Origin: Phycicoccus endophyticus
GTDB taxonomy: Bacteria; Actinomycetota; Actinomycetes; Actinomycetales; Dermatophilaceae
DNA: 64,000 nt
Direction of reading: 5' to 3'
NCBI RefSeq assembly: GCF_011326735.1
Contig: NZ_JAANCN010000003.1
Location: 62,001-126,000, forward strand
Part shown: in pieces, positions 1 through 64,000 of the stretch
Position numbering within the stretch: position 1 is the stretch's first letter
Layout of the letters: each line of letters begins with the position of its first letter
The notes under the pieces: model-generated
The model's input: the letters and a program-made list of their open reading frames with translations, nothing else
What the model was told of the DNA's origin: nothing
Databases searched by the model: none
Translations under genes and position numbers: made by a program

Positions 1-672
1 GAAGAGGGGCAGCCCGGCCGCGTCGGCGAGGTGGACCACTCCCCAGATCGCTGTCACCGCGCCGAGGGTGACCCCGGCCAGGCCGGCTGCCAAACGCGAC
101 AGTGAGCCGCGCAGGCCCTCGCCCCGGCCGGCCCCGTCCGAGGTGTGCTCGCCCGGGGACGGGTCGCCCGCCGGCGGCTCCCCGGGCGACGGGTCGGCCA
201 GTGGCCGGGGTGGGGCCACCCCTCCGGCCCACCACACGAGCGCGGAGCCACCGAGCCAGGCGAGCACGAGCAGCAGCCCGTCGACCCGCGCGAGCTCCCC
301 GTCGCGCATGAGCACCGCCCCGAGCCCGAGGGCGAGCAGGATCACCGCCCCGGCGGCGACGGTCTGGCGCACGGCCAGGACCAGTGCACCACCCACGAGG
401 GGCAGCAGCCCGAGGACGAGCGTGACCTGGGTGACGACCGACCCGATCGAGTCACCGACGTTGACGTCGCCGAGGCCCTCGAGCGAGGCGGTGACCGAGT
501 TGGCCATCTCCGGCAGGTCGGTGCCGACCGCGACGAGCGTCAGGCCGACGACGAACGGGGGCAGCGGGCTGCGGGCCACCAGGTCGGTCGCTCCGGCCAC
601 CGCGACCCGCGAGGCGAGGACCGCGACGACGAAGCCGCACGCCATCGCCGCGACCGCGAGGGCAACACCCAC
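1..672 (-). CDS. Sodium/calcium exchanger family membrane protein (3' part missing)
   Basis: Probable CaCA-superfamily cation antiporter of the cytoplasmic membrane. The frame reads through the left edge, so only the first 224 codons are present. The visible part has a hydrophobic N-terminus, a repeat with the motifs GTDLPEMANS and GDSIGS (the alpha-repeat type G-x-S/D-x-PE pattern), several more membrane segments, and a Pro/Gly/Glu-rich cytoplasmic loop at about residues 150-185. GTG at 672 is chosen because an in-frame TAG lies four codons upstream. A TAGAAC box ends six bases before that GTG, which suggests a leaderless message. Ion specificity cannot be read from the sequence. Confidence 0.75.
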   Translation of the reverse strand, partial: MGVALAVAAMACGFVVAVLASRVAVAGATDLVARSPLPPFVVGLTLVAVGTDLPEMANSVTASLEGLGDVNVGDSIGSVVTQVTLVLGLLPLVGGALVLAVRQTVAAGAVILLALGLGAVLMRDGELARVDGLLLVLAWLGGSALVWWAGGVAPPRPLADPSPGEPPAGDPSPGEHTSDGAGRGEGLRGSLSRLAAGLAGVTLGAVTAIWGVVHLADAAGLPLF

Positions 673-678
673 CCTGCC

Positions 679-684
679 GTTCTA
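679..684 (-). promoter_or_regulatory. Candidate -10 box, exchanger gene (leaderless)
   Basis: TAGAAC on the minus strand lies exactly six bases before the GTG start. No -35 hexamer stands out. The spacing matches the leaderless pattern at several other genes in this window, although the last base is C rather than T. Confidence 0.35.
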
Positions 685-782
685 CCCCTGGCTGCTCGCC
701 GCGACCGCCGAGCGAGGCCGATCTCACCGCCCGTCGTCACCGGTCCCTCGCGCCGGCGCCCAGCCCGACGCCGGCATGACGT

Positions 783-818
783 ACGACGCCCCCCTCAACC
801 ACGAGAGGGGGGCGTCGT
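783..818. terminator. Strong GC hairpin, intergenic
   Basis: A near-perfect inverted repeat (arms ACGACGCCCCCCTC and GAGAGGGGGGCGTCGT) with a short AACCAC loop lies between the exchanger gene, transcribed leftwards, and the small membrane protein gene, transcribed rightwards. It looks like an intrinsic terminator, but no gene on either side reads into it. It may be left over from a lost gene or may insulate the divergent promoters. Confidence 0.5.
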
Positions 819-914
819 GTCGTGCACCAGCGACCTCCCTGCAGCGGCCGAGTGTGCCGGCGGTCTCGTCCCCTGCGACTTGACCGCCTCTATGGATTGA
901 CTTTACTAGTTCTT

Positions 915-920
915 TACCTT
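915..920 (+). promoter_or_regulatory. Candidate -10 box for the 928 gene (leaderless)
   Basis: TACCTT ends seven bases before the ATG at 928, so the transcript would begin at or next to the start codon. No Shine-Dalgarno sequence is visible, which fits leaderless initiation. Confidence 0.4.
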
Positions 921-927
921 TTGACCC

Positions 928-1410
928 ATGACACCTGTCACGACTTCACGGTGGTGCTGGGACCATGATGTGCTCGTGAGCACGGTTGCGGTCGACGGCG
1001 GCCCGGTGGTGCGCGAGCCCTGGGCGCATGCCGTGGGGAGGTACGCCGCGGAGGTCCTGGCCCTGGTGGGGGTCGGCATCGTCCTGAACGTCGTCACGTC
1101 TGCGGTCATCGGCCCCTGGGGCTGGGGGTCGCTGGTCGCCTTCTCCCTGCTCGCCGGCGGCGTGAACGCGGGGACTGAGGCAGGTTCCCCCCGGGGACGG
1201 TACCGCCGTCGGCGCATGCTGCCGATCGTCGCGAGCGCGTTCGCGCTCTACCTCCTGGTGGGGGTGTCCGGCCGGGGAGCCGACCTCGGCCGGCTCCCGT
1301 CGGGGGCCCTGGCAGCGGGCGCCGGCACGGGCATCATCGCGGTCTCGGTGGTGGTGACGCTCCGGTTGGCGCGGGACATCGGGACACGCCCGGCACGCTC
1401 GGGCTCGTGA
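928..1410 (+). CDS. Small integral membrane protein, function unknown
   Basis: Protein of 160 residues that I do not recognise. It has about four hydrophobic segments: residues 40-62, 68-84, 97-112 and 126-148. A basic stretch (GRYRRRRM) sits between the second and third, so that loop is probably cytoplasmic by the positive-inside rule. The ATG at 928 is supported by a TACCTT box seven bases upstream; a GTG at 976 is possible. No catalytic motif is visible. It stands alone between a divergent exchanger gene and a convergent methyltransferase gene. Codon third positions are strongly GC, as expected for a real gene here. Confidence 0.6.
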   Translation: MTPVTTSRWCWDHDVLVSTVAVDGGPVVREPWAHAVGRYAAEVLALVGVGIVLNVVTSAVIGPWGWGSLVAFSLLAGGVNAGTEAGSPRGRYRRRRMLPIVASAFALYLLVGVSGRGADLGRLPSGALAAGAGTGIIAVSVVVTLRLARDIGTRPARSGS

Positions 1411-1426
1411 GCCACGCCTGGGGCTC

Positions 1427-1455
1427 GCGGCCCGCGGCTGCCGAGACCGGGCCGC
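1427..1455. terminator. Possible bidirectional terminator hairpin
   Basis: GCGGCCCG and CGGGCCGC form an 8-bp stem with a 13-base loop between two convergent genes. There is no T-tract. The position is right for a shared terminator, but the stem is modest for such GC-rich DNA. Confidence 0.35.
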
Positions 1456-1518
1456 CGTCGGCCATGAAGCCGTACCGCGTGATGCGTCGTGCGGGGGCCT
1501 TGTCGTGGGGGGTCCCGC

Positions 1519-2253
1519 TCAGCTCCGCCTGGTGATGAGCCGGGGAAGGACCGCCCCGACGAGCGAGGCGTAGTCGTCGTAGGCCGCGCCGAACGTGCGC
1601 CGCAGGTCACGCTCCTCGAACCGGATCCCGACCGCGATGTAGGCCGACGCACCTGCGGCATAGAGCAGGTGCGAGGCGCCCATCGACGGTGTGGCCCAGA
1701 CGCAGACGATGAGCCCGGTCATCAGCGGGTGACGCACGATCGCGTGCAGGCCCCGGACCTGCAGGCCCTCAGGGGCGTCGGAGCTCGACCGGGCACCCCA
1801 TCCGGCCTGCCGTAGCCCGACGAGCGCGAGATGGTCCACCGCGAAGGTGGCCCCGATGGACCAGGCCCACCCGCCGGCGTAGAGCGCCCACAGCGCCACC
1901 GCGAAGATGCCGTCGACGCGCCACACCTGACCCCCGAAGGGTTGCCAGAGAACCAGGAGCACTGCGAGGACGACATCCGTGGCAAGCACGTAGAGCGCGC
2001 GCTCCAACGGCGCGGGTACCCGCAGCCGCAGCCAGGTCTTGAACCGACGACGAGCCATCACGGAGTGCTGGACCGCGAAGACGAGCAGCAGGGCGAGGTC
2101 GGTCGCGACAGCGGCCGCGCTGCTCACTCTGGGGACCCCGGCCACGGTTCGCGGAACCACCGTGTCGGCCAGGAACGCCATCGTCCACACCGTCACGACC
2201 ATGAAGCCCACCCACCCTACGGCGGACAAGCACAACACCGGGACTCGTCGCAT
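1519..2253 (-). CDS. NnrU/MddA-like membrane methyltransferase
   Basis: Multi-pass membrane protein of 244 residues resembling the isoprenylcysteine carboxyl methyltransferase/NnrU superfamily, and in particular MddA-type methanethiol S-methyltransferases, which make dimethyl sulfide. Supporting features are five to six membrane segments, the motif HAIVRHPLMTG at about residue 170, and a C-terminal FEERDLRRTFGAAYDDY block typical of the family's SAM-binding end. It starts 44 bases after the stop of the upstream hydrolase-LuxR gene on the same strand, so the two are probably co-transcribed. The thiol substrate is inference from family resemblance; another small nucleophile or lipid is possible. 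Confidence 0.7.
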   Translation of the reverse strand: MRRVPVLCLSAVGWVGFMVVTVWTMAFLADTVVPRTVAGVPRVSSAAAVATDLALLLVFAVQHSVMARRRFKTWLRLRVPAPLERALYVLATDVVLAVLLVLWQPFGGQVWRVDGIFAVALWALYAGGWAWSIGATFAVDHLALVGLRQAGWGARSSSDAPEGLQVRGLHAIVRHPLMTGLIVCVWATPSMGASHLLYAAGASAYIAVGIRFEERDLRRTFGAAYDDYASLVGAVLPRLITRRS

Positions 2254-2297
2254 GGGGCGAGGTTGCCCGGCCCGGTCGGGCGGACGCAGGCGTGGAA

Positions 2298-3344
2298 CTA
2301 CGGCACTTCACCCCGTGAGGACGGGTGTTGTGTGGCGTACCAGGCGGCCAGCTGCGTGCGCGAGCGGAAGCCGAGGCGCAGACGGATCCGCTCCAGGTGG
2401 GACTCCACAGACCGCTCGCTGAGGTGCAGCCGTTGGGCGGCCTCCCGGTTGGTCAGGCCCTGGGCCACCAGGGCCGCGACCTCGTTCTGGCGCGCCGTGA
2501 GCCCGACCGGCGCCGCCTCACGCAGGCGCCGCAGACCCAGGAAGCGCCGCACCTGGTCGACCACGGCCCTCGAGTCGCCCATCGCCGGCAGGTGGGAGCG
2601 GCCGGACAGCTCGACGAGCTGGGCGCCGGGGATCCGCTCGGCAAGAAGGCGACCCTGTGGCGGCGGGGCCGCCCTGTCCTGGTCACGGTGCAGCACCAGC
2701 GTCGGGGCGCCGATCCGGTTCAGGGACTCGGAAACGTCGATGCGGTACGCCAGGTCGAGCAGGCCCGCCGCGGTCTGTGCCGAGGACGCCGCGCGCTGGT
2801 ACTGCGCGAGCACCCGCCGTGTGCCCGGGTCGGCCTCCGGAGCGAACAGCTCGGTCAGCACGTCCGAGCCGAGGCCCCAGTGGTCGACCAGCAACCCGAG
2901 GAGGTGGGTACGGCTCACCTCGTCGCCGATCGCTGAGCCACGGGCCCACCCGCCGTACAGCACCAGACGGGACACGCTCTGCGCGTGGTCGGCCGCCCAC
3001 CGCGCGGCCACCGGGGCGCCGAGGGACCATCCGAACAGGTCGAACCGCTCGAGGTGCACAGCCTCGACCACCGCGCCCAGGGTCGCCAGCTCGTGCTCGA
3101 CGCTCCGCGGTCCGGAGTACTGGTCGGACAGGCCACATCCGGGCCGGTCGTAGCGCACCACCGTCCGCCCGGACGACAGTGACCCGTAGAAGAGGCGTTG
3201 TGCCGGGATGGCCCAGTCCAGCTCGAGGTGGCTCAACCACCCGGGGGACACGACCAACGGGGGGCCACTGCCCGTGACGGCATACGCCACTCGCGTACCG
3301 TCCGCCATCGGCGCGCGTCCAAGGCGTTGTTCCTGTGGGGCCAC
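2298..3344 (-). CDS. Alpha/beta-hydrolase fused to a LuxR-type HTH domain
   Basis: Predicted one-component regulator of 348 residues. Residues about 20-265 form an alpha/beta-hydrolase with nucleophile elbow GWSLG, a candidate acid in HRDQDRAAP, and a candidate catalytic histidine in GRSHLP. Residues about 280-345 form a LuxR/GerE helix-turn-helix (LTARQNEVAALVAQGLTNRE, then LSERSVESHLERIRLRL). All three catalytic positions look intact, so the sensor may hydrolyse its ligand as well as bind it. GTG at 3344 restores the family's usual N-terminus; ATG at 3308 is an alternative. The next gene in the likely operon is the MddA-like methyltransferase, a plausible target. The ligand is unknown. Confidence 0.8.
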   Translation of the reverse strand: MAPQEQRLGRAPMADGTRVAYAVTGSGPPLVVSPGWLSHLELDWAIPAQRLFYGSLSSGRTVVRYDRPGCGLSDQYSGPRSVEHELATLGAVVEAVHLERFDLFGWSLGAPVAARWAADHAQSVSRLVLYGGWARGSAIGDEVSRTHLLGLLVDHWGLGSDVLTELFAPEADPGTRRVLAQYQRAASSAQTAAGLLDLAYRIDVSESLNRIGAPTLVLHRDQDRAAPPPQGRLLAERIPGAQLVELSGRSHLPAMGDSRAVVDQVRRFLGLRRLREAAPVGLTARQNEVAALVAQGLTNREAAQRLHLSERSVESHLERIRLRLGFRSRTQLAAWYATQHPSSRGEVP

Positions 3345-3425
3345 GGCACCAGTGAACCCGCCTCGGCGAAAGTGGGGTAGTTTCCCCGACGCGCCCGACC
3401 GCACGGCATCGGCAGCATCTGCGTC

Positions 3426-3938
3426 ATGAGTGACCACGACGTGAGCCCGTCCACCTTGCCGAGCGGTGTCGGTGCCTCGCTCGGACCGAGCGAGGACCAC
3501 GCCGGCATCTGGCACAGCCCACCGGACCTGGCCCTGGCACGCACGATGACGGCGGACTGTGCCATCGGCCACCGGGGCATCGAGCTGACCGAGCTCGGCG
3601 GCGACCACCTGAGCGCCCGGATGCCGGTGGACCACCGGACCCGACAGCCGCTGGGGCTGCTCCACGGCGGCGCCTCGGTCCTGCTCGCAGAGACCCTCGT
3701 CAGCTTCGCAGCCACCTTCGTCGCCGGCGCCGGCAGGACCTGTGTCGGCATGGAGATCAACGCGAACCACCTGCGTCCGGTGACCGGCGGGTGGGTCCAT
3801 GGCACCGCCCGACCCCTCTCGCTGGGGCGTCGCACGCAGGTGTGGGACACCCATATCCGTGACGACGACGGCAGGCTGGCATGCGTCTCGCGTTGCACGG
3901 TGGCCGTGCTGGGCATGTCCGCAGACCGAACGACGTGA
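3426..3938 (+). CDS. Hotdog-fold thioesterase (PaaI/MenI type)
   Basis: Acyl-CoA thioesterase of 170 residues. The hotdog signature LLHGGASVLLAET spans about residues 77-90, with the Glu that usually acts as catalytic base in the central helix. The strand motif EINANHLRPV follows at about residue 108. The family hydrolyses aryl- or acyl-CoA esters such as dihydroxynaphthoyl-CoA (menaquinone synthesis) or phenylacetyl-CoA-type substrates. No men or paa genes lie nearby, so the substrate is open. The first 25 or so residues are extra compared with compact family members. The gene diverges from the hydrolase-LuxR gene across 81 bases, so that regulator could also act on it. Confidence 0.8.
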   Translation: MSDHDVSPSTLPSGVGASLGPSEDHAGIWHSPPDLALARTMTADCAIGHRGIELTELGGDHLSARMPVDHRTRQPLGLLHGGASVLLAETLVSFAATFVAGAGRTCVGMEINANHLRPVTGGWVHGTARPLSLGRRTQVWDTHIRDDDGRLACVSRCTVAVLGMSADRTT

Positions 3939-4001
3939 GCCAGACCGTCCCGGTCGGGGCCGGTCGGTCCCGTGCTGGGACCACCACGAAGTCGCCGCCG
4001 G

Positions 4002-4031
4002 TTGACCGTAGTGGGACCGGTGGCGTGCGAT
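4002..4031 (+). promoter_or_regulatory. Candidate promoter of the GNAT gene
   Basis: TTGACC (4002-4007) and TGCGAT (4026-4031) are separated by 18 bases. The predicted start near 4038 leaves a leader of about 27 bases that holds the GAGAG ribosome-binding site. Confidence 0.4.
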
Positions 4032-4064
4032 GGAGCCCCACACACACCGACGAGAGAGACATCG

Positions 4065-4550
4065 ATGAGTGAGCTCGCCGGCTCGATCCGGGTTCGTACG
4101 GCCGTGTGGGCCGACTTGCCCGACCTTCGGCGGATCTACCGGGCTGCGGCGTTGTCGAATGCCGGCGATGTCGCCGCCCTGTCATCCCGCCCGGAGTTCC
4201 TCGAGTTCGAAGGACCGTGGATCGACGCCGGGGCCACCCGTGTCGCCCAGACGCAGCCCGCAGGCGTTCCACTGATCCTGGGGTTCGCCACGGTGAGCAG
4301 GGTCGGGCGGGGCGAGCCCGAGCTGGATGACCTGTTTGTCGACCCAGCCTGGCAGCGCAGGGGCGTGGCGATGCGCCTGGTGGAGGACGCCGTTCACCGT
4401 CTTGGCCGGTCTGGCGACACACGCCTGTGGGTCACCGGCAACCCCCATGCGGCAGCGTTCTACCGGGCGGCCGGCTTCATCGGGTCCGAGCGGGTCGAGA
4501 CCGAGCTGGGGCCTGGCCTTCGCCTCTATCGCAGAGTCCCGGCCTGCTGA
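4065..4550 (+). CDS. GNAT family N-acetyltransferase
   Basis: Protein of 161 residues that transfers an acetyl group from acetyl-CoA to an unidentified amine. GNAT motif A is visible at about residues 88-110: LDDLFVDPAWQRRGVAMRL, containing the Q-R-R-G-V-A pyrophosphate loop. Motif B follows at about 120-135 (VTGNPHAAAFYRAAGF). ATG at 4065 has a GAGAG element ten bases upstream; the frame stays open for 31 more codons upstream but without GNAT-like sequence. It is a single gene with no clear operon partner. The substrate cannot be predicted. Confidence 0.8.
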   Translation: MSELAGSIRVRTAVWADLPDLRRIYRAAALSNAGDVAALSSRPEFLEFEGPWIDAGATRVAQTQPAGVPLILGFATVSRVGRGEPELDDLFVDPAWQRRGVAMRLVEDAVHRLGRSGDTRLWVTGNPHAAAFYRAAGFIGSERVETELGPGLRLYRRVPAC

Positions 4551-5027
4551 CCGCCCGGACGCTCGTGATGCCCGGCTCGAGGGCTGCCGGCGCATCGGGT
4601 CACACTCAGCGCCACGCCCGCTCTCGACCGGACGTCTTGCGGACCGTCCGCGGACCGCCGGTCAGGTCGAGATGCCTCTGGTGAGGGCGGCGTCGAACAG
4701 CGTGCGCGCGACCTGTTCGGCCTTCTCGGTAGCCGCCGCCCCCACCGGCCCGTCCCGCGGCTTCCGCGGTGCTGCTTCTCTTGCCTACGTCGGGGGGTCG
4801 ACATCCAGCCGCCAGTCTGCTGGGCTGCGGGCGGGTACGAGGTGACGTGCAGTCAGGCGCCGGCGTGGGAAGCGGCAGTGGTCATCCTCGTCGCTGGTGG
4901 GTTGGTGACGTGGCGGGTCCGGCAGGGCCCCGGGAGTGCAACGGGGGACGGTGCCCGCACGGGGATCCCCTGAACTCCTGCATAGCGCCGCCAGTCGGCC
5001 ACCGTTGGCTGCCTCGGCAGGTGCCGC
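4551..5027. other. Gene-free stretch, possible decayed coding remnant
   Basis: No recognisable gene in 477 bases. Open frames are short and lack family motifs or good starts. On the minus strand the segment ending at 4662 has a gene-like tail (ending TLFDAALTRGIST) that a TAG interrupts about 40 codons upstream. This could be the end of a degraded gene, but it is too short to assign. Confidence 0.4.
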
Positions 5028-5777
5028 CTATCGCCTCGCGGCGATCAGGTGCCGGGTCGAGTGCGCCACGAAGGGTCGACCGGCCCGCATGTCCGCGTCG
5101 AGCACGCGCAGTTCCTGCTCGTAGTGGTCGACGCTGAAGTCCGGGACCCACCAGATGCACTTGCGCAAGATCCACACGACGGCGCCGATGTCGTAGAACT
5201 CCATCCGGCACCTGGCCGTCCGGAGTGCCTCGACGGTCAGCCCGGCCTCCTCGGCGTCGGCCGCTTCGCCATGCGGGTCGCGTCCCAGACGCCGTTCCGG
5301 CAGGGGTCCGAGCAAGCGCTCGATCAGCTCGAACGCGGAGGCAGGGCCGACGTGCTGGGCGAAGTAGAGCCCGCTCGCTCGCAGGACACGATGGATCTCG
5401 GGCCAGTCAACCCGGACAGGGTGGCGGGCCGTCACCAGGTCGAAGGACCGGTCCTGGAACGGCAGCGGTGACCCTTGCGTGGTCTCGACGACTCGAACAC
5501 CGCGCGGTCCCAACATCGCCCGCGCCCGCTCAGCATTCGGGGGCCAGGACTCCGTGACGACCATCGTTGCGGGAAGCACTGGAGCCTCGTTGACGACCTC
5601 CCCGCCCCCGGTGTCGATGTCCAGCACATGATCGAGTGTCGCGAGACGCTCGGCGAGGAGGTGCGCGAACCCCCACGGTGGGCGCTCCTCGAAGGCCCGA
5701 CCATGCAGCCATCCGAAGCCCCACCCGGTAACGTCCGCCGCCTCCGCCTCGGCCACCAACTCCTCAAACGTCCGCAC
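5028..5777 (-). CDS. Class I SAM-dependent methyltransferase
   Basis: Protein of 249 residues with a Rossmann-type methyltransferase core. Motif I appears as VLDIDTGGGE at about residues 52-61 and binds S-adenosylmethionine. An acidic post-I strand lies at about 73-77 (VTESW). SFDLVTARHPV at about 110-120 resembles motif IV, and the IHRVLRASGLYFAQHVG block at about 128-145 resembles motifs V/VI. GTG at 5777 has GGGAGG about ten bases upstream. The C-terminal third is less conserved and may carry substrate specificity. It is a single gene flanked on both sides by gene-poor DNA; the acceptor is unknown. Confidence 0.75.
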   Translation of the reverse strand: MRTFEELVAEAEAADVTGWGFGWLHGRAFEERPPWGFAHLLAERLATLDHVLDIDTGGGEVVNEAPVLPATMVVTESWPPNAERARAMLGPRGVRVVETTQGSPLPFQDRSFDLVTARHPVRVDWPEIHRVLRASGLYFAQHVGPASAFELIERLLGPLPERRLGRDPHGEAADAEEAGLTVEALRTARCRMEFYDIGAVVWILRKCIWWVPDFSVDHYEQELRVLDADMRAGRPFVAHSTRHLIAARR

Positions 5778-6184
5778 GAAGACTCAGCCTCCCAAACGCC
5801 TCGGCGGCAAGCGGCGAAGTGCAGCAGTTCCCGTGGGCTCTGCGCATGGCCGCTCGAGCCAGAGGGCCGGTCGCTCTACGGCACCGACAAGTGCCTCGAG
5901 GGCGATCGCGTCCAGGTTGGCCCATCCCCACCCCCTCATTCAACCGGGGTGTTTCGTCGAGTCGTGGAGCCCAAGGACGCCAGGGGGTTCATTTCCGGCC
6001 GACGTTGACACCAGCCGCTGCACTCCGCCGCCAAGGGGCTACCTCATTGTCGGGTTCGTGCGCCTGCGCCCTGCCGCGAGGGGGTCGAGATGCGCTCCAG
6101 AACGGACGAATCCAGGCCAGCCCGCTAGATCTCTTGCGGACTGGGAGTGATCACACCCCCGCTGAACTGAGGAAACGCGGTGAT
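5778..6184. other. Gene-free stretch
   Basis: I see no supported gene, tRNA or long repeat in 407 bases. Base composition is slightly less GC-rich than the flanks, and open frames on either strand lack family motifs. The left end must hold the promoter of the leftward methyltransferase gene, and the right end the 3' flank of ychF. Confidence 0.4.
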
Positions 6185-7270
6185 TCAGACGTTGAAGCGG
6201 AACTCCACGACGTCGCCGTCGGCCATGACGTAGTCCTTGCCCTCCATCCGGACCTTGCCGGCAGCACGGGCCGCCGCCATCGAGCCGAGCTCGTCGAGGT
6301 CCTCGAAGGAGACGATCTCGGCCTTGATGAAGCCGCGCTGGAAGTCGGTGTGGATGACACCGGCGGCCTGCGGGGCGGTCCAGCCTTGCCGGATGGTCCA
6401 GGCCCGGGCCTCCTTGGGCCCGGCGGTGAGGTAGGTCTGCAGCCCGAGGGTGTGGAAGCCGACACGGGCGAGCTGGTCGAGGCCGGACTCCTGGGCACCG
6501 AAACCCTCGAGCATCTCGCGGGCGTCCTCGGGCGACATCTCGACCAGGTCCATCTCGAGCTTGGCGTCGAGGAAGACCGCCTCGGCGGGCGCGACGAGCT
6601 CGCCGAGGCGCGCGTGCAGCTCCGGGTCGGCGAGCTGGTCCTCGTCGAGGTTGAACACGTAGATGAATGGCTTGGTCGTGAGCAGCCCCAGCTGGTCGGC
6701 CAGGCCCCTGTCGACCCCGGCGGCCTCGCCCGCGGCGTAGAGCGTCCGGCCCCCCTCGAGCACCCGCTGGGCGGCCAGGGCGGTCTCGAGGACGGCCTTG
6801 TCGGTCTTCTTGCCCTTGACCTCCTTGTCGAGCCGGGGCACGGCCCGCTCGAGGGTCTGCAGGTCGGCGAGGATGAGCTCGGTGTGGATGGTCTCGATGT
6901 CGGAGGACGGGGAGACCGTGCCGTCGACGTGCACGACGTCGGCGTCCTCGAAGGCCCGCACGACCTGGCAGATGGCGTCGGCCTCGCGGATGTTCGCGAG
7001 GAACTGGTTGCCGAGCCCCTCTCCCTCGGAGGCGCCGCGCACGATGCCGGCGATGTCGACGAAGGAGACGGTGGCGGGGATGACCTTCTCGGAGGAGAAG
7101 ATCTCGGCCAGCCGGTCCAGGCGCGGGTCAGGCAGCGGGACGACGCCCACGTTGGGGTCGATCGTCGCGAACGGGTAGTTGGCCGCCAGGACGTCGTTCT
7201 TCGTCAGGGCGTTGAACATCGTCGACTTGCCGACGTTGGGCAGCCCGACGATTCCGATGGTGAGCGCCAC
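6185..7270 (-). CDS. ychF: Redox-regulated ATPase YchF (Obg-like)
   Basis: P-loop protein of the OLA1/YchF group, 361 residues, close to the family's usual 363. It is a cytosolic ATPase that associates with ribosomes and oxidative-stress responses. Motifs: G1 GLPNVGKST at residues 8-16, G3 [14 protein letters not shown] at about 70, the NLDE variant of G4 at about 200 that favours ATP over GTP, and a C-terminal TGS domain from about residue 280. GTG at 7270 has GAGAGGA eight bases upstream and gives the conserved [10 protein letters not shown]-terminus; the frame is open 18 codons further but that sequence is not conserved. Confidence 0.97.
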
Positions 7271-7372
7271 GGCGCGTCCTCTCTCCGACCAGGGTGCGCG
7301 CCGCTTCCGACCCGGCGCGACCACCCATCGTGCCGCAGGCCGGCGGTGGCGGCGAAATCGCGCCGGCCCCGG

Positions 7373-7888
7373 TCAGCCCTCGTCGCCTGCGGCCCGGCTG
7401 TCCTCGAGGTAGAGGGTCTCCCCCGGCTCCCAGCCGGCGACCGCGTGGAGCATCCGGGCCGTGTAGGGCGCCACGTGCTCGACGACGGTGGCGGGGTCGA
7501 CCCAGTGGGCGTCCGCGATCTCCCGGCGCAGGAAGCGCTGCGGGTCGAGAGTGCCGTCGAAGACGCCGAGGTCGAACAGGAACAGGTGGGCGTCGTCCCA
7601 GCCGCGCCACGGTGGCAGCCAGTTGACGGCGACGAGACCACCGACGGCCACCTCCAGCCCCAGCTCCTCGTCGATCTCGCGGGCCACCGTGGTGGCGGGC
7701 GGCTCGCCGGGGTCGACGACGCCGCCGGGCAGGTCCCACTCGCGCTTGTACGTGAGCTCGCACAGCAGGACCTCACCGGCCGGGTTGCGCAGCATCCCCT
7801 GGGCGATGTTGCGCTTCTTGGGCAGCCGCGTGTTGAGGATGGCGATCCGCTTGAGGCGTTCCTGCTCGGTCTCCTCGCGTCGCGCCAT
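7373..7888 (-). CDS. NUDIX hydrolase
   Basis: Pyrophosphohydrolase of 171 residues acting on a nucleoside diphosphate linked to another moiety. The Nudix box G-x5-E-x7-REUxEExGU is complete at about residues 58-80 (it begins GGVVDPGEP and ends REIDEELGL), so the Mg-binding glutamates are intact. The N-terminal ERLKRIAILNTRLPKKR segment is basic. TAGCGT lies seven bases before the ATG at 7888, which suggests a leaderless transcript. It lies 102 bases upstream of ychF on the same strand. The substrate cannot be told from the sequence. Confidence 0.88.
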   Translation of the reverse strand: MARREETEQERLKRIAILNTRLPKKRNIAQGMLRNPAGEVLLCELTYKREWDLPGGVVDPGEPPATTVAREIDEELGLEVAVGGLVAVNWLPPWRGWDDAHLFLFDLGVFDGTLDPQRFLRREIADAHWVDPATVVEHVAPYTARMLHAVAGWEPGETLYLEDSRAAGDEG

Positions 7889-7895
7889 GTCCGCC

Positions 7896-7901
7896 ACGCT
7901 A
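7896..7901 (-). promoter_or_regulatory. Candidate -10 box, NUDIX gene (leaderless)
   Basis: TAGCGT on the minus strand ends seven bases before the ATG at 7888. No separate ribosome-binding site is needed if transcription begins at the start codon. Confidence 0.45.
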
Positions 7902-8002
7902 CCTGTCGGCGGTGACGGCACGTCCGCCGAACCGCGACCGACCGCGCGGCCGGCGGGCCGTCCGGGCCGGGGGTGTCGGTGGTCCGTGGCACGGTCGGGC
8001 CC

Positions 8003-9196
8003 ATGGACGGATGGATGTGGGGCCTGCTCGGTCTGGTCCTCGGCGCGCTCGCCGCCTGGGTCGCCGCGCGGCTGGTGCACCGCGCCGCGGTGGCCGGGGT
8101 CGAGGCCGAACGCCGGCTGCTGCGCGAGCGGGTGCTCGACCTGGAGACCTCGCTCGCCGAGGACATGGAGACCGCGGCGCTGCTCGCCCCCCTCAAGGAC
8201 GCGCTCACGCGCGTCGAGGAGCACGTCGGCGTGCTCGAGCGCGACCGGGTGGAGCAGTTCGGCTCGCTGCGCTCGGTGCTCGCCCGGGTCGAGACCGAGA
8301 CCCAGGGCCTCGGCCGGGCCACCGCCTCGCTCGCCGGCTCGCTGCGTTCCTCCTCCGTGCGTGGCGCGTGGGGCGAGGTCCAGCTGCGGCGGGTGCTCGA
8401 GGCCTCCGGCATGCTCGCCCGCTGCGACTTCGAGGAGCAGGTGTCCGCGGTCACCGCGCACGAGCAGCGGGTGCGCCCCGACGTCGTCGTGCGCCTGCCC
8501 GGCGGCCGCTCGCTCGTCGTCGACGCCAAGGCGCCGATGACCCACTTCCTCGACGCCCAGGCCGAGGAGCTCGACGACGACGCCCGGCTCCGCCTGCTCG
8601 AGCGGCACTCCGAGGGGCTGGCCTCGCACGTCGCCTCCCTCGCCGCCAAGGAGTACTGGTCGGCCTTCCCCGACACCCCCGAGCTCGTCGTGTGCTTCGT
8701 TCCCAGCGACGCGATGCTCGGCGCCGCCCTCGCCGCCCGGCCGAGCCTGCACGAGGATGCCCTCTCGCGACGCGTCGTGCTCGTCGGGCCCGGCGCTCTC
8801 ATGGCCCTGCTGCGCACCGTCGCCTTCACCTGGCAGCAGGAGGCGCTCTCCCGCAGCGCCCAGGAGCTGCTCGACCTGGGCCGCGAGCTCTACCGGCGCC
8901 TCGGCACCCTCGGGGGGCACACGGCGAAGCTGGGCCGCTCCCTGCAGTCCAGCGTCGAGGCGTACAACGCGATGGTCGGCGCCCTGGAGTCACGCGTGCT
9001 CGTCACGGCCCGCCGGATGCGCGACCTCGACGTGGTCACCGACGAGCTCGCCGAGCCGGAGCCGGTGCGCACCGGGCCGCGGCCGCTCACGGCCCAGGAG
9101 CTCATCGACGCGGTGAGCGCCCCGCAGGCCCGCCCCGAGATCGACCCCGCCGGCGTCACCGGCGAGAGCCCACCCGGCGCCCGCTCGGCCGGCTGA
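8003..9196 (+). CDS. rmuC: DNA recombination protein RmuC
   Basis: RmuC-family protein of 397 residues, thought to limit rearrangements at inverted repeats and carrying a restriction-endonuclease-like core. The N-terminal membrane segment (about residues 3-22) is followed by a coiled coil to about residue 110. The conserved core begins at RGAWGEVQLRRVLE, about residue 115, and contains VVDAKAPM at about 170, which holds the family's Asp-x-Lys pair. ATG at 8003 is chosen because it places the hydrophobic anchor at the N-terminus. It converges on ispH with only 11 bases between stops. Confidence 0.92.
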   Translation: MDGWMWGLLGLVLGALAAWVAARLVHRAAVAGVEAERRLLRERVLDLETSLAEDMETAALLAPLKDALTRVEEHVGVLERDRVEQFGSLRSVLARVETETQGLGRATASLAGSLRSSSVRGAWGEVQLRRVLEASGMLARCDFEEQVSAVTAHEQRVRPDVVVRLPGGRSLVVDAKAPMTHFLDAQAEELDDDARLRLLERHSEGLASHVASLAAKEYWSAFPDTPELVVCFVPSDAMLGAALAARPSLHEDALSRRVVLVGPGALMALLRTVAFTWQQEALSRSAQELLDLGRELYRRLGTLGGHTAKLGRSLQSSVEAYNAMVGALESRVLVTARRMRDLDVVTDELAEPEPVRTGPRPLTAQELIDAVSAPQARPEIDPAGVTGESPPGARSAG

Positions 9197-9207
9197 GGTG
9201 GGCCTGC

Positions 9208-10221
9208 TCAGTGCAGCGAGCCGGCTCCGGCGAACGACCCGTCGTGGCGCATCTTGTCCGAGAGGCCGGCGGCCTTGAGGTCCCGCCGGATCTCGTTGGG
9301 GAGTGCGAACATCAGCGACTCCTCCGCGGCCACGACCGGGCGGACGTCCGCGAAGCCGCGGTCGCCGAGGTAGTCCAGCACCCCCCGCACGAGGATCTCG
9401 GGCACCGAGGCCCCCGAGGTGACCCCGACGGTCGAGACCCCGTCGAGCCAGGCCTCGTCGATCTCCTCGGCGTAGTCGACGAGGTGCCCCGCGCGGGTTC
9501 CGTGCTCGAGCGCCACCTCGACGAGGCGCACCGAGTTGGAGGAGTTGCGCGAGCCGACGACGAGCATGAGGTCGCACTCGGCAGCCATCTCCTTGACCGC
9601 GAGCTGGCGGTTCTGCGTCGCGTAGCAGATGTCGTCGCTCGGGGGGTCCTGGAGGCTGGGGAAGCGCTCGCGCAACCGGCGCACCGTCTCCATCGTCTCG
9701 TCCACTGAGAGCGTCGTCTGCGAGAGCCACACGACCTTCTCTGGGTCGCGGACGGTGACGTTCGCGACGTCGTCGGGTCCGTCGACGAGCTGGATGTGCT
9801 CGGGCGCCTCGCCCGAGGTGCCGACGACCTCCTCGTGGCCGTCGTGCCCGATGAGGAGGATGTCGTAGTCGCCGTCGGCGAACCGCACCGCCTCCCGGTG
9901 CACCTTGGTCACGAGCGGGCAGGTGGCGTCGATGGTACGCAGGCCGAGGGCGCGGGCCTCGTCGTGGACAACGGGGGCCACGCCGTGGGCCGAGAAGATG
10001 ACGGTGGCGCCCTCGGGCACCTCGTCGGTCTCGTCGACGAACACCGCACCACGCTGCTCGAGCGTGGTGACGACGTGCTTGTTGTGGACGATCTGTTTGC
10101 GGACGTACACCGGCGGGCCGTAGAGGTCGAGGGCCTTCTCGACGGTCACCACGGCCCGGTCGACCCCGGCGCAGTAGCCGCGGGGGGCGGCGAGCAGGAC
10201 GCGCTTGGTCGGGTCAGGCAT
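9208..10221 (-). CDS. ispH: 4-hydroxy-3-methylbut-2-enyl diphosphate reductase IspH
   Basis: Last enzyme of the non-mevalonate isoprenoid pathway, reducing HMBPP to IPP and DMAPP with an iron-sulfur cluster. Length is 337 residues. The three cluster cysteines sit in [11 protein letters not shown] (about 18), [11 protein letters not shown] (about 109) and ICYATQNRQ (about 207). The TQTTL-like segment appears as [11 protein letters not shown], and VGSRNSSNS is intact. ATG at 10221 has both GGAGG close upstream and a TACGAT box six bases away. It is divergent from xseA across 77 bases, a common arrangement in actinobacteria. Confidence 0.97.
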
Positions 10222-10227
10222 GCCTCC

Positions 10228-10233
10228 ATCGTA
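10228..10233 (-). promoter_or_regulatory. Candidate -10 box for ispH (leaderless)
   Basis: TACGAT on the minus strand ends exactly six bases before the ispH ATG. The intervening bases are GGAGGC, so a very short leader or a leaderless start are both possible. Confidence 0.5.
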
Positions 10234-10286
10234 GGTGGGCCCGCTCGGGGACCCGAATCGTCGGGCCCGTGGAGGGTGCGGGCGCC

Positions 10287-10292
10287 TAGGGT
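10287..10292 (+). promoter_or_regulatory. Candidate -10 box for xseA (leaderless)
   Basis: TAGGGT ends six bases before the xseA ATG at 10299, with only a C-rich run between and no ribosome-binding site. The -35 region is not recognisable. Confidence 0.5.
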
Positions 10293-10298
10293 TCCCCC

Positions 10299-11567
10299 AT
10301 GAGCACACCGGCCGGGCCCGCGCTGCCGGAGAAGGCCGCGGACACCACGGCGGAGCAGCCGTGGCCGGTCCGGCTGCTCTCGATGAAGATCGGCGAGTAC
10401 GTCGAGCGGATGTCGGTGCTGTGGGTCGAGGGGCAGGTCGTGCAGCTGACCCGTCGGCCCGGGGCACGCACCGCCTACCTCACCCTGCGCGACCCCGACG
10501 TCGACATGAGCCTGTCGTGCTCGGTCCACGTCAACGCCCTCGACGCCATGCCCGGCCCGCTCACCGAGGGCGCCCGCGTCGTCCTCCAGGCCAAGCCCGC
10601 CTTCTGGACCCAGCGCGGCTCGCTCGTCCTCGACACCCGGCAGATCCGCCCCGTCGGCGTGGGCGAGCTCCTGGCCCGGCTCGAGTACCTCAAGCGCCAC
10701 CTGGCCCAGGAGGGGCTCTTCGACCGGGAGCGCAAGCGCCCGCTGCCCTTCCTGCCCCGCCGGATCGGTCTCGTCTGCGGGCGGGCGAGCGCCGCCGAGA
10801 AGGACGTCGTCGAGAACACCCTGCGCCGGTGGCCGAGCGCGCGCTTCGAGATCCGGCAGGTGGCCGTCCAGGGGGCCAACGCGGTCGCCGAGGTCACCGC
10901 CGCGCTCGCCGAGCTCGACGCCCTCCCCGAGGTCGACGTCGTCGTCGTCGCCCGCGGCGGCGGAGGCGTCGAGGAGCTCCTGCCGTTCTCGAACGAGGCG
11001 ATGCTGCGAGCCGTCGCCGCCGCGAGCACCCCCGTCGTCAGCGCCATCGGCCACGACGTCGACACCCCCCTGCTCGACCTCGTCGCCGACCACCGCGCCT
11101 CGACCCCGACCGACGCCGCGGCGGCGATCGTTCCCGATGCCGTGGCCGAACGGCACGGCCTCGCCGGCGCGCGCGCCCGCGGCCGGCGGGCGCTGGCCGG
11201 GCAGCTGCACCACGAGCGGCGGCGGCTCACCGAGCTCTCCAGCCGGCCGGTGCTCGCGGACAAGGGCGCCTTCCTGCGCACGCAGCGCGAGGTGCTGAGC
11301 GCCCTGCGCACCCGGGCCCGCCACCGGGTCGAGGCGGCAGTGCAGCGCGAGCGCGACCGCGTCGGCCACCTCCGCACCCAGGCCCGCACCCTCTCGCCAC
11401 AGTCGACCCTCGACCGCGGCTACGCCGTCGTCCAGCAGGCGCGGGGCGCACTCGTCACCGACCCCGCCGCGCTCACCGCCGACGAGCTGCTCCGCGTGCG
11501 GGTCGCCCGGGGAGACTTCGGCGTGCGCGTCCTCGGGGCCCAGACCGGCGACACAGGTGGCGCGTAG
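10299..11567 (+). CDS. xseA: Exodeoxyribonuclease VII large subunit
   Basis: Catalytic subunit of exonuclease VII, 422 residues, which degrades single-stranded DNA in both directions together with several copies of XseB. The N-terminal OB-fold spans about residues 25-120 (ISVWVEGQV-like segment [11 protein letters not shown]). The catalytic core includes [13 protein letters not shown] at about 150, [16 protein letters not shown] at about 220 and [17 protein letters not shown] at about 250. A basic helical region and a short C-terminal domain with LDRGYAVV follow. The xseB ATG lies nine bases after its TAG stop. Confidence 0.96.
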
Positions 11568-11570
11568 GCT
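11565..11570 (+). promoter_or_regulatory. Candidate -10 box for xseB overlapping the xseA stop
   Basis: TAGGCT lies six bases before the xseB ATG, and its first three bases are the xseA stop codon. It fits the leaderless module of this window, so xseB could also be transcribed alone. Confidence 0.4.
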
Positions 11571-11576
11571 CGCGCC

Positions 11577-11807
11577 ATGTCGACCGACACTCCCCCGCCC
11601 GAGGGCGGGCCCCACGCGGACGTCGCCGGGCTCGGCTACGAGCAGGCCCGGGACGAGCTCGTCGACATCGTCGCCCGCCTCGAGAGCGGGCAGGTCGGCA
11701 TCGAGGAGAGCATGGTGCTCTGGGAGCGCGGGGAGGCGCTCGCCGCGCACTGCGCCACGTGGCTCGACCAGGCCGAGCAGCGGATCGCCGGCGACGAGGC
11801 GGACTGA
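11577..11807 (+). CDS. xseB: Exodeoxyribonuclease VII small subunit
   Basis: Small helical subunit of 76 residues that binds XseA. The characteristic helical hairpin runs from GYEQARDELVDIVARLESGQVG, here cut to its diagnostic parts ARDELVDIVARLE and LWERGEALAAHC, with typical family length. The N-terminal 18 residues are Pro/Gly-rich and probably disordered. It immediately follows xseA, as in most bacteria. Confidence 0.93.
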   Translation: MSTDTPPPEGGPHADVAGLGYEQARDELVDIVARLESGQVGIEESMVLWERGEALAAHCATWLDQAEQRIAGDEAD

Positions 11808-11935
11808 CGCACCTCGCAGGCCACGCGGTCAAGTCGATGGCCACCGACCGGGTCGCGGTCCTGCGTTCGGAGGTCGCGGAGCTGGGTCGTGGGCTGGCCG
11901 ATCAGGGCCGTCGGCGCGAACGCCCGGCCCCCGCG

Positions 11936-12493
11936 TCACTCCACCGGCTGGAGGTGCTCGATGTAGGTCGTCATCTCCTCGAACGTGGCCGTCCCGGTGA
12001 CGAGGGTCGCGAGCTCGCCCGACCCGGTGGTGGGGAGCGAGAGCAGGCTGTTCTGCACCTTGCCGTCACGCACGTACTTGCCCCAGGTGAGCCCCCCGAT
12101 CTCGAGGTCGCCCTCGCGCGGGGCCCGGTTGGTCTGTGCCCGGACCCAGGCGGCGCTGGGGTCCTGGGTCTGCTCGACCGCGACGAACGTGCCCGAGGGC
12201 GTCTCGTAGCCCACGTGCCAGGTCATGAAGCCGTCGGTGCCGCGGACGTACCGGACCGAAGTGGGCGTCCAGTCCTCCGGCAGCCCGGTGGGCTCGACGA
12301 TCGGCCAGCCGGTCTGCTCGGCCACCTCGACCGCCGTGCCGTGCACGTCCTGGGGCGGCCCACCGACGCGGTCGACCCGTGGCACGAGGAGGACGAGGAC
12401 GGCCACCATCCCCAGCACGGCGAGCAGCGAGTAGACGAGGTTCTTCGTCGACCCCATCGAGTAGCGGCTCGGCGGGGCGGTCGGTGTGCTCAC
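11936..12493 (-). CDS. DUF4245 domain-containing membrane-anchored protein
   Basis: Protein of 185 residues of the actinobacterial DUF4245 family. After a short cytoplasmic N-terminus there is one membrane helix at about residues 18-38 (VYSLLAVLGMVAVLVLLVP), then an extracytoplasmic domain of about 145 residues. Family-typical features are PTGLPEDWTPTSVRY and the tail LVTGTATFEEM. GTG at 12493 is assumed; ATG at 12457 just before the helix is possible. The gene converges on xseB, which fits the common actinobacterial neighbourhood of exonuclease VII genes. The biochemical role is unknown. Confidence 0.85.
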   Translation of the reverse strand: MSTPTAPPSRYSMGSTKNLVYSLLAVLGMVAVLVLLVPRVDRVGGPPQDVHGTAVEVAEQTGWPIVEPTGLPEDWTPTSVRYVRGTDGFMTWHVGYETPSGTFVAVEQTQDPSAAWVRAQTNRAPREGDLEIGGLTWGKYVRDGKVQNSLLSLPTTGSGELATLVTGTATFEEMTTYIEHLQPVE

Positions 12494-12542
12494 CGGCCCA
12501 TCGTCGCCGACGGGCAGGGCGATCCGCCAACCACCCCCGGCG

Positions 12543-12548
12543 ATAGGG
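12543..12548 (+). promoter_or_regulatory. Weak candidate -10 box ahead of the pfkB-fumarase operon
   Basis: TAGGGT would put the start near 12555, leaving a leader of about 65 bases before the kinase GTG. The leader carries GAGAGG and CAGGA purine elements. No -35 match is seen. Confidence 0.3.
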
Positions 12549-12619
12549 TCTGAAGCGGACGCCCTCGCCACGGGAGGTGGGGACGTCGAGCGTGCCGCAG
12601 CCAGAGAGGTCAGGATGCC

Positions 12620-13545
12620 GTGAGCGTCACCGCGCCGCCCGTCGTCGTCGTCGGAGAGCTCCTCGTCGACATCGTCCACCACCCCGACGGCAGCTCCGCC
12701 GAGCACGTCGGCGGGTCCCCCGCCAACGTCGCGATGGGCCTGGCCCGGCTCGGCCACGACACCCACCTGGCCTGTCTCGTCGGCGACGACGAGCGCGGGC
12801 GGATGTGCGCCCGGCACGTCGAGTCCACCGGCGTCCACCTCCTTCCCGGCAGCCGCAGCCCCGAGCACCCCACCTCGACCGCGATCGCCACTCTCGACGA
12901 CTCCGGCGCGGCAACCTACGACTTCGACCTGCACTGGGACCTGCCCCCGGTGCAGCTGCCCTCGGGGACGGGTCACCTGCACACCGGCTCCATCGGAACC
13001 ACGCTCGAGCCCGGGGAGGCCGAGGTGACCGCGGCCGTGCACCGGGCGCGGGCGGGCGGCACCGTCTCCTACGACCCCAACGCGCGGCCGACGATCATGG
13101 GCGAGGTCGAGACCGTCCGCCCCCGGGTCGAGGAGCTCGTCGGCCTCGCCGACGTCGTCAAGTGCTCCGAGGACGACCTCGCCTGGCTCTACCCCGACGA
13201 GGCCCCATCGGCGGTGATGGCGCGCTGGGCCGCCCTCGGTGCCTCGCTCGTGGTCGTCACGCTCGGCGGCGACGGAGTCGCCTGGCGCACGGCCTCCGGC
13301 GAGGACGACCGCGAGCCCGCGCGGGTCAGGGACGTCGTCGACACGGTCGGGGCGGGCGACTCCTTCATGGCCGGGCTGCTCTCCGGCCTGCTGGACGCCG
13401 GCCTGCTCGGCAGCACCGACGCCCGCGGCCGGCTGGCCGCCGCCACCCTCGCCGACGTCCGGCCCGCCGTCGAGCGTGCGCTGGCCACGAGCGGTCTCAC
13501 CGTCCGGCACGCCGGTGCCTACGCCCCCACCCGCGAGGAGCTGCC

Positions 13546-13549
<4 letters not shown>
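12620..13549 (+). CDS. PfkB family carbohydrate kinase (fructokinase-like)
   Basis: Ribokinase-fold sugar kinase of 309 residues. Signature 1, [15 protein letters not shown], is at about residues 31-45. Signature 2, [12 protein letters not shown], is at about 238-249 and carries the catalytic Asp and the anion hole. [12 protein letters not shown] before signature 2 is also typical. Fructose is the likeliest substrate by overall resemblance, but other ketoses or nucleosides cannot be excluded. GTG at 12620 is preceded by AGGA. Its TGA overlaps the ATG of the fumarase gene (ATGA), so the two are translationally coupled. Confidence 0.88.
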
Positions 13550-15245
<1,696 letters not shown>

Positions 15246-15249
<4 letters not shown>

Positions 15250-15758
15250 CCGCACCCACCCACCCGCAGGACTTCGAGGACCTCCTCGCCGCGAACGAGC
15301 AGTTCGCCCTGAGCTTCGACCTCGCCGGCTTCGACGGGGTCGCCGCGGCCGGCGTCGCCATCGTCACGTGCATGGACAGCCGGATCGACCCCCTGGGGAT
15401 GGTGGGGCTGCACCCAGGGGACGCGAAGATCTTCCGCAACCCCGGCGGCCGGGTGACCCCCCAGGCGCTCGAGGCCCTGGTCCTCGGCGTGCACCTGCTC
15501 AACGTCGACCGCATCCTCGTCATCCCGCACACCCGTTGCGCCGTGGCCACGCACACCGAGGAGGAGCTCCAGGAGCGGGTCAGCGCCTCGGCCGGCGTCG
15601 ACGCCTCGTGGCACGACTTCAACGTCGTCTCCGACCAGCACGCGGCCCTCGAGCACGACGTCCACGTCCTGCGGTCGCACCCGCTCATCGGCGAGCGCGC
15701 GCTCGTCGGCGGGTTCATGTACGACGTCGACACCGGCCTGGTCCGGCGGCTCATGTGA
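15246..15758 (+). CDS. Beta-class carbonic anhydrase
   Basis: Zinc enzyme of 170 residues interconverting CO2 and bicarbonate. The zinc site is visible as CMDSR at about residues 41-45 (Cys, Asp-Arg dyad) and the second metal pair as HTRC at about 98-101. It belongs to the short actinobacterial branch resembling Rv1284-type enzymes. GTG at 15246 overlaps the fumarase stop, and its own TGA overlaps the next start. Coupling to fumarase suggests bicarbonate supply to carboxylations feeding the TCA cycle, which is inference. Confidence 0.9.
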
Positions 15759-16594
15759 CCGTGGCGCTGGAGGGGATCGCCCTCCACCCCGTCAAGAGCA
15801 CCGCGATCCGCCCCGTGCGCCGGGCCACGGTCGACCCGTGGGGCCTCGTCGGCGACCGCCGGTGGATGGTGACGCTCCCCGGCGGTGAGTGCCTCACGGC
15901 GCGGGAGGACCACGGGCTCTTCGCGGTCACGGCCGACACCCCCGACTCCGCGACCGGGCTGGGCTGCGCGCTGCGGCTGCGCGCCGCCGGCCGGCCCGAC
16001 CTGCTGGTGCAGGAGCCCCACGGGGAGCCGGCCACGGTCACCGTGCACGGCCGCCCACTCACCGGCCGGGACGCCGGACAGGAGGCGGCCGAGTGGCTCG
16101 GCGTCTCTCTCGGACGGGACGACGTGCGTCTCGTCCACGTCGCCACGCCGCGCGGGCTCAACCCGCGCCACGCCCGCCCCGGCGAGGCGACGGCCTTCGC
16201 CGACGGCTACCCCGTCACCCTCGCCTCCACCGTCTCGCTGCGGCGGCTGCGCGACTGGGTCACCGAGGTCGCGCTCGAGCGCGGCGAGGAGCCCACCGAC
16301 ATCGGCATCGAGCGCTTCCGGCCCAACCTCGTCGTCGACGGGGACCTCGAGCCGTTCGCCGAGGACCACTGGGCCTCGGTCACGGTCGGCGCGGTGACCT
16401 TCCGGGTCGTCAAGCCGGTCGACCGCTGTGTCATGACGACGATCGACCCGCGAAGCCGGGAGGGCGGCCGCGAGCCGATCCGCACCCTGGCCCGCCACCG
16501 CGCGTGGGACGGCCGGACCTGGTTCGCCGTGCAGCTCGTCCCGGAGACCGCGGGCGAGCTGCGCATCGGTGACGAGGTGCGGCCTGCCGGGTAG
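15755..16594 (+). CDS. MOSC domain-containing protein (YcbX type)
   Basis: Molybdenum-cofactor-sulfurase C-terminal family protein of 279 residues. An N-terminal beta-barrel domain (LHPVKSTAIRPVRRA, GDRRWMV, CLTARE) is followed by the MOSC domain. That contains IERFRPNLVVDG at about residue 190 and PVDRCVMTTIDP at about 222, whose Cys is the conserved residue linked to cofactor-sulfur handling. Related proteins reduce N-hydroxylated bases with molybdenum cofactor. No ferredoxin domain is fused. GTG at 15755 overlaps the carbonic anhydrase stop, so this is the fourth coupled gene of the operon. Confidence 0.88.
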   Translation: MTVALEGIALHPVKSTAIRPVRRATVDPWGLVGDRRWMVTLPGGECLTAREDHGLFAVTADTPDSATGLGCALRLRAAGRPDLLVQEPHGEPATVTVHGRPLTGRDAGQEAAEWLGVSLGRDDVRLVHVATPRGLNPRHARPGEATAFADGYPVTLASTVSLRRLRDWVTEVALERGEEPTDIGIERFRPNLVVDGDLEPFAEDHWASVTVGAVTFRVVKPVDRCVMTTIDPRSREGGREPIRTLARHRAWDGRTWFAVQLVPETAGELRIGDEVRPAG

Positions 16595-16597
16595 GTT
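16592..16597 (+). promoter_or_regulatory. Candidate -10 box for the GH1 gene
   Basis: TAGGTT ends six bases before the ATG at 16604, and its TAG is the stop codon of the MOSC gene. It suggests a leaderless internal promoter for the glycosidase. Confidence 0.45.
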
Positions 16598-16603
16598 GCC
16601 GGT

Positions 16604-17986
<1,383 letters not shown>

Positions 17987-17993
17987 CCCCCCG

Positions 17994-19178
17994 GTGAGCC
18001 GGGCGGTCACCGTCGTCGGCGGCGGCATCGTCGGGCTCGCCGTCGCCGAGCGGCTCGTGCGCGAGGACCCCTCGACCCGGGTCACCGTCCTGGAGAAGGA
18101 GAGTGGCTGGGCCCGGCACCAGACCGGCCGCAACAGCGGCGTGGTCCACTCCGGTCTCTACTACGCCCCCGGCAGCGCCAAGGCCCGGTGGTGCCGTGCC
18201 GGCGCGGCCGAGCTGTGGCGTCTCGCCCGCGAGGAGGACCTCCCGCACGCGGTCACGGGCAAGCTCGTCGTCGCCACCGACGCCGCGGAGCTGCCACGCC
18301 TCGAGGCCCTCTGCGAGCGCGGCCTGGCCAACGGGCTCGCCGTCCGCCGGCTCGACGCGGCCGAAGCACGCGAGCACGAGCCGCACGTGGCGGCCCTGGC
18401 GGCGCTGTACGTGCCCGAGACCGGCGTCGTCGACTACCGCGCGGTCTGCGCCGCCCTCGTCGGGCGGCTCGCGGCGGCGGGTGCCGACCTGCGGCTCAGC
18501 GCCGAGGTGGTCGGCGGCCGGGAGGACGCGCGAGGCGTGCGCGTCGAGACCACGACCGGTGAGGTCGCGTCCGACGTCGTCGTCAACTGCGCCGGGCTGC
18601 ACACCGACGTCGTCGCGCGCCGGCTCGGGCACGAGCCGTCGGTGCGCGTCGTCCCGTTCCGTGGGGAGTACCGGGAGCTCGCCCCCGAGGCGACGCATCT
18701 GGTCCGCGGCCTGGTGTACCCCGTACCGGACCCCGAGCTGCCCTTCCTCGGCGTCCACCTCACCCGCGGCGTCGACGGCACGGTCCACGCCGGGCCCAAC
18801 GCCGTCCTCGCCCTGGCCCGGGAGGGCTACGGCTGGCGCACGGTCGACCCGGGCGACCTCGCGCAGACCCTCGCCTACCCGGGGCTGTGGCGGCTGGCGC
18901 GCCACCAGCTGCGCACCGGCGCCGCCGAGGTGGCTCGTTCGCTCTCGCGGCGGCGCTTCGGTGACAGCCTGCGCCGGCTCGTACCTGCGCTGCGTGACGA
19001 GGACCTGCGCCCCGCCCCGGCAGGCGTGCGGGCCCAGGCGGTGGCTCCCGACGGCCGCCTCGTCGACGACTTCCTCCTCGAGCGCTCCGGGCGCTGCGTC
19101 CACGTCCTCAACGCGCCCTCCCCCGCCGCGACGGCCTCCCTCGAGATCGCCCGCAACGTCGTCGGCCTCCTCCCGTGA
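17994..19178 (+). CDS. L-2-hydroxyglutarate oxidase (LhgO-like FAD protein)
   Basis: FAD-dependent oxidoreductase of 394 residues in the DAO superfamily. The dinucleotide motif VVGGGIVGLAVAE is at residues 6-18. GRNSGVVHSGLYY at about 45-57 is diagnostic for the LhgO/YgaF branch, which oxidises L-2-hydroxyglutarate to 2-oxoglutarate and passes electrons to the membrane quinone pool. The C-terminal LNAPSPAATASLEIA segment is also typical. GTG at 17994 lies seven bases after the GH1 stop, with GGTG-rich but weak ribosome-binding sequence. A perfect palindrome overlaps its stop. Confidence 0.85.
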   Translation: MSRAVTVVGGGIVGLAVAERLVREDPSTRVTVLEKESGWARHQTGRNSGVVHSGLYYAPGSAKARWCRAGAAELWRLAREEDLPHAVTGKLVVATDAAELPRLEALCERGLANGLAVRRLDAAEAREHEPHVAALAALYVPETGVVDYRAVCAALVGRLAAAGADLRLSAEVVGGREDARGVRVETTTGEVASDVVVNCAGLHTDVVARRLGHEPSVRVVPFRGEYRELAPEATHLVRGLVYPVPDPELPFLGVHLTRGVDGTVHAGPNAVLALAREGYGWRTVDPGDLAQTLAYPGLWRLARHQLRTGAAEVARSLSRRRFGDSLRRLVPALRDEDLRPAPAGVRAQAVAPDGRLVDDFLLERSGRCVHVLNAPSPAATASLEIARNVVGLLP

Positions 19179-19195
19179 TCACGGGAGGAGGCCGA
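19162..19195. terminator. Perfect palindromic bidirectional terminator
   Basis: The 34 bases are a perfect palindrome centred on GTGATCAC; each arm includes CGGCCTCCTCCCG. It contains the stop codon of the LhgO-like gene and ends 14 bases before the stop of the convergent ohr gene, so one element can end both transcripts. Confidence 0.8.
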
Positions 19196-19209
19196 GGGAC
19201 GGCGCCGGC

Positions 19210-19635
19210 TCAGGCGGGCTTGCCGACGACGGTGACGTCGATGTTGCCGCGGGTCGCCTTGCTGTAGGGGCAGAACTCGTGGGCGAGGTCGGCCAGCCGC
19301 TGGGCGGTCTCCTCGTCGACCCCGGGGATCGTCGTGGTCAGCGCGACCGCGAGGCCGAAGCCCGTGGCGGTCTCACCGAGGGTGACGTCGGCCGTGGTCT
19401 CGGCCGCGGAGGCGTCGACACCCTCACGCTGCGCGACGAGCGCGAGCGCTCCGTTGTAGCACGCGGCGTACCCGGCGGCGAAGAGCGTCTCGGGGTTGGC
19501 GACCGGGTTGCTCGGGTTGGGCTTGCCGAGCGGCAGGTCGACGACGCCGTCGGCGCTGCGGGTGTGGCCGGAGCGGCCTCCCGTGGCGGTCGCAGCGATG
19601 CTGTAGAGCGGCTTGTCGAGGGACTCGTAGGGCAC
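19210..19635 (-). CDS. ohr: Organic hydroperoxide resistance protein (Ohr/OsmC family)
   Basis: Thiol peroxidase of 141 residues that detoxifies organic hydroperoxides. The peroxidatic Cys is in YAACYNGAL (about residue 60) and the resolving Cys in HEFCPYSKATRGN (about 125), the Ohr rather than OsmC pattern. The N-terminal YSIAATATGGRSGHTRS strand is conserved. GTG at 19635 has AAGGAG five bases upstream. No MarR-type ohrR gene lies next to it, unlike many Ohr loci. Confidence 0.93.
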   Translation of the reverse strand: MPYESLDKPLYSIAATATGGRSGHTRSADGVVDLPLGKPNPSNPVANPETLFAAGYAACYNGALALVAQREGVDASAAETTADVTLGETATGFGLAVALTTTIPGVDEETAQRLADLAHEFCPYSKATRGNIDVTVVGKPA

Positions 19636-19708
19636 GGGCACTCCTTGGGTGCGGCGTCGGGTGGTCCTCGGGGCCAACAGGCCCCGCCACGCCTCCATTC
19701 CCGCGGCC

Positions 19709-19842
19709 CCGGAAGACCTCTCCGACCCGCGCGCAGCTCGCCGGCCCGAGGCACGCTCGCCGGCCCGGGGTGTCATGACGCCATGGTTCGGCGCGATCGC
19801 CGCGGTCGAGCGCAGTCGACGTGGGTCGGAGAGGTCTTCCGG
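19709..19842. repeat. 20-bp inverted repeat enclosing 94 bases between glmM and ohr
   Basis: CCGGAAGACCTCTCCGACCC at 19709-19728 recurs as its exact reverse complement at 19823-19842. The enclosed segment has two copies of a GCTCGCCGGCCCG block (about 19737-19774). The right arm begins ten bases past the glmM stop. It could fold into a long-loop hairpin after glmM, be paired sites for a dimeric regulator, or be a small mobile-element scar. Confidence 0.7.
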
Positions 19843-19851
19843 CGGCGGGGG

Positions 19852-21198
19852 TCAGAGGGCGAGGCGCTGCTGGAGGACCGCGCAGAGCCGGTCGCACACG
19901 TCGCGCGCGGTCTGCTCGGTGGCAGCCTCGACCATGACCCGCACGACCGGCTCCGTGCCCGACTTGCGCAGCAGCACCCGCCCCGAGCCACCGAGCGCGG
20001 CCGCCTCGGCGCGCACGGCCGCCTGGAGCACCTCGTCGCTCTCGACCCGGCTCTTGTCGACACCCTTGACGTTGACGAGCACCTGCGGCAGCCGGGTCAC
20101 GACGCCGGCGAGCTCACCGAGCGGGCGACCGGTCTCGGCCACCCGTGCGGCGAGCATGAGCCCGGTGAGCACGCCGTCCCCGGTCGTCGCGTGCTCGAGG
20201 ATGATGACGTGCCCGGACTGCTCCCCGCCGAGGGAGTGCTCGTGCCGGCGCATCTCCTCCAGGACGTACCGGTCGCCGACGGCGGTCTGCTTGACGCTGA
20301 TGCCCTCGCGGTCCATCGCCTGGAGCAGCCCGAGGTTGCTCATGACCGTCGCGACCAGGGTGTTCTCCCGCAGCAGCCCGTGGTCGCGCAGGGCGAGCGC
20401 GAGCACGGCCATGATCTGGTCGCCGTCGACGACCCCGCCCTCGGCATCCACGGCGAGGCACCGGTCGGCGTCGCCGTCGTGGGCGATGCCGAGGTCGGCT
20501 CCCCGCTCCAGGACGGCCGCCTGCAGGCGCTCCAGGTGGGTCGACCCGTAGCCGTCGTTGATGTTCAGCCCGTCCGGGTCGGCGCCGATCTCGACGACCT
20601 CGGCGCCGGAGAGCCGGAAGACCTCCGGGGAGACGGCGCTCGCGGCACCGTGGGCGGCGTCGATGACGACGCTGAGGCCGTCGAGCCGGTTCGGCAGGGC
20701 CGAGAGCAGGTGGGCGACGTACCGGGCCTGGCCGGCACGGTTCTCGTGGATGCGGCCGACCGCCGCACCCTGCGGCCGCTCCCAGTCCTGGCCCATCCGC
20801 TCGGCGATCTCGTCCTCGACGGCGTCGGCGAGCTTGTGCCCGCCGGCGGCGAAGAACTTGATGCCGTTGTCGGGCATGGCGTTGTGCGAGGCGGAGAGCA
20901 CCACCCCGAAGGTCGCGCCCATGTCGGCGGTGAGGAAGGCGACGGCGGGCGTGGGCAGGACACCGACGTTGTGGACGTCCACCCCGGCCGAGGCGAGCCC
21001 GGCACACACCGCAGCCGAGAGGAGCTCGCCGCTGGCCCGGGGGTCGCGGCCGACGACCGCGCGGGGGCGCCGGCCCGCGCGCCGGTCCTCCTCGCCGAGC
21101 ACGTGGGCAGCGGCGATGCTGAGGTCGAGCGCGAGCTCGGCGGTGATCTCGCGGTTGGCCAGGCCGCGCACGCCGTCGGTGCCGAAGAGTCGGGACAT
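19852..21198 (-). CDS. glmM: Phosphoglucosamine mutase
   Basis: Converts glucosamine-6-phosphate to glucosamine-1-phosphate for UDP-GlcNAc and peptidoglycan synthesis. Length 448 residues, as expected. The N-terminus [10 protein letters not shown] is diagnostic. The phosphoserine loop is [11 protein letters not shown] at about residues 102-112, the Mg loop DGDADRC at about 245, and the C-terminal phosphate-binding motif [14 protein letters not shown] at about 410. ATG at 21198 has AAAGG nine bases upstream. It follows rplM-rpsI on the same strand, a conserved actinobacterial order, but a strong terminator separates it from rpsI. Confidence 0.97.
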
Positions 21199-21229
21199 GT
21201 CAGGGATGCCTTTCTGTGGACCGCCGTCG

Positions 21230-21235
21230 AACCTA
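21230..21235 (-). promoter_or_regulatory. Candidate -10 box for glmM
   Basis: TAGGTT on the minus strand would start transcription about 25 bases before the ATG, leaving room for the AAAGG site. It lies just beyond the rpsI terminator, in keeping with independent transcription of glmM. Confidence 0.4.
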
Positions 21236-21309
21236 CCGCGAGCACCCGGGAGGTGCCGCGCCCACGGCGCCCCTGGCCGACGCCGCGGCCGTGACCCCCG
21301 TGGCAGACG

Positions 21310-21349
21310 CCGCGACGGCGGCACCCCTGGCAGGGTGCCGCCGTCGCGG
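21310..21349 (-). terminator. rplM-rpsI terminator
   Basis: A perfect 17-bp stem (left arm starts CCGCGACGGCGGCACCC) closes a six-base loop, beginning 17 bases after the rpsI stop in the direction of transcription. There is no U-tract, as is usual in this GC range. Confidence 0.75.
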
Positions 21350-21366
21350 GTGGACGCGCAGCGCGG

Positions 21367-21882
21367 TCAGCGCTTGCTGTACTGCGGCGCCTTGCGGGCC
21401 TTCTTCAGACCGGCCTTCTTGCGCTCGGGGACGCGGGCGTCGCGGGTGAGCAGCCCGGCCTTCTTCAGGGCGGGCCGGTTCAGCTCGGGGTCGACGCCGT
21501 TGAGCGAGCGGGCGACACCGAGCCGGACGGCACCGGCCTGACCGGAGGGGCCACCACCGTGGACCCGGACGAGGACGTCGTAGGCGCCGTCGAGCTCGAG
21601 GACCTTGAGGGGCTCGGCGACGATCTGCTGGTGCACCTTGTTCGGGAAGTACTCCTGCAGGGTGCGGCCGTTGACCTTCCACTCCCCGCTGCCCGGCACG
21701 ATGCGCACGCGGGCGACGGCCTGCTTGCGGCGACCGGTGGCGCCACCGGGCGCCGAGGCGCTCGGGCGGCGGACGCCCTCGGCACCGGCCACTGCGGCGT
21801 CGGACTCGGAGGTGTACTCCGACACGGGCGCGTCGTTGGCGTCCGTCCCGGCGGTCTCGTCGATCTGGGCGTTCTCGGACAT
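21367..21882 (-). CDS. rpsI: 30S ribosomal protein S9
   Basis: Small-subunit protein of 171 residues whose C-terminal tail reaches toward the P-site tRNA; the tail KKAPQYSKR-like end ([10 protein letters not shown]) is intact. The conserved domain starts at [11 protein letters not shown], about residue 50. The first 45 residues are an acidic, Ala/Ser-rich extension common in actinobacteria and probably disordered. Its ATG overlaps the rplM stop by one base (TGATG), giving translational coupling. Confidence 0.97.
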
Positions 21883-22325
21883 CACTGGGCCACCTGGGTG
21901 ATCTCGAAGGGCTGGGGCTGCTGGGCAGCGTGCGGGTGCTCGGCGCCGGCGTAGACCTTGAGCTTGGTCAGCTGCTGGCGACCGAGGGAGGTCTTGGGGA
22001 GCATGCCGCGCACGGCCTTCTCGACCGCCTTCTCCGGGTGCTTGGCGAGCAGGTCGGTGTAGGACTGCGAGCTCAGGCCGCCGGGGAAGCCGGAGTGCCG
22101 GTAGGCCCGCTTCTGCTCGGCCTTGGCGCCGGTGAGGGCGACCTTGTCGGCGTTGATGACGATGACGAAGTCGCCGGTGTCGACGTGCGGGGCGAAGGTC
22201 GGCTTGTGCTTGCCGCGCAGCAGGGTCGCCACCTGGGTGGCGAGACGGCCGAGGACGACGTCCGTGGCGTCGATGACGTGCCACGCGCGGGTGATCTCGC
22301 CCGGCTTGGGGGTGTAGGTACGCAT
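21882..22325 (-). CDS. rplM: 50S ribosomal protein L13
   Basis: Early-assembly protein of the large subunit, 147 residues. Conserved segments are [15 protein letters not shown] at about residue 15, [16 protein letters not shown] at about 50 and [18 protein letters not shown] near 110. It is the first gene of the rplM-rpsI operon; a promoter with a TATACT -10 box lies about 95 bases upstream. Confidence 0.97.
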
Positions 22326-22420
22326 GGGAGCTTCCTGTCGATGATGACGGGGGGTCGTGTGCTGCGTGCTCTCGGGAGGGCGCGGGTCCGTCGCGACAGC
22401 GCGCGGCACACCAGCCATCG

Positions 22421-22450
22421 AGTATAGGGGCCCGCCGAGGGCGGTCCTAA
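22421..22450 (-). promoter_or_regulatory. rplM-rpsI promoter
   Basis: On the minus strand TTAGGA (22450-22445) and an excellent TATACT box (22426-22421) are separated by 18 bases. The predicted start near 22414 gives a leader of about 90 bases before the rplM ATG. Confidence 0.6.
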
Positions 22451-22509
22451 TCGATGCCCGGTCCCCGCGACACCCCCTCCCACCTGCGAGGACGCCGACC
22501 CCGACCACA

Positions 22510-22553
22510 GTGCACGCCAGTTGTGCAAACAGACTGTGCACAGGTAGTGTGCA
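22510..22553 (+). promoter_or_regulatory. Four GTGCA iterons at 13-bp period overlapping the ArsR-type promoter
   Basis: GTGCA occurs at 22510, 22523, 22536 and 22549, exactly 13 bases apart each time. The array covers a possible -35 (TTGTGC, 22521-22526) and -10 (TAGTGT, 22545-22550, 18-base spacer). The -10 ends six bases before the ATG, so the message is probably leaderless. A palindrome TGTGCACA at 22535-22542 lies inside. The repeats are good candidates for autoregulatory operators of the downstream HTH protein. Confidence 0.6.
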
Positions 22554-22556
22554 TCT

Positions 22557-23168
22557 ATGAGCACTCCTTCGTCGCCCGACGGCCGGCTCACCGGCCTCCG
22601 GCTGGACGCCGCCGCCCTGAAGACCCTCGCCCACCCCCTGCGCAGCCGGCTGCTCACGGCCCTGCGCGTGGGTGGACCGGCGACCGCCACCGACCTGGCC
22701 GCGCAGCTCGGCACGAACTCGGGCGCGACCTCCTACCACCTGCGGCGGCTGGAGTCGGTCGGGCTCGTCGCCGACACCGGCGACGGTGAGGGCAGACGGC
22801 GGCTGTGGCGCGCCGCCACCGAGAGCCACCAGTGGGAGCCGAGCGACTTCGCCGACGACGAGGACGCCGAGACCGCCCTGGGGTGGCTGCAGCGCGACTA
22901 CTCGCGCCACCTCGGGGAGCGGTTCGAGCGCTGGCTCGACGTCGAGCCCGGCTGGCCACCGGCGTGGCGGGACGCGATGGGGATGGACGACTCGTGGGTC
23001 CTCGCCACCCCCGAGCAGGCCCGCGCCATGCGGGCCGAGCTCGACGACGTCGTCGCGCGCTACCGCCGGGTCGGCCAGGGCAGCCCCTCGGCCCGACGGG
23101 TCGCCGTCTACGCCGTGCTCTACCCCGTCGACCTCGACCGACCGCCGCGCGGGGGCACGTCCGGATGA
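22557..23168 (+). CDS. ArsR-type winged-helix transcriptional regulator
   Basis: Regulator of 203 residues. An ArsR-like winged helix spans about residues 18-85: [16 protein letters not shown], then [28 protein letters not shown] as recognition helix region, then a [10 protein letters not shown] wing. The longer C-terminal part (about 90-200) is Trp-rich and resembles the effector part of regulators paired with drug exporters. No ArsR metal-binding CxC motif is present, so the signal is probably organic. Its TGA overlaps the transporter ATG (ATGA). Four GTGCA boxes cover its promoter. Confidence 0.85.
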
Positions 23169-24436
23169 CCCCGCCGCTCACCGCCGAGGGCGCACGACGG
23201 GTCCTGCTGCTGCTCACCTTCACCCGCTGGTTCCCCGTCGGGTTGACGATCGGCGTCACGACGCTGCTCCCCCTGGAGCGCGGGCTCGACCTGGCCCAGC
23301 TCGGGGTGATGCTGTCCGTGCAGGGCTTCGTCGTCCTCGCCCTCGAGCTGCCGACCGGCGGGGTGGCCGACGCCCTCGGGCGGCGCCCGCTCCTCGTCGC
23401 GGCCACCGTCGTCGCGCTCGCCTCGGCCGTCGTGTTCGTCCTCGCCCACAGCCTGGCGGCGTTCGTCGTCGCGATGCTCCTCCAGGGGGTCTACCGCGCG
23501 CTGGACTCCGGGCCCCTGGAGTCCTGGTACGTCGACACCGCGCAGGCCGACGACCCCGAGGTCGAGGTCGAGCAGGGGCTCGCGCGGGCCGGCACCGTCC
23601 TCGGGGTCGCGATCGCGAGCGGGGCGCTCGTCTCCGGCGGGCTCGTCGCCTGGCACCCGGTGGCCTTCCTCACCGCCTTGGAGACGCCGTACTGGGTCGC
23701 GGTCGCGTTCATCGTCGCGAACGTCGCGGCGACGGCGACGCTGCTGCGCGAGCCGGTCACCCACGTCGACGCGACCGGATGGCGCCGTGCCGTCGCGTCC
23801 GCGCGGGAGGCACCCGGCGTCGTCGCGGGTGGGCTGCGCCTCCTGCGCACCGACCGGGTCGTGCTCGCACTCGTCGGGGTCGAGGTGTTCTGGAGCGTCG
23901 GGATGATCTCCTTCGAGACCCTCATGCCCGTCCGGCTCGCCGAGCTCGTCGGAACGCAGGCGCGGGCGGGGGCCCTCATGGGCCCGGTGTCCGCCGCGGC
24001 GTGGGGGCTGTTCGCCGCCGGCTCGGCGGGCGCCGGGGTGCTCGCGCGGCGGGTCGGGGTGACCTGGACCGCCATCGCCTCGCGGGTCGCCCAGGGGGCC
24101 GCCATCGTCGGCATGGCGCTCGTGGCCGGGCCCGCCGGGCTCGTCACCGCCTTCTTCGTCGTCTACACCCTCCACGGCGCCGCGGGACCCGTGCACGCGG
24201 CACTCGTGCACCGTCAGGCGGGGCCCGGCAACCGCACGACCCTGCTGTCGATGAACTCGATGGTCGCCGGCGCGTCCTACAGCCTCGGGCTGCTCGCCCT
24301 CGGCCCGTTCGCCGAGGCGACGAGCACGGCGCTCGCGATGGGCGTGGCCGGGGCCTTCAGCATCCTCGGCGCGCTCCTCTACCGCCCGGCCCTGCACGCC
24401 GAGCGACGCGCGGCCCCGGCACCCCACCCGGCGTGA
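23165..24436 (+). CDS. MFS transporter, putative drug exporter
   Basis: Major facilitator protein of 423 residues with about 12 membrane helices. The loop between helices 2 and 3 carries the MFS motif A-like [13 protein letters not shown] at about residues 60-72. [16 protein letters not shown] at about 110 resembles the motif seen in a family of exporters related to tetracycline/macrolide MFS pumps. It is translationally coupled to the ArsR-type gene, which suggests substrate-induced derepression. The substrate is unknown. It converges with the ABC-F gene; 25 bases separate the stops. Confidence 0.88.
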
Positions 24437-24461
24437 AGGGGCCCACCGGTCGAGGGGTGGG

Positions 24462-26156
24462 TCAGCGCGCCCGCCGGACCCGCCCCTCGTCCCAGACGGG
24501 CTCGTCGCTCTCGTAGACCGCGGCGTCCTGGCCGAAGACGAGGAAGCGGTCCATCCCCCGGGCGAACCACCGGTCGTGCGTCACTGCGACGACGGTCCCC
24601 TCGAAGGCGGCCAGTGCGCTCTCGAGCGCCTCGGCCGACAGCAGGTCGAGGTTGTCGGTGGGCTCGTCGAGGAGCAGGAGCGTCGCCCCCGACAGCTCGA
24701 GCAGGAGGATCTGCAGCCGTGCCTGCTGGCCGCCGGAGAGCAGCTCGAAGCGCTGCTCCGCGGACCGCGCGAGCCCGTAGCGGTCGAGGGCCCGTGCCGC
24801 GAGGTCCCGGGGCCGCCCGGCCCGGTGCTCGTCGCCGCGGTGAAGGATCTCCAGCAGCGTGCGCCCGTGCAGCGCCGGGTGGTCGTGCGTCTGCGCGAAC
24901 CAGCCCGGGCGCACCCGGCTGCCGAGGACCAGCCGCCCGGCGTGCTCGACCGGGGCGGGCCGCAGGTCCCCGACCGGCTCGTGCTCGGCGTCGGGATCGC
25001 TGCCCCCCGCCGCGAGCAGCCGCAGGAAGTGCGACTTGCCGGACCCGTTGCTGCCGAGCACGCCGACGCGGTCACCGAACCAGATCTCGGTGTCGAAGGG
25101 GGCGACCAGCCGCTGGCCGCCGGCGCGTAGCTCGAGACCCGTCGCGACCACGGCGCGCTTGGCGGTGCGGCCTCCCTCCAGCCGCATCGTCACCGTCTGG
25201 GGCAGCGGCACGGCCTGCGGCGGCCCGGCCTCCTCGAACCGTCGCAGCCGGGTCTGCGCGGCCTGTAGGCGAGCGGCCATGTCCGAGTTGTACGCCGCCT
25301 TCTGCCGGTACATGACGACGAGCGCCTCGAGCTTGGCGTGCTCCTCGTCCCAGCGGCGCCGCTGCTCCTCGAGGCGGGCGTTGCGCTCCCGTCGGGCCTG
25401 CTCGTAGGTCGAGAACCGGCCGGGGTGGACCCACGCGCCGTTGCCGCCGCGACCCGGCTCGAGGGTCACGATGCGCGTCGCGACCCGGTCGAGCAGCTCG
25501 CGGTCGTGGCTGACGAGGAGGACGGTCTTGGCAGACTCCAGCAGCCGCTCCTCGAGCCAGCGCTTGCCCGGCACGTCGAGGTAGTTGTCCGGCTCGTCGA
25601 GGAGGAGCACCTCGTCCGGCCCCCGCAGCAGGGCCTCGAGGACGAGACGCTTCTGCTCGCCGCCGGAGAGGGTCCGCACCGCGCGCCACTGGGCGCGCTC
25701 GTAGGGGACGCCGAGGGCCGCGACGGTGCAGACGTCCCAGAGGGTCTCCCACTCGTAGCCGCCGGCGTCGCCCCAGTCGGCGAGGGCCTGGGCGTAGTCG
25801 AGCTGGTCCTGCTCGGACTCGCGCTCCATCATCGCCAGCTCGGTGCGCTCCACCTCGGCCGCCGCGCGACGCACCGGCCCGGGCGCGACCGACACGAGGA
25901 GGTCGCGCACGGTCGACTCGTCGCGCACGCTGCCGACGAACTGGCGCATCACCCCGATGCCGCCGCTGCGGGCCACGACGCCCTCGTGCGCGTCGAGGTC
26001 ACCGGCGAGGATGCGCAGCAGGGTGGTCTTGCCCGCGCCGTTGGGGCCGACGAGCGCGACCGTCGCGCCGTCGCCCACCCGGAAGGCCACCTCGCGCAGC
26101 AGTGCCCGCCCGTCGGGCAGCGTGAACCCCACTCCGGCGACGTCGAGATGGCCCAC
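24462..26156 (-). CDS. ABC-F family ATP-binding protein
   Basis: Soluble tandem ABC ATPase of 564 residues without membrane segments. Domain 1: Walker A GPNGAGKTT at about residue 38, signature LSGGEQKR, Walker B LLLDEPDNYLD. Domain 2: GSNGSGKS at about 370, LSGGQQAR, LLLDEPTDNLD. The linker of about 80 residues between them is charged and helical, the part that enters the ribosomal E site in this family. Such proteins act in translation and some protect ribosomes from antibiotics; which applies here cannot be said. GTG at 26156 has GAGGAT nine bases upstream. It lies 34 bases after truA. Confidence 0.9.
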   Translation of the reverse strand: MGHLDVAGVGFTLPDGRALLREVAFRVGDGATVALVGPNGAGKTTLLRILAGDLDAHEGVVARSGGIGVMRQFVGSVRDESTVRDLLVSVAPGPVRRAAAEVERTELAMMERESEQDQLDYAQALADWGDAGGYEWETLWDVCTVAALGVPYERAQWRAVRTLSGGEQKRLVLEALLRGPDEVLLLDEPDNYLDVPGKRWLEERLLESAKTVLLVSHDRELLDRVATRIVTLEPGRGGNGAWVHPGRFSTYEQARRERNARLEEQRRRWDEEHAKLEALVVMYRQKAAYNSDMAARLQAAQTRLRRFEEAGPPQAVPLPQTVTMRLEGGRTAKRAVVATGLELRAGGQRLVAPFDTEIWFGDRVGVLGSNGSGKSHFLRLLAAGGSDPDAEHEPVGDLRPAPVEHAGRLVLGSRVRPGWFAQTHDHPALHGRTLLEILHRGDEHRAGRPRDLAARALDRYGLARSAEQRFELLSGGQQARLQILLLELSGATLLLLDEPTDNLDLLSAEALESALAAFEGTVVAVTHDRWFARGMDRFLVFGQDAAVYESDEPVWDEGRVRRAR

Positions 26157-26190
26157 GAGCGCCCATCCTCACCCAGGGACGGGCACCGGG

Positions 26191-27048
26191 TCACCCGAAT
26201 TCCGTGGGGGCCGGCGCGGAGCGCACCGCCCGGGCCTGCTCGGCGCGCGCCGCGAGCTCGTCGTCCGGGGGGTAGAGCACCTCCTCGAGCGAGAGCCCGT
26301 GCGCCGGCATGACGGTGACCCGGGGGTCGCGCACGCCGGCGCGCAGCACCTCCGTCGGCCACGCGGTCGGCGTGCGCCCCTCCCCCACCGGGACGACCGC
26401 CCCGACGAGGGCCCTCACCATGGAGTGGCAGAAGGCGTCGGCGACGACGCTCCCCACGAGCACGCCGTCCCGGTCCCGGGACCACTCGTACACCAGCAGT
26501 GTGCGGACCGTGCTCGCGCCCTCGCGCCGCCGGCAGAACGCGGCGAAGTCGTGCAGCCCGAGGAGCCGGCGCGCCGCCGCATCCATCGCCGCGACGTCCA
26601 GCGGGCCGCGGAGGGTCACCGTGTCGTGCCGCCGCAGCGGGTCGGCGGCCGCGGGGTCGTCGAGGATGCGGTAGCGGTATCGACGGCGCAGCGCCGAGAA
26701 GCGGGCGTCGAAGCCGGGAGGCGCCACACCCACCCGGCGGACGACGACGTCGTCCGGGAGTACCCCTCGCAGCCGGGTCACGGCCGCAGCCTCGGGCGAG
26801 CGGTCCGAGCGTCCGGGCAGCGCGCGGAAGGCGGCGTCGTCGACGTCGGCGTGGGCCACCTGGCCGCGGGCGTGCACCCCCGCGTCGGTGCGTCCGGCGA
26901 CGGTGAGACGCACCGGCTCGGGTGCCCGCAGGACGGTGGCCAGGGCCTCGGCCAGGGTCCCCTCGACGGTGCGCCGACCCGGCTGGGCGGCCCAGCCCGA
27001 GAAGCCGGTCCCGTCGTACGCGAGGTCGAGGCGGAGGCGCAGCGTCAC
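26191..27048 (-). CDS. truA: tRNA pseudouridine(38-40) synthase
   Basis: Modifies uridines 38-40 in the anticodon stem-loop of tRNAs. Length 285 residues. The catalytic aspartate is in GRTDAGVHA at about residues 51-59; LAYDGTGFSGWAAQPG at about 8-23 and FSALRRRYRYRI at about 118 are typical. The C-terminal DAFCHSMVRALVGAVVPVGEG segment (here split by domain) is conserved. GTG at 27048 lies six bases after TAGGCT. Position downstream of rplQ is the usual actinobacterial order, but a terminator sits between them. Confidence 0.96.
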   Translation of the reverse strand: MTLRLRLDLAYDGTGFSGWAAQPGRRTVEGTLAEALATVLRAPEPVRLTVAGRTDAGVHARGQVAHADVDDAAFRALPGRSDRSPEAAAVTRLRGVLPDDVVVRRVGVAPPGFDARFSALRRRYRYRILDDPAAADPLRRHDTVTLRGPLDVAAMDAAARRLLGLHDFAAFCRRREGASTVRTLLVYEWSRDRDGVLVGSVVADAFCHSMVRALVGAVVPVGEGRTPTAWPTEVLRAGVRDPRVTVMPAHGLSLEEVLYPPDDELAARAEQARAVRSAPAPTEFG

Positions 27049-27054
27049 CCAGCC

Positions 27055-27060
27055 AGCCTA
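27055..27060 (-). promoter_or_regulatory. Candidate -10 box for truA (leaderless)
   Basis: TAGGCT on the minus strand ends exactly six bases before the truA GTG. Placed beyond the rplQ terminator, it would let truA be expressed separately. Confidence 0.5.
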
Positions 27061-27071
27061 GGCCGCACAGC

Positions 27072-27106
27072 ACGAGGGCCGCCCCCCATGGGGAGGCGGC
27101 CCTCGT
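27072..27106 (-). terminator. rpoA-rplQ operon terminator
   Basis: ACGAGGGCCGCC pairs with GGCGGCCCTCGT, with an inner CCCC/GGGG stem around AT. It starts 12 bases after the rplQ stop. Confidence 0.75.
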
Positions 27107-27118
27107 CGGCGCGGTCGC

Positions 27119-27694
27119 TCAGGCCGTGGTCGAGTCCTCGTCGGACCCGCTCGCCTCGTCGGCGGCGGCCTCGACGGGGGCCTCCTCCTCGACGACGGTC
27201 TCCGCGGCGGTCGGCTCCTCGACGACGGCCTCCTCGGCCGGGGTCTCCTGCGCGGCCGGCTCCTCGACGACGGCGGCGTCCTTCGCGGCGCGCTTGGTGG
27301 CGGACTCGGCCTCCTTGACGGTGGCCTTCTTGGCCACCGGCTCGCGGACGAGCTCGATGACCGCCATGGGGGCGTTGTCGCCCTTGCGCGGACCGATCTT
27401 CGTGATCCGGGTGTAGCCGCCGTTGCGCTCGGCCATGTCGGGCGCGATCTCGACGAAGAGGCGGTGGACGACACCCTTGTCACGGACGACGGTCATGACC
27501 TTGCGGCGCGCCGAGAGGTCACCCCGCTTGGCGAACGTCACGAGCCGCTCGGCGAGCGGACGCAGGCGCTTGGCCTTGGCCTCGGTCGTCGTGATGCGGT
27601 CGTGCTCGAAGAGCGACGTCGCGAGGTTGGCGAGGATGAGCCGCTCGTGGGCGGGACCGCCTCCGAGACGGGGACCCTTGGTGGGCGTGGGCAT
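27119..27694 (-). CDS. rplQ: 50S ribosomal protein L17
   Basis: Large-subunit protein of 191 residues. The conserved core ([17 protein letters not shown]..., RDLVRKPH-like region replaced by [37 protein letters not shown]) covers the first 120 residues. Residues about 125-191 are an acidic tail rich in Glu, Ala and Val with repeated VVEEP units, longer than in most bacteria but seen in actinobacteria. It follows rpoA by 33 bases and ends the operon. Confidence 0.96.
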
Positions 27695-27727
27695 TGCTGT
27701 TCTCCTTTATGTGCCTGAGCGGCGCGG

Positions 27728-28762
27728 TCAGAGCTGCTCGTCCTCGGCGAACGCCGAGTCGTCCTCGCCCTCACCGAAGGTGAAGTCGTCGTACCGGTCC
27801 GCGATCATGCTCGGGTCGAACCCGGGCGGGCTGTCCTTGAGGGCCAGGTTCATCCCGGCGAGCTTGGCCTTGACCTCGTCGATCGACTTCGCGCCGAAGT
27901 TGCGGATGTCGAGCAGGTCGGCCTCGCTGCGGCCGACGAGCTCACCGACGGTGTGGATGCCCTCGCGCTTGAGGCAGTTGTAGGACCGCACGGTCAGGTC
28001 GAGGTCCTCGATCGGCAGCGCGAGGTCGGCCGCGAGCGCGGCGTCGGTCGGGCTCGGGCCCATGTCGATGCCCTCGGCCTCGACGTTGAGCTCGCGCGCC
28101 AGGCCGAACAGCTCCACGAGGGTCTTGCCCGCCGAGGCGAGCGCGTCCCGCGGGGCCATCGAGCGCTTGGTCTCGACGTCGACGACGAGGCGGTCGAAGT
28201 CGGTGCGCTGCTCGACACGGGTGGCCTCGACCTTGTAGGTCACCGCGAGCACCGGGCTGTAGATCGAGTCGACCGGGATGCGGCCGATCTCCTGGTCGCC
28301 CGCCTTGTTCTGCACGGCGGAGACGTAGCCACGGCCACGCTCGACCGTCAGCTCCATCTCGACGGTGCCCTTGTCGTTGAGCGTCGCGATGTGCAGGTCG
28401 GGGTTGTGGACCTCGACACCGGCCGGCGGGGCGATGTCGGCCGCGGTGACCGCGCCGGCGCCCTGCTTGCGCAGGTACATGACGACCGGCTCGTCGTGCT
28501 CGGAGGACACGACCAGGCTCTTGATGTTGAGGATGATCTCGGTGACGTCCTCCTTGACCCCGGGGATCGTGGAGAACTCGTGGAGCACGCCGTCGATGCG
28601 CAGGCTCGTGACGGCCGCACCGGGGATGCTCGAGAGCAGGGTGCGCCGGAGGGAGTTGCCGAGCGTGTAGCCGAAGCCCGGCTCGAGCGGCTCGATGACG
28701 AAACGGCTCCGGTACTCGGAGACGACGTCCTCACTGAGGACGGGACGCTGTGCGATGAGCAC
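27728..28762 (-). CDS. rpoA: DNA-directed RNA polymerase subunit alpha
   Basis: Forms the alpha dimer that nucleates RNA polymerase; 344 residues. The N-terminal domain (about 1-230) contains [21 protein letters not shown] at about residues 28-48, here recognisable by [10 protein letters not shown]. The C-terminal domain (about 250-315) carries the helix-hairpin-helix region [18 protein letters not shown] that contacts DNA and activators. The extreme C-terminus is acidic. GTG at 28762 follows a GAGAT purine stretch. Terminator-like hairpins lie in the gap to rpsD. Confidence 0.97.
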
Positions 28763-28824
28763 GGTGGATCTCTTTCTCGTGCGGCCCGCTATATGACTCG
28801 CACGCTGCCGGTCCGACCGGCCGT

Positions 28825-28911
28825 CCCACCACCTCGGTCCGTGGTGGGCCAGACCCCGGCGCCCCGCGGCGGGTCGCCGCGGGTCACCGGGGGTTCGGGG
28901 GCCAGGCCCCC
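28825..28911 (-). promoter_or_regulatory. Cluster of three hairpins between rpsD and rpoA
   Basis: Three inverted repeats occupy the 153-base gap: CCCACCAC/GTGGTGGG (28825-28848), CCCGCGGC/GCCGCGGG (28863-28883) and GGGGGCC/GGCCCCC (28897-28911). They could attenuate read-through or fix mRNA processing between S4 and alpha. Confidence 0.45.
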
Positions 28912-28915
28912 AGGG

Positions 28916-29524
28916 TCAGTTCTTGGAGTAGAACTCGACGATGAGCTGCTCGGTGAGGACCGTGTCGATCTGCTCACGGGTGGGCAGCTGGTGGATGAGC
29001 ACCTGGAGGGTGCCGGGCACGACCTGCATCCAGGCCGGGACCGGCCGCTCGCCGAAGGTCTCACGGGCGAGCTGGAAGGGGAAGGACTCCACCGACTGCT
29101 TGCGCACCGTGATGATGTCGAACTGCTCGACCCGGTAGCTCGGCACGTCGACGCGCACGCCGTTGACCTCGAAGTGGCCGTGGCTGACGAGCTGACGCGC
29201 GTGCCGGCGGGTGCGGGCCAGGCCGGCCCGGTAGACGACGTTGTCCAGGCGGGACTCGAGGATCGTCAGGATGTTCTCGCCGGTCTTGCCGGGGCGGTTG
29301 GCCGCCTCGCTGTAGTAGCGGCGGAACTGCTTCTCCATGACGCCGTAGGTGAAGCGGGCCTTCTGCTTCTCCTGCAGCTGGGTCAGGTACTCCTTCTCCT
29401 GGATCCGGCGACGGCCGTGCTGGCCGGGCGGGAACGGGCGCAGGTCGAAGTTCTTGTCACCACCGACGAGGTCGGTCTTGAGGCGACGCGACTTCTTCGT
29501 GATGGGTCCGGTGTAACGGGCCAT
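28916..29524 (-). CDS. rpsD: 30S ribosomal protein S4
   Basis: Primary 16S rRNA binder and assembly initiator, 202 residues. The S4 RNA-binding domain runs from about residue 90 (ESRLDNVVYRAGLARTRRHA, ending in the conserved LVSHGHFEVNG). There are no N-terminal zinc cysteines, so this is the zinc-free form. It may repress its own operon as in other bacteria; the hairpins downstream of it do not prove this. Confidence 0.97.
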   Translation of the reverse strand: MARYTGPITKKSRRLKTDLVGGDKNFDLRPFPPGQHGRRRIQEKEYLTQLQEKQKARFTYGVMEKQFRRYYSEAANRPGKTGENILTILESRLDNVVYRAGLARTRRHARQLVSHGHFEVNGVRVDVPSYRVEQFDIITVRKQSVESFPFQLARETFGERPVPAWMQVVPGTLQVLIHQLPTREQIDTVLTEQLIVEFYSKN

Positions 29525-29560
29525 TGCTCTCTCTTACCTTTCGCGAAGTCTGTCGGTCGC

Positions 29561-29965
29561 TCAGACGCGGCGGCGCTTGGGCGGGCGGACGCCGTTGTGC
29601 GGCTGCGGCGTGACGTCCTGGATCGAGCCGACCTCGAGGCCGGCCGCGGTCAGGGAGCGGATAGCGGTCTCACGACCGGAGCCCGGGCCCTTGACGAAGA
29701 CGTCCACCTTGCGCATCCCGTGCTCCATGGCACGGCGCGCGGCCGCCTCGGCGGCGGTCTGCGCGGCGAACGGCGTGGACTTGCGCGACCCCTTGAAGCC
29801 GACCTGGCCCGCGGAGGCCCAGGAGATGACGGCACCGGTGGGGTCGGTGATCGAGATGATCGTGTTGTTGAACGTGCTCTTGATGTGGGCCTGGCCCACC
29901 GCGACGTTCTTCTTCTCCTTGCGGCGCACCTTCTTGGCGCCGGTCGTGCGGCCCTTGGGAGGCAT
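29561..29965 (-). CDS. rpsK: 30S ribosomal protein S11
   Basis: Platform protein of 134 residues near the mRNA exit. Conserved blocks: [20 protein letters not shown] (about 27-46), [19 protein letters not shown] (about 51), and the C-terminal [18 protein letters not shown]. Spaced 56 bases from rpsM and 36 from rpsD. Confidence 0.97.
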
Positions 29966-30021
29966 GTGGTTTCTCCTACGAAGTCTTCGGGTGAGGTGGC
30001 GTGCCGCGCGTCAGGCGCGGG

Positions 30022-30399
30022 TCACTTACCGGCCTTCTTCTTGCCGGCCACGGTGCGCTTGGGGCCCTTGCGGGTGCGCGCGTTGGTCTTGGTCCGCTGG
30101 CCGCGCACGGGCAGACCCCGGCGGTGGCGCAGGCCCTCGTAGGAGCCGATCTCGACCTTGCGGCGGATGTCCGCGGCGACCTCGCGCCGCAGGTCACCCT
30201 CGACCTTGAGGTGCTCCTCGATCCAGTCGCGCAGCTTGACGAGGTCGTCGTCCGCGAGGTCCTTGACGCGGGTGTCCGGGCTGACGCCGGTGGCGGCGAG
30301 CGCCTTCTGCGCGCTCGTCCTCCCGACTCCGAAGATGTAGGTCAGTGCGACCTCGGCGCGCTTCTCGCGCGGGAGGTCGACGCCCATCAGACGTGCCAT
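30022..30399 (-). CDS. rpsM: 30S ribosomal protein S13
   Basis: Head protein of 125 residues that contacts the P-site tRNA and L5. It starts [14 protein letters not shown], contains [12 protein letters not shown] and [20 protein letters not shown], and ends in a basic tail. The 215-base gap to rpmJ is long for this operon and holds a hairpin. Confidence 0.97.
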
Positions 30400-30468
30400 G
30401 TGGGATGGATTCCTTCTCGTGGTGTCCGGAGGTGTGGTGCAGCACCGGTCCGGCCATCCTGGTCCGGT

Positions 30469-30488
30469 CCCCGGCCTCCGGGCCGGGG
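30469..30488 (-). promoter_or_regulatory. Hairpin in the rpmJ-rpsM gap
   Basis: CCCCGGCC and GGCCGGGG form a perfect 8-bp stem with a TCCG tetraloop in a 215-base intergenic gap inside the infA-rplQ operon. It may be an attenuator or processing site; no promoter with clear boxes was found beside it. Confidence 0.4.
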
Positions 30489-30614
30489 GTGACGTCCCGC
30501 GCCCACCCTGGTGGTGGCTCGACGGGGGTCGGGTGCTGCCTGCTTCAGTTGTGTGCTGCGTGCTCGAGTCGGCGACCCGTGCGGCCCCGGGGGGCGGTGT
30601 CCTGCTGCTGGTTC

Positions 30615-30728
30615 TCAGCCCTGGCGCTGCTTGTGGCGCGGGTTGTCGCAGATCACCATGACCCGCCCGTTACGGCGGATCACCTTGCACTTGTCACAGA
30701 TCTTCTTGACGCTCGGCTGAACCTTCAT
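30615..30728 (-). CDS. rpmJ: 50S ribosomal protein L36 (zinc type)
   Basis: Protein of 37 residues, starting [14 protein letters not shown]. It keeps the zinc ligands: Cys11, Cys14, Cys27 and His32 (ICDKC and ICDNPRH). It is the zinc-containing form, so a zinc-free paralogue for starvation may exist elsewhere. It lies 30 bases after infA. Confidence 0.95.
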
Positions 30729-30758
30729 GGTGCCTTTGCTGTCTCGTCGATTCGTGTC

Positions 30759-30980
30759 TCAGCGGTAGCGGAAGACGATGCGGCCGCGGGTCAGGTCGTA
30801 CGGGCTCAGCTCCACCACGACACGGTCCTCGGGGAGGATCCGGATGTAGTGCTGTCGCATCTTGCCTGAGATGTGTGCGAGAACCTTGTGACCGTTGGTC
30901 AGCTCCACCCGGAACATCGCGTTCGGAAGAGCCTCGACGATCGTTCCCTCGATCTCGATGACGCCGTCCTTCTTGGCCAT
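30759..30980 (-). CDS. infA: Translation initiation factor IF-1
   Basis: OB-fold factor of 73 residues that occupies the ribosomal A site during initiation. It reads [20 protein letters not shown] and continues with the conserved [20 protein letters not shown], ending in VFRYR. The ATG follows GAGAGGGT. It begins a transcription unit with its own likely promoter, because the mut-meaB operon separates it from map. Confidence 0.98.
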
Positions 30981-31104
30981 ACCCTCTCAATCCGCCGGTG
31001 GGCAGCCCATCGCTCACGGCGGACCACCCATGGAAGTCGGCCTCGTGCTGCTCGCGCAGGGTCTCACCCGTGCGAGACGCGCACACGTGGCCGACGTTCA
31101 ATGG

Positions 31105-31134
31105 TACGGGAGGAGGGGGTGCATCACGAAATCC
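31105..31134 (-). promoter_or_regulatory. Candidate infA operon promoter
   Basis: On the minus strand TTCGTG and TACCAT (31110-31105) are separated by 18 bases. A start near 31098 leaves a leader of about 118 bases before infA. Confidence 0.4.
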
Positions 31135-31150
31135 GCTCCGGGAACGGACG

Positions 31151-31195
31151 AGCCCACCGGGCGGCCGATGCAGGGGGTGGCCGGCCCGGTGGGCT
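31151..31195 (-). terminator. Hairpin downstream of meaB, with one direct repeat in its loop
   Basis: AGCCCACCGGGC pairs with GCCCGGTGGGCT, and GGCC/GGCC extends the stem inward. The loop holds the left copy of a 15-bp direct repeat. It lies about 180 bases past the meaB stop and upstream of the infA promoter, a fitting place to end the mut operon transcript. Confidence 0.5.
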
Positions 31196-31375
31196 AGTCG
31201 AGCGGAGCGCCCGATGCAGGGGGTGGGCCCTCTCACTCCGCGCCCGACGGACAGGGCCGGACCGAGGTCCGGAGGTCGCCGGGTGCGAGCACAGTCTGCC
31301 CGGACGGGCACCCGCGCCGCCATCCGAGCAGGCGACCGCTGGGCGTTCGGCCGCCCGGGACCGGACGAGCGGACC

Positions 31376-32419
31376 TCACGGGGTCAGCCGTTCGGCCGAT
31401 GTCGCCGCGTCGGCCGTGTCGGTGCCAGCGCCTCGCAGATCCATGGTGTAGAGGGCCAGGACCCGGGCCGCGCCCTCCACCGCGCTGAGCTCACCGCAGC
31501 GGACGTCGTGCTCGATGCTCTCGCGCTCGGCCCGTACCGACCTCGAGGCCCGGACCCCGTCGGTCAGCTCGGCGTCGACGAGGGCCCACATCCAGTCCTG
31601 CTGCTGCTCGGCGCGCCGGGCGTCCAGGGAGTGGTGCTCCTCGAGGTAGGCCCGGTGGTCGAGCACGGCCTGCCACACCTCGTCCAGCCCGGTGCCGGTC
31701 ACCGCGGAGCAGGTGAGCACCGGGGGCCGGCGCACCTCGCGGCCGGGCATCATCAGGCGCAGCGCTCCGGCGAGCTCCTTGGCCGCCGCCTGCGCGGGTA
31801 CCGTCCCGTCGCCGTCGGCCTTGTTGACGGCGATGACGTCGGCGAGCTCGAGGATGCCGCGCTTGATCCCCTGCAGCTGGTCACCGGAGCGGGCGAGGGT
31901 GAGCAGGAGGAAGGTGTCGACCATCTCGGAGACGGCGACCTCGTTCTGGCCGACCCCGACGGTCTCGACGACGACGACGTCGAAGCCGGCGGCCTCGAGG
32001 ACGAGCATCGACTCCCGGGTCGCGCGGGCGACCCCGCCGAGGTGACGCCCGGCCGGGCTCGGCCGGACGAAGGCGTCCTCGGACGCGGCGAGACGCCCCA
32101 TCCGGGTGCGGTCGCCGAGGATGGACCCACCGGTACGCCGCGAGCTGGGGTCGACGGCCACGACGGCGACCCGGTGGCCCTGGTCGACGAGCCGCATCCC
32201 CAGGGCGTCGATGAAGGTCGACTTCCCGACGCCGGGGACACCGCTGATGCCGACCCGGACCGCGCCCCCCGTGCGGTCCTCGAGGGCCGCGAGCAGCTCG
32301 CGGGCCCCGGCCCGGTGGTCCGGGCGGCGCGACTCGAGCAGCGTGATGGCGCGCGCGACGTGCTGGCGCGACCCGGCCCGCACGCCGTCGACGAGCTCGG
32401 CGACCGGGACCGGCTTCAC
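31376..32419 (-). CDS. meaB: Methylmalonyl Co-A mutase-associated GTPase MeaB
   Basis: G3E-type GTPase chaperone of 347 residues that gates B12 cofactor loading and protects methylmalonyl-CoA mutase from inactivation. P-loop GVPGVGKST at about residue 55; [21 protein letters not shown] at about 85-105 (seen as [14 protein letters not shown]) and [10 protein letters not shown] at about 147 are diagnostic; the base-recognition motif is NKADGD. GTG at 32419 overlaps the mutB stop (GTGA). It is the last gene of the mutA-mutB-meaB operon. Confidence 0.95.
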
Positions 32420-34572
32420 GCCAGCCGCTCGCGCAGCTCGTGCACGAGCGCGACGGCGGCCTTGCTGATGACCGTTCCCGGGGGGTAGATGGCGTCGGCA
32501 CCGGCGGCCCGCAGGGCCTCGTGGTCCTGGTCGGGGATGACACCGCCGACGACGATCATCAGGTCCTGGCGCCCGAGGTCGTCCAGCGCCTTGCGCAGGG
32601 CCGGGACGAGGGTGAGGTGCCCGGCGGCGAGCGAGCTGACCCCGACGACGTGCACGTCGGCCTCGACCGCCTGGCGGGCGACCTCCTCCGGCGTCTGGAA
32701 CAGCGGGCCGACGTCGACGTCGAAGCCGAGGTCGGCGAAGGCCGTGGCGATGACCTTCTGGCCGCGGTCGTGCCCGTCCTGGCCCATCTTGGCCACGAGG
32801 ATGCGCGGGCGACGGCCCTGCTCCTCCTCGAAGTCCTCGACCGCAGCCTGGGCCTCGTGGACCGTGGTGTCCTCCCCCGCCTCCGCGCTGTACACCCCGC
32901 CGATCGTACGGATCTGCGCGGTGTACCGGCCGAAGGCCTCCTCCATGGCCGCCGACATCTCGCCGACGGTCGCCTTGGCCCGCGCGGCCTCGATGGCCAG
33001 GGCCAGCAGGTTGGTGTCCAGCGTGCCGTCGGACCCGGAGCGCGCCGCCTGGGTCATCCGGGCCAGCGCCGCCCGGCAGGCCTCCTCGTCCCGCTCGGCC
33101 CGCAGCCGCTCCAGCTTGGCGGTCTGGCTTGCCCGCACGGCGGCGTTGTCGACCTTGAGCACCTCGATCGGCTCGTCGTCCTCGACGGCGTAGGTGTTGA
33201 CACCGATGACCGGCTGCTGACCGGAGTCGATGCGCGCCTGGGTGCGCGCGGCGGCCTCCTCGATGCGCATCTTGGGGATGCCCGCCTCGATGGCCTTGGC
33301 CATCCCGCCCGCGGCCTCGACCTCCTCGATGTGCTGCCAGGCGCGCTCGGCGAGGTCGTGGGTGAGGCGCTCGACGTACGCCGACCCGCCCCACGGGTCG
33401 ATGGTGCGGGTGGTCCCCGACTCCTGCTGGAGGACGAGCTGGGTGTTACGGGCGATCCGGGCCGAGAAGTCGGTCGGCAGTGCGATCGCCTCGTCGAGGG
33501 CGTTCGTGTGCAGGCTCTGGGTGTGCCCCTGGGTGGCGGCCATCGCCTCGACGCAGGTGCGCACGACGTTGTTGAAGACGTCCTGCGCGGTGAGCGACCA
33601 GCCGGAGGTCTGGCTGTGGGTGCGCAGCGAGAGCGACTTGGGGTTGTCCGCGCCCTGCTCGCGCACGAGGCGGGCCCACAGCAGCCGGGCGGCGCGCAGC
33701 TTGGCGACCTCCATGTAGAAGTTCGTGCCGATCGCCCAGAAGAAGGACAGCCGCGGCGCGAACCGGTCGACGTCCAGGCCGACGGCCTTGCCGGCGCGGA
33801 TGTACTCGACGCCGTCGGCGAGGGTGTACGCGAGCTCGAGGTCCTGCGTGGCCCCGGCCTCCTGCATGTGGTAGCCCGAGATGGAGATCGAGTTGAACCG
33901 CGGCATCACCTGGCTGGTGAAGGCGAAGATGTCGCTGATGATCCGCATCGACGGCTCGGGCGGGTAGATGTAGGTGTTGCGGACCATGAACTCCTTGAGG
34001 ATGTCGTTCTGGATGGTCCCCGTCAGCTGCTCCGGGCGGGCACCCTGCTCCTCCGCGGCGACGACGTAGAGCGCCAGCACGGGGATGACCGCGCCGTTCA
34101 TGGTCATCGACACCGACATCTGGTCCAGCGGGATGCCGTCGAAGAGGGTGCGCATGTCGTAGATCGAGTCGATGGCCACGCCGGCCATCCCGACGTCACC
34201 GGCGACCCGGGGGTGGTCGGAGTCGTAGCCGCGGTGGGTCGCGAGGTCGAAGGCGACCGAGAGGCCCTTCTGCCCCGCGGCGAGGTTGCGCCGGTAGAAG
34301 GCGTTGGACTCCTCGGCGGTCGAGAAGCCGGCGTACTGGCGGATCGTCCAGGGCCGGGTCGTGTACATCGTCGGGTAGGGGCCGCGCAGGAACGGCGGGG
34401 CGCCCGGGACGGTGTCGAGGAAGTCCAGCCCGGCGAGGTCGGCCTCGGTGTAGACCGGGCGGACCGGGATGTGCTCCGGGGTGACCCACGGCTCGCCGTC
34501 GGGGGGCGGCTGCCCGGGGTCTCCGGCCGCGGGGCCGAGGTCGAGGGTGGTGAAGTCGGGGACGGTGCTCAT
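32416..34572 (-). CDS. mutB: Methylmalonyl-CoA mutase large (catalytic) subunit
   Basis: Adenosylcobalamin enzyme interconverting methylmalonyl-CoA and succinyl-CoA in propionate metabolism; 718 residues. The TIM barrel carries [18 protein letters not shown] at about 73-90 and [14 protein letters not shown] at about 238. The C-terminal B12 domain keeps the base-off motif D-x-H-x-x-G as [11 protein letters not shown] at about 595, followed by GVSSLAAGH and GGVIP. ATG at 34572 overlaps the mutA stop (ATGA). Partner of mutA as a heterodimer. Confidence 0.97.
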
Positions 34573-36386
34573 CGGGACTCTCCCTCCGTGGACGCACCGA
34601 GCTGGTCGAGCAGGTCCGCGAGGAAGGCCACGACGTCCATCCCGTCGTAGACCTCGCCGTCGACGACGTCCGCGTCCTCGCCGAGCTCGCGGGCGCGGCC
34701 GGCGAGCAGCACCCGGTCGGCTCCGGCGGCGCGCAGCTCCTCCGCCGCGGCCCGGCCGCCCTCGGCGTACCGGGCGCGGCTGCTCGCGAGCACGGCGACC
34801 GGTCCGACCTCCTCGGTCACGCCGATCCCTCCGGCGGCGAGGAGGTTGACGACGAAGCCCTGGCGCGCGCCGTAGTCCCGCTGGGCGCCGAGCGTGCGCA
34901 CGGTGACGACCGGGGCCCCGAGCGTGCGGGCTCGGTCGCGCAGTGCCTCGAAGGCGCCGGCGTCGCGGCGGGGCACGAACGCCCCGTCGGCCACCGGCAG
35001 CTCGGCCCGCGGACGTCGCTGCGTTGCGGTGTCGGCGAGGTTGGGGAACATCGACACGCCGGTGATCGGGCGCCGGCGGGTGGCGATGAGCCGGTCCCGC
35101 GAGGCGGTCGCGGAGCCCACCCACTCGTGCAGCAGCCCGTCGGCGAGCGCGGCGAGCACACCACCGGCGCGCTCGAGCTCCTGGAAGCGCGCCCACACGG
35201 CCTCGGCGACCTCGTCGGTCAGCGCCTCGAGGTACCAGGAGCCGCCCCCGGGGTCGGTGACCCGGCCGACGTTGGACTCGCGGGCGAGGAGGACCTGGGT
35301 GTTGCGGGCCAGGCGGCGCGAGAACCGTTCGGGAAGCCCGGCGACGGTGTCGTGCGGGAGGACGGTGACCGCGTCGGCTCCACCCATCGAGGCACCGAAC
35401 GCGGCGAGGGTGTTGCGCAGCACGTTGACGAACGGGTCCTCGCGGGTGGCCATCCGCAGCCCGGTGACGGCGTGCGTGCGGGCGCCGCGCTCACCCTCGG
35501 GGACCCCGAGGGCCTCCCCCACGTGTGCCCAGACCCGGCGCAGGGCCCGCAGCGCGGCCGCGGTGAGGAACTGGTCGGCGGTGGCCGTGACGCGGAACTC
35601 GACGTGCCCGAACGTGGCCGCGGGCGCCGGGCCCTCGCCCTCGAGGTGACGCAGGTAGGCCACGCCGGTCGCGACCGCCGCGGCCAGGGCGTCGACCTCG
35701 CTGGCGCCGGCGTCGTGCAGCACGCGCGCGTCGACGGTGAGCGCCCGCCAGCCGTCGCGGCCGTCGCACGCCCGCACGAGGTCCGCGAGGGGTGCCAGCT
35801 CGGGCTGGCTGCCGGTGCGCAGCGCGGCACCGACCGGGTCCAGCCCGAGGTTGCCCCCGGCGAACCCCCGGCCCTCGACGAGGTCGAGCAGCGCGCGGGC
35901 CGCGGCGGGCTGGTCGCTGAAGGAGGAGACGACCAGCGGCGTGCTGCCCGGGTCGACGTCCTCGAGGACCTCGGGCAGGTCGCCGGGCGCGACCCCCTCG
36001 GCACCGACGTGGACCCAGACCGATGTCGCCCCGTGCTCGAGGTCGTCGGCGACGAAGGCCCGCGAGCGCGCGGGGTCGGGGTCGTCGTGCAGCTGACGGA
36101 CGTCCCACGGCTGCGTGCCCGCCCGCACGGCACGGCCCCGGGTGAAGGGCATCGCACCGGGGAGGCCGAGGGCACGCTCGGTGCGCAGGTAGAGACCCTG
36201 CGTGCTCAGCCCGCCGTCGAGCGAGGTGAGAAGTGCCTCCTCGGCCTGTTCCGGGGTGAGCCGGTCATCCTCCGCGCGCCGCTTGTTGAGGACGTCGGCC
36301 ACGAGCTGCTGCCAGTCCTCGCGGGTCTGCGCGTCGAAACCGGCGGCCAGGGGCAGGGGGTCGTGCACGAGTGACGAGGACGTCAT
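34569..36386 (-). CDS. mutA: Methylmalonyl-CoA mutase small subunit
   Basis: Structural partner of MutB, 605 residues. It has the degenerate TIM barrel ([44 protein letters not shown]) and a C-terminal Rossmann domain lacking the cobalamin-ligand D-x-H-x-x-G, as usual for small subunits. ATG at 36386 is preferred over the in-frame ATG at 36398 because GGAGGG lies five bases before it. First gene of mutA-mutB-meaB; map ends 89 bases upstream on the same strand. Confidence 0.95.
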
Positions 36387-36422
36387 CGAGCCCTCCATCG
36401 GTTGGTGGTCGTTCCACTCCCA

Positions 36423-36428
36423 ACCCTA
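36423..36428 (-). promoter_or_regulatory. Candidate -10 box for the mut operon
   Basis: TAGGGT on the minus strand in the map-mutA gap would start transcription about 30 bases before mutA, giving a short leader with the GGAGGG site. No -35 match is seen. Confidence 0.4.
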
Positions 36429-36475
36429 GTCTCGGCCGGCCCGGGCCTCACCGAGAGATCGGTCACCCGTGCGGC

Positions 36476-37330
36476 TCAGGCGGGTTCGATCTGGAGGAAG
36501 GGCACGCCGAGCGAGGCCAGGCGCTCACGTCCGCCGTCGACCGCGGTGAGGACACACGTGCCGGCCCGGGTCACCGCGATGGAGTGCTCCCAGTGCGCTG
36601 CCCGCGCGCCGTCCCGGGTGACAACGGTCCACTCGTCCTCGAGGACCGTGTTGTCCTGGTCCCCGAGGGTGACCATCGGCTCGATGCAGATCGTCATGCC
36701 CTCGCACACGGTCGGGCTGCGGCCCTCGACCCGGTAGTTGGGCACCTGCGGGTCCATGTGCATCGAGGTGCCGATGCCGTGCCCGACGTAGTCCTCGACG
36801 ATGCCGTAGTCGCGTCCCCGCCGCTCGCCGGCCGCCGTCACCGCGTCCTCGACGGCGGCGCCGACCGCGTACAGCGGCTGCCCGACGCGCAGCGCGGCGA
36901 TCCCCGCCCACAGGGCGTCCTCGGTGTCGGCGCTCAGCTCGAGGTCCTCGGGGCGCGCGGCCGGGTCACCCCCGACGACGAGGGTCATCGCGGCATCGCC
37001 GTTCCAGCCCGCCACCTCGGCGCCGCAGTCGACCGAGAGCAGGTCGCCCTCGCCGAGGACGCGCCCGCCGGGGATGCCGTGGACGATCTCCTCGTTGACC
37101 GAGGTGCACAGGGTGTGCCGGTACCCGGGCACGAGCTGGAAGTTCGGCACGCCCCCGTGGTCACGGATGTGCGCCTCGGCGAGCGCGTCGAGCTCGAGGG
37201 TGGTCACGCCGGGGCGCACCGCGGCCGCGACGACCTCGAGGGTGCGCCCGACGAGCAGCCCGGCGGTGCGCATGAGCGCGAGCTGCTCGGGCGTCCGCCC
37301 CTCGACACGGTCCCGGTGGAAGAGTCCCAT
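36476..37330 (-). CDS. map: Type I methionine aminopeptidase
   Basis: Removes N-terminal methionine from nascent proteins; 284 residues. The metal ligands are found in SVDCGAEVAGWNGDAAMT (two Asp, about residues 100 and 111), YVGHGIGTSMH (His, about 180) and CIEPMVTLG (Glu, about 215), with the last Glu in AHWEHSIAVT. HTLCTSVNEEIVHGIPG is the family signature. It has no zinc-finger N-terminus. It lies 263 bases from adk and has its own TAGGGT box, so it need not be co-transcribed with secY-adk. Confidence 0.96.
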   Translation of the reverse strand: MGLFHRDRVEGRTPEQLALMRTAGLLVGRTLEVVAAAVRPGVTTLELDALAEAHIRDHGGVPNFQLVPGYRHTLCTSVNEEIVHGIPGGRVLGEGDLLSVDCGAEVAGWNGDAAMTLVVGGDPAARPEDLELSADTEDALWAGIAALRVGQPLYAVGAAVEDAVTAAGERRGRDYGIVEDYVGHGIGTSMHMDPQVPNYRVEGRSPTVCEGMTICIEPMVTLGDQDNTVLEDEWTVVTRDGARAAHWEHSIAVTRAGTCVLTAVDGGRERLASLGVPFLQIEPA

Positions 37331-37338
37331 GCGGCCGC

Positions 37339-37344
37339 ACCCTA
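37339..37344 (-). promoter_or_regulatory. Candidate -10 box for map (near-leaderless)
   Basis: TAGGGT on the minus strand ends eight bases before the map ATG, so the transcript would begin at or one base before the start codon. Confidence 0.45.
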
Positions 37345-37593
37345 CCCACGCCCGTCGCGTGAACAGAACATGCCGTCACGCGCGCTTCCCGGGCGGGGTG
37401 TCCTGTCCACTCGAGGTCGGTGGAGGAGAAGGGTCGCCGCGTCCAGGGCGAGCGCTCGCCCGCAGCGCAGCAGGCACCCCGCGCGCCGGCCCCCGACGAC
37501 CACGTCCTCGCCCGGATCACCAGGACGCTCCAGCCCTGCGAGGAGTCACGCCGCGCCGCGTCCTGGCTGCGGCGCCGCCGGTTCGCGAGGGGG

Positions 37594-38154
37594 TCAGGCG
37601 AGGGCGGCGATGATGCGCCGGGTCACCTCGTCGACCTCGCCGTCACCGTCGACCTCGACGAGCAGCCCGCGCCCGCGGTAGGTGTCCGAGAGCGGCTTGG
37701 TCTCGCGGTGGTAGATGGCCATCCGCTCCCGGATGACGTCCTCGGTGTCGTCCACCCGCCCCTCGATCTCGGCGCGCCCCAGCAGCCGCCGGACGACGAC
37801 CTCGTCCTCGGCGGTGAGCTCGAGCACCCGGTCCAGCCCCGCGCCCTGCGCGGCGAGCATCGCGTCGAGCGCCTCGACCTGGGCGAGGGTGCGCGGGTAG
37901 CCGTCGAGGAGGAACCCGGCAGCGCAGTCCTCCTGGGCCAGCCGGTCCTCGACGATGGCGTTGGTGATCTCGTCCGAGACGTACCCGCCGGAGGCGAGGA
38001 TCTCCTTGACCTGGAGACCGAGCTCGGTCTCGTTCTTGATGTTGGCGCGGAAGATGTCGCCGGTCGAGATCGCGGGGATCCCGAAGTGCTCGGCGATGCG
38101 GGAGGCCTGCGTGCCCTTACCGGCACCGGGAGGGCCGAGGATGATGAGGCGCAT
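37594..38154 (-). CDS. adk: Adenylate kinase (short-lid)
   Basis: Converts AMP and ATP to two ADP; 186 residues. P-loop [10 protein letters not shown] at residues 7-16, AMP site STGDIFR at about 30, DGYPRTLAQ at about 84, and a short LID without zinc cysteines ([11 protein letters not shown]). The short-lid form is usual in actinobacteria. It is 64 bases downstream of secY. Confidence 0.97.
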
Positions 38155-38218
38155 CACGACCGGGCCCCCACGACGTCGGCGCACGAGCGAGGCGGGGCAG
38201 GGACTTGGTGGGATGTCA

Positions 38219-39532
38219 TCAGCGCAGGAACCCTTCGTAGTGACGCTGCTGGAGCTGGGCCTCGATCTGCTTGACCGTCTCGAGACCCACCCCGACCACG
38301 ATGAGGATCGAGGTACCCCCGAACGGGAAGTTCTGGTTGGCGTCGACCAGCACCAGAGCGACCAGGGGCAGCAGGGAGATCAGCGCGAGGTAGATCGCGC
38401 CGGGCACGGTGATCCGGGTGAGGACGTAGTTGAGGTACTCGGCCGTGGGTCGCCCGGCGCGGATGCCCGGGATGAAGCCGCCGTACCGCTTCATGTTGTC
38501 GGCCACCTCGGTGGGGTTGAAGGTGATCGACACGTAGAAGAAGGTGAAGAAGAGGATGAGCGCCGTGTACACCGCCATGTAGATCGGGTGGGCGCCGGAG
38601 CTGAGGTAGTTCGTGATCCAGTCCACCCAGCCGGGGTTGACGCCGTTGGCCCCCTGGTTGAACTGGGCAACGAGCGTCGGCAGGGTGAGGATCGAGCTGG
38701 CGAAGATCACCGGGATCACGCCGGCCATGTTGACCTTGAGCGGGATGTAGGTCGAGGTGCCCCCGTAGACCCGCCGGCCGACCATCCGCTTGGCGTACTG
38801 GACGGGGATGCGCCGCTGGCTCTGCTCGACGAAGACGACCAGGGCGATGACGACGAGGCCGAGGGCGATGACGGCGAGGAAGACGCCCCAGCCGGAGCGC
38901 TGCTTGATGTCCCACAGCGAGGACGGGAAGCGCGCCGCGATCGAGGTGAAGATCAGCAGCGACATCCCGTTGCCGACCCCCTTGTCGGTGATGAGCTCAC
39001 CGAGCCACATGATCATCCCGGTGCCCGCGGTCATCGTCAGGACCATGATGAGGATGGTCACGACCGAGCTGTCGGCGAGGATGTTCGTGCACGAGGGGTT
39101 GTTGAAGAGCGTCTGCGGGTTCTCGGCGAAGGTGATCAGCGTCGAGCTCTGGAGGATGGCCAGACCGATCGTCAGGTACCGCGTGTACTGCGTCATCTTC
39201 GTCTGCCCCGCCTGGCCCTCCTTCTTGAGGGTCTCGAAGCGGGGGATGACGACGGTGAGCAGCTGGACGATGATGCTCGCCGTGATGTAGGGCATGATCC
39301 CCAGCGCGAAGATCGACAGCTGGAGCAGCGCGCCACCGCTGAAGAGGTTGATCAGCCCGAGCAGCTGGTTGCTCGTGTCCGCGCCCTCGATGCACTGCTG
39401 GACGAGCGGGTAGCTGACCCCGGGGGTCGGCACGTGCGACCCGAGCCGGAAGAGCACGATGATGAACAGCGTGAAGAGCAGCTTCCTGCGCAGGTCGGGC
39501 GTCCGGAACGCACGGCCGAAAGCGGTGAGCAC
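38219..39532 (-). CDS. secY: Preprotein translocase subunit SecY
   Basis: Channel subunit of the SecYEG translocon; 437 residues with ten membrane helices. The plug/first helices region includes [12 protein letters not shown] (about 29-40) and the family signature [21 protein letters not shown] (about 73) is recognisable by [23 protein letters not shown] at about 237 is the cytosolic loop that binds SecA and the ribosome. GTG at 39532 follows GAGGACCT closely. A terminator and a likely promoter in the 168-base gap to rplO suggest separate control. Confidence 0.97.
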
Positions 39533-39585
39533 AGGTCCTCCAGGGTGCGGCCGGGGGTGTGGCCGCGTCGTCAGCGATCCGTCAC

Positions 39586-39591
39586 AACATA
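39586..39591 (-). promoter_or_regulatory. Candidate -10 box for secY-adk
   Basis: TATGTT on the minus strand lies past the rplO terminator and about 50 bases before the secY GTG. The -35 region is poor (TTCCGG at a 19-base spacing). Confidence 0.35.
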
Positions 39592-39638
39592 CCCGTCGGC
39601 TCCGGACCGGCCGGAACCGCGGGGCGGGTCGAACGCGG

Positions 39639-39680
39639 CGCAGGGCCGGCTCCGGGGTGGTCTCCGGGGCCGGCCCTGCG
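39639..39680 (-). terminator. Terminator after rplO
   Basis: CGCAGGGCCGGC pairs perfectly with GCCGGCCCTGCG across an 18-base loop, starting 20 bases past the rplO stop. It marks the end of the main S10-spc ribosomal protein transcript ahead of secY. Confidence 0.65.
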
Positions 39681-39700
39681 ACACGCGGTCATCGGGGGCG

Positions 39701-40186
39701 TCAGGCGGTCGTCGCCGAGCCGCCCGCCGCCTCGATCTTCTCCTTGGCGCTCGCCGAGAACGCGTCGGCGGTCACCGAGACCGCGACGGTGATCTCGCCG
39801 GTGCCGAGCACCTTGACGGGGTACCCGTCACGGACGGCGCCCCTGGCCACGAGGTCCTCGACGCTCACCTGGCCACCCTCGGGGTAGAGAGCGGAGAGCC
39901 GGTCGAGGTTGACGACCTGGTACTCGGTCTTGAACGGGTTCTTGAAGCCACGCAGCTTCGGGAACCGCATGTGCAGCGGCGTCGTGCCGCCCTGGAAGCC
40001 GGGCGAGACCTGGTTGCGGGCCTTGGTGCCCTTGGTCCCGCGACCGGCGGTCTTGCCCTTGGAGCCCTCACCGCGACCGACGCGGGTGCGTGCGGTCTTC
40101 GCGCCCGGTGCGGGGCGCAGGTGGTGGACCTTGAGGGCGGACGCCTCACGTCCGGCCGCCTGGGCGGCCTTGGTGGTGTCGGCCAT
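39701..40186 (-). CDS. rplO: 50S ribosomal protein L15
   Basis: Late-assembly large-subunit protein of 161 residues. Conserved: [25 protein letters not shown] as the Gly-rich N-terminus ([24 protein letters not shown]), [15 protein letters not shown] at about 63, and the C-terminal domain. ATG at 40186 lies two bases after the rpmD stop with GAGG upstream; GTG at 40192 is possible. Confidence 0.96.
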
Positions 40187-40188
40187 GC

Positions 40189-40371
40189 TCACTCAACCTC
40201 CTCGACGGCGACGAGGTGGGTCACCGTCTTGACCATCCCGCGGATCTCGGGACGGTCCTCCTTGACGACGATGTCGCCGATCCGCTTCAGCCCGAGGGAG
40301 CGCAGCGTCTCCCGCTGGTTCTGCTTGCCCCCGATACCGGACCGGGTCTGGGTCACCTTCAGCCGCACCAT
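40189..40371 (-). CDS. rpmD: 50S ribosomal protein L30
   Basis: Protein of 60 residues in the prokaryotic L30 family: [19 protein letters not shown] followed by [11 protein letters not shown] and a C-terminal [14 protein letters not shown]. Its ATG overlaps the rpsE stop by one base. Confidence 0.96.
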
Positions 40372-41009
40372 CAGGCACCTGCCTTGGCCTCGGCGAGGCC
40401 GGCGGCCTGCGCACGCAGCATCGCGGCCGGGGCGACCTGGTCGACCGGGAGGCCACGACGGGCCGCGACGGCCTCGGGGCGCTCCAGGCCGCGCAGGGCC
40501 TCGACGGTGGCGTGGACGATGTTGATCGCGTTGTCCGAGCCGAGGCTCTTGGACAGCACGTCGTGGATGCCGGCGCACTCCAGGACCGCACGGACCGGGC
40601 CACCGGCGATGACACCGGTACCGGGGCTGGCGGGGCGGAGCATGACGACACCGGCGGCGGCCTCACCCTGGACGGGGTGCGGGATGGTGCCCTGGATGCG
40701 CGGGACGCGGAAGAAGCTCTTCTTCGCCTCCTCGACACCCTTGGCGATCGCCGCGGGCACCTCCTTGGCCTTGCCGTAGCCGACGCCGACGGTGCCGTCA
40801 CCGTCGCCGACGACGACGAGGGCGGTGAAGCTGAAGCGCCGGCCACCCTTGACGACCTTGGCGACGCGGTTGATGGTCACGACGCGCTCGAGGTACTGGT
40901 TCTTCTCGGCCTCCCGGGAGTCCCGGCCGCCGCGACGGTCGTCGCGACGGTCCCGGCGGTCGCCGCGCTCGGCGCCGGTCCCGGTGCCTCGACGCTGGGG
41001 TCCTGGCAT
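40371..41009 (-). CDS. rpsE: 30S ribosomal protein S5
   Basis: Protein of 212 residues involved in decoding accuracy and mRNA unwinding. The double-stranded-RNA-binding domain covers about 45-110 ([27 protein letters not shown], recognised by KGGRRFSF), followed by [17 protein letters not shown]. The first 40 residues are Arg/Gly/Asp-rich low complexity ([19 protein letters not shown]), probably disordered. Spectinomycin-region residues near VVKGG look normal. Confidence 0.96.
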
Positions 41010-41055
41010 CAGATGTTCCTCTTCTCGACGTTCGTGGTGGTCGGGGCGGCGTGGG

Positions 41056-41430
41056 TCACAGCGACAGCCCGCCGTCCCGCGCGCCGTCCGCGATGGCGGC
41101 GACGCGACCGTGGTAACGGTTGCCGCCGCGGTCGAAGACGACCGCCTCGACGCCGGCGGCCTTGGCCCGCTCGGCGACGAGCTCGCCGACCCGCTTGGCC
41201 TTGCTCACCTTGTCGCCCTCGAGGCTGCGCACGTCGGCCTCCATCGTGGAGGCCGAGGCGAGCGTCGCGCCCCGGGTGTCGTCGACGACCTGGACGAAGA
41301 TGTGCCGCGAGCTGCGGGTCACGACGAGGCGAGGACGGGCGGCCGAGCCGCTGACCTGCTTGCGGACCCGGGTGTGACGGCGGACGCGGGCGGCGGTCTT
41401 GCCCTTGCCGCGCTTGACGATCAGTGCCAT
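41056..41430 (-). CDS. rplR: 50S ribosomal protein L18
   Basis: 5S rRNA-binding protein of 124 residues. The basic N-terminus ([18 protein letters not shown]) and the core [19 protein letters not shown], then [24 protein letters not shown], are typical. Three bases from rplF, 46 from rpsE. Confidence 0.96.
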
Positions 41431-41433
41431 CGG

Positions 41434-41970
41434 TTACTTACCAGCCTTTCCGACCTTGCGGCGGATGCGCTCGTCCGCGTAGCGGACGCCCTTGCCCTTG
41501 TACGGGTCGGGCTTGCGGAGCTTGCGGATGTTCGCGGCGGTCTCGCCGACGAGCTGCTTGTCGATCCCCTGGACCGAGAACCGCGTGGGGTTCTCCACCG
41601 CGAAGGTGATGCCGGCCGGGGGCTCGACGGTGATCGAGTGCGAGTAGCCGAGGGCGAACTCGAGGTTGGAGCCCTTGGCCTGCACGCGGTAGCCGGTGCC
41701 GTGGATCTCGAGCTTCTTCTCGTAGCCCTCGGTCACGCCGAGCACCATGTTGTTGATGAGCGAGCGGGTCAGGCCGTGCAACGAGCGCGACTCGCGCTCG
41801 TCGTCCGGCCGCTTGACCTCGAGGCTGCCGTCGGCCTGCTCGACCGTGATCGGCTCGGCGACGGTGTGGCTGAGCTCGCCCTTGGGGCCCTTGACGGTGA
41901 CGGTGCGACCGGCGACGGTCACGTCGACACCGGAGGGGATCGCCACGGGGAGGCGTCCGATTCGCGACAT
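41434..41970 (-). CDS. rplF: 50S ribosomal protein L6
   Basis: Protein of 178 residues near the factor-binding site, made of two similar alpha/beta domains. [16 protein letters not shown] starts it; [20 protein letters not shown] opens the second domain and the signature [14 protein letters not shown] is at about 155. Confidence 0.97.
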
Positions 41971-41982
41971 GTCAGCTACCCC

Positions 41983-42381
41983 TTACCAGACGTAGGCGAG
42001 GACTTCCCCACCCACACCCTTGTTGGCGGCCTGCTTGTCGGTGAGCAGGCCGGAGGACGTCGAGATGATCGCGACGCCGAGGCCACCGAGCACCCTGGGC
42101 AGGTTGGTGGACTTGGCGTAGACGCGCAGGCCGGGCTTGCTCACGCGGCGCAGGCCGGCGATCGAGCGCTCCCGGTTGGGGCCGTACTTCAGCTGCACCG
42201 TGAGGGTCTTGCCGACCTCGGCGTCCTCGACGGTCCAGCCGGCGATGTAGCCCTCGGCCTGGAGGATCTCGGCGATGTGGCTCTTGAGCTTCGAGAACGG
42301 CATGGAGACGTCGTCCTTGTGCGCCGAGTTGGCGTTCCGGACGCGGGTCAGCATGTCCGCGATCGGGTCTGTCATGGTCAT
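41983..42381 (-). CDS. rpsH: 30S ribosomal protein S8
   Basis: Central-domain 16S rRNA binder, 132 residues, and the spc operon autorepressor in E. coli. It starts [18 protein letters not shown] and ends with [16 protein letters not shown] then [11 protein letters not shown] at 42381 is preferred over 42375 by conservation. A 108-base gap precedes it. Confidence 0.97.
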
Positions 42382-42489
42382 TGGGCTTCTCCGCCCTCTC
42401 TCACCGTGGTTTCTGCCGGGACTCCGGCGGACCTGCGATGTAGATGGTCTGTGGGATGTCGGTGCCGCGTGGGGCGGCGGGTCGGGGAC

Positions 42490-42675
42490 TTACCAGCTGC
42501 TCTTGGTGACACCGGGGAGCTCGCCGCGGTGGGCCATCTCCCGCAGGCAGATCCGGCAGAGGCCGAACTTGCGGTACACCGAGTGCGGACGCCCGCACCG
42601 CTGGCAGCGGGTGTAGGCACGCACCTGGAACTTCGGCTTCCGGTTCGTCTTGTTGATCAGGGCGGTCTTGGCCAT
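42490..42675 (-). CDS. rpsN: 30S ribosomal protein S14, zinc type (S14Z)
   Basis: Short form of 61 residues: [20 protein letters not shown], then the zinc knuckle CQRC...CRIC (about residues 24, 27, 40, 43). It lies one base after rplE. A longer zinc-free S14 may exist elsewhere. Confidence 0.96.
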
Positions 42676-42676
42676 C

Positions 42677-43246
42677 TCAGTTCTCCTTGAAGGGGAAGCC
42701 GAGCGCCTTGAGCAGCGCGCGCCCCTCGTCGTCGTTCGTCGCCGTCGTGACGACGGTGATGTCCATGCCCCGGACCCGGTCGATCCGGTCCTGGTCGATC
42801 TCGTGGAACATCGACTGCTCGGTGAGCCCGAAGGTGTAGTTCCCCCGGCCGTCGAACTGCCGCGGCGAGAGGCCGCGGAAGTCGCGGATGCGCGGGAGGG
42901 CGACCGTGACGAGACGGTCGAGGAACTCCCACATCCGGTCGCCACGCAGCGTCGTGTGGGCGCCGATCGGCATGCCCTCACGCAGCTTGAACTGGGCGAT
43001 GGACTTGCGCGCCCGGGTGACCACCGGCTTCTGGCCGGTGATCGCCGTGAGGTCGCGGATCGCGCCCTCGATGAGCTTGCTGTCCTTGGCGGCGTCGCCG
43101 ACACCCATGTTGACGACGACCTTGGTCACGCCCGGGACCTGCATGACGTTCGGGTACCCGAACGTGTCCTGGAGACCGGCCTTGATCTCGTCCTGGTAGC
43201 GCGCCTTGAGGCGGGGCTTGGTCGCGGTGTCTGCCATCTCTCTCAC
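42677..43246 (-). CDS. rplE: 50S ribosomal protein L5
   Basis: 5S rRNA-binding protein in the central protuberance, 189 residues from GTG at 43246. Conserved: [51 protein letters not shown] (begin of core) and [10 protein letters not shown] near the end. GTG at 43246 has AAGGA close upstream and overlaps the rplX stop; ATG at 43237 (three codons in) is an equally defensible start. Confidence 0.95.
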
Positions 43247-43584
43247 AGGTCCTTGCCCGAGCGCACGCCGACGCGGACGCGGCTGGCCTTCTGGCGCCCG
43301 TCACGCTCGACGGTCTCGACGCGGGTCTTGATCCGGGTCGGCTTCTTGTCCGAGGGGTCGACCACGGCCACGTTGCTCACGTGGATCGGGGCCTCCTGGA
43401 CGATGAGCCCGCCGGTGCGGCTGCCACGGCTGGACTCGCCGGCCTTGGTGTGCCGGGTCACCCGGTTCACGCCCTCGACGGTGACGCGCGAGCGCTCACG
43501 GTCGACGGAGATCACCTTGCCGGTGCTGCCCTTGTCCTTGCCGGCGAGCACCTGGACGGTGTCGCCCTTCTTGATCTTCGCCAT
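43243..43584 (-). CDS. rplX: 50S ribosomal protein L24
   Basis: Assembly-initiator protein of 113 residues. The KOW motif is [20 protein letters not shown] at the N-terminus, followed by [19 protein letters not shown]. Two bases after rplN. Confidence 0.96.
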
Positions 43585-43586
43585 GG

Positions 43587-43955
43587 TCAGAGCACCTCCG
43601 GGGCCAGGCTGACGATCTTCATGAACTTCTTGTCGCGCAGCTCGCGGCCCACCGGGCCGAAGATGCGGGTACCGCGCGGGTCGCCGTCGCCGCGGAGGAT
43701 GACGGCGGCGTTCTCGTCGAAGCGGATGTACGAGCCGTCGGGACGGCGGCGCTCCTTGGCGGTGCGCACGATGACCGCCTTGACGACGTCACCCTTCTTG
43801 ACGTTCCCGCCGGGGATCGCGTCCTTGACGGTGGCGACGATGGTGTCGCCGATGCCGGCGTACCGGCGACCGGAGCCACCGAGAACACGGATGCAGAGGA
43901 TCTCCTTCGCACCGGTGTTGTCGGCGACGCGCAGTCGCGACTCCTGCTGGATCAC
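43587..43955 (-). CDS. rplN: 50S ribosomal protein L14
   Basis: Subunit-interface protein of 122 residues starting [20 protein letters not shown] (GTG start at 43955). [19 protein letters not shown] and [20 protein letters not shown] are conserved. A 91-base gap with two hairpins separates it from rpsQ, unusual in an operon whose other gaps are mostly under 25 bases. Confidence 0.97.
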
Positions 43956-43981
43956 TGTTCTCTCCTAATGTCGTGCTGGTT

Positions 43982-44042
43982 CTCCACGCCGGGCGTGGAG
44001 CCTGGCCGAACGGGGGCCGGGGTGCGGGGTGGGGTTCCCCGC
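43982..44042 (-). promoter_or_regulatory. Two hairpins between rpsQ and rplN
   Basis: CTCCACGC/GCGTGGAG (43982-44000, loop CGG) and GCGGGG/CCCCGC (44024-44042) occupy the gap between the S10-operon end (rpsQ) and the spc-operon start (rplN). They could be a weak terminator-antiterminator boundary or a processing site. Confidence 0.4.
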
Positions 44043-44046
44043 GATG

Positions 44047-44334
44047 TCACTTGGCCTTCTCGAGGACCTCGACGACGCGCCAGCGCTTCGTCGCGGACAG
44101 CGGCCGGGTCTCCATGATGAGCACCCGGTCGCCGACCCCGGCCGCGTTGCCCTCGTCGTGGGCCTTGACCTTGCTCGAGCGGCGCATGACCTTGCCGTAG
44201 AGGGCGTGCTTGACGCGGTCCTCGACCTCGACGACGACGGTCTTGTCCATCTTGTCGCTCACCACGTAGCCCTGGCGGGTCTTGCGGTAGCTGCGCTCGG
44301 CGGTGGTCACGGTCTCGTCCTTCGTCTCGCTCAC
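44047..44334 (-). CDS. rpsQ: 30S ribosomal protein S17
   Basis: OB-fold 16S rRNA binder of 95 residues. The core starts [22 protein letters not shown] and includes [21 protein letters not shown] and [22 protein letters not shown] in part. GTG at 44334 overlaps the rpmC stop (GTGA). Confidence 0.96.
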
Positions 44335-44567
44335 TGGGCTGCACCCTTCACGCCGATGCCGAGCTCGCGCTCACGCATCTCGGTGTAGATCCGGGCGATG
44401 TCACGGCGCACGGCACGCAGCCGGCCGTGGTTGTCCAGCTGGCCGGTGGCCGACTGGAACCGGAGGTTGAACAGCTCCTCCTTGGCCTTGCGCAGCTCGT
44501 CGACCAGACGGTCGTCCTCGAAGCCGCGAAGCTCCTTGGGGGTCAGGTCCTGGGAACCGACTGCCAT
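44331..44567 (-). CDS. rpmC: 50S ribosomal protein L29
   Basis: Helical hairpin protein of 78 residues at the exit tunnel, part of the trigger-factor and SRP docking site. [21 protein letters not shown] and [20 protein letters not shown] are typical (quoted in parts). ATG overlaps the rplP stop by one base. Confidence 0.96.
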
Positions 44568-44986
44568 CAGAAGTCACCACCCTCTCGCTGGACGAAGCGG
44601 CACTTCATCGGCAGCTTGTGCATGGCGAGGCGCATGGCCTCGCGTGCGACGTCCTCCGGGACACCGGAGAGCTCGAACATGATCCGGCCCGGCTTGACGT
44701 TGGCCACCCACCACTCGGGCGAGCCCTTGCCGGAGCCCATCCGGGTCTCGGCCGGCTTCTTGGTCAGCGGACGGTCCGGGTAGATGTTGATCCAGACCTT
44801 TCCGCCACGCTTGATGTAGCGCGTCATCGCGATACGCGCGGACTCGATCTGGCGGTTGGTGACGTAGGCGGGCTCGAGGGCCTGGATGCCGTAGTCGCCG
44901 AACGCGATCGCGGTACCGCCCTTGGCCATACCCGAGCGACCCGGGTGGTGCTGCTTGCGGTGCTTGACTCGACGGGGAACCAACAT
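44567..44986 (-). CDS. rplP: 50S ribosomal protein L16
   Basis: Protein of 139 residues near the A-site tRNA elbow. It begins [41 protein letters not shown] and [20 protein letters not shown] are diagnostic (quoted in part). Three bases after rpsC. Confidence 0.97.
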
Positions 44987-44989
44987 GGC

Positions 44990-45826
44990 TCAGGACTCCT
45001 CGGTGCTCGGGGCGGCCGGGGCCTGCTCGGCGGGCGCCTGCGCAGCGGCCGGAGCCTGGGCGGCAGCCGGGGCCTGCGTGGCGGCCGGGGCCTCGGTGCG
45101 ACGGGCGCGGGCCGGGCGGTCGGCGCCGTCACGACGCGGGCCACGACCCTGACGCGGCGCGGTGGCCTGCTGGGCCGCGAGCTCACGCGCGGTGAGGTCG
45201 CCCTTGTAGATCCACACCTTGACGCCGATGCGCCCGAAGGTGGTGCGGGCCTCGTAGAAGCCGTAGTCGATGTTCGCGCGCAGGGTGTGCAGCGGCACGC
45301 GCCCCTCGCGGTAGAACTCGGTACGGCTCATCTCCGCGCCGCCGAGACGGCCGGAGACCTGGACCCGGATGCCCTTGGCACCGGCGCGGGTGGCCGACTG
45401 CATGCCCTTGCGCATGGCACGCCGGAAGGAGACGCGCGCCGAGAGCTGCTCGGCGATGCCCTGGGCGACCAGCTGGGCCTCGATCTCGGGGTTCTTCACC
45501 TCGAGGATGTTCAGCTGGACCTGCTTGCCGGTGAGCTTCTCGAGCTCGCCGCGGATCCGGTCGGCCTCGGCGCCGCGGCGGCCGATGACGATGCCGGGGC
45601 GGGCGGTGTGGATGTCGACGCGGACCCGGTCACGGGTGCGCTCGATGTCGACACGCGCGATGCCGGCGCGGTCCATGCCCGTGGACATGAGCCGGCGGAT
45701 CGCGACGTCCTCCTTGACGTAGTCGCGGTAGCGCTGACCCTCCTTGGTGGAGTCGGCGAACCAGCGGCTCTTGTGCTCCGTCGTGAGCCCGAGGCGGAAG
45801 CCGTGCGGGTTGACCTTCTGGCCCAT
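44990..45826 (-). CDS. rpsC: 30S ribosomal protein S3 with Ala/Pro-rich tail
   Basis: mRNA-entry protein with helicase function, 278 residues. [20 protein letters not shown] begins the N-domain, the KH domain includes [18 protein letters not shown] at about 75-92, and the C-domain ends near residue 215. The last 45 residues or so are an Ala/Pro/Gln tail with three to four copies of AAQAP, probably disordered. Such tails occur in actinobacterial S3 but the repeat is unusually regular. Confidence 0.96.
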
Positions 45827-46224
45827 CAGCGGGTGCCTCCGTTCGTGGTCGTGGCGGGCTTGGGGGCGACGACCACGGTGATGTGGCTCGTGCGCTTGTT
45901 GATCCGGCCGGCGCGCCCCTGGGCGCGCGGACGGAACCGCTTCATCGTCGGGCCCTCGTCGACGAAGGCCTTGGCGACGACGAGCTCACGCTCGTCGAAG
46001 CGCTCGGCGGCCTGGTCGGCGCGCACCCGGGCGTTGGCGATCGCGGACTCGAGGACCTTGCGGACCTGGTCGCTCGCACCCTGCGGGGCGAAGCGCAGGA
46101 CCGACACGGCCTCGCTCGCGTCCTTGCCGCGGATGAGGTCGACGACCCGGCGGGCCTTCATCGGCGTCACCCGGACGTGGCGGGCGACCGCGCGCGACTC
46201 GAGGACGGTGTTCTCGGTGGCCAT
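45826..46224 (-). CDS. rplV: 50S ribosomal protein L22
   Basis: Exit-tunnel protein of 132 residues whose hairpin lines the tunnel. [20 protein letters not shown] is at about residue 14; [20 protein letters not shown] marks the beta-hairpin. The hairpin tip looks undisturbed, so there is no sign of the macrolide-type deletions known in L22. One-base overlaps on both sides. Confidence 0.97.
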
Positions 46225-46505
46225 CAGCGACGACGTCCCTTCTTGTCGTCCTTCACGTGACCCCTGAAGGTGCGGGTCGGGGCGAACTCGCCGAGCTTGT
46301 GGCCGACCATCGCCTCGGTGACGAACACCGGCACGTGCTTGCGGCCGTCGTGGACGGCGAGGGTGTGGCCGAGCATGTCGGGGCTGATGACCGAACGGCG
46401 CGACCAGGTCTTGATGACGTTCTTGCTGCCCGCTTCGTTCTGGGCGTCCACCTTCTTCTGCAGGTGGTCGTCGATGAAGGGGCCCTTCTTCAGGCTACGA
46501 GGCAT
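46224..46505 (-). CDS. rpsS: 30S ribosomal protein S19
   Basis: Head protein of 93 residues: [20 protein letters not shown], then [20 protein letters not shown] and the C-terminal [20 protein letters not shown]. Confidence 0.97.
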
Positions 46506-46517
46506 TCCAGGCTCCTA

Positions 46518-47354
46518 TCAGCGCTTCTTGCCGGTACGGCGGCGACGGACGATCAGCTTGTCGCTGGGCTTGCCGGGGCGGCGGGTGCGGCCCTCGGGCT
46601 GGCCCCACGGCGAGACCGGGTGCCGGCCACCGGAGGTGCGGCCCTCGCCACCACCGTGCGGGTGGTCGACGGGGTTCATGACCACGCCGCGCACGGTCGG
46701 GCGCTTGCCCTTCCAGCGCATCCGCCCGGCCTTGCCCCAGTTGATGTTCGACTGCTCGGCGTTGCCGACCTCGCCGATCGTCGCGCGGCAGCGCACGTCG
46801 ACGTTGCGGATCTCACCCGAGGGCATGCGCAGCTGCGCGTAGGGCCCGTCCTTGGCGACGAGCTGGACGCGCACGCCGGCCGAGCGGGCGATCTTGGCGC
46901 CCCCGCCGGGCTTGAGCTCGACGGCGTGGATGACCGTACCGGTGGGGATGTTGCGCAGCGGCAGGCTGTTGCCGGGCTTGATGTCCGCGCCCGGCCCGTT
47001 CTCGATGCTCATGCCCTGCTCGAGGCCACGCGGCGCGAGGATGTAGCGCTTCTCGCCGTCGGCGTAGTGCAGCAGCGCGATCCGGGCGGTGCGGTTGGGG
47101 TCGTACTCGATGTGCGCGACCTTCGCCGGCACGCCGTCCTTGTCGTGCCGACGGAAGTCGACGACGCGGTAGGCGCGCTTGTGGCCACCACCGATGTGGC
47201 GCGTGGTGATCCGGCCGTTGTTGTTACGGCCGCCGCTCTTGGTCAGCGGACGGACGAGGGACTTCTCGGGGGTCGTGCGGGTGACCTCGACGAAGTCGGC
47301 CACGCTCGACCCACGACGCCCCGGCGTCGTCGGCTTGTACTTACGGATACCCAT
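46518..47354 (-). CDS. rplB: 50S ribosomal protein L2
   Basis: Large-subunit protein of 278 residues needed for subunit association and peptidyl-transferase activity. It starts [35 protein letters not shown] is at about 53 and the signature [19 protein letters not shown], with the functionally critical His, at about 222. Confidence 0.98.
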
Positions 47355-47377
47355 GTCTGTTCAGTCCTTCAGCTTCC

Positions 47378-47677
47378 TCAGGCGCCGGCGCTGCCGAAGA
47401 TGTCGATCGAGCCCTCGCGGAGGGTGACGATCGCGCGCTTGGTGTCCTTGCGCTTGCCGATGCCGAACCGCGTGCGACGGGCCTTGCCCGGGCGGTTCAT
47501 CGTGTGCACGGAGTCGACCTTGACGCCGAAGACCTGCTCGACGGCGATCTTGATCTCGGTCTTGTTCGAGCGCGGGTCGACGAGGAAGGTGTACTTGCCC
47601 TCGTCGAGCAGCCCGTAGGACTTCTCGGACACGACCGGGGAGATGAGGATGTCGCGGGGGTTCTTGGCCTGGCTCAC
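47378..47677 (-). CDS. rplW: 50S ribosomal protein L23
   Basis: Exit-site protein of 99 residues that docks trigger factor. [21 protein letters not shown] and [22 protein letters not shown] (quoted in part) are typical. GTG at 47677 overlaps the rplD stop (GTGA). Confidence 0.97.
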
Positions 47678-48342
47678 TTCTGCTCCTCTTCGGCCGGCGC
47701 GGCGGTCTTCTTGGCCGCGGCCTTGCGGGCCGGCTTGGCGGCGGCGACGGTCTCACCGGTGAACGCCTCGTAGGCGGCCTTGGTGAAGACGACGTCGTCG
47801 GCGCACAGCACGTCGTAGGTGTTGAGCTGGTCGACCGCGAGGACGTGGACGTCCGGGAGGTTGCGCACCGACTTCAGCGAGACGGTGTCGGCCCGGTCGA
47901 GCACGACGAGCAGGTTCGGGCGCTCGGTGAGCCCGGCGAACACGGCGAGCGCGTCCTTGGTCGAGGGGGTCTCGCCGGTGGCGATCGACTCCACGACGTG
48001 GATGCGGCCGTGACGGGCGCGGTCCGAGAGCGCACCGCGCAGCGCGGCGGCCTTCATCTTCTTCGGGGTCCGCTGGGCATAGTCACGCGGCTGCGGGCCG
48101 TGGACGGTGCCACCGCCGGCGAACTGCGGCGCCCGGGTCGAGCCCTGGCGGGCCCGGCCGGTGCCCTTCTGGCGGTAGGGCTTGCGCCCACCACCGCGCA
48201 CCTCGCCGCGGGTCTTCGTCGCGTGCGAGCCCTGGCGGGCGGCCGCGAGCTGGGCGACGACGACCTGGTGGATCAGCGGGACGTTGGTCTGGACGTCGAA
48301 GATCTCCGCGGGGAGGGTGACGTCGAGCGTCGTGGTTGCCAT
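47674..48342 (-). CDS. rplD: 50S ribosomal protein L4
   Basis: Exit-tunnel protein of 222 residues; in E. coli it also represses the S10 operon. The tunnel loop is [20 protein letters not shown] with [11 protein letters not shown] following. The C-terminus is Lys/Ala-rich ([20 protein letters not shown]). The macrolide-sensitive loop looks wild type. Confidence 0.97.
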
Positions 48343-48343
48343 G

Positions 48344-49000
48344 TCAGGCCCCCTTCGCAGCCGAGCGGACGAGGACGACCGCGCCGCGCGGGCCGGGGAC
48401 GGCGCCCTTGACGAGCAGGAGCCCCTTCTCGGCGTCCACGGCGTGGACCGTCAGGTTCTGGGTGGTGTGCCGCACGCCGCCCATCCGGCCGGCCATCCGC
48501 ATGCCCTTGAACACGCGGCCCGGGGTGGCGCAGCCACCGATCGAGCCGGGCTTGCGGTGGTTGCGGTGGGCACCGTGGGAGGCGGAGACGCCGGAGAAGC
48601 CGTGCCGCTTCATGACACCGGCGAACCCCTTGCCCTTGGTCGTCGCGCTGACGTCGACGGCCTGGCCGGCCTCGAAGGTGTCGGCGCCGACCTCCTGGCC
48701 GAGGCTGTACTCGCCGGCGTCGGCGGTGCGCAGCTCGACGAGGTGGCGGCGCGGCGTGACACCGGCCTTCTCGAAGTGGCCGGTGAGCGGCTTGGTGACC
48801 TTGCGCGGGTCGATGGCGCCGTAGCCGAGCTGGACGGCGGCGTAGCCGTCGGTGTCGTCGGCGCGGACCTGGGTCACGACGTTCGGGCCGGCCTGGATCA
48901 CGGTGACGGGCACGAGACGGTTGGTCTCGTCCCACACCTGGGTCATGCCGAGCTTGGTGCCCAGCAGACCCTTCTGGGTCTTCGTGGCAGTGGTGGTCAT
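48344..49000 (-). CDS. rplC: 50S ribosomal protein L3
   Basis: Early-assembly protein of 218 residues near the peptidyl-transferase centre. [16 protein letters not shown] at about residue 10 and [20 protein letters not shown], continuing into [15 protein letters not shown], are diagnostic. Eight bases after rpsJ. Confidence 0.97.
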
Positions 49001-49008
49001 CGCGAGCC

Positions 49009-49317
49009 TCAGAGCTTGATCTCGATGTTGACGTCAGCCGGGAGGTCGAGGCGCATCAGCGAGTCGACGGCCTTGGGCGTCGGGTCGATGATGTCGATGA
49101 GGCGCTTGTGGGTGCGCATCTCGAAGTGCTCGCGGCTGTCCTTGTACTTGTGCGGGGACCGGATGACGCAGAAGACGTTCTTCTCCGTCGGGAGCGGCAC
49201 GGGGCCGACCACGGTCGCACCCGCGCGGGTCACGGTGTCGACGATCTTGCGCGCCGAGCTGTCGATGACCTCGTGGTCATACGACTTCAACCGGATGCGG
49301 ATCTTCTGTCCCGCCAT
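49009..49317 (-). CDS. rpsJ: 30S ribosomal protein S10 (NusE)
   Basis: Protein of 102 residues, also the transcription antitermination factor Nus[20 protein letters not shown], then [20 protein letters not shown] and [15 protein letters not shown]. It heads the S10 operon, which runs leftwards to rpsQ or beyond. Confidence 0.98.
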
Positions 49318-49585
49318 CTGATGTTCCGTCTCTCTCTCGCCGTCCGAACTGTCTGTGTGCCGGTCACCGGACCTGCGACCCCCGAGGTCGGGCGTGTCGC
49401 CCTCGCTCCGCAGCACGAGGCCTTGCGCGGTCTCCCGCGCCTCGTCCGTGGGGTTCGGCGCTCCGGTGGTACCGGGCCTGGCTCTTCGCCGACGAGCCGC
49501 CCCGCCGACCCGGCGGTTCGAGACCTCGTCGCGGTGGGCACGTCCGACCCTCGCGGGTCGCTCGTGCACGCCAAGCAACCCGTCC

Positions 49586-49614
49586 AGTGTGCCAGAGCGC
49601 CGGTGCACGGCCAA
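49586..49614 (-). promoter_or_regulatory. Candidate S10 operon promoter
   Basis: On the minus strand TTGGCC (49614-49609) and CACACT (49591-49586) are separated by 17 bases. The leader to rpsJ would be about 260 bases, long enough for autoregulation by L4 as in other bacteria, though no known L4-binding structure was recognised. Confidence 0.4.
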
Positions 49615-49871
49615 ATCGGCCGCTACACCCGAGGGGCCCCCTCCCCCGGCACCTCGGGGACCGTGGCGCGTCGACCGTCGGCCACCACGTGCCTGACGGT
49701 GGCTGCTGCGCGTGTCGGGGTCTCACGTAGACGCCGCCATGACCTGTGGAGGTGGCTGTGCCGCGTCCTCGCTCCGCCTGCTGCGCAGCCTCGTACCCGG
49801 TCCTGCCCGGCGGGCAGCAGGACGCCCGGTCGACAGGACGCGACCGGCAGCGAGCGAGGGGGCCGGCACGG

Positions 49872-49913
49872 CGACGGGCCCCGCCCCACCTGTCGGTGGA
49901 ACGGGGCCCGTCG
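49872..49913 (-). terminator. str operon (tuf) terminator
   Basis: CGACGGGCCCCG pairs perfectly with CGGGGCCCGTCG, and CCACC/GGTGG extends the stem. It starts 31 bases after the tuf stop. Confidence 0.75.
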
Positions 49914-49943
49914 ACGAGCCGCCGGCGGCTGACCGGCGTCAGG

Positions 49944-51140
<1,197 letters not shown>

Positions 51141-51258
51141 TTGCTTGTCCTCCTAGGACTCTTCTTACGGGTAACGCCGAAACGACCGGGCAGGACGTGG
51201 CGTCGTCGGGGGGTTGATGGATGCTTCTCTCAACGGAGACCAGCGACCACTCTAGCGG

Positions 51259-53373
51259 TCACTCGCCCCTGGTCTTCTTGATGATCTCCTCGGCCACGGA
51301 CTTGGGCACCTCGGCGTAGGAGTCGAACTCCATCGAGTAGTTCGCCCGGCCCTGCGTCTTGGAGCGCAGGTCGCCGACGTAGCCGAACATCTCCGAGAGC
51401 GGGACGACGCCGCGGACGACCTTGGCGCCGCTGATGTCCTCCATGGCCTGGATCTGGCCACGGCGGGAGTTGATGTCGCCGATGACGTCGCCCATGTAGT
51501 CCTCGGGCGTGCGCACCTCGACGGCCATCATCGGCTCGAGGAGGACCGGCTCACACTTGCGCACGGCCTCCTTGAACGCCATCGACCCGGCGATCTTGAA
51601 CGCCATCTCCGAGGAGTCGACGTCGTGCGCCTGGCCGTCCAGCAGGGTCGCCTTGACGCCAACCATCGGGTAGCCGGCGAGGATGCCGTACTGCATGGCG
51701 TCCTGGATGCCGGCGTCGACCGAGGGGATGTACTCGCGCGGCACGCGCCCACCGGTGACCTTGTTCTGGAACTCGTACAGGTCGCCCTCGGTGGTGTCCA
51801 GCGGCTCGAGCGCGATCTGCACCTTCGCGAACTGGCCCGACCCACCGGTCTGCTTCTTGTGGGTGTAGTCGTACCGGTCGATGCCGCGGCGGATCGTCTC
51901 GCGGTAGGCCACCTGCGGCTTGCCGACGTTCGCCTCGACCTTGAACTCGCGCTTCATCCGGTCCACGAGGATGTCGAGGTGGAGCTCGCCCATCCCGGCG
52001 ATGATCGTCTGGCCGGTCTCCTCGTCGAGGGTGACCTGGAAGGTCGGGTCCTCCTCGGCGAGCTTCTGGATCGCGGTGGAGAGCTTCTCCTGGTCGCCCT
52101 TGGTCTTGGGCTCGATCGCGACCTGGATGACCGGCTCCGGGAAGCTCATCGACTCCAGGACGACCGGGTGGTCGATGTTGCTCAGGGTGTCGCCGGTGGT
52201 CGTCGACTTCAGCCCGATGGCGGCGTAGATGTGCCCGGCCATGGCCTCATCGACGGGGTTCTCCTTGTTGGCGTGCATCTGGAAGAGCTTCCCGATGCGC
52301 TCCTTCTTCATCTTCGTGCTGTTGAGCACCTGGGTCCCGGAGGAGATGTGCCCCGAGTAGACCCGGATGAAGGTGAGCGTGCCGAAGAACGGGTGCGCGG
52401 CGACCTTGAAGGCCAGCGCCGAGAACGGCTCGTCCTTGCTCGGCTTGCGGGTGACCTCCTCGTCCTCCGCGCCCGGGGCGTGCCCGTGCATCGGGGGGAC
52501 GTCGACCGGCGAGGGCAGGTAGTCGACGACGGCGTCGAGCATCGGCTGCACACCGCGGTTCTTGAAGGCCGAGCCGCACAGGACCGGGTAGACCTCGGAG
52601 GCGATCGTCAGCCGGCGGATCCCGGCCTTGAGCTCCTCGGGGGTCAGCTCGCCACCCTCGAGGTACTTCTCCATGAGCGTGTCGTCGGACTCGGCGACCC
52701 GCTCGACGAGGTGCTGGCGGTACTCCTCGGCCCGCGCCTGCAGGTCGGCCGGGATCTGCTGGATCTCGTACTTCGCCCCGAGCGTGACGTCGCCCTTGGC
52801 GTCGCCCTCCCAGACGAGGGCGCGCATGTAGATCAGGTCGACGACGCCGACGAAGTCGGACTCGGCACCGATCGGCAGCTGGAGCACGAGCGGCTCCGCA
52901 CCGAGGCGGTCCTTGATGGTGTCGACGGTGAAGTAGAAGTCTGCGCCGAGCTTGTCCATCTTGTTGACGAAGCAGATGCGCGGCACGCCGTACTTGTCGG
53001 CCTGGCGCCACACCGTCTCCGACTGGGGCTCGACGCCCTCCTTGCCGTCGAACACCGCGACGGCGCCGTCGAGGACGCGCAGGGAGCGCTCGACCTCGAC
53101 GGTGAAGTCGACGTGGCCGGGGGTGTCGATGATGTTGATCTGGTGGCCCTCCCAGAAGGAGGTGACCGCCGCGGAGGTGATCGTGATCCCCCGCTCCTTC
53201 TCCTGCTCCATCCAGTCCGTGGTCGAGGCACCGTCGTGCGTCTCGCCCATCTTCCGGTTGACACCGGTGTAGAAGAGGATGCGCTCCGTCGCCGTCGTCT
53301 TGCCGGCGTCGATGTGCGCCATGATGCCGATGTTGCGGACCTGGTTGAGGTCCGTCAGGACGTCCTGTGCCAC
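51259..53373 (-). CDS. fusA: Elongation factor G
   Basis: Translocation GTPase of 704 residues. G1 AHIDAGKTT at about residue 19, RGITITSAA switch I, G3 DTPGHVDF at about 85, G4 NKMDK at about 139; domains II-V are full length, ending KKTRGE. GTG at 53373. It lies 111 bases after rpsG across a strong hairpin and 118 bases before tuf. Confidence 0.98.
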
Positions 53374-53440
53374 GTTCTGTGCTCTCGTCTCGTCGCTAGG
53401 TGTGTGCGGGAAGGTGCGCGTCGGTGCTGCTCACCGGTGC

Positions 53441-53478
53441 CCCGGGGCCGGCCGCGGGGTGGGCGGCCGGGCCCCGGG
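53441..53478 (-). promoter_or_regulatory. Strong hairpin in the rpsG-fusA gap
   Basis: CCCGGGGCCGGCCGC pairs with GCGGCCGGGCCCCGGG with one bulged base and an eight-base loop, starting seven bases after the rpsG stop. It resembles a terminator inside the str operon and may adjust EF-G output relative to S12/S7. Confidence 0.5.
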
Positions 53479-53484
53479 AGGTGG

Positions 53485-53955
53485 TCACCAGCGGTAGTGG
53501 GCGAAGGCCTTGTTGGACTCGGCCATCTTGTGCGTGTCCTCACGGCGCTTGACCGCGGCACCGAGGCCGTTGGAGGCGTCGAGGATCTCGTTCATCAGCC
53601 GCTCGGTCATCGTCTTCTCGCGACGCTGGCGCGAGTAGCCGACGAGCCAGCGCAGCGACAGGGCGGTCGCCCGGTTGGGCTTGACCTCGACCGGGACCTG
53701 GTAGGTCGCACCGCCGACGCGGCGGGACTTGACCTCGAGGGTCGGCTTGATGTTGTCCAGCGCGCGCTTGAGGGTCTGGACCGGGTCGGTGCCGGTCTTG
53801 TCGCGGCAGCCCTCGAGGGCGCCGTAGACGATCCGCTCGGCGGTCGACTTCTTGCCGTCGAGCAGGACCTTGTTGACCAGCGCGGTCACGAGCGGGGAGG
53901 CGTAGACCGGGTCGACGACCAGCGGCCGCTTCGGGGCGGGTCCCTTGCGTGGCAT
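53485..53955 (-). CDS. rpsG: 30S ribosomal protein S7
   Basis: Head-assembly initiator of 156 residues: [40 protein letters not shown], then [11 protein letters not shown] and the C-terminal [16 protein letters not shown] overlaps the rpsL stop by one base (TGATG). Confidence 0.97.
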
Positions 53956-54329
53956 CAGCCCTTCACCTTCTTCGCGCCGTAGCGGCTGCGGGCCTGCTTG
54001 CGGTCGCGGACGCCCTGGGTGTCGAGCGCGCCGCGGATGATCTTGTAGCGCACGCCGGGCAGGTCCTTCACGCGGCCGCCGCGGACGAGCACCATCGAGT
54101 GCTCCTGGAGGTTGTGGCCGACACCGGGGATGTAGGCGGTGACCTCGATGCCGCTCGTCAGGCGCACACGGGCGACCTTGCGAAGGGCGGAGTTCGGCTT
54201 CTTCGGGGTGGTGGTGTACACACGGGTGCACACGCCACGGCGCTGCGGGGAGCCCTTGAGCGCAGGAGTCTTGACCTTGGTGGTCTTGTCCTGCCGGCCC
54301 TTGCGCACCAGCTGGTTGATGGTCGGCAA
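53955..54329 (-). CDS. rpsL: 30S ribosomal protein S12 (TTG start)
   Basis: Decoding-centre protein of 124 residues: [36 protein letters not shown], and [14 protein letters not shown]. The lysines of the streptomycin-resistance sites (in TPKKPNS and GRVKDLP) are both present, so wild-type sensitivity is predicted. The only start that gives the standard length is TTG at 54329, with AAGGA six bases upstream. First gene of the str operon. Confidence 0.97.
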
Positions 54330-54355
54330 CCTGAGTCCTTCGTCTTGTCTGGTCA

Positions 54356-54379
54356 AGTGTCGGCATCTCCGCCGACACT
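54356..54379 (-). promoter_or_regulatory. Stem-loop in the str operon leader
   Basis: AGTGTCGGC and GCCGACACT form a perfect 9-bp stem around ATCTCC, ending 27 bases before the rpsL start codon. Its closeness to the ribosome-binding site makes it a candidate translational or attenuation control element. Confidence 0.5.
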
Positions 54380-54571
54380 CCTTGTCATGGCCGCTGCTCG
54401 ACCCCCGCACTCGGGTGTGTCGCACCGGCTGCTCCTCCCTGCACTCCCCATGCGCCACCCTCGAGGAGAGGGTCGGTGGGGCGCCCGGCAGGAGGTGGGC
54501 GAGGCCGCACCCGCCGCCTCGCGGCGTCGGGCCCGGCTCCACGGTCTGGACCTAGCCAGACACAGCACTCA

Positions 54572-54600
54572 AGCGTACCGGCCCGCGCGCGGCCACCCAA
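54572..54600 (-). promoter_or_regulatory. str operon promoter
   Basis: On the minus strand TTGGGT (54600-54595) and TACGCT (54577-54572) are separated by exactly 17 bases. Start predicted near 54565. Confidence 0.6.
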
Positions 54601-54680
54601 ATCGGTTCGAGTCCGGCCTCGACACGGCCTCATGTGGGCAAACACCGCGAGGGCGGCGCGTGTTCCCCGGCATCGCGTCC

Positions 54681-55172
54681 TCAGAGCACGATGTACCGGC
54701 GACCGTCGAGCAGCTCGCGGGCGGCGTCGAGGTGGCCGGCGTGCGTGGCGGTCTCGACGAGGACGTGGAGCACGACCGATCGGACGTCCGGGAAGGCCAG
54801 CCCCACCTGCTCCCACCACGGCTCGGTCCGGGCCGGCGGGGCGCCGAGGTCGCTCACGGCGAGCACGTCGTCGGCCGCCGCGACGGCGGCCCGGTAGGCA
54901 CCGACGACCTCTGCGGCCTGCTCGTGCTCACCGACGACCCAGTCGGACAGGCCGTCCTCCGGCAGGTCCACCTCCCGGCCGGCGACGACCACCTCGAACC
55001 AGTACCGCTCGTCGGAGAGGGTGAGGTGACGCACGAGGCCCAGGCAGCTCCAGCCGGACGGCAGGACAGCACGGCGCAGCTGCCCGTCGTCGAGACCCTC
55101 GAGCTGGTCGAGGATGTGCCGGCGGGCGCCGCTGAGCCGGCGAAGGAGGACCTCGCGGTCGGGTTCGCTCAT
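54681..55172 (-). CDS. DinB/DUF664 family protein
   Basis: Four-helix-bundle protein of 163 residues in the DinB superfamily, whose actinobacterial members include mycothiol-dependent enzymes. Candidate metal-site histidines are in LVRHLTLSDERYWFE (about residue 49), and in LHVLVETATHAGHLDAARE at about 136-146 (HAGHLD), the typical DinB pattern. It overlaps the end of the spermidine synthase-like gene (ATGA). Substrate unknown. Confidence 0.82.
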   Translation of the reverse strand: MSEPDREVLLRRLSGARRHILDQLEGLDDGQLRRAVLPSGWSCLGLVRHLTLSDERYWFEVVVAGREVDLPEDGLSDWVVGEHEQAAEVVGAYRAAVAAADDVLAVSDLGAPPARTEPWWEQVGLAFPDVRSVVLHVLVETATHAGHLDAARELLDGRRYIVL

Positions 55173-55864
55173 CCCCCCACCATGCCCGACCGACGCAGCA
55201 GGTAGAGGGCGTAGTCGAGGTCGCGTCCCTCGCGGTGCACGGGGAGGGCGACCTCGGCGACCGCGTCGGTGGGCTCGGCCACCGCGCGTAGGTCGGCGAG
55301 CAGGTCGGGCGCCCGGTGCGAGGACCACACGACGAGCAGCCCGCCCGGGGCCAGGACCTCCCGGGCCGCCGCCAGGCCCGCGGCCGCGTAGAGGCCGGCG
55401 TTCCGGCTGTGGACGAGGAAGCCCGGCCCGTTGTCGACGTCGAGTAGCACCACGTCCCACGGGCCGGCCGGGCCCGCGGCGCCCCGGAGCACCTGCGCCA
55501 CGTCGGCGACGTGCAGTCGGCAGCGCCCGTCCTCGAGTCCGGCGAGCTCGGGGACGAGGCCGTCGCGCGCCCAGGCGACGAGCGGGGCGGCGAGCTCGAC
55601 GACGTCGAGGTGGCGCACCCGCGGGTCGTCGAGGACCGCCCGGGCCGTGAACCCGAGACCGAGCCCGCCGACGAGGACGTGGGCCGGTGCGGGGTGGCGA
55701 TGCAGCGCCTCCGTCGCGAGGAGAACCTCGGTCGAGGTGTCGACCGTGTCCATCGCGAAGGTGCCGTCGACGACGAGCTCGAGGACGTCGCCGCGGCGCC
55801 GCAGGGCGACCTCGCCGTCGGGGGTCTTTTCCCGCGCGAGGGTCTCGGGCCGGGCGGGGTCCAT
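55169..55864 (-). CDS. Spermidine synthase-like methyltransferase-fold protein
   Basis: Protein of 231 residues with a Rossmann domain like spermidine synthases. Motif I-like VLVGGLGLGFTARAVL at about residues 60-75, an acidic strand VVELAAPLVAWAR, and VVLLDVDNGPGFLVH at about 135, where spermidine synthases carry catalytic Asp residues. It lacks the N-terminal beta-hairpin and the full GGGDG motif, so true polyamine synthesis is doubtful; many actinobacteria have such proteins of unknown role. ATG at 55864 is chosen at the conserved-looking start; an upstream in-frame ATG at 55915 would lie inside the rpoC terminator. Confidence 0.72.
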   Translation of the reverse strand: MDPARPETLAREKTPDGEVALRRRGDVLELVVDGTFAMDTVDTSTEVLLATEALHRHPAPAHVLVGGLGLGFTARAVLDDPRVRHLDVVELAAPLVAWARDGLVPELAGLEDGRCRLHVADVAQVLRGAAGPAGPWDVVLLDVDNGPGFLVHSRNAGLYAAAGLAAAREVLAPGGLLVVWSSHRAPDLLADLRAVAEPTDAVAEVALPVHREGRDLDYALYLLRRSGMVGG

Positions 55865-55888
55865 CGGGTCAGTCTCGTCGACGGAACA

Positions 55889-55926
55889 GGACACGCCGTG
55901 CGGGCCAGTGCCCACACGGCGTGTCC
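55889..55926 (-). terminator. rpoBC operon terminator
   Basis: GGACACGCCGTG pairs with CACGGCGTGTCC, with an inner GGGC/GCCC stem around CAGT. It starts 32 bases after the rpoC stop. Confidence 0.75.
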
Positions 55927-55957
55927 GGTGCGCTCGACGGGCGAGCGGTGCCTCCCG

Positions 55958-59845
<3,888 letters not shown>

Positions 59846-59904
59846 GTGGTTCCTTCTCTCGTTGCTGAAATCTCTGGTCTGACTGATGTGAGTCGGGCGG
59901 GCTC

Positions 59905-59932
59905 CCCGGCCCGGGCGCGTGCCCGGGCCGGG
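59905..59932 (-). promoter_or_regulatory. Perfect hairpin between rpoB and rpoC
   Basis: CCCGGCCCGGGC and GCCCGGGCCGGG form a perfect 12-bp stem with a GCGT tetraloop, starting eight bases after the rpoB stop. It looks like an intrinsic terminator but lies inside rpoBC, so it should be leaky or act as a processing site. Confidence 0.6.
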
Positions 59933-59939
59933 TCACCTG

Positions 59940-63428
<3,489 letters not shown>

Positions 63429-63593
63429 GGAGGGTTCCTTCCACGGGCCTGGTCGAACGTGCGGGCTGGCCGCTCCCGACCCCACCGTCCGCCGCGGTCC
63501 GCTCCGCCCGCGGGTCTCCCGGGACAGCCGGGAGCATGGCGGTGGAACGGCTCGTCGACGAGCGAGGGAAGGTTAGGGGCAGCGCAAAGAGAC

Positions 63594-63623
63594 AGCATAC
63601 CCCATGAACACAGCACCGTCCAA
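63594..63623 (-). promoter_or_regulatory. rpoBC promoter
   Basis: On the minus strand TTGGAC (63623-63618) and a good TATGCT box (63599-63594) are separated by 18 bases. Start predicted near 63587. Confidence 0.6.
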
Positions 63624-63751
63624 CCGTGTCAAGCCCCAGGCTCCCGGTGCGGCCACCCGCAGCGGGGCGACGCGCAACAGAATGGCCCCCAGGCCCCCGC
63701 CCGTCAAGCGAAACGCGCATCCCGGGCGCGTCCCGCGCCGCCCGCAGACGC

Positions 63752-63788
63752 CAACCGGGGCCCGACCACGACGGTCGGGCCCCGGTTG
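63752..63788 (-). terminator. rplJL operon terminator
   Basis: A perfect 16-bp stem (left arm CAACCGGGGCCCGACC) with a five-base ACGAC loop lies 30 bases after the rplL stop. It separates rplJL from rpoBC, which then relies on its own promoter. Confidence 0.8.
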
Positions 63789-63817
63789 CGCGGCGGCGTC
63801 CCCCGAGGGGGACGGGC

Positions 63818-64000
63818 TCACTTGAGGGTGACGGTGGCGCCGGCGCCCTCGAGCTGCTCCTTGGCCTTGTCGGCCGCGGCCTTGTCGACCTTCTCCAGGA
63901 CGGGCTTGGGAGCGCCGTCGACGAGGTCCTTGGCCTCCTTCAGGCCGAGGGAGGTCAGCGCGCGGACCTCCTTGATGACGGCGATCTTCTTGTCGCCGGC
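63818..64000 (-). CDS. rplL: 50S ribosomal protein L7/L12 (5' part missing)
   Basis: Only the last 60 codons are inside the window. They match the L7/L12 C-terminal domain that recruits translation factors: [33 protein letters not shown] and the terminal AGATVTLK. The factor-binding helix residues are intact. Confidence 0.95.

Follow-up and report, generated by a model that had tools for sequence, protein, structure and literature searches.

Regularly spaced DNA boxes in variable number over a promoter are known from the met boxes of MetJ, the direct repeats of BldC and the overlapping repeats of Fur, and in the case of MetJ and BldC one unit binds to each box. The folds of these proteins are unlike that of the regulator described here. 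For ArsR/SmtB metalloregulators a cysteine-based metal site is one of the usual site types. Among ArsR-like proteins, Rv2034 of Mycobacterium tuberculosis is described as an autorepressor of its own promoter with a single inverted repeat that has a 4-base spacer (PMC3338718).

We analysed a stretch of 64,000 nucleotides from Phycicoccus endophyticus (the window) in which four GTGCA boxes precede a gene for an ArsR-like regulator. We propose that this array is the autoregulatory operator of the adjacent HTH_20/ArsR-like regulator, which would repress itself and an MFS exporter gene via overlapping dyads that share their boxes; we put the probability of this reading at about 0.78. An inverted repeat of facing half-sites is present at the regulator's own promoter (dyads 2 and 3 in Table 1), and the facing half-sites with a 4-base spacer described for Rv2034 resemble the GCAAAG-N4-CTTTGC dyads that we found in relatives with a 14-bp period. 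However, Rv2034 has one palindrome whereas a chain of box-sharing dyads is found here, and the half-site sequences are unrelated (PMC3338718).

The array and its promoter

On the plus strand GTGCA starts at 22510, 22523, 22536 and 22549. The final copy ends at 22553, and the ATG of the regulator gene follows three bases further on. An earlier note on this DNA had pointed out the four copies at an exact 13-bp period, and the repeat proved to be real and beyond chance: the spaced pair GTGCA-N8-GTGCA has three matches in the window, all of them in the array, compared to a mean of 0.12 and a maximum of 1 in 100 dinucleotide-preserving shuffles. In the whole genome (3.18 Mb, 21 contigs) the same pattern matches six times, as often as the reversed-pattern control, and the three matches of the window form the sole chain. 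The pattern TRTGCA-N7-TRTGCA matches twice, both times in the array (control 0). Within its own genome the strict dyad TGCAnA-N5-TnTGCA is confined to the window array (control 0) and no large regulon was seen by this pattern; control by the regulator is therefore probably local. Dyad 1 of the window is imperfect because box 1 lacks both flank letters. A terminator-like match at the array turned out to be the box palindrome itself and was rejected. Rfam gave two weak miRNA matches, both outside the array.

Table 1. Features of the array, its promoter and the two genes behind it
Feature	Position	Strand	Remark
Box 1, AGTGCACG	22509..22516	+	TGCA core intact; two flank letters differ from TnTGCAnA
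Box 2, TGTGCAAA	22522..22529	+	overlaps the -35
Box 3, TGTGCACA	22535..22542	+	in the promoter spacer; TGCA core in 97% of 78 aligned orthologous promoters
Box 4, TGTGCATC	22548..22555	+	overlaps the -10 and extends to the start codon
Dyad 1, TGCA..TGCA over boxes 1-2	22511..22527	.	single flank letter off consensus; missed by the strict pattern
Dyad 2, TGCAnA-N5-TnTGCA over boxes 2-3	22524..22540	.	strict pattern match
Dyad 3, TGCAnA-N5-TnTGCA over boxes 3-4	22537..22553	.	strict pattern match
Predicted -35, TTGTGC	22521..22526	+	identical hexamer in 59/78 aligned orthologous promoters
Predicted -10, TAGTGT	22545..22550	+	TAnnnT in 74/78 aligned orthologous promoters
HTH_20/ArsR-like regulator, 203 aa, no cysteine	22557..23168	+	Pfam profiles, translation
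MFS transporter, 423 aa	23165..24436	+	ATG overlaps the TGA of the regulator gene

The array lies over the -35, the spacer and the -10 and its last GTGCA stops before the ATG, as had been supposed in the earlier note. The spacer between the two hexamers measures 18 bp in the window promoter, read from the sequence and the orthologue alignment, and a simple sigma-70 consensus scan called no promoter at the array. This alignment comprises 78 of 81 loci, as L085, L088 and L092 could not be anchored, and the register of L084 and L087, where the array stops far upstream, may be wrong in it. The start codon stands 6-7 bases past the -10 in 75 of the 78 aligned promoters, a distance that is partly given by construction because the alignment anchor required box 4 to be followed by a start codon within 1-5 bases. 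The predicted transcript would be leaderless and start at the ATG at 22557. The ribosomal gene rplM is located upstream and runs divergently from a start at 22325. Between rplM and the array (22380-22500), short stretches appeared conserved by eye, namely forms of TTTACGG, CCCAAATCG and CTGACCTGCG, and likewise in near loci with rplM. They are probably the divergent rplM promoter.

Conservation at orthologous loci

For comparison, 80 orthologous loci were kept from a protein search of GTDB genomes, which gives 81 together with the window. The closest matches of the regulator come from Phycicoccus (84-91% identity over the best segment; L013, L014, L020 and L022). Conservation of the 13-bp period in orthologous promoters had been set as a check beforehand, and it holds in 69 of the 81 loci, where three or more boxes that match TGTGCA with up to one mismatch follow each other at this step. 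At every other step from 8 to 21, at least three boxes were found in 0 of 81 loci. The chain has five boxes in 6 loci, four in 33, three in 30 and two in 7, and a single box without a chain is left in 5. Moreover, the exact triple-box pattern occurs in 76 of 149 family genomes with only 1 match of the reversed control, and the regulator was encoded in the same stretch at all 30 triple-array loci that were fetched. The strict dyad was found in 49 of 59 family genomes (0-4 each), in total 88 times versus 19 times for the reversed control.

The coupling of the regulator to an MFS gene, also put forward in the earlier note, recurs at 62 of the 80 orthologous loci, where an MFS gene lies downstream on the same strand. 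At least three boxes are present at 59 of these 62 loci versus 9 of the 18 without a detected MFS gene; in five of the 18, however, the remaining contig that could be judged is shorter than 1,400 bases, and the group with shorter arrays is also the more diverged one. A higher number of boxes and the exporter gene may go together. The rplM gene was detected at 68 of 80 loci, and among the 12 loci lacking it 11 retain at least three boxes; L081 has two. In L088 (1780-2992) the regulator gene comes second behind a gene for an AI-2E-family transporter. None of the array stands directly before the regulator gene there, and two boxes 13 bp apart precede the first gene. We read this as an operator that is moved along with its operon. 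From such arrangements, we consider that the array is linked to the regulator gene rather than to its neighbours. Deviating positions were also seen: in L084, L085 and L087 the array consists of three boxes at 13 bp, and a considerable distance separates its end from the start codon downstream. By eye, ATGGCTGCA at the start codon of L042-L048 and L053 provides an extra TGCA core 13 bp past box 4, within the coding sequence.

Orientation of the half-sites

The earlier note had contrasted a direct-repeat array with the palindromes usual for ArsR-type operators. This contrast could not be upheld. The box TnTGCAnA is itself a palindrome, and the core therefore cannot separate direct from inverted repeats, so that the flank letters have to be considered. 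Both flank letters are conserved in box 2 (T 0.96, A 0.85) and in box 3 (T 0.92, A 0.87). In box 1 the inner A reaches 0.72 versus 0.45 for the outer T, and in box 4 the inner T reaches 0.92 versus 0.45 for the outer A. Counted singly, terminal boxes 1 with an intact core (n=34) show the inner letter only in 15 cases, the outer only in 1, both in 12 and neither in 6, and for box 4 with its core (n=67) the corresponding numbers are 33, 2, 31 and 1. This pattern of conservation indicates that half-sites are paired across the spacer between two boxes, facing one another. It points to an ArsR-type dyad between the boxes as the recognised unit, with neighbouring dyads sharing one box; its form would be TGCAnA-N5-TnTGCA in the window and GCAAAG-N4-CTTTGC elsewhere. 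We favour the dyad between boxes as the unit because the end boxes keep their inner halves and because operators with a single dyad exist in relatives (L195, L262, L268, L089 and L090, identified by eye). The look of a 13-bp direct repeat would arise because neighbouring dyads share a box.

True direct repeats, on which one winged-helix monomer per box would bind cooperatively, head to tail and in the same orientation as for BldC, are an improbable alternative. The exact 13-bp period speaks for them. So does the left G that is common to boxes 2-4 (0.76-0.82), the mirror C being weaker (0.17, 0.29 and 0.62). BldC-like binding would call for asymmetric boxes in a single orientation; the core here is palindromic, and the same-way left G suits the head-to-tail reading better. 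Dyads may not fully account for it. Nevertheless, a palindromic core, the loss of mainly the outer half from the end boxes and the single-dyad operators named above all argue against it. It was the terminal-box test, with the inner-half bias of the end boxes, that led us to abandon simple direct repeats as the leading interpretation.

If dyads that share boxes are the recognised units, either all of them or only alternate ones could be occupied. Three-box arrays are frequent and conservation extends to the halves of the middle dyad, which would favour use of every dyad; yet at a shared box there may be competition between two recognition helices. Alternate use, in which the boxes are bound in pairs, is disfavoured since two-dyad arrays (three boxes, 41 loci) are about as frequent as three-dyad arrays (43 loci), and since conservation in the halves that face the middle dyad (0.85 and 0.92) is on a par with that in the others.

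The operator in the wider actinobacterial family

We extended the comparison to 145 further homologues, 27-72% identical, from phylum- and class-wide genome samples, in which relatives were found at the thresholds used in 50 of 396 and 131 of 394 genomes. They comprise 62 non-own matches of one search and 83, mostly best-scoring, of a larger match list. The lags between repeated 6-mers upstream of the starts show peaks at 13 and 14, and harmonics appear at 26 and 28. Lag 13 stands out in the nearest group (57 versus 2 expected) and lag 14 in two more distant groups (134 versus 4 and 184 versus 7 expected). Minor peaks were seen at lag 23 in the nearest group (33 versus 1) and at lag 9 in the middle group (31 versus 5).

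Assigned by locus, the period is 14 bp in 84 and 13 bp in 19 of the 145 homologues, and 42 received no assignment. The classifier combined a palindrome-plus-neighbours score of at least 13 (the maximum in 226 shuffles was 12) with a three-unit score of at least 17 (the 99th percentile of shuffles). By the three-unit score alone, 68 loci were called at 14, 17 at 13 and 8 at other periods or as ties, while 52 gave no call (8 of 93 called off-period). Since the classifier is insensitive to the shorter box of the near clade, where 10 of 81 loci pass, periods in this clade were taken from other scoring, which placed 69 of 81 at 13, one at 10, one at 12 and 10 below threshold. On a protein tree (FastTree, with many weak forks) the period changes three times compared to 29 times with shuffled labels; the labels of the window and 13 near orthologues were set to 13 from the box-step count and not by the classifier.

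The inner-half bias of the near clade recurs in these relatives. In 92 loci we scored 321 positions that neighbour CTTTGCAAAG-like boxes at 14 bp. Of these positions, 70 hold both halves, 92 the inner half only and 3 the outer half only, besides 46 with the inner and a partial outer half, 12 with the outer and a partial inner half and 98 with neither. Step 13 yielded 13 positions with both halves, 9 inner-only and 1 outer-only, and steps 10-12 and 15-17 almost nothing. Among 83 representatives (one per 60% identity cluster of the 145), inner-only positions number 44 and outer-only positions 2. Exact facing halves GCAAAG...CTTTGC in the representatives stand 4 bp apart in 18 pairs and 3 bp apart in 4.

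These counts also bear on an arrangement like that of the met boxes, in which one dimer would occupy each palindromic box and the dimers would lie side by side. The box is indeed a palindrome of 8-10 bp and its copy number varies. However, if the whole box were the unit, no bias between the inner and outer halves of the end boxes would be expected, whereas 92 versus 3 of the 321 positions and 44 versus 2 in the representatives were counted. Besides, the half-sites of a single box are about 4-5 bp apart, which in our structural judgement is tight for a winged-helix dimer. We regard this arrangement as still less likely than head-to-tail monomers. In contrast to the one unit per box of MetJ and BldC, the half-sites here face each other between the boxes.

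Several single loci deserve mention. L231 has a 13-bp array (CTTTGCAAAG, 3-bp spacers) within the 14-bp clade, beside L241, which amounts to a natural one-base period change among close relatives. Some four-box arrays, in L149, L157 and L242, look palindromic overall, with the outer boxes as inverted halves. A paralogue in the window's own genome (L008, 34%) has an operator of a different type: TTCACA-TT-TGTGAA stands upstream, accompanied by a third TTCACA at 22 bp from the first, and no chain at 13 or 14 bp was found in this region.

The regulator protein

The earlier note had called the regulator ArsR-type, in agreement with two profiles that both exceed their Pfam cut-offs, HTH_20 (50.7 bits, cut-off 27) and HTH_5 (37.7 bits, cut-off 22). 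The NCBIfam profile HTH_metalloreg stays below its cut-off (49.3 bits, cut-off 55) and the 203-aa translation holds no cysteine. Therefore, the protein is ArsR-like but atypical as a metal sensor. Its predicted model (mean pLDDT 88.7) shows an ArsR-type winged helix, behind which come a long helix (102-132) and a further one (152-169). Among solved structures, Kfla_6221 of Kribbella flavida (PDB 4g6q, 'functionally unknown') is the nearest in fold over the full length; it is the first Foldseek row (E 1.4e-06) and aligns with Z 10.9 over 168 residues, an rmsd of 5.0 and 16% identity. Chains of ArsR, CzrA and CadC reach Z 11-12 against the model. The winged-helix core is common to the regulator and the ArsR/SmtB metal sensors CzrA, CadC and SmtB (Z ~10-12 over 77-91 residues); unlike them, the regulator combines the missing cysteines and the low metalloregulator score with a longer C-terminal part.

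The recognition helix comprises residues 55-67. Among the 145 homologues S59, H61 and L65 are invariant and R63 is found in 142. When the homologues are sorted by box, residues 53-58 vary with the box type: in most of the rows listed, TNSGAT-like residues go with TGTGCA, ESSGAT-like with TTGCAA, VNSGTA-like with TTCGCGAA and EAPSLV-like with TTGCGCAA. Exceptions are 6 of the 18 loci sorted under TGTGCA, which have period 14 and include L158, L167 and L186 with other helices. The pair T53-N54 was seen at period 13 (15 loci) but never at period 14, and E53-S54 mainly at period 14 (45 loci, compared to 2 of period 13). A scan of residues against the period ranked positions 68, 30, 110 and 53 at the top; at residue 53, most period-13 loci have T (15 of 19) and most period-14 loci have E (56 of 84). 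Such covariation of helix and box would be expected of a recognition surface, yet it is confounded by descent, and with only three period changes on the tree the link between helix and period is indistinguishable from descent.

The boxes could also serve another DNA-binding protein or be promoter elements, the regulator gene being merely the first one of the transcript. Boxes 2 and 4 overlap the -35 and the -10, as this would suggest. The core promoter, however, demands no particular sequence of its spacer, and it is box 3 in the spacer that has the most conserved core of all boxes. Moreover, the array accompanies homologous regulators with varied neighbours across much of the phylum, and box type and helix residues of the regulator differ together. 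We consider such a role of the boxes very unlikely. Chance or a recent functionless tandem duplication, for which nothing speaks beyond the presence of repeats, was rejected as practically negligible given the shuffles, the conservation in 69 of 81 loci and down to ~54% protein identity, and the inter-box spacers of the window array, which are unlike from unit to unit.

Discussion

Taken as an operator of box-sharing dyads, the array suggests the following mechanism. A homodimer of the regulator would be centred between two boxes on the inter-box dyad, and dimers along the chain would cover the -35, the spacer, the -10 and the start codon of the leaderless transcript. The regulator would thereby repress its own promoter and hence the MFS exporter gene, whose ATG overlaps the stop codon of the regulator gene. 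A ligand, perhaps a substrate of the MFS exporter, might release the dimers. The cooperative or side-by-side binding suggested in the earlier note is plausible on such an array. At 10.5 bp per turn, a distance of 13 bp between dyad centres corresponds to ~86 degrees beyond a full turn and one of 14 bp to ~120 degrees.

More tentatively, and with somewhat less than even odds, we suggest that the regulator belongs to a large actinobacterial HTH_20 family with one operator grammar, in which dyads sharing boxes are chained in variable number at a lineage-specific period of 13 or 14 bp. Dimers would sit on adjacent dyads simultaneously and sheathe the promoter as they wind around the DNA, each dimer advancing by roughly a quarter of a turn at 13 bp and a third at 14 bp, and the start of the recognition helix would set the box sequence.

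Among the open-access literature matches listed, judged by titles and the starts of abstracts, there was no description of chained box-sharing operators in this regulator family. The single inverted repeat of an ArsR-like autorepressor is already known from Rv2034 (PMC3338718), and the chained variant appears to be new. It offers a simple rule to find the operators of many unstudied actinobacterial regulators and gives hints as to which residues of the recognition helix pair with which box. The predicted stacking of dimers on shared half-sites is directly testable with short DNA fragments. The array also illustrates that conspicuous direct repeats can in truth be overlapping palindromes.
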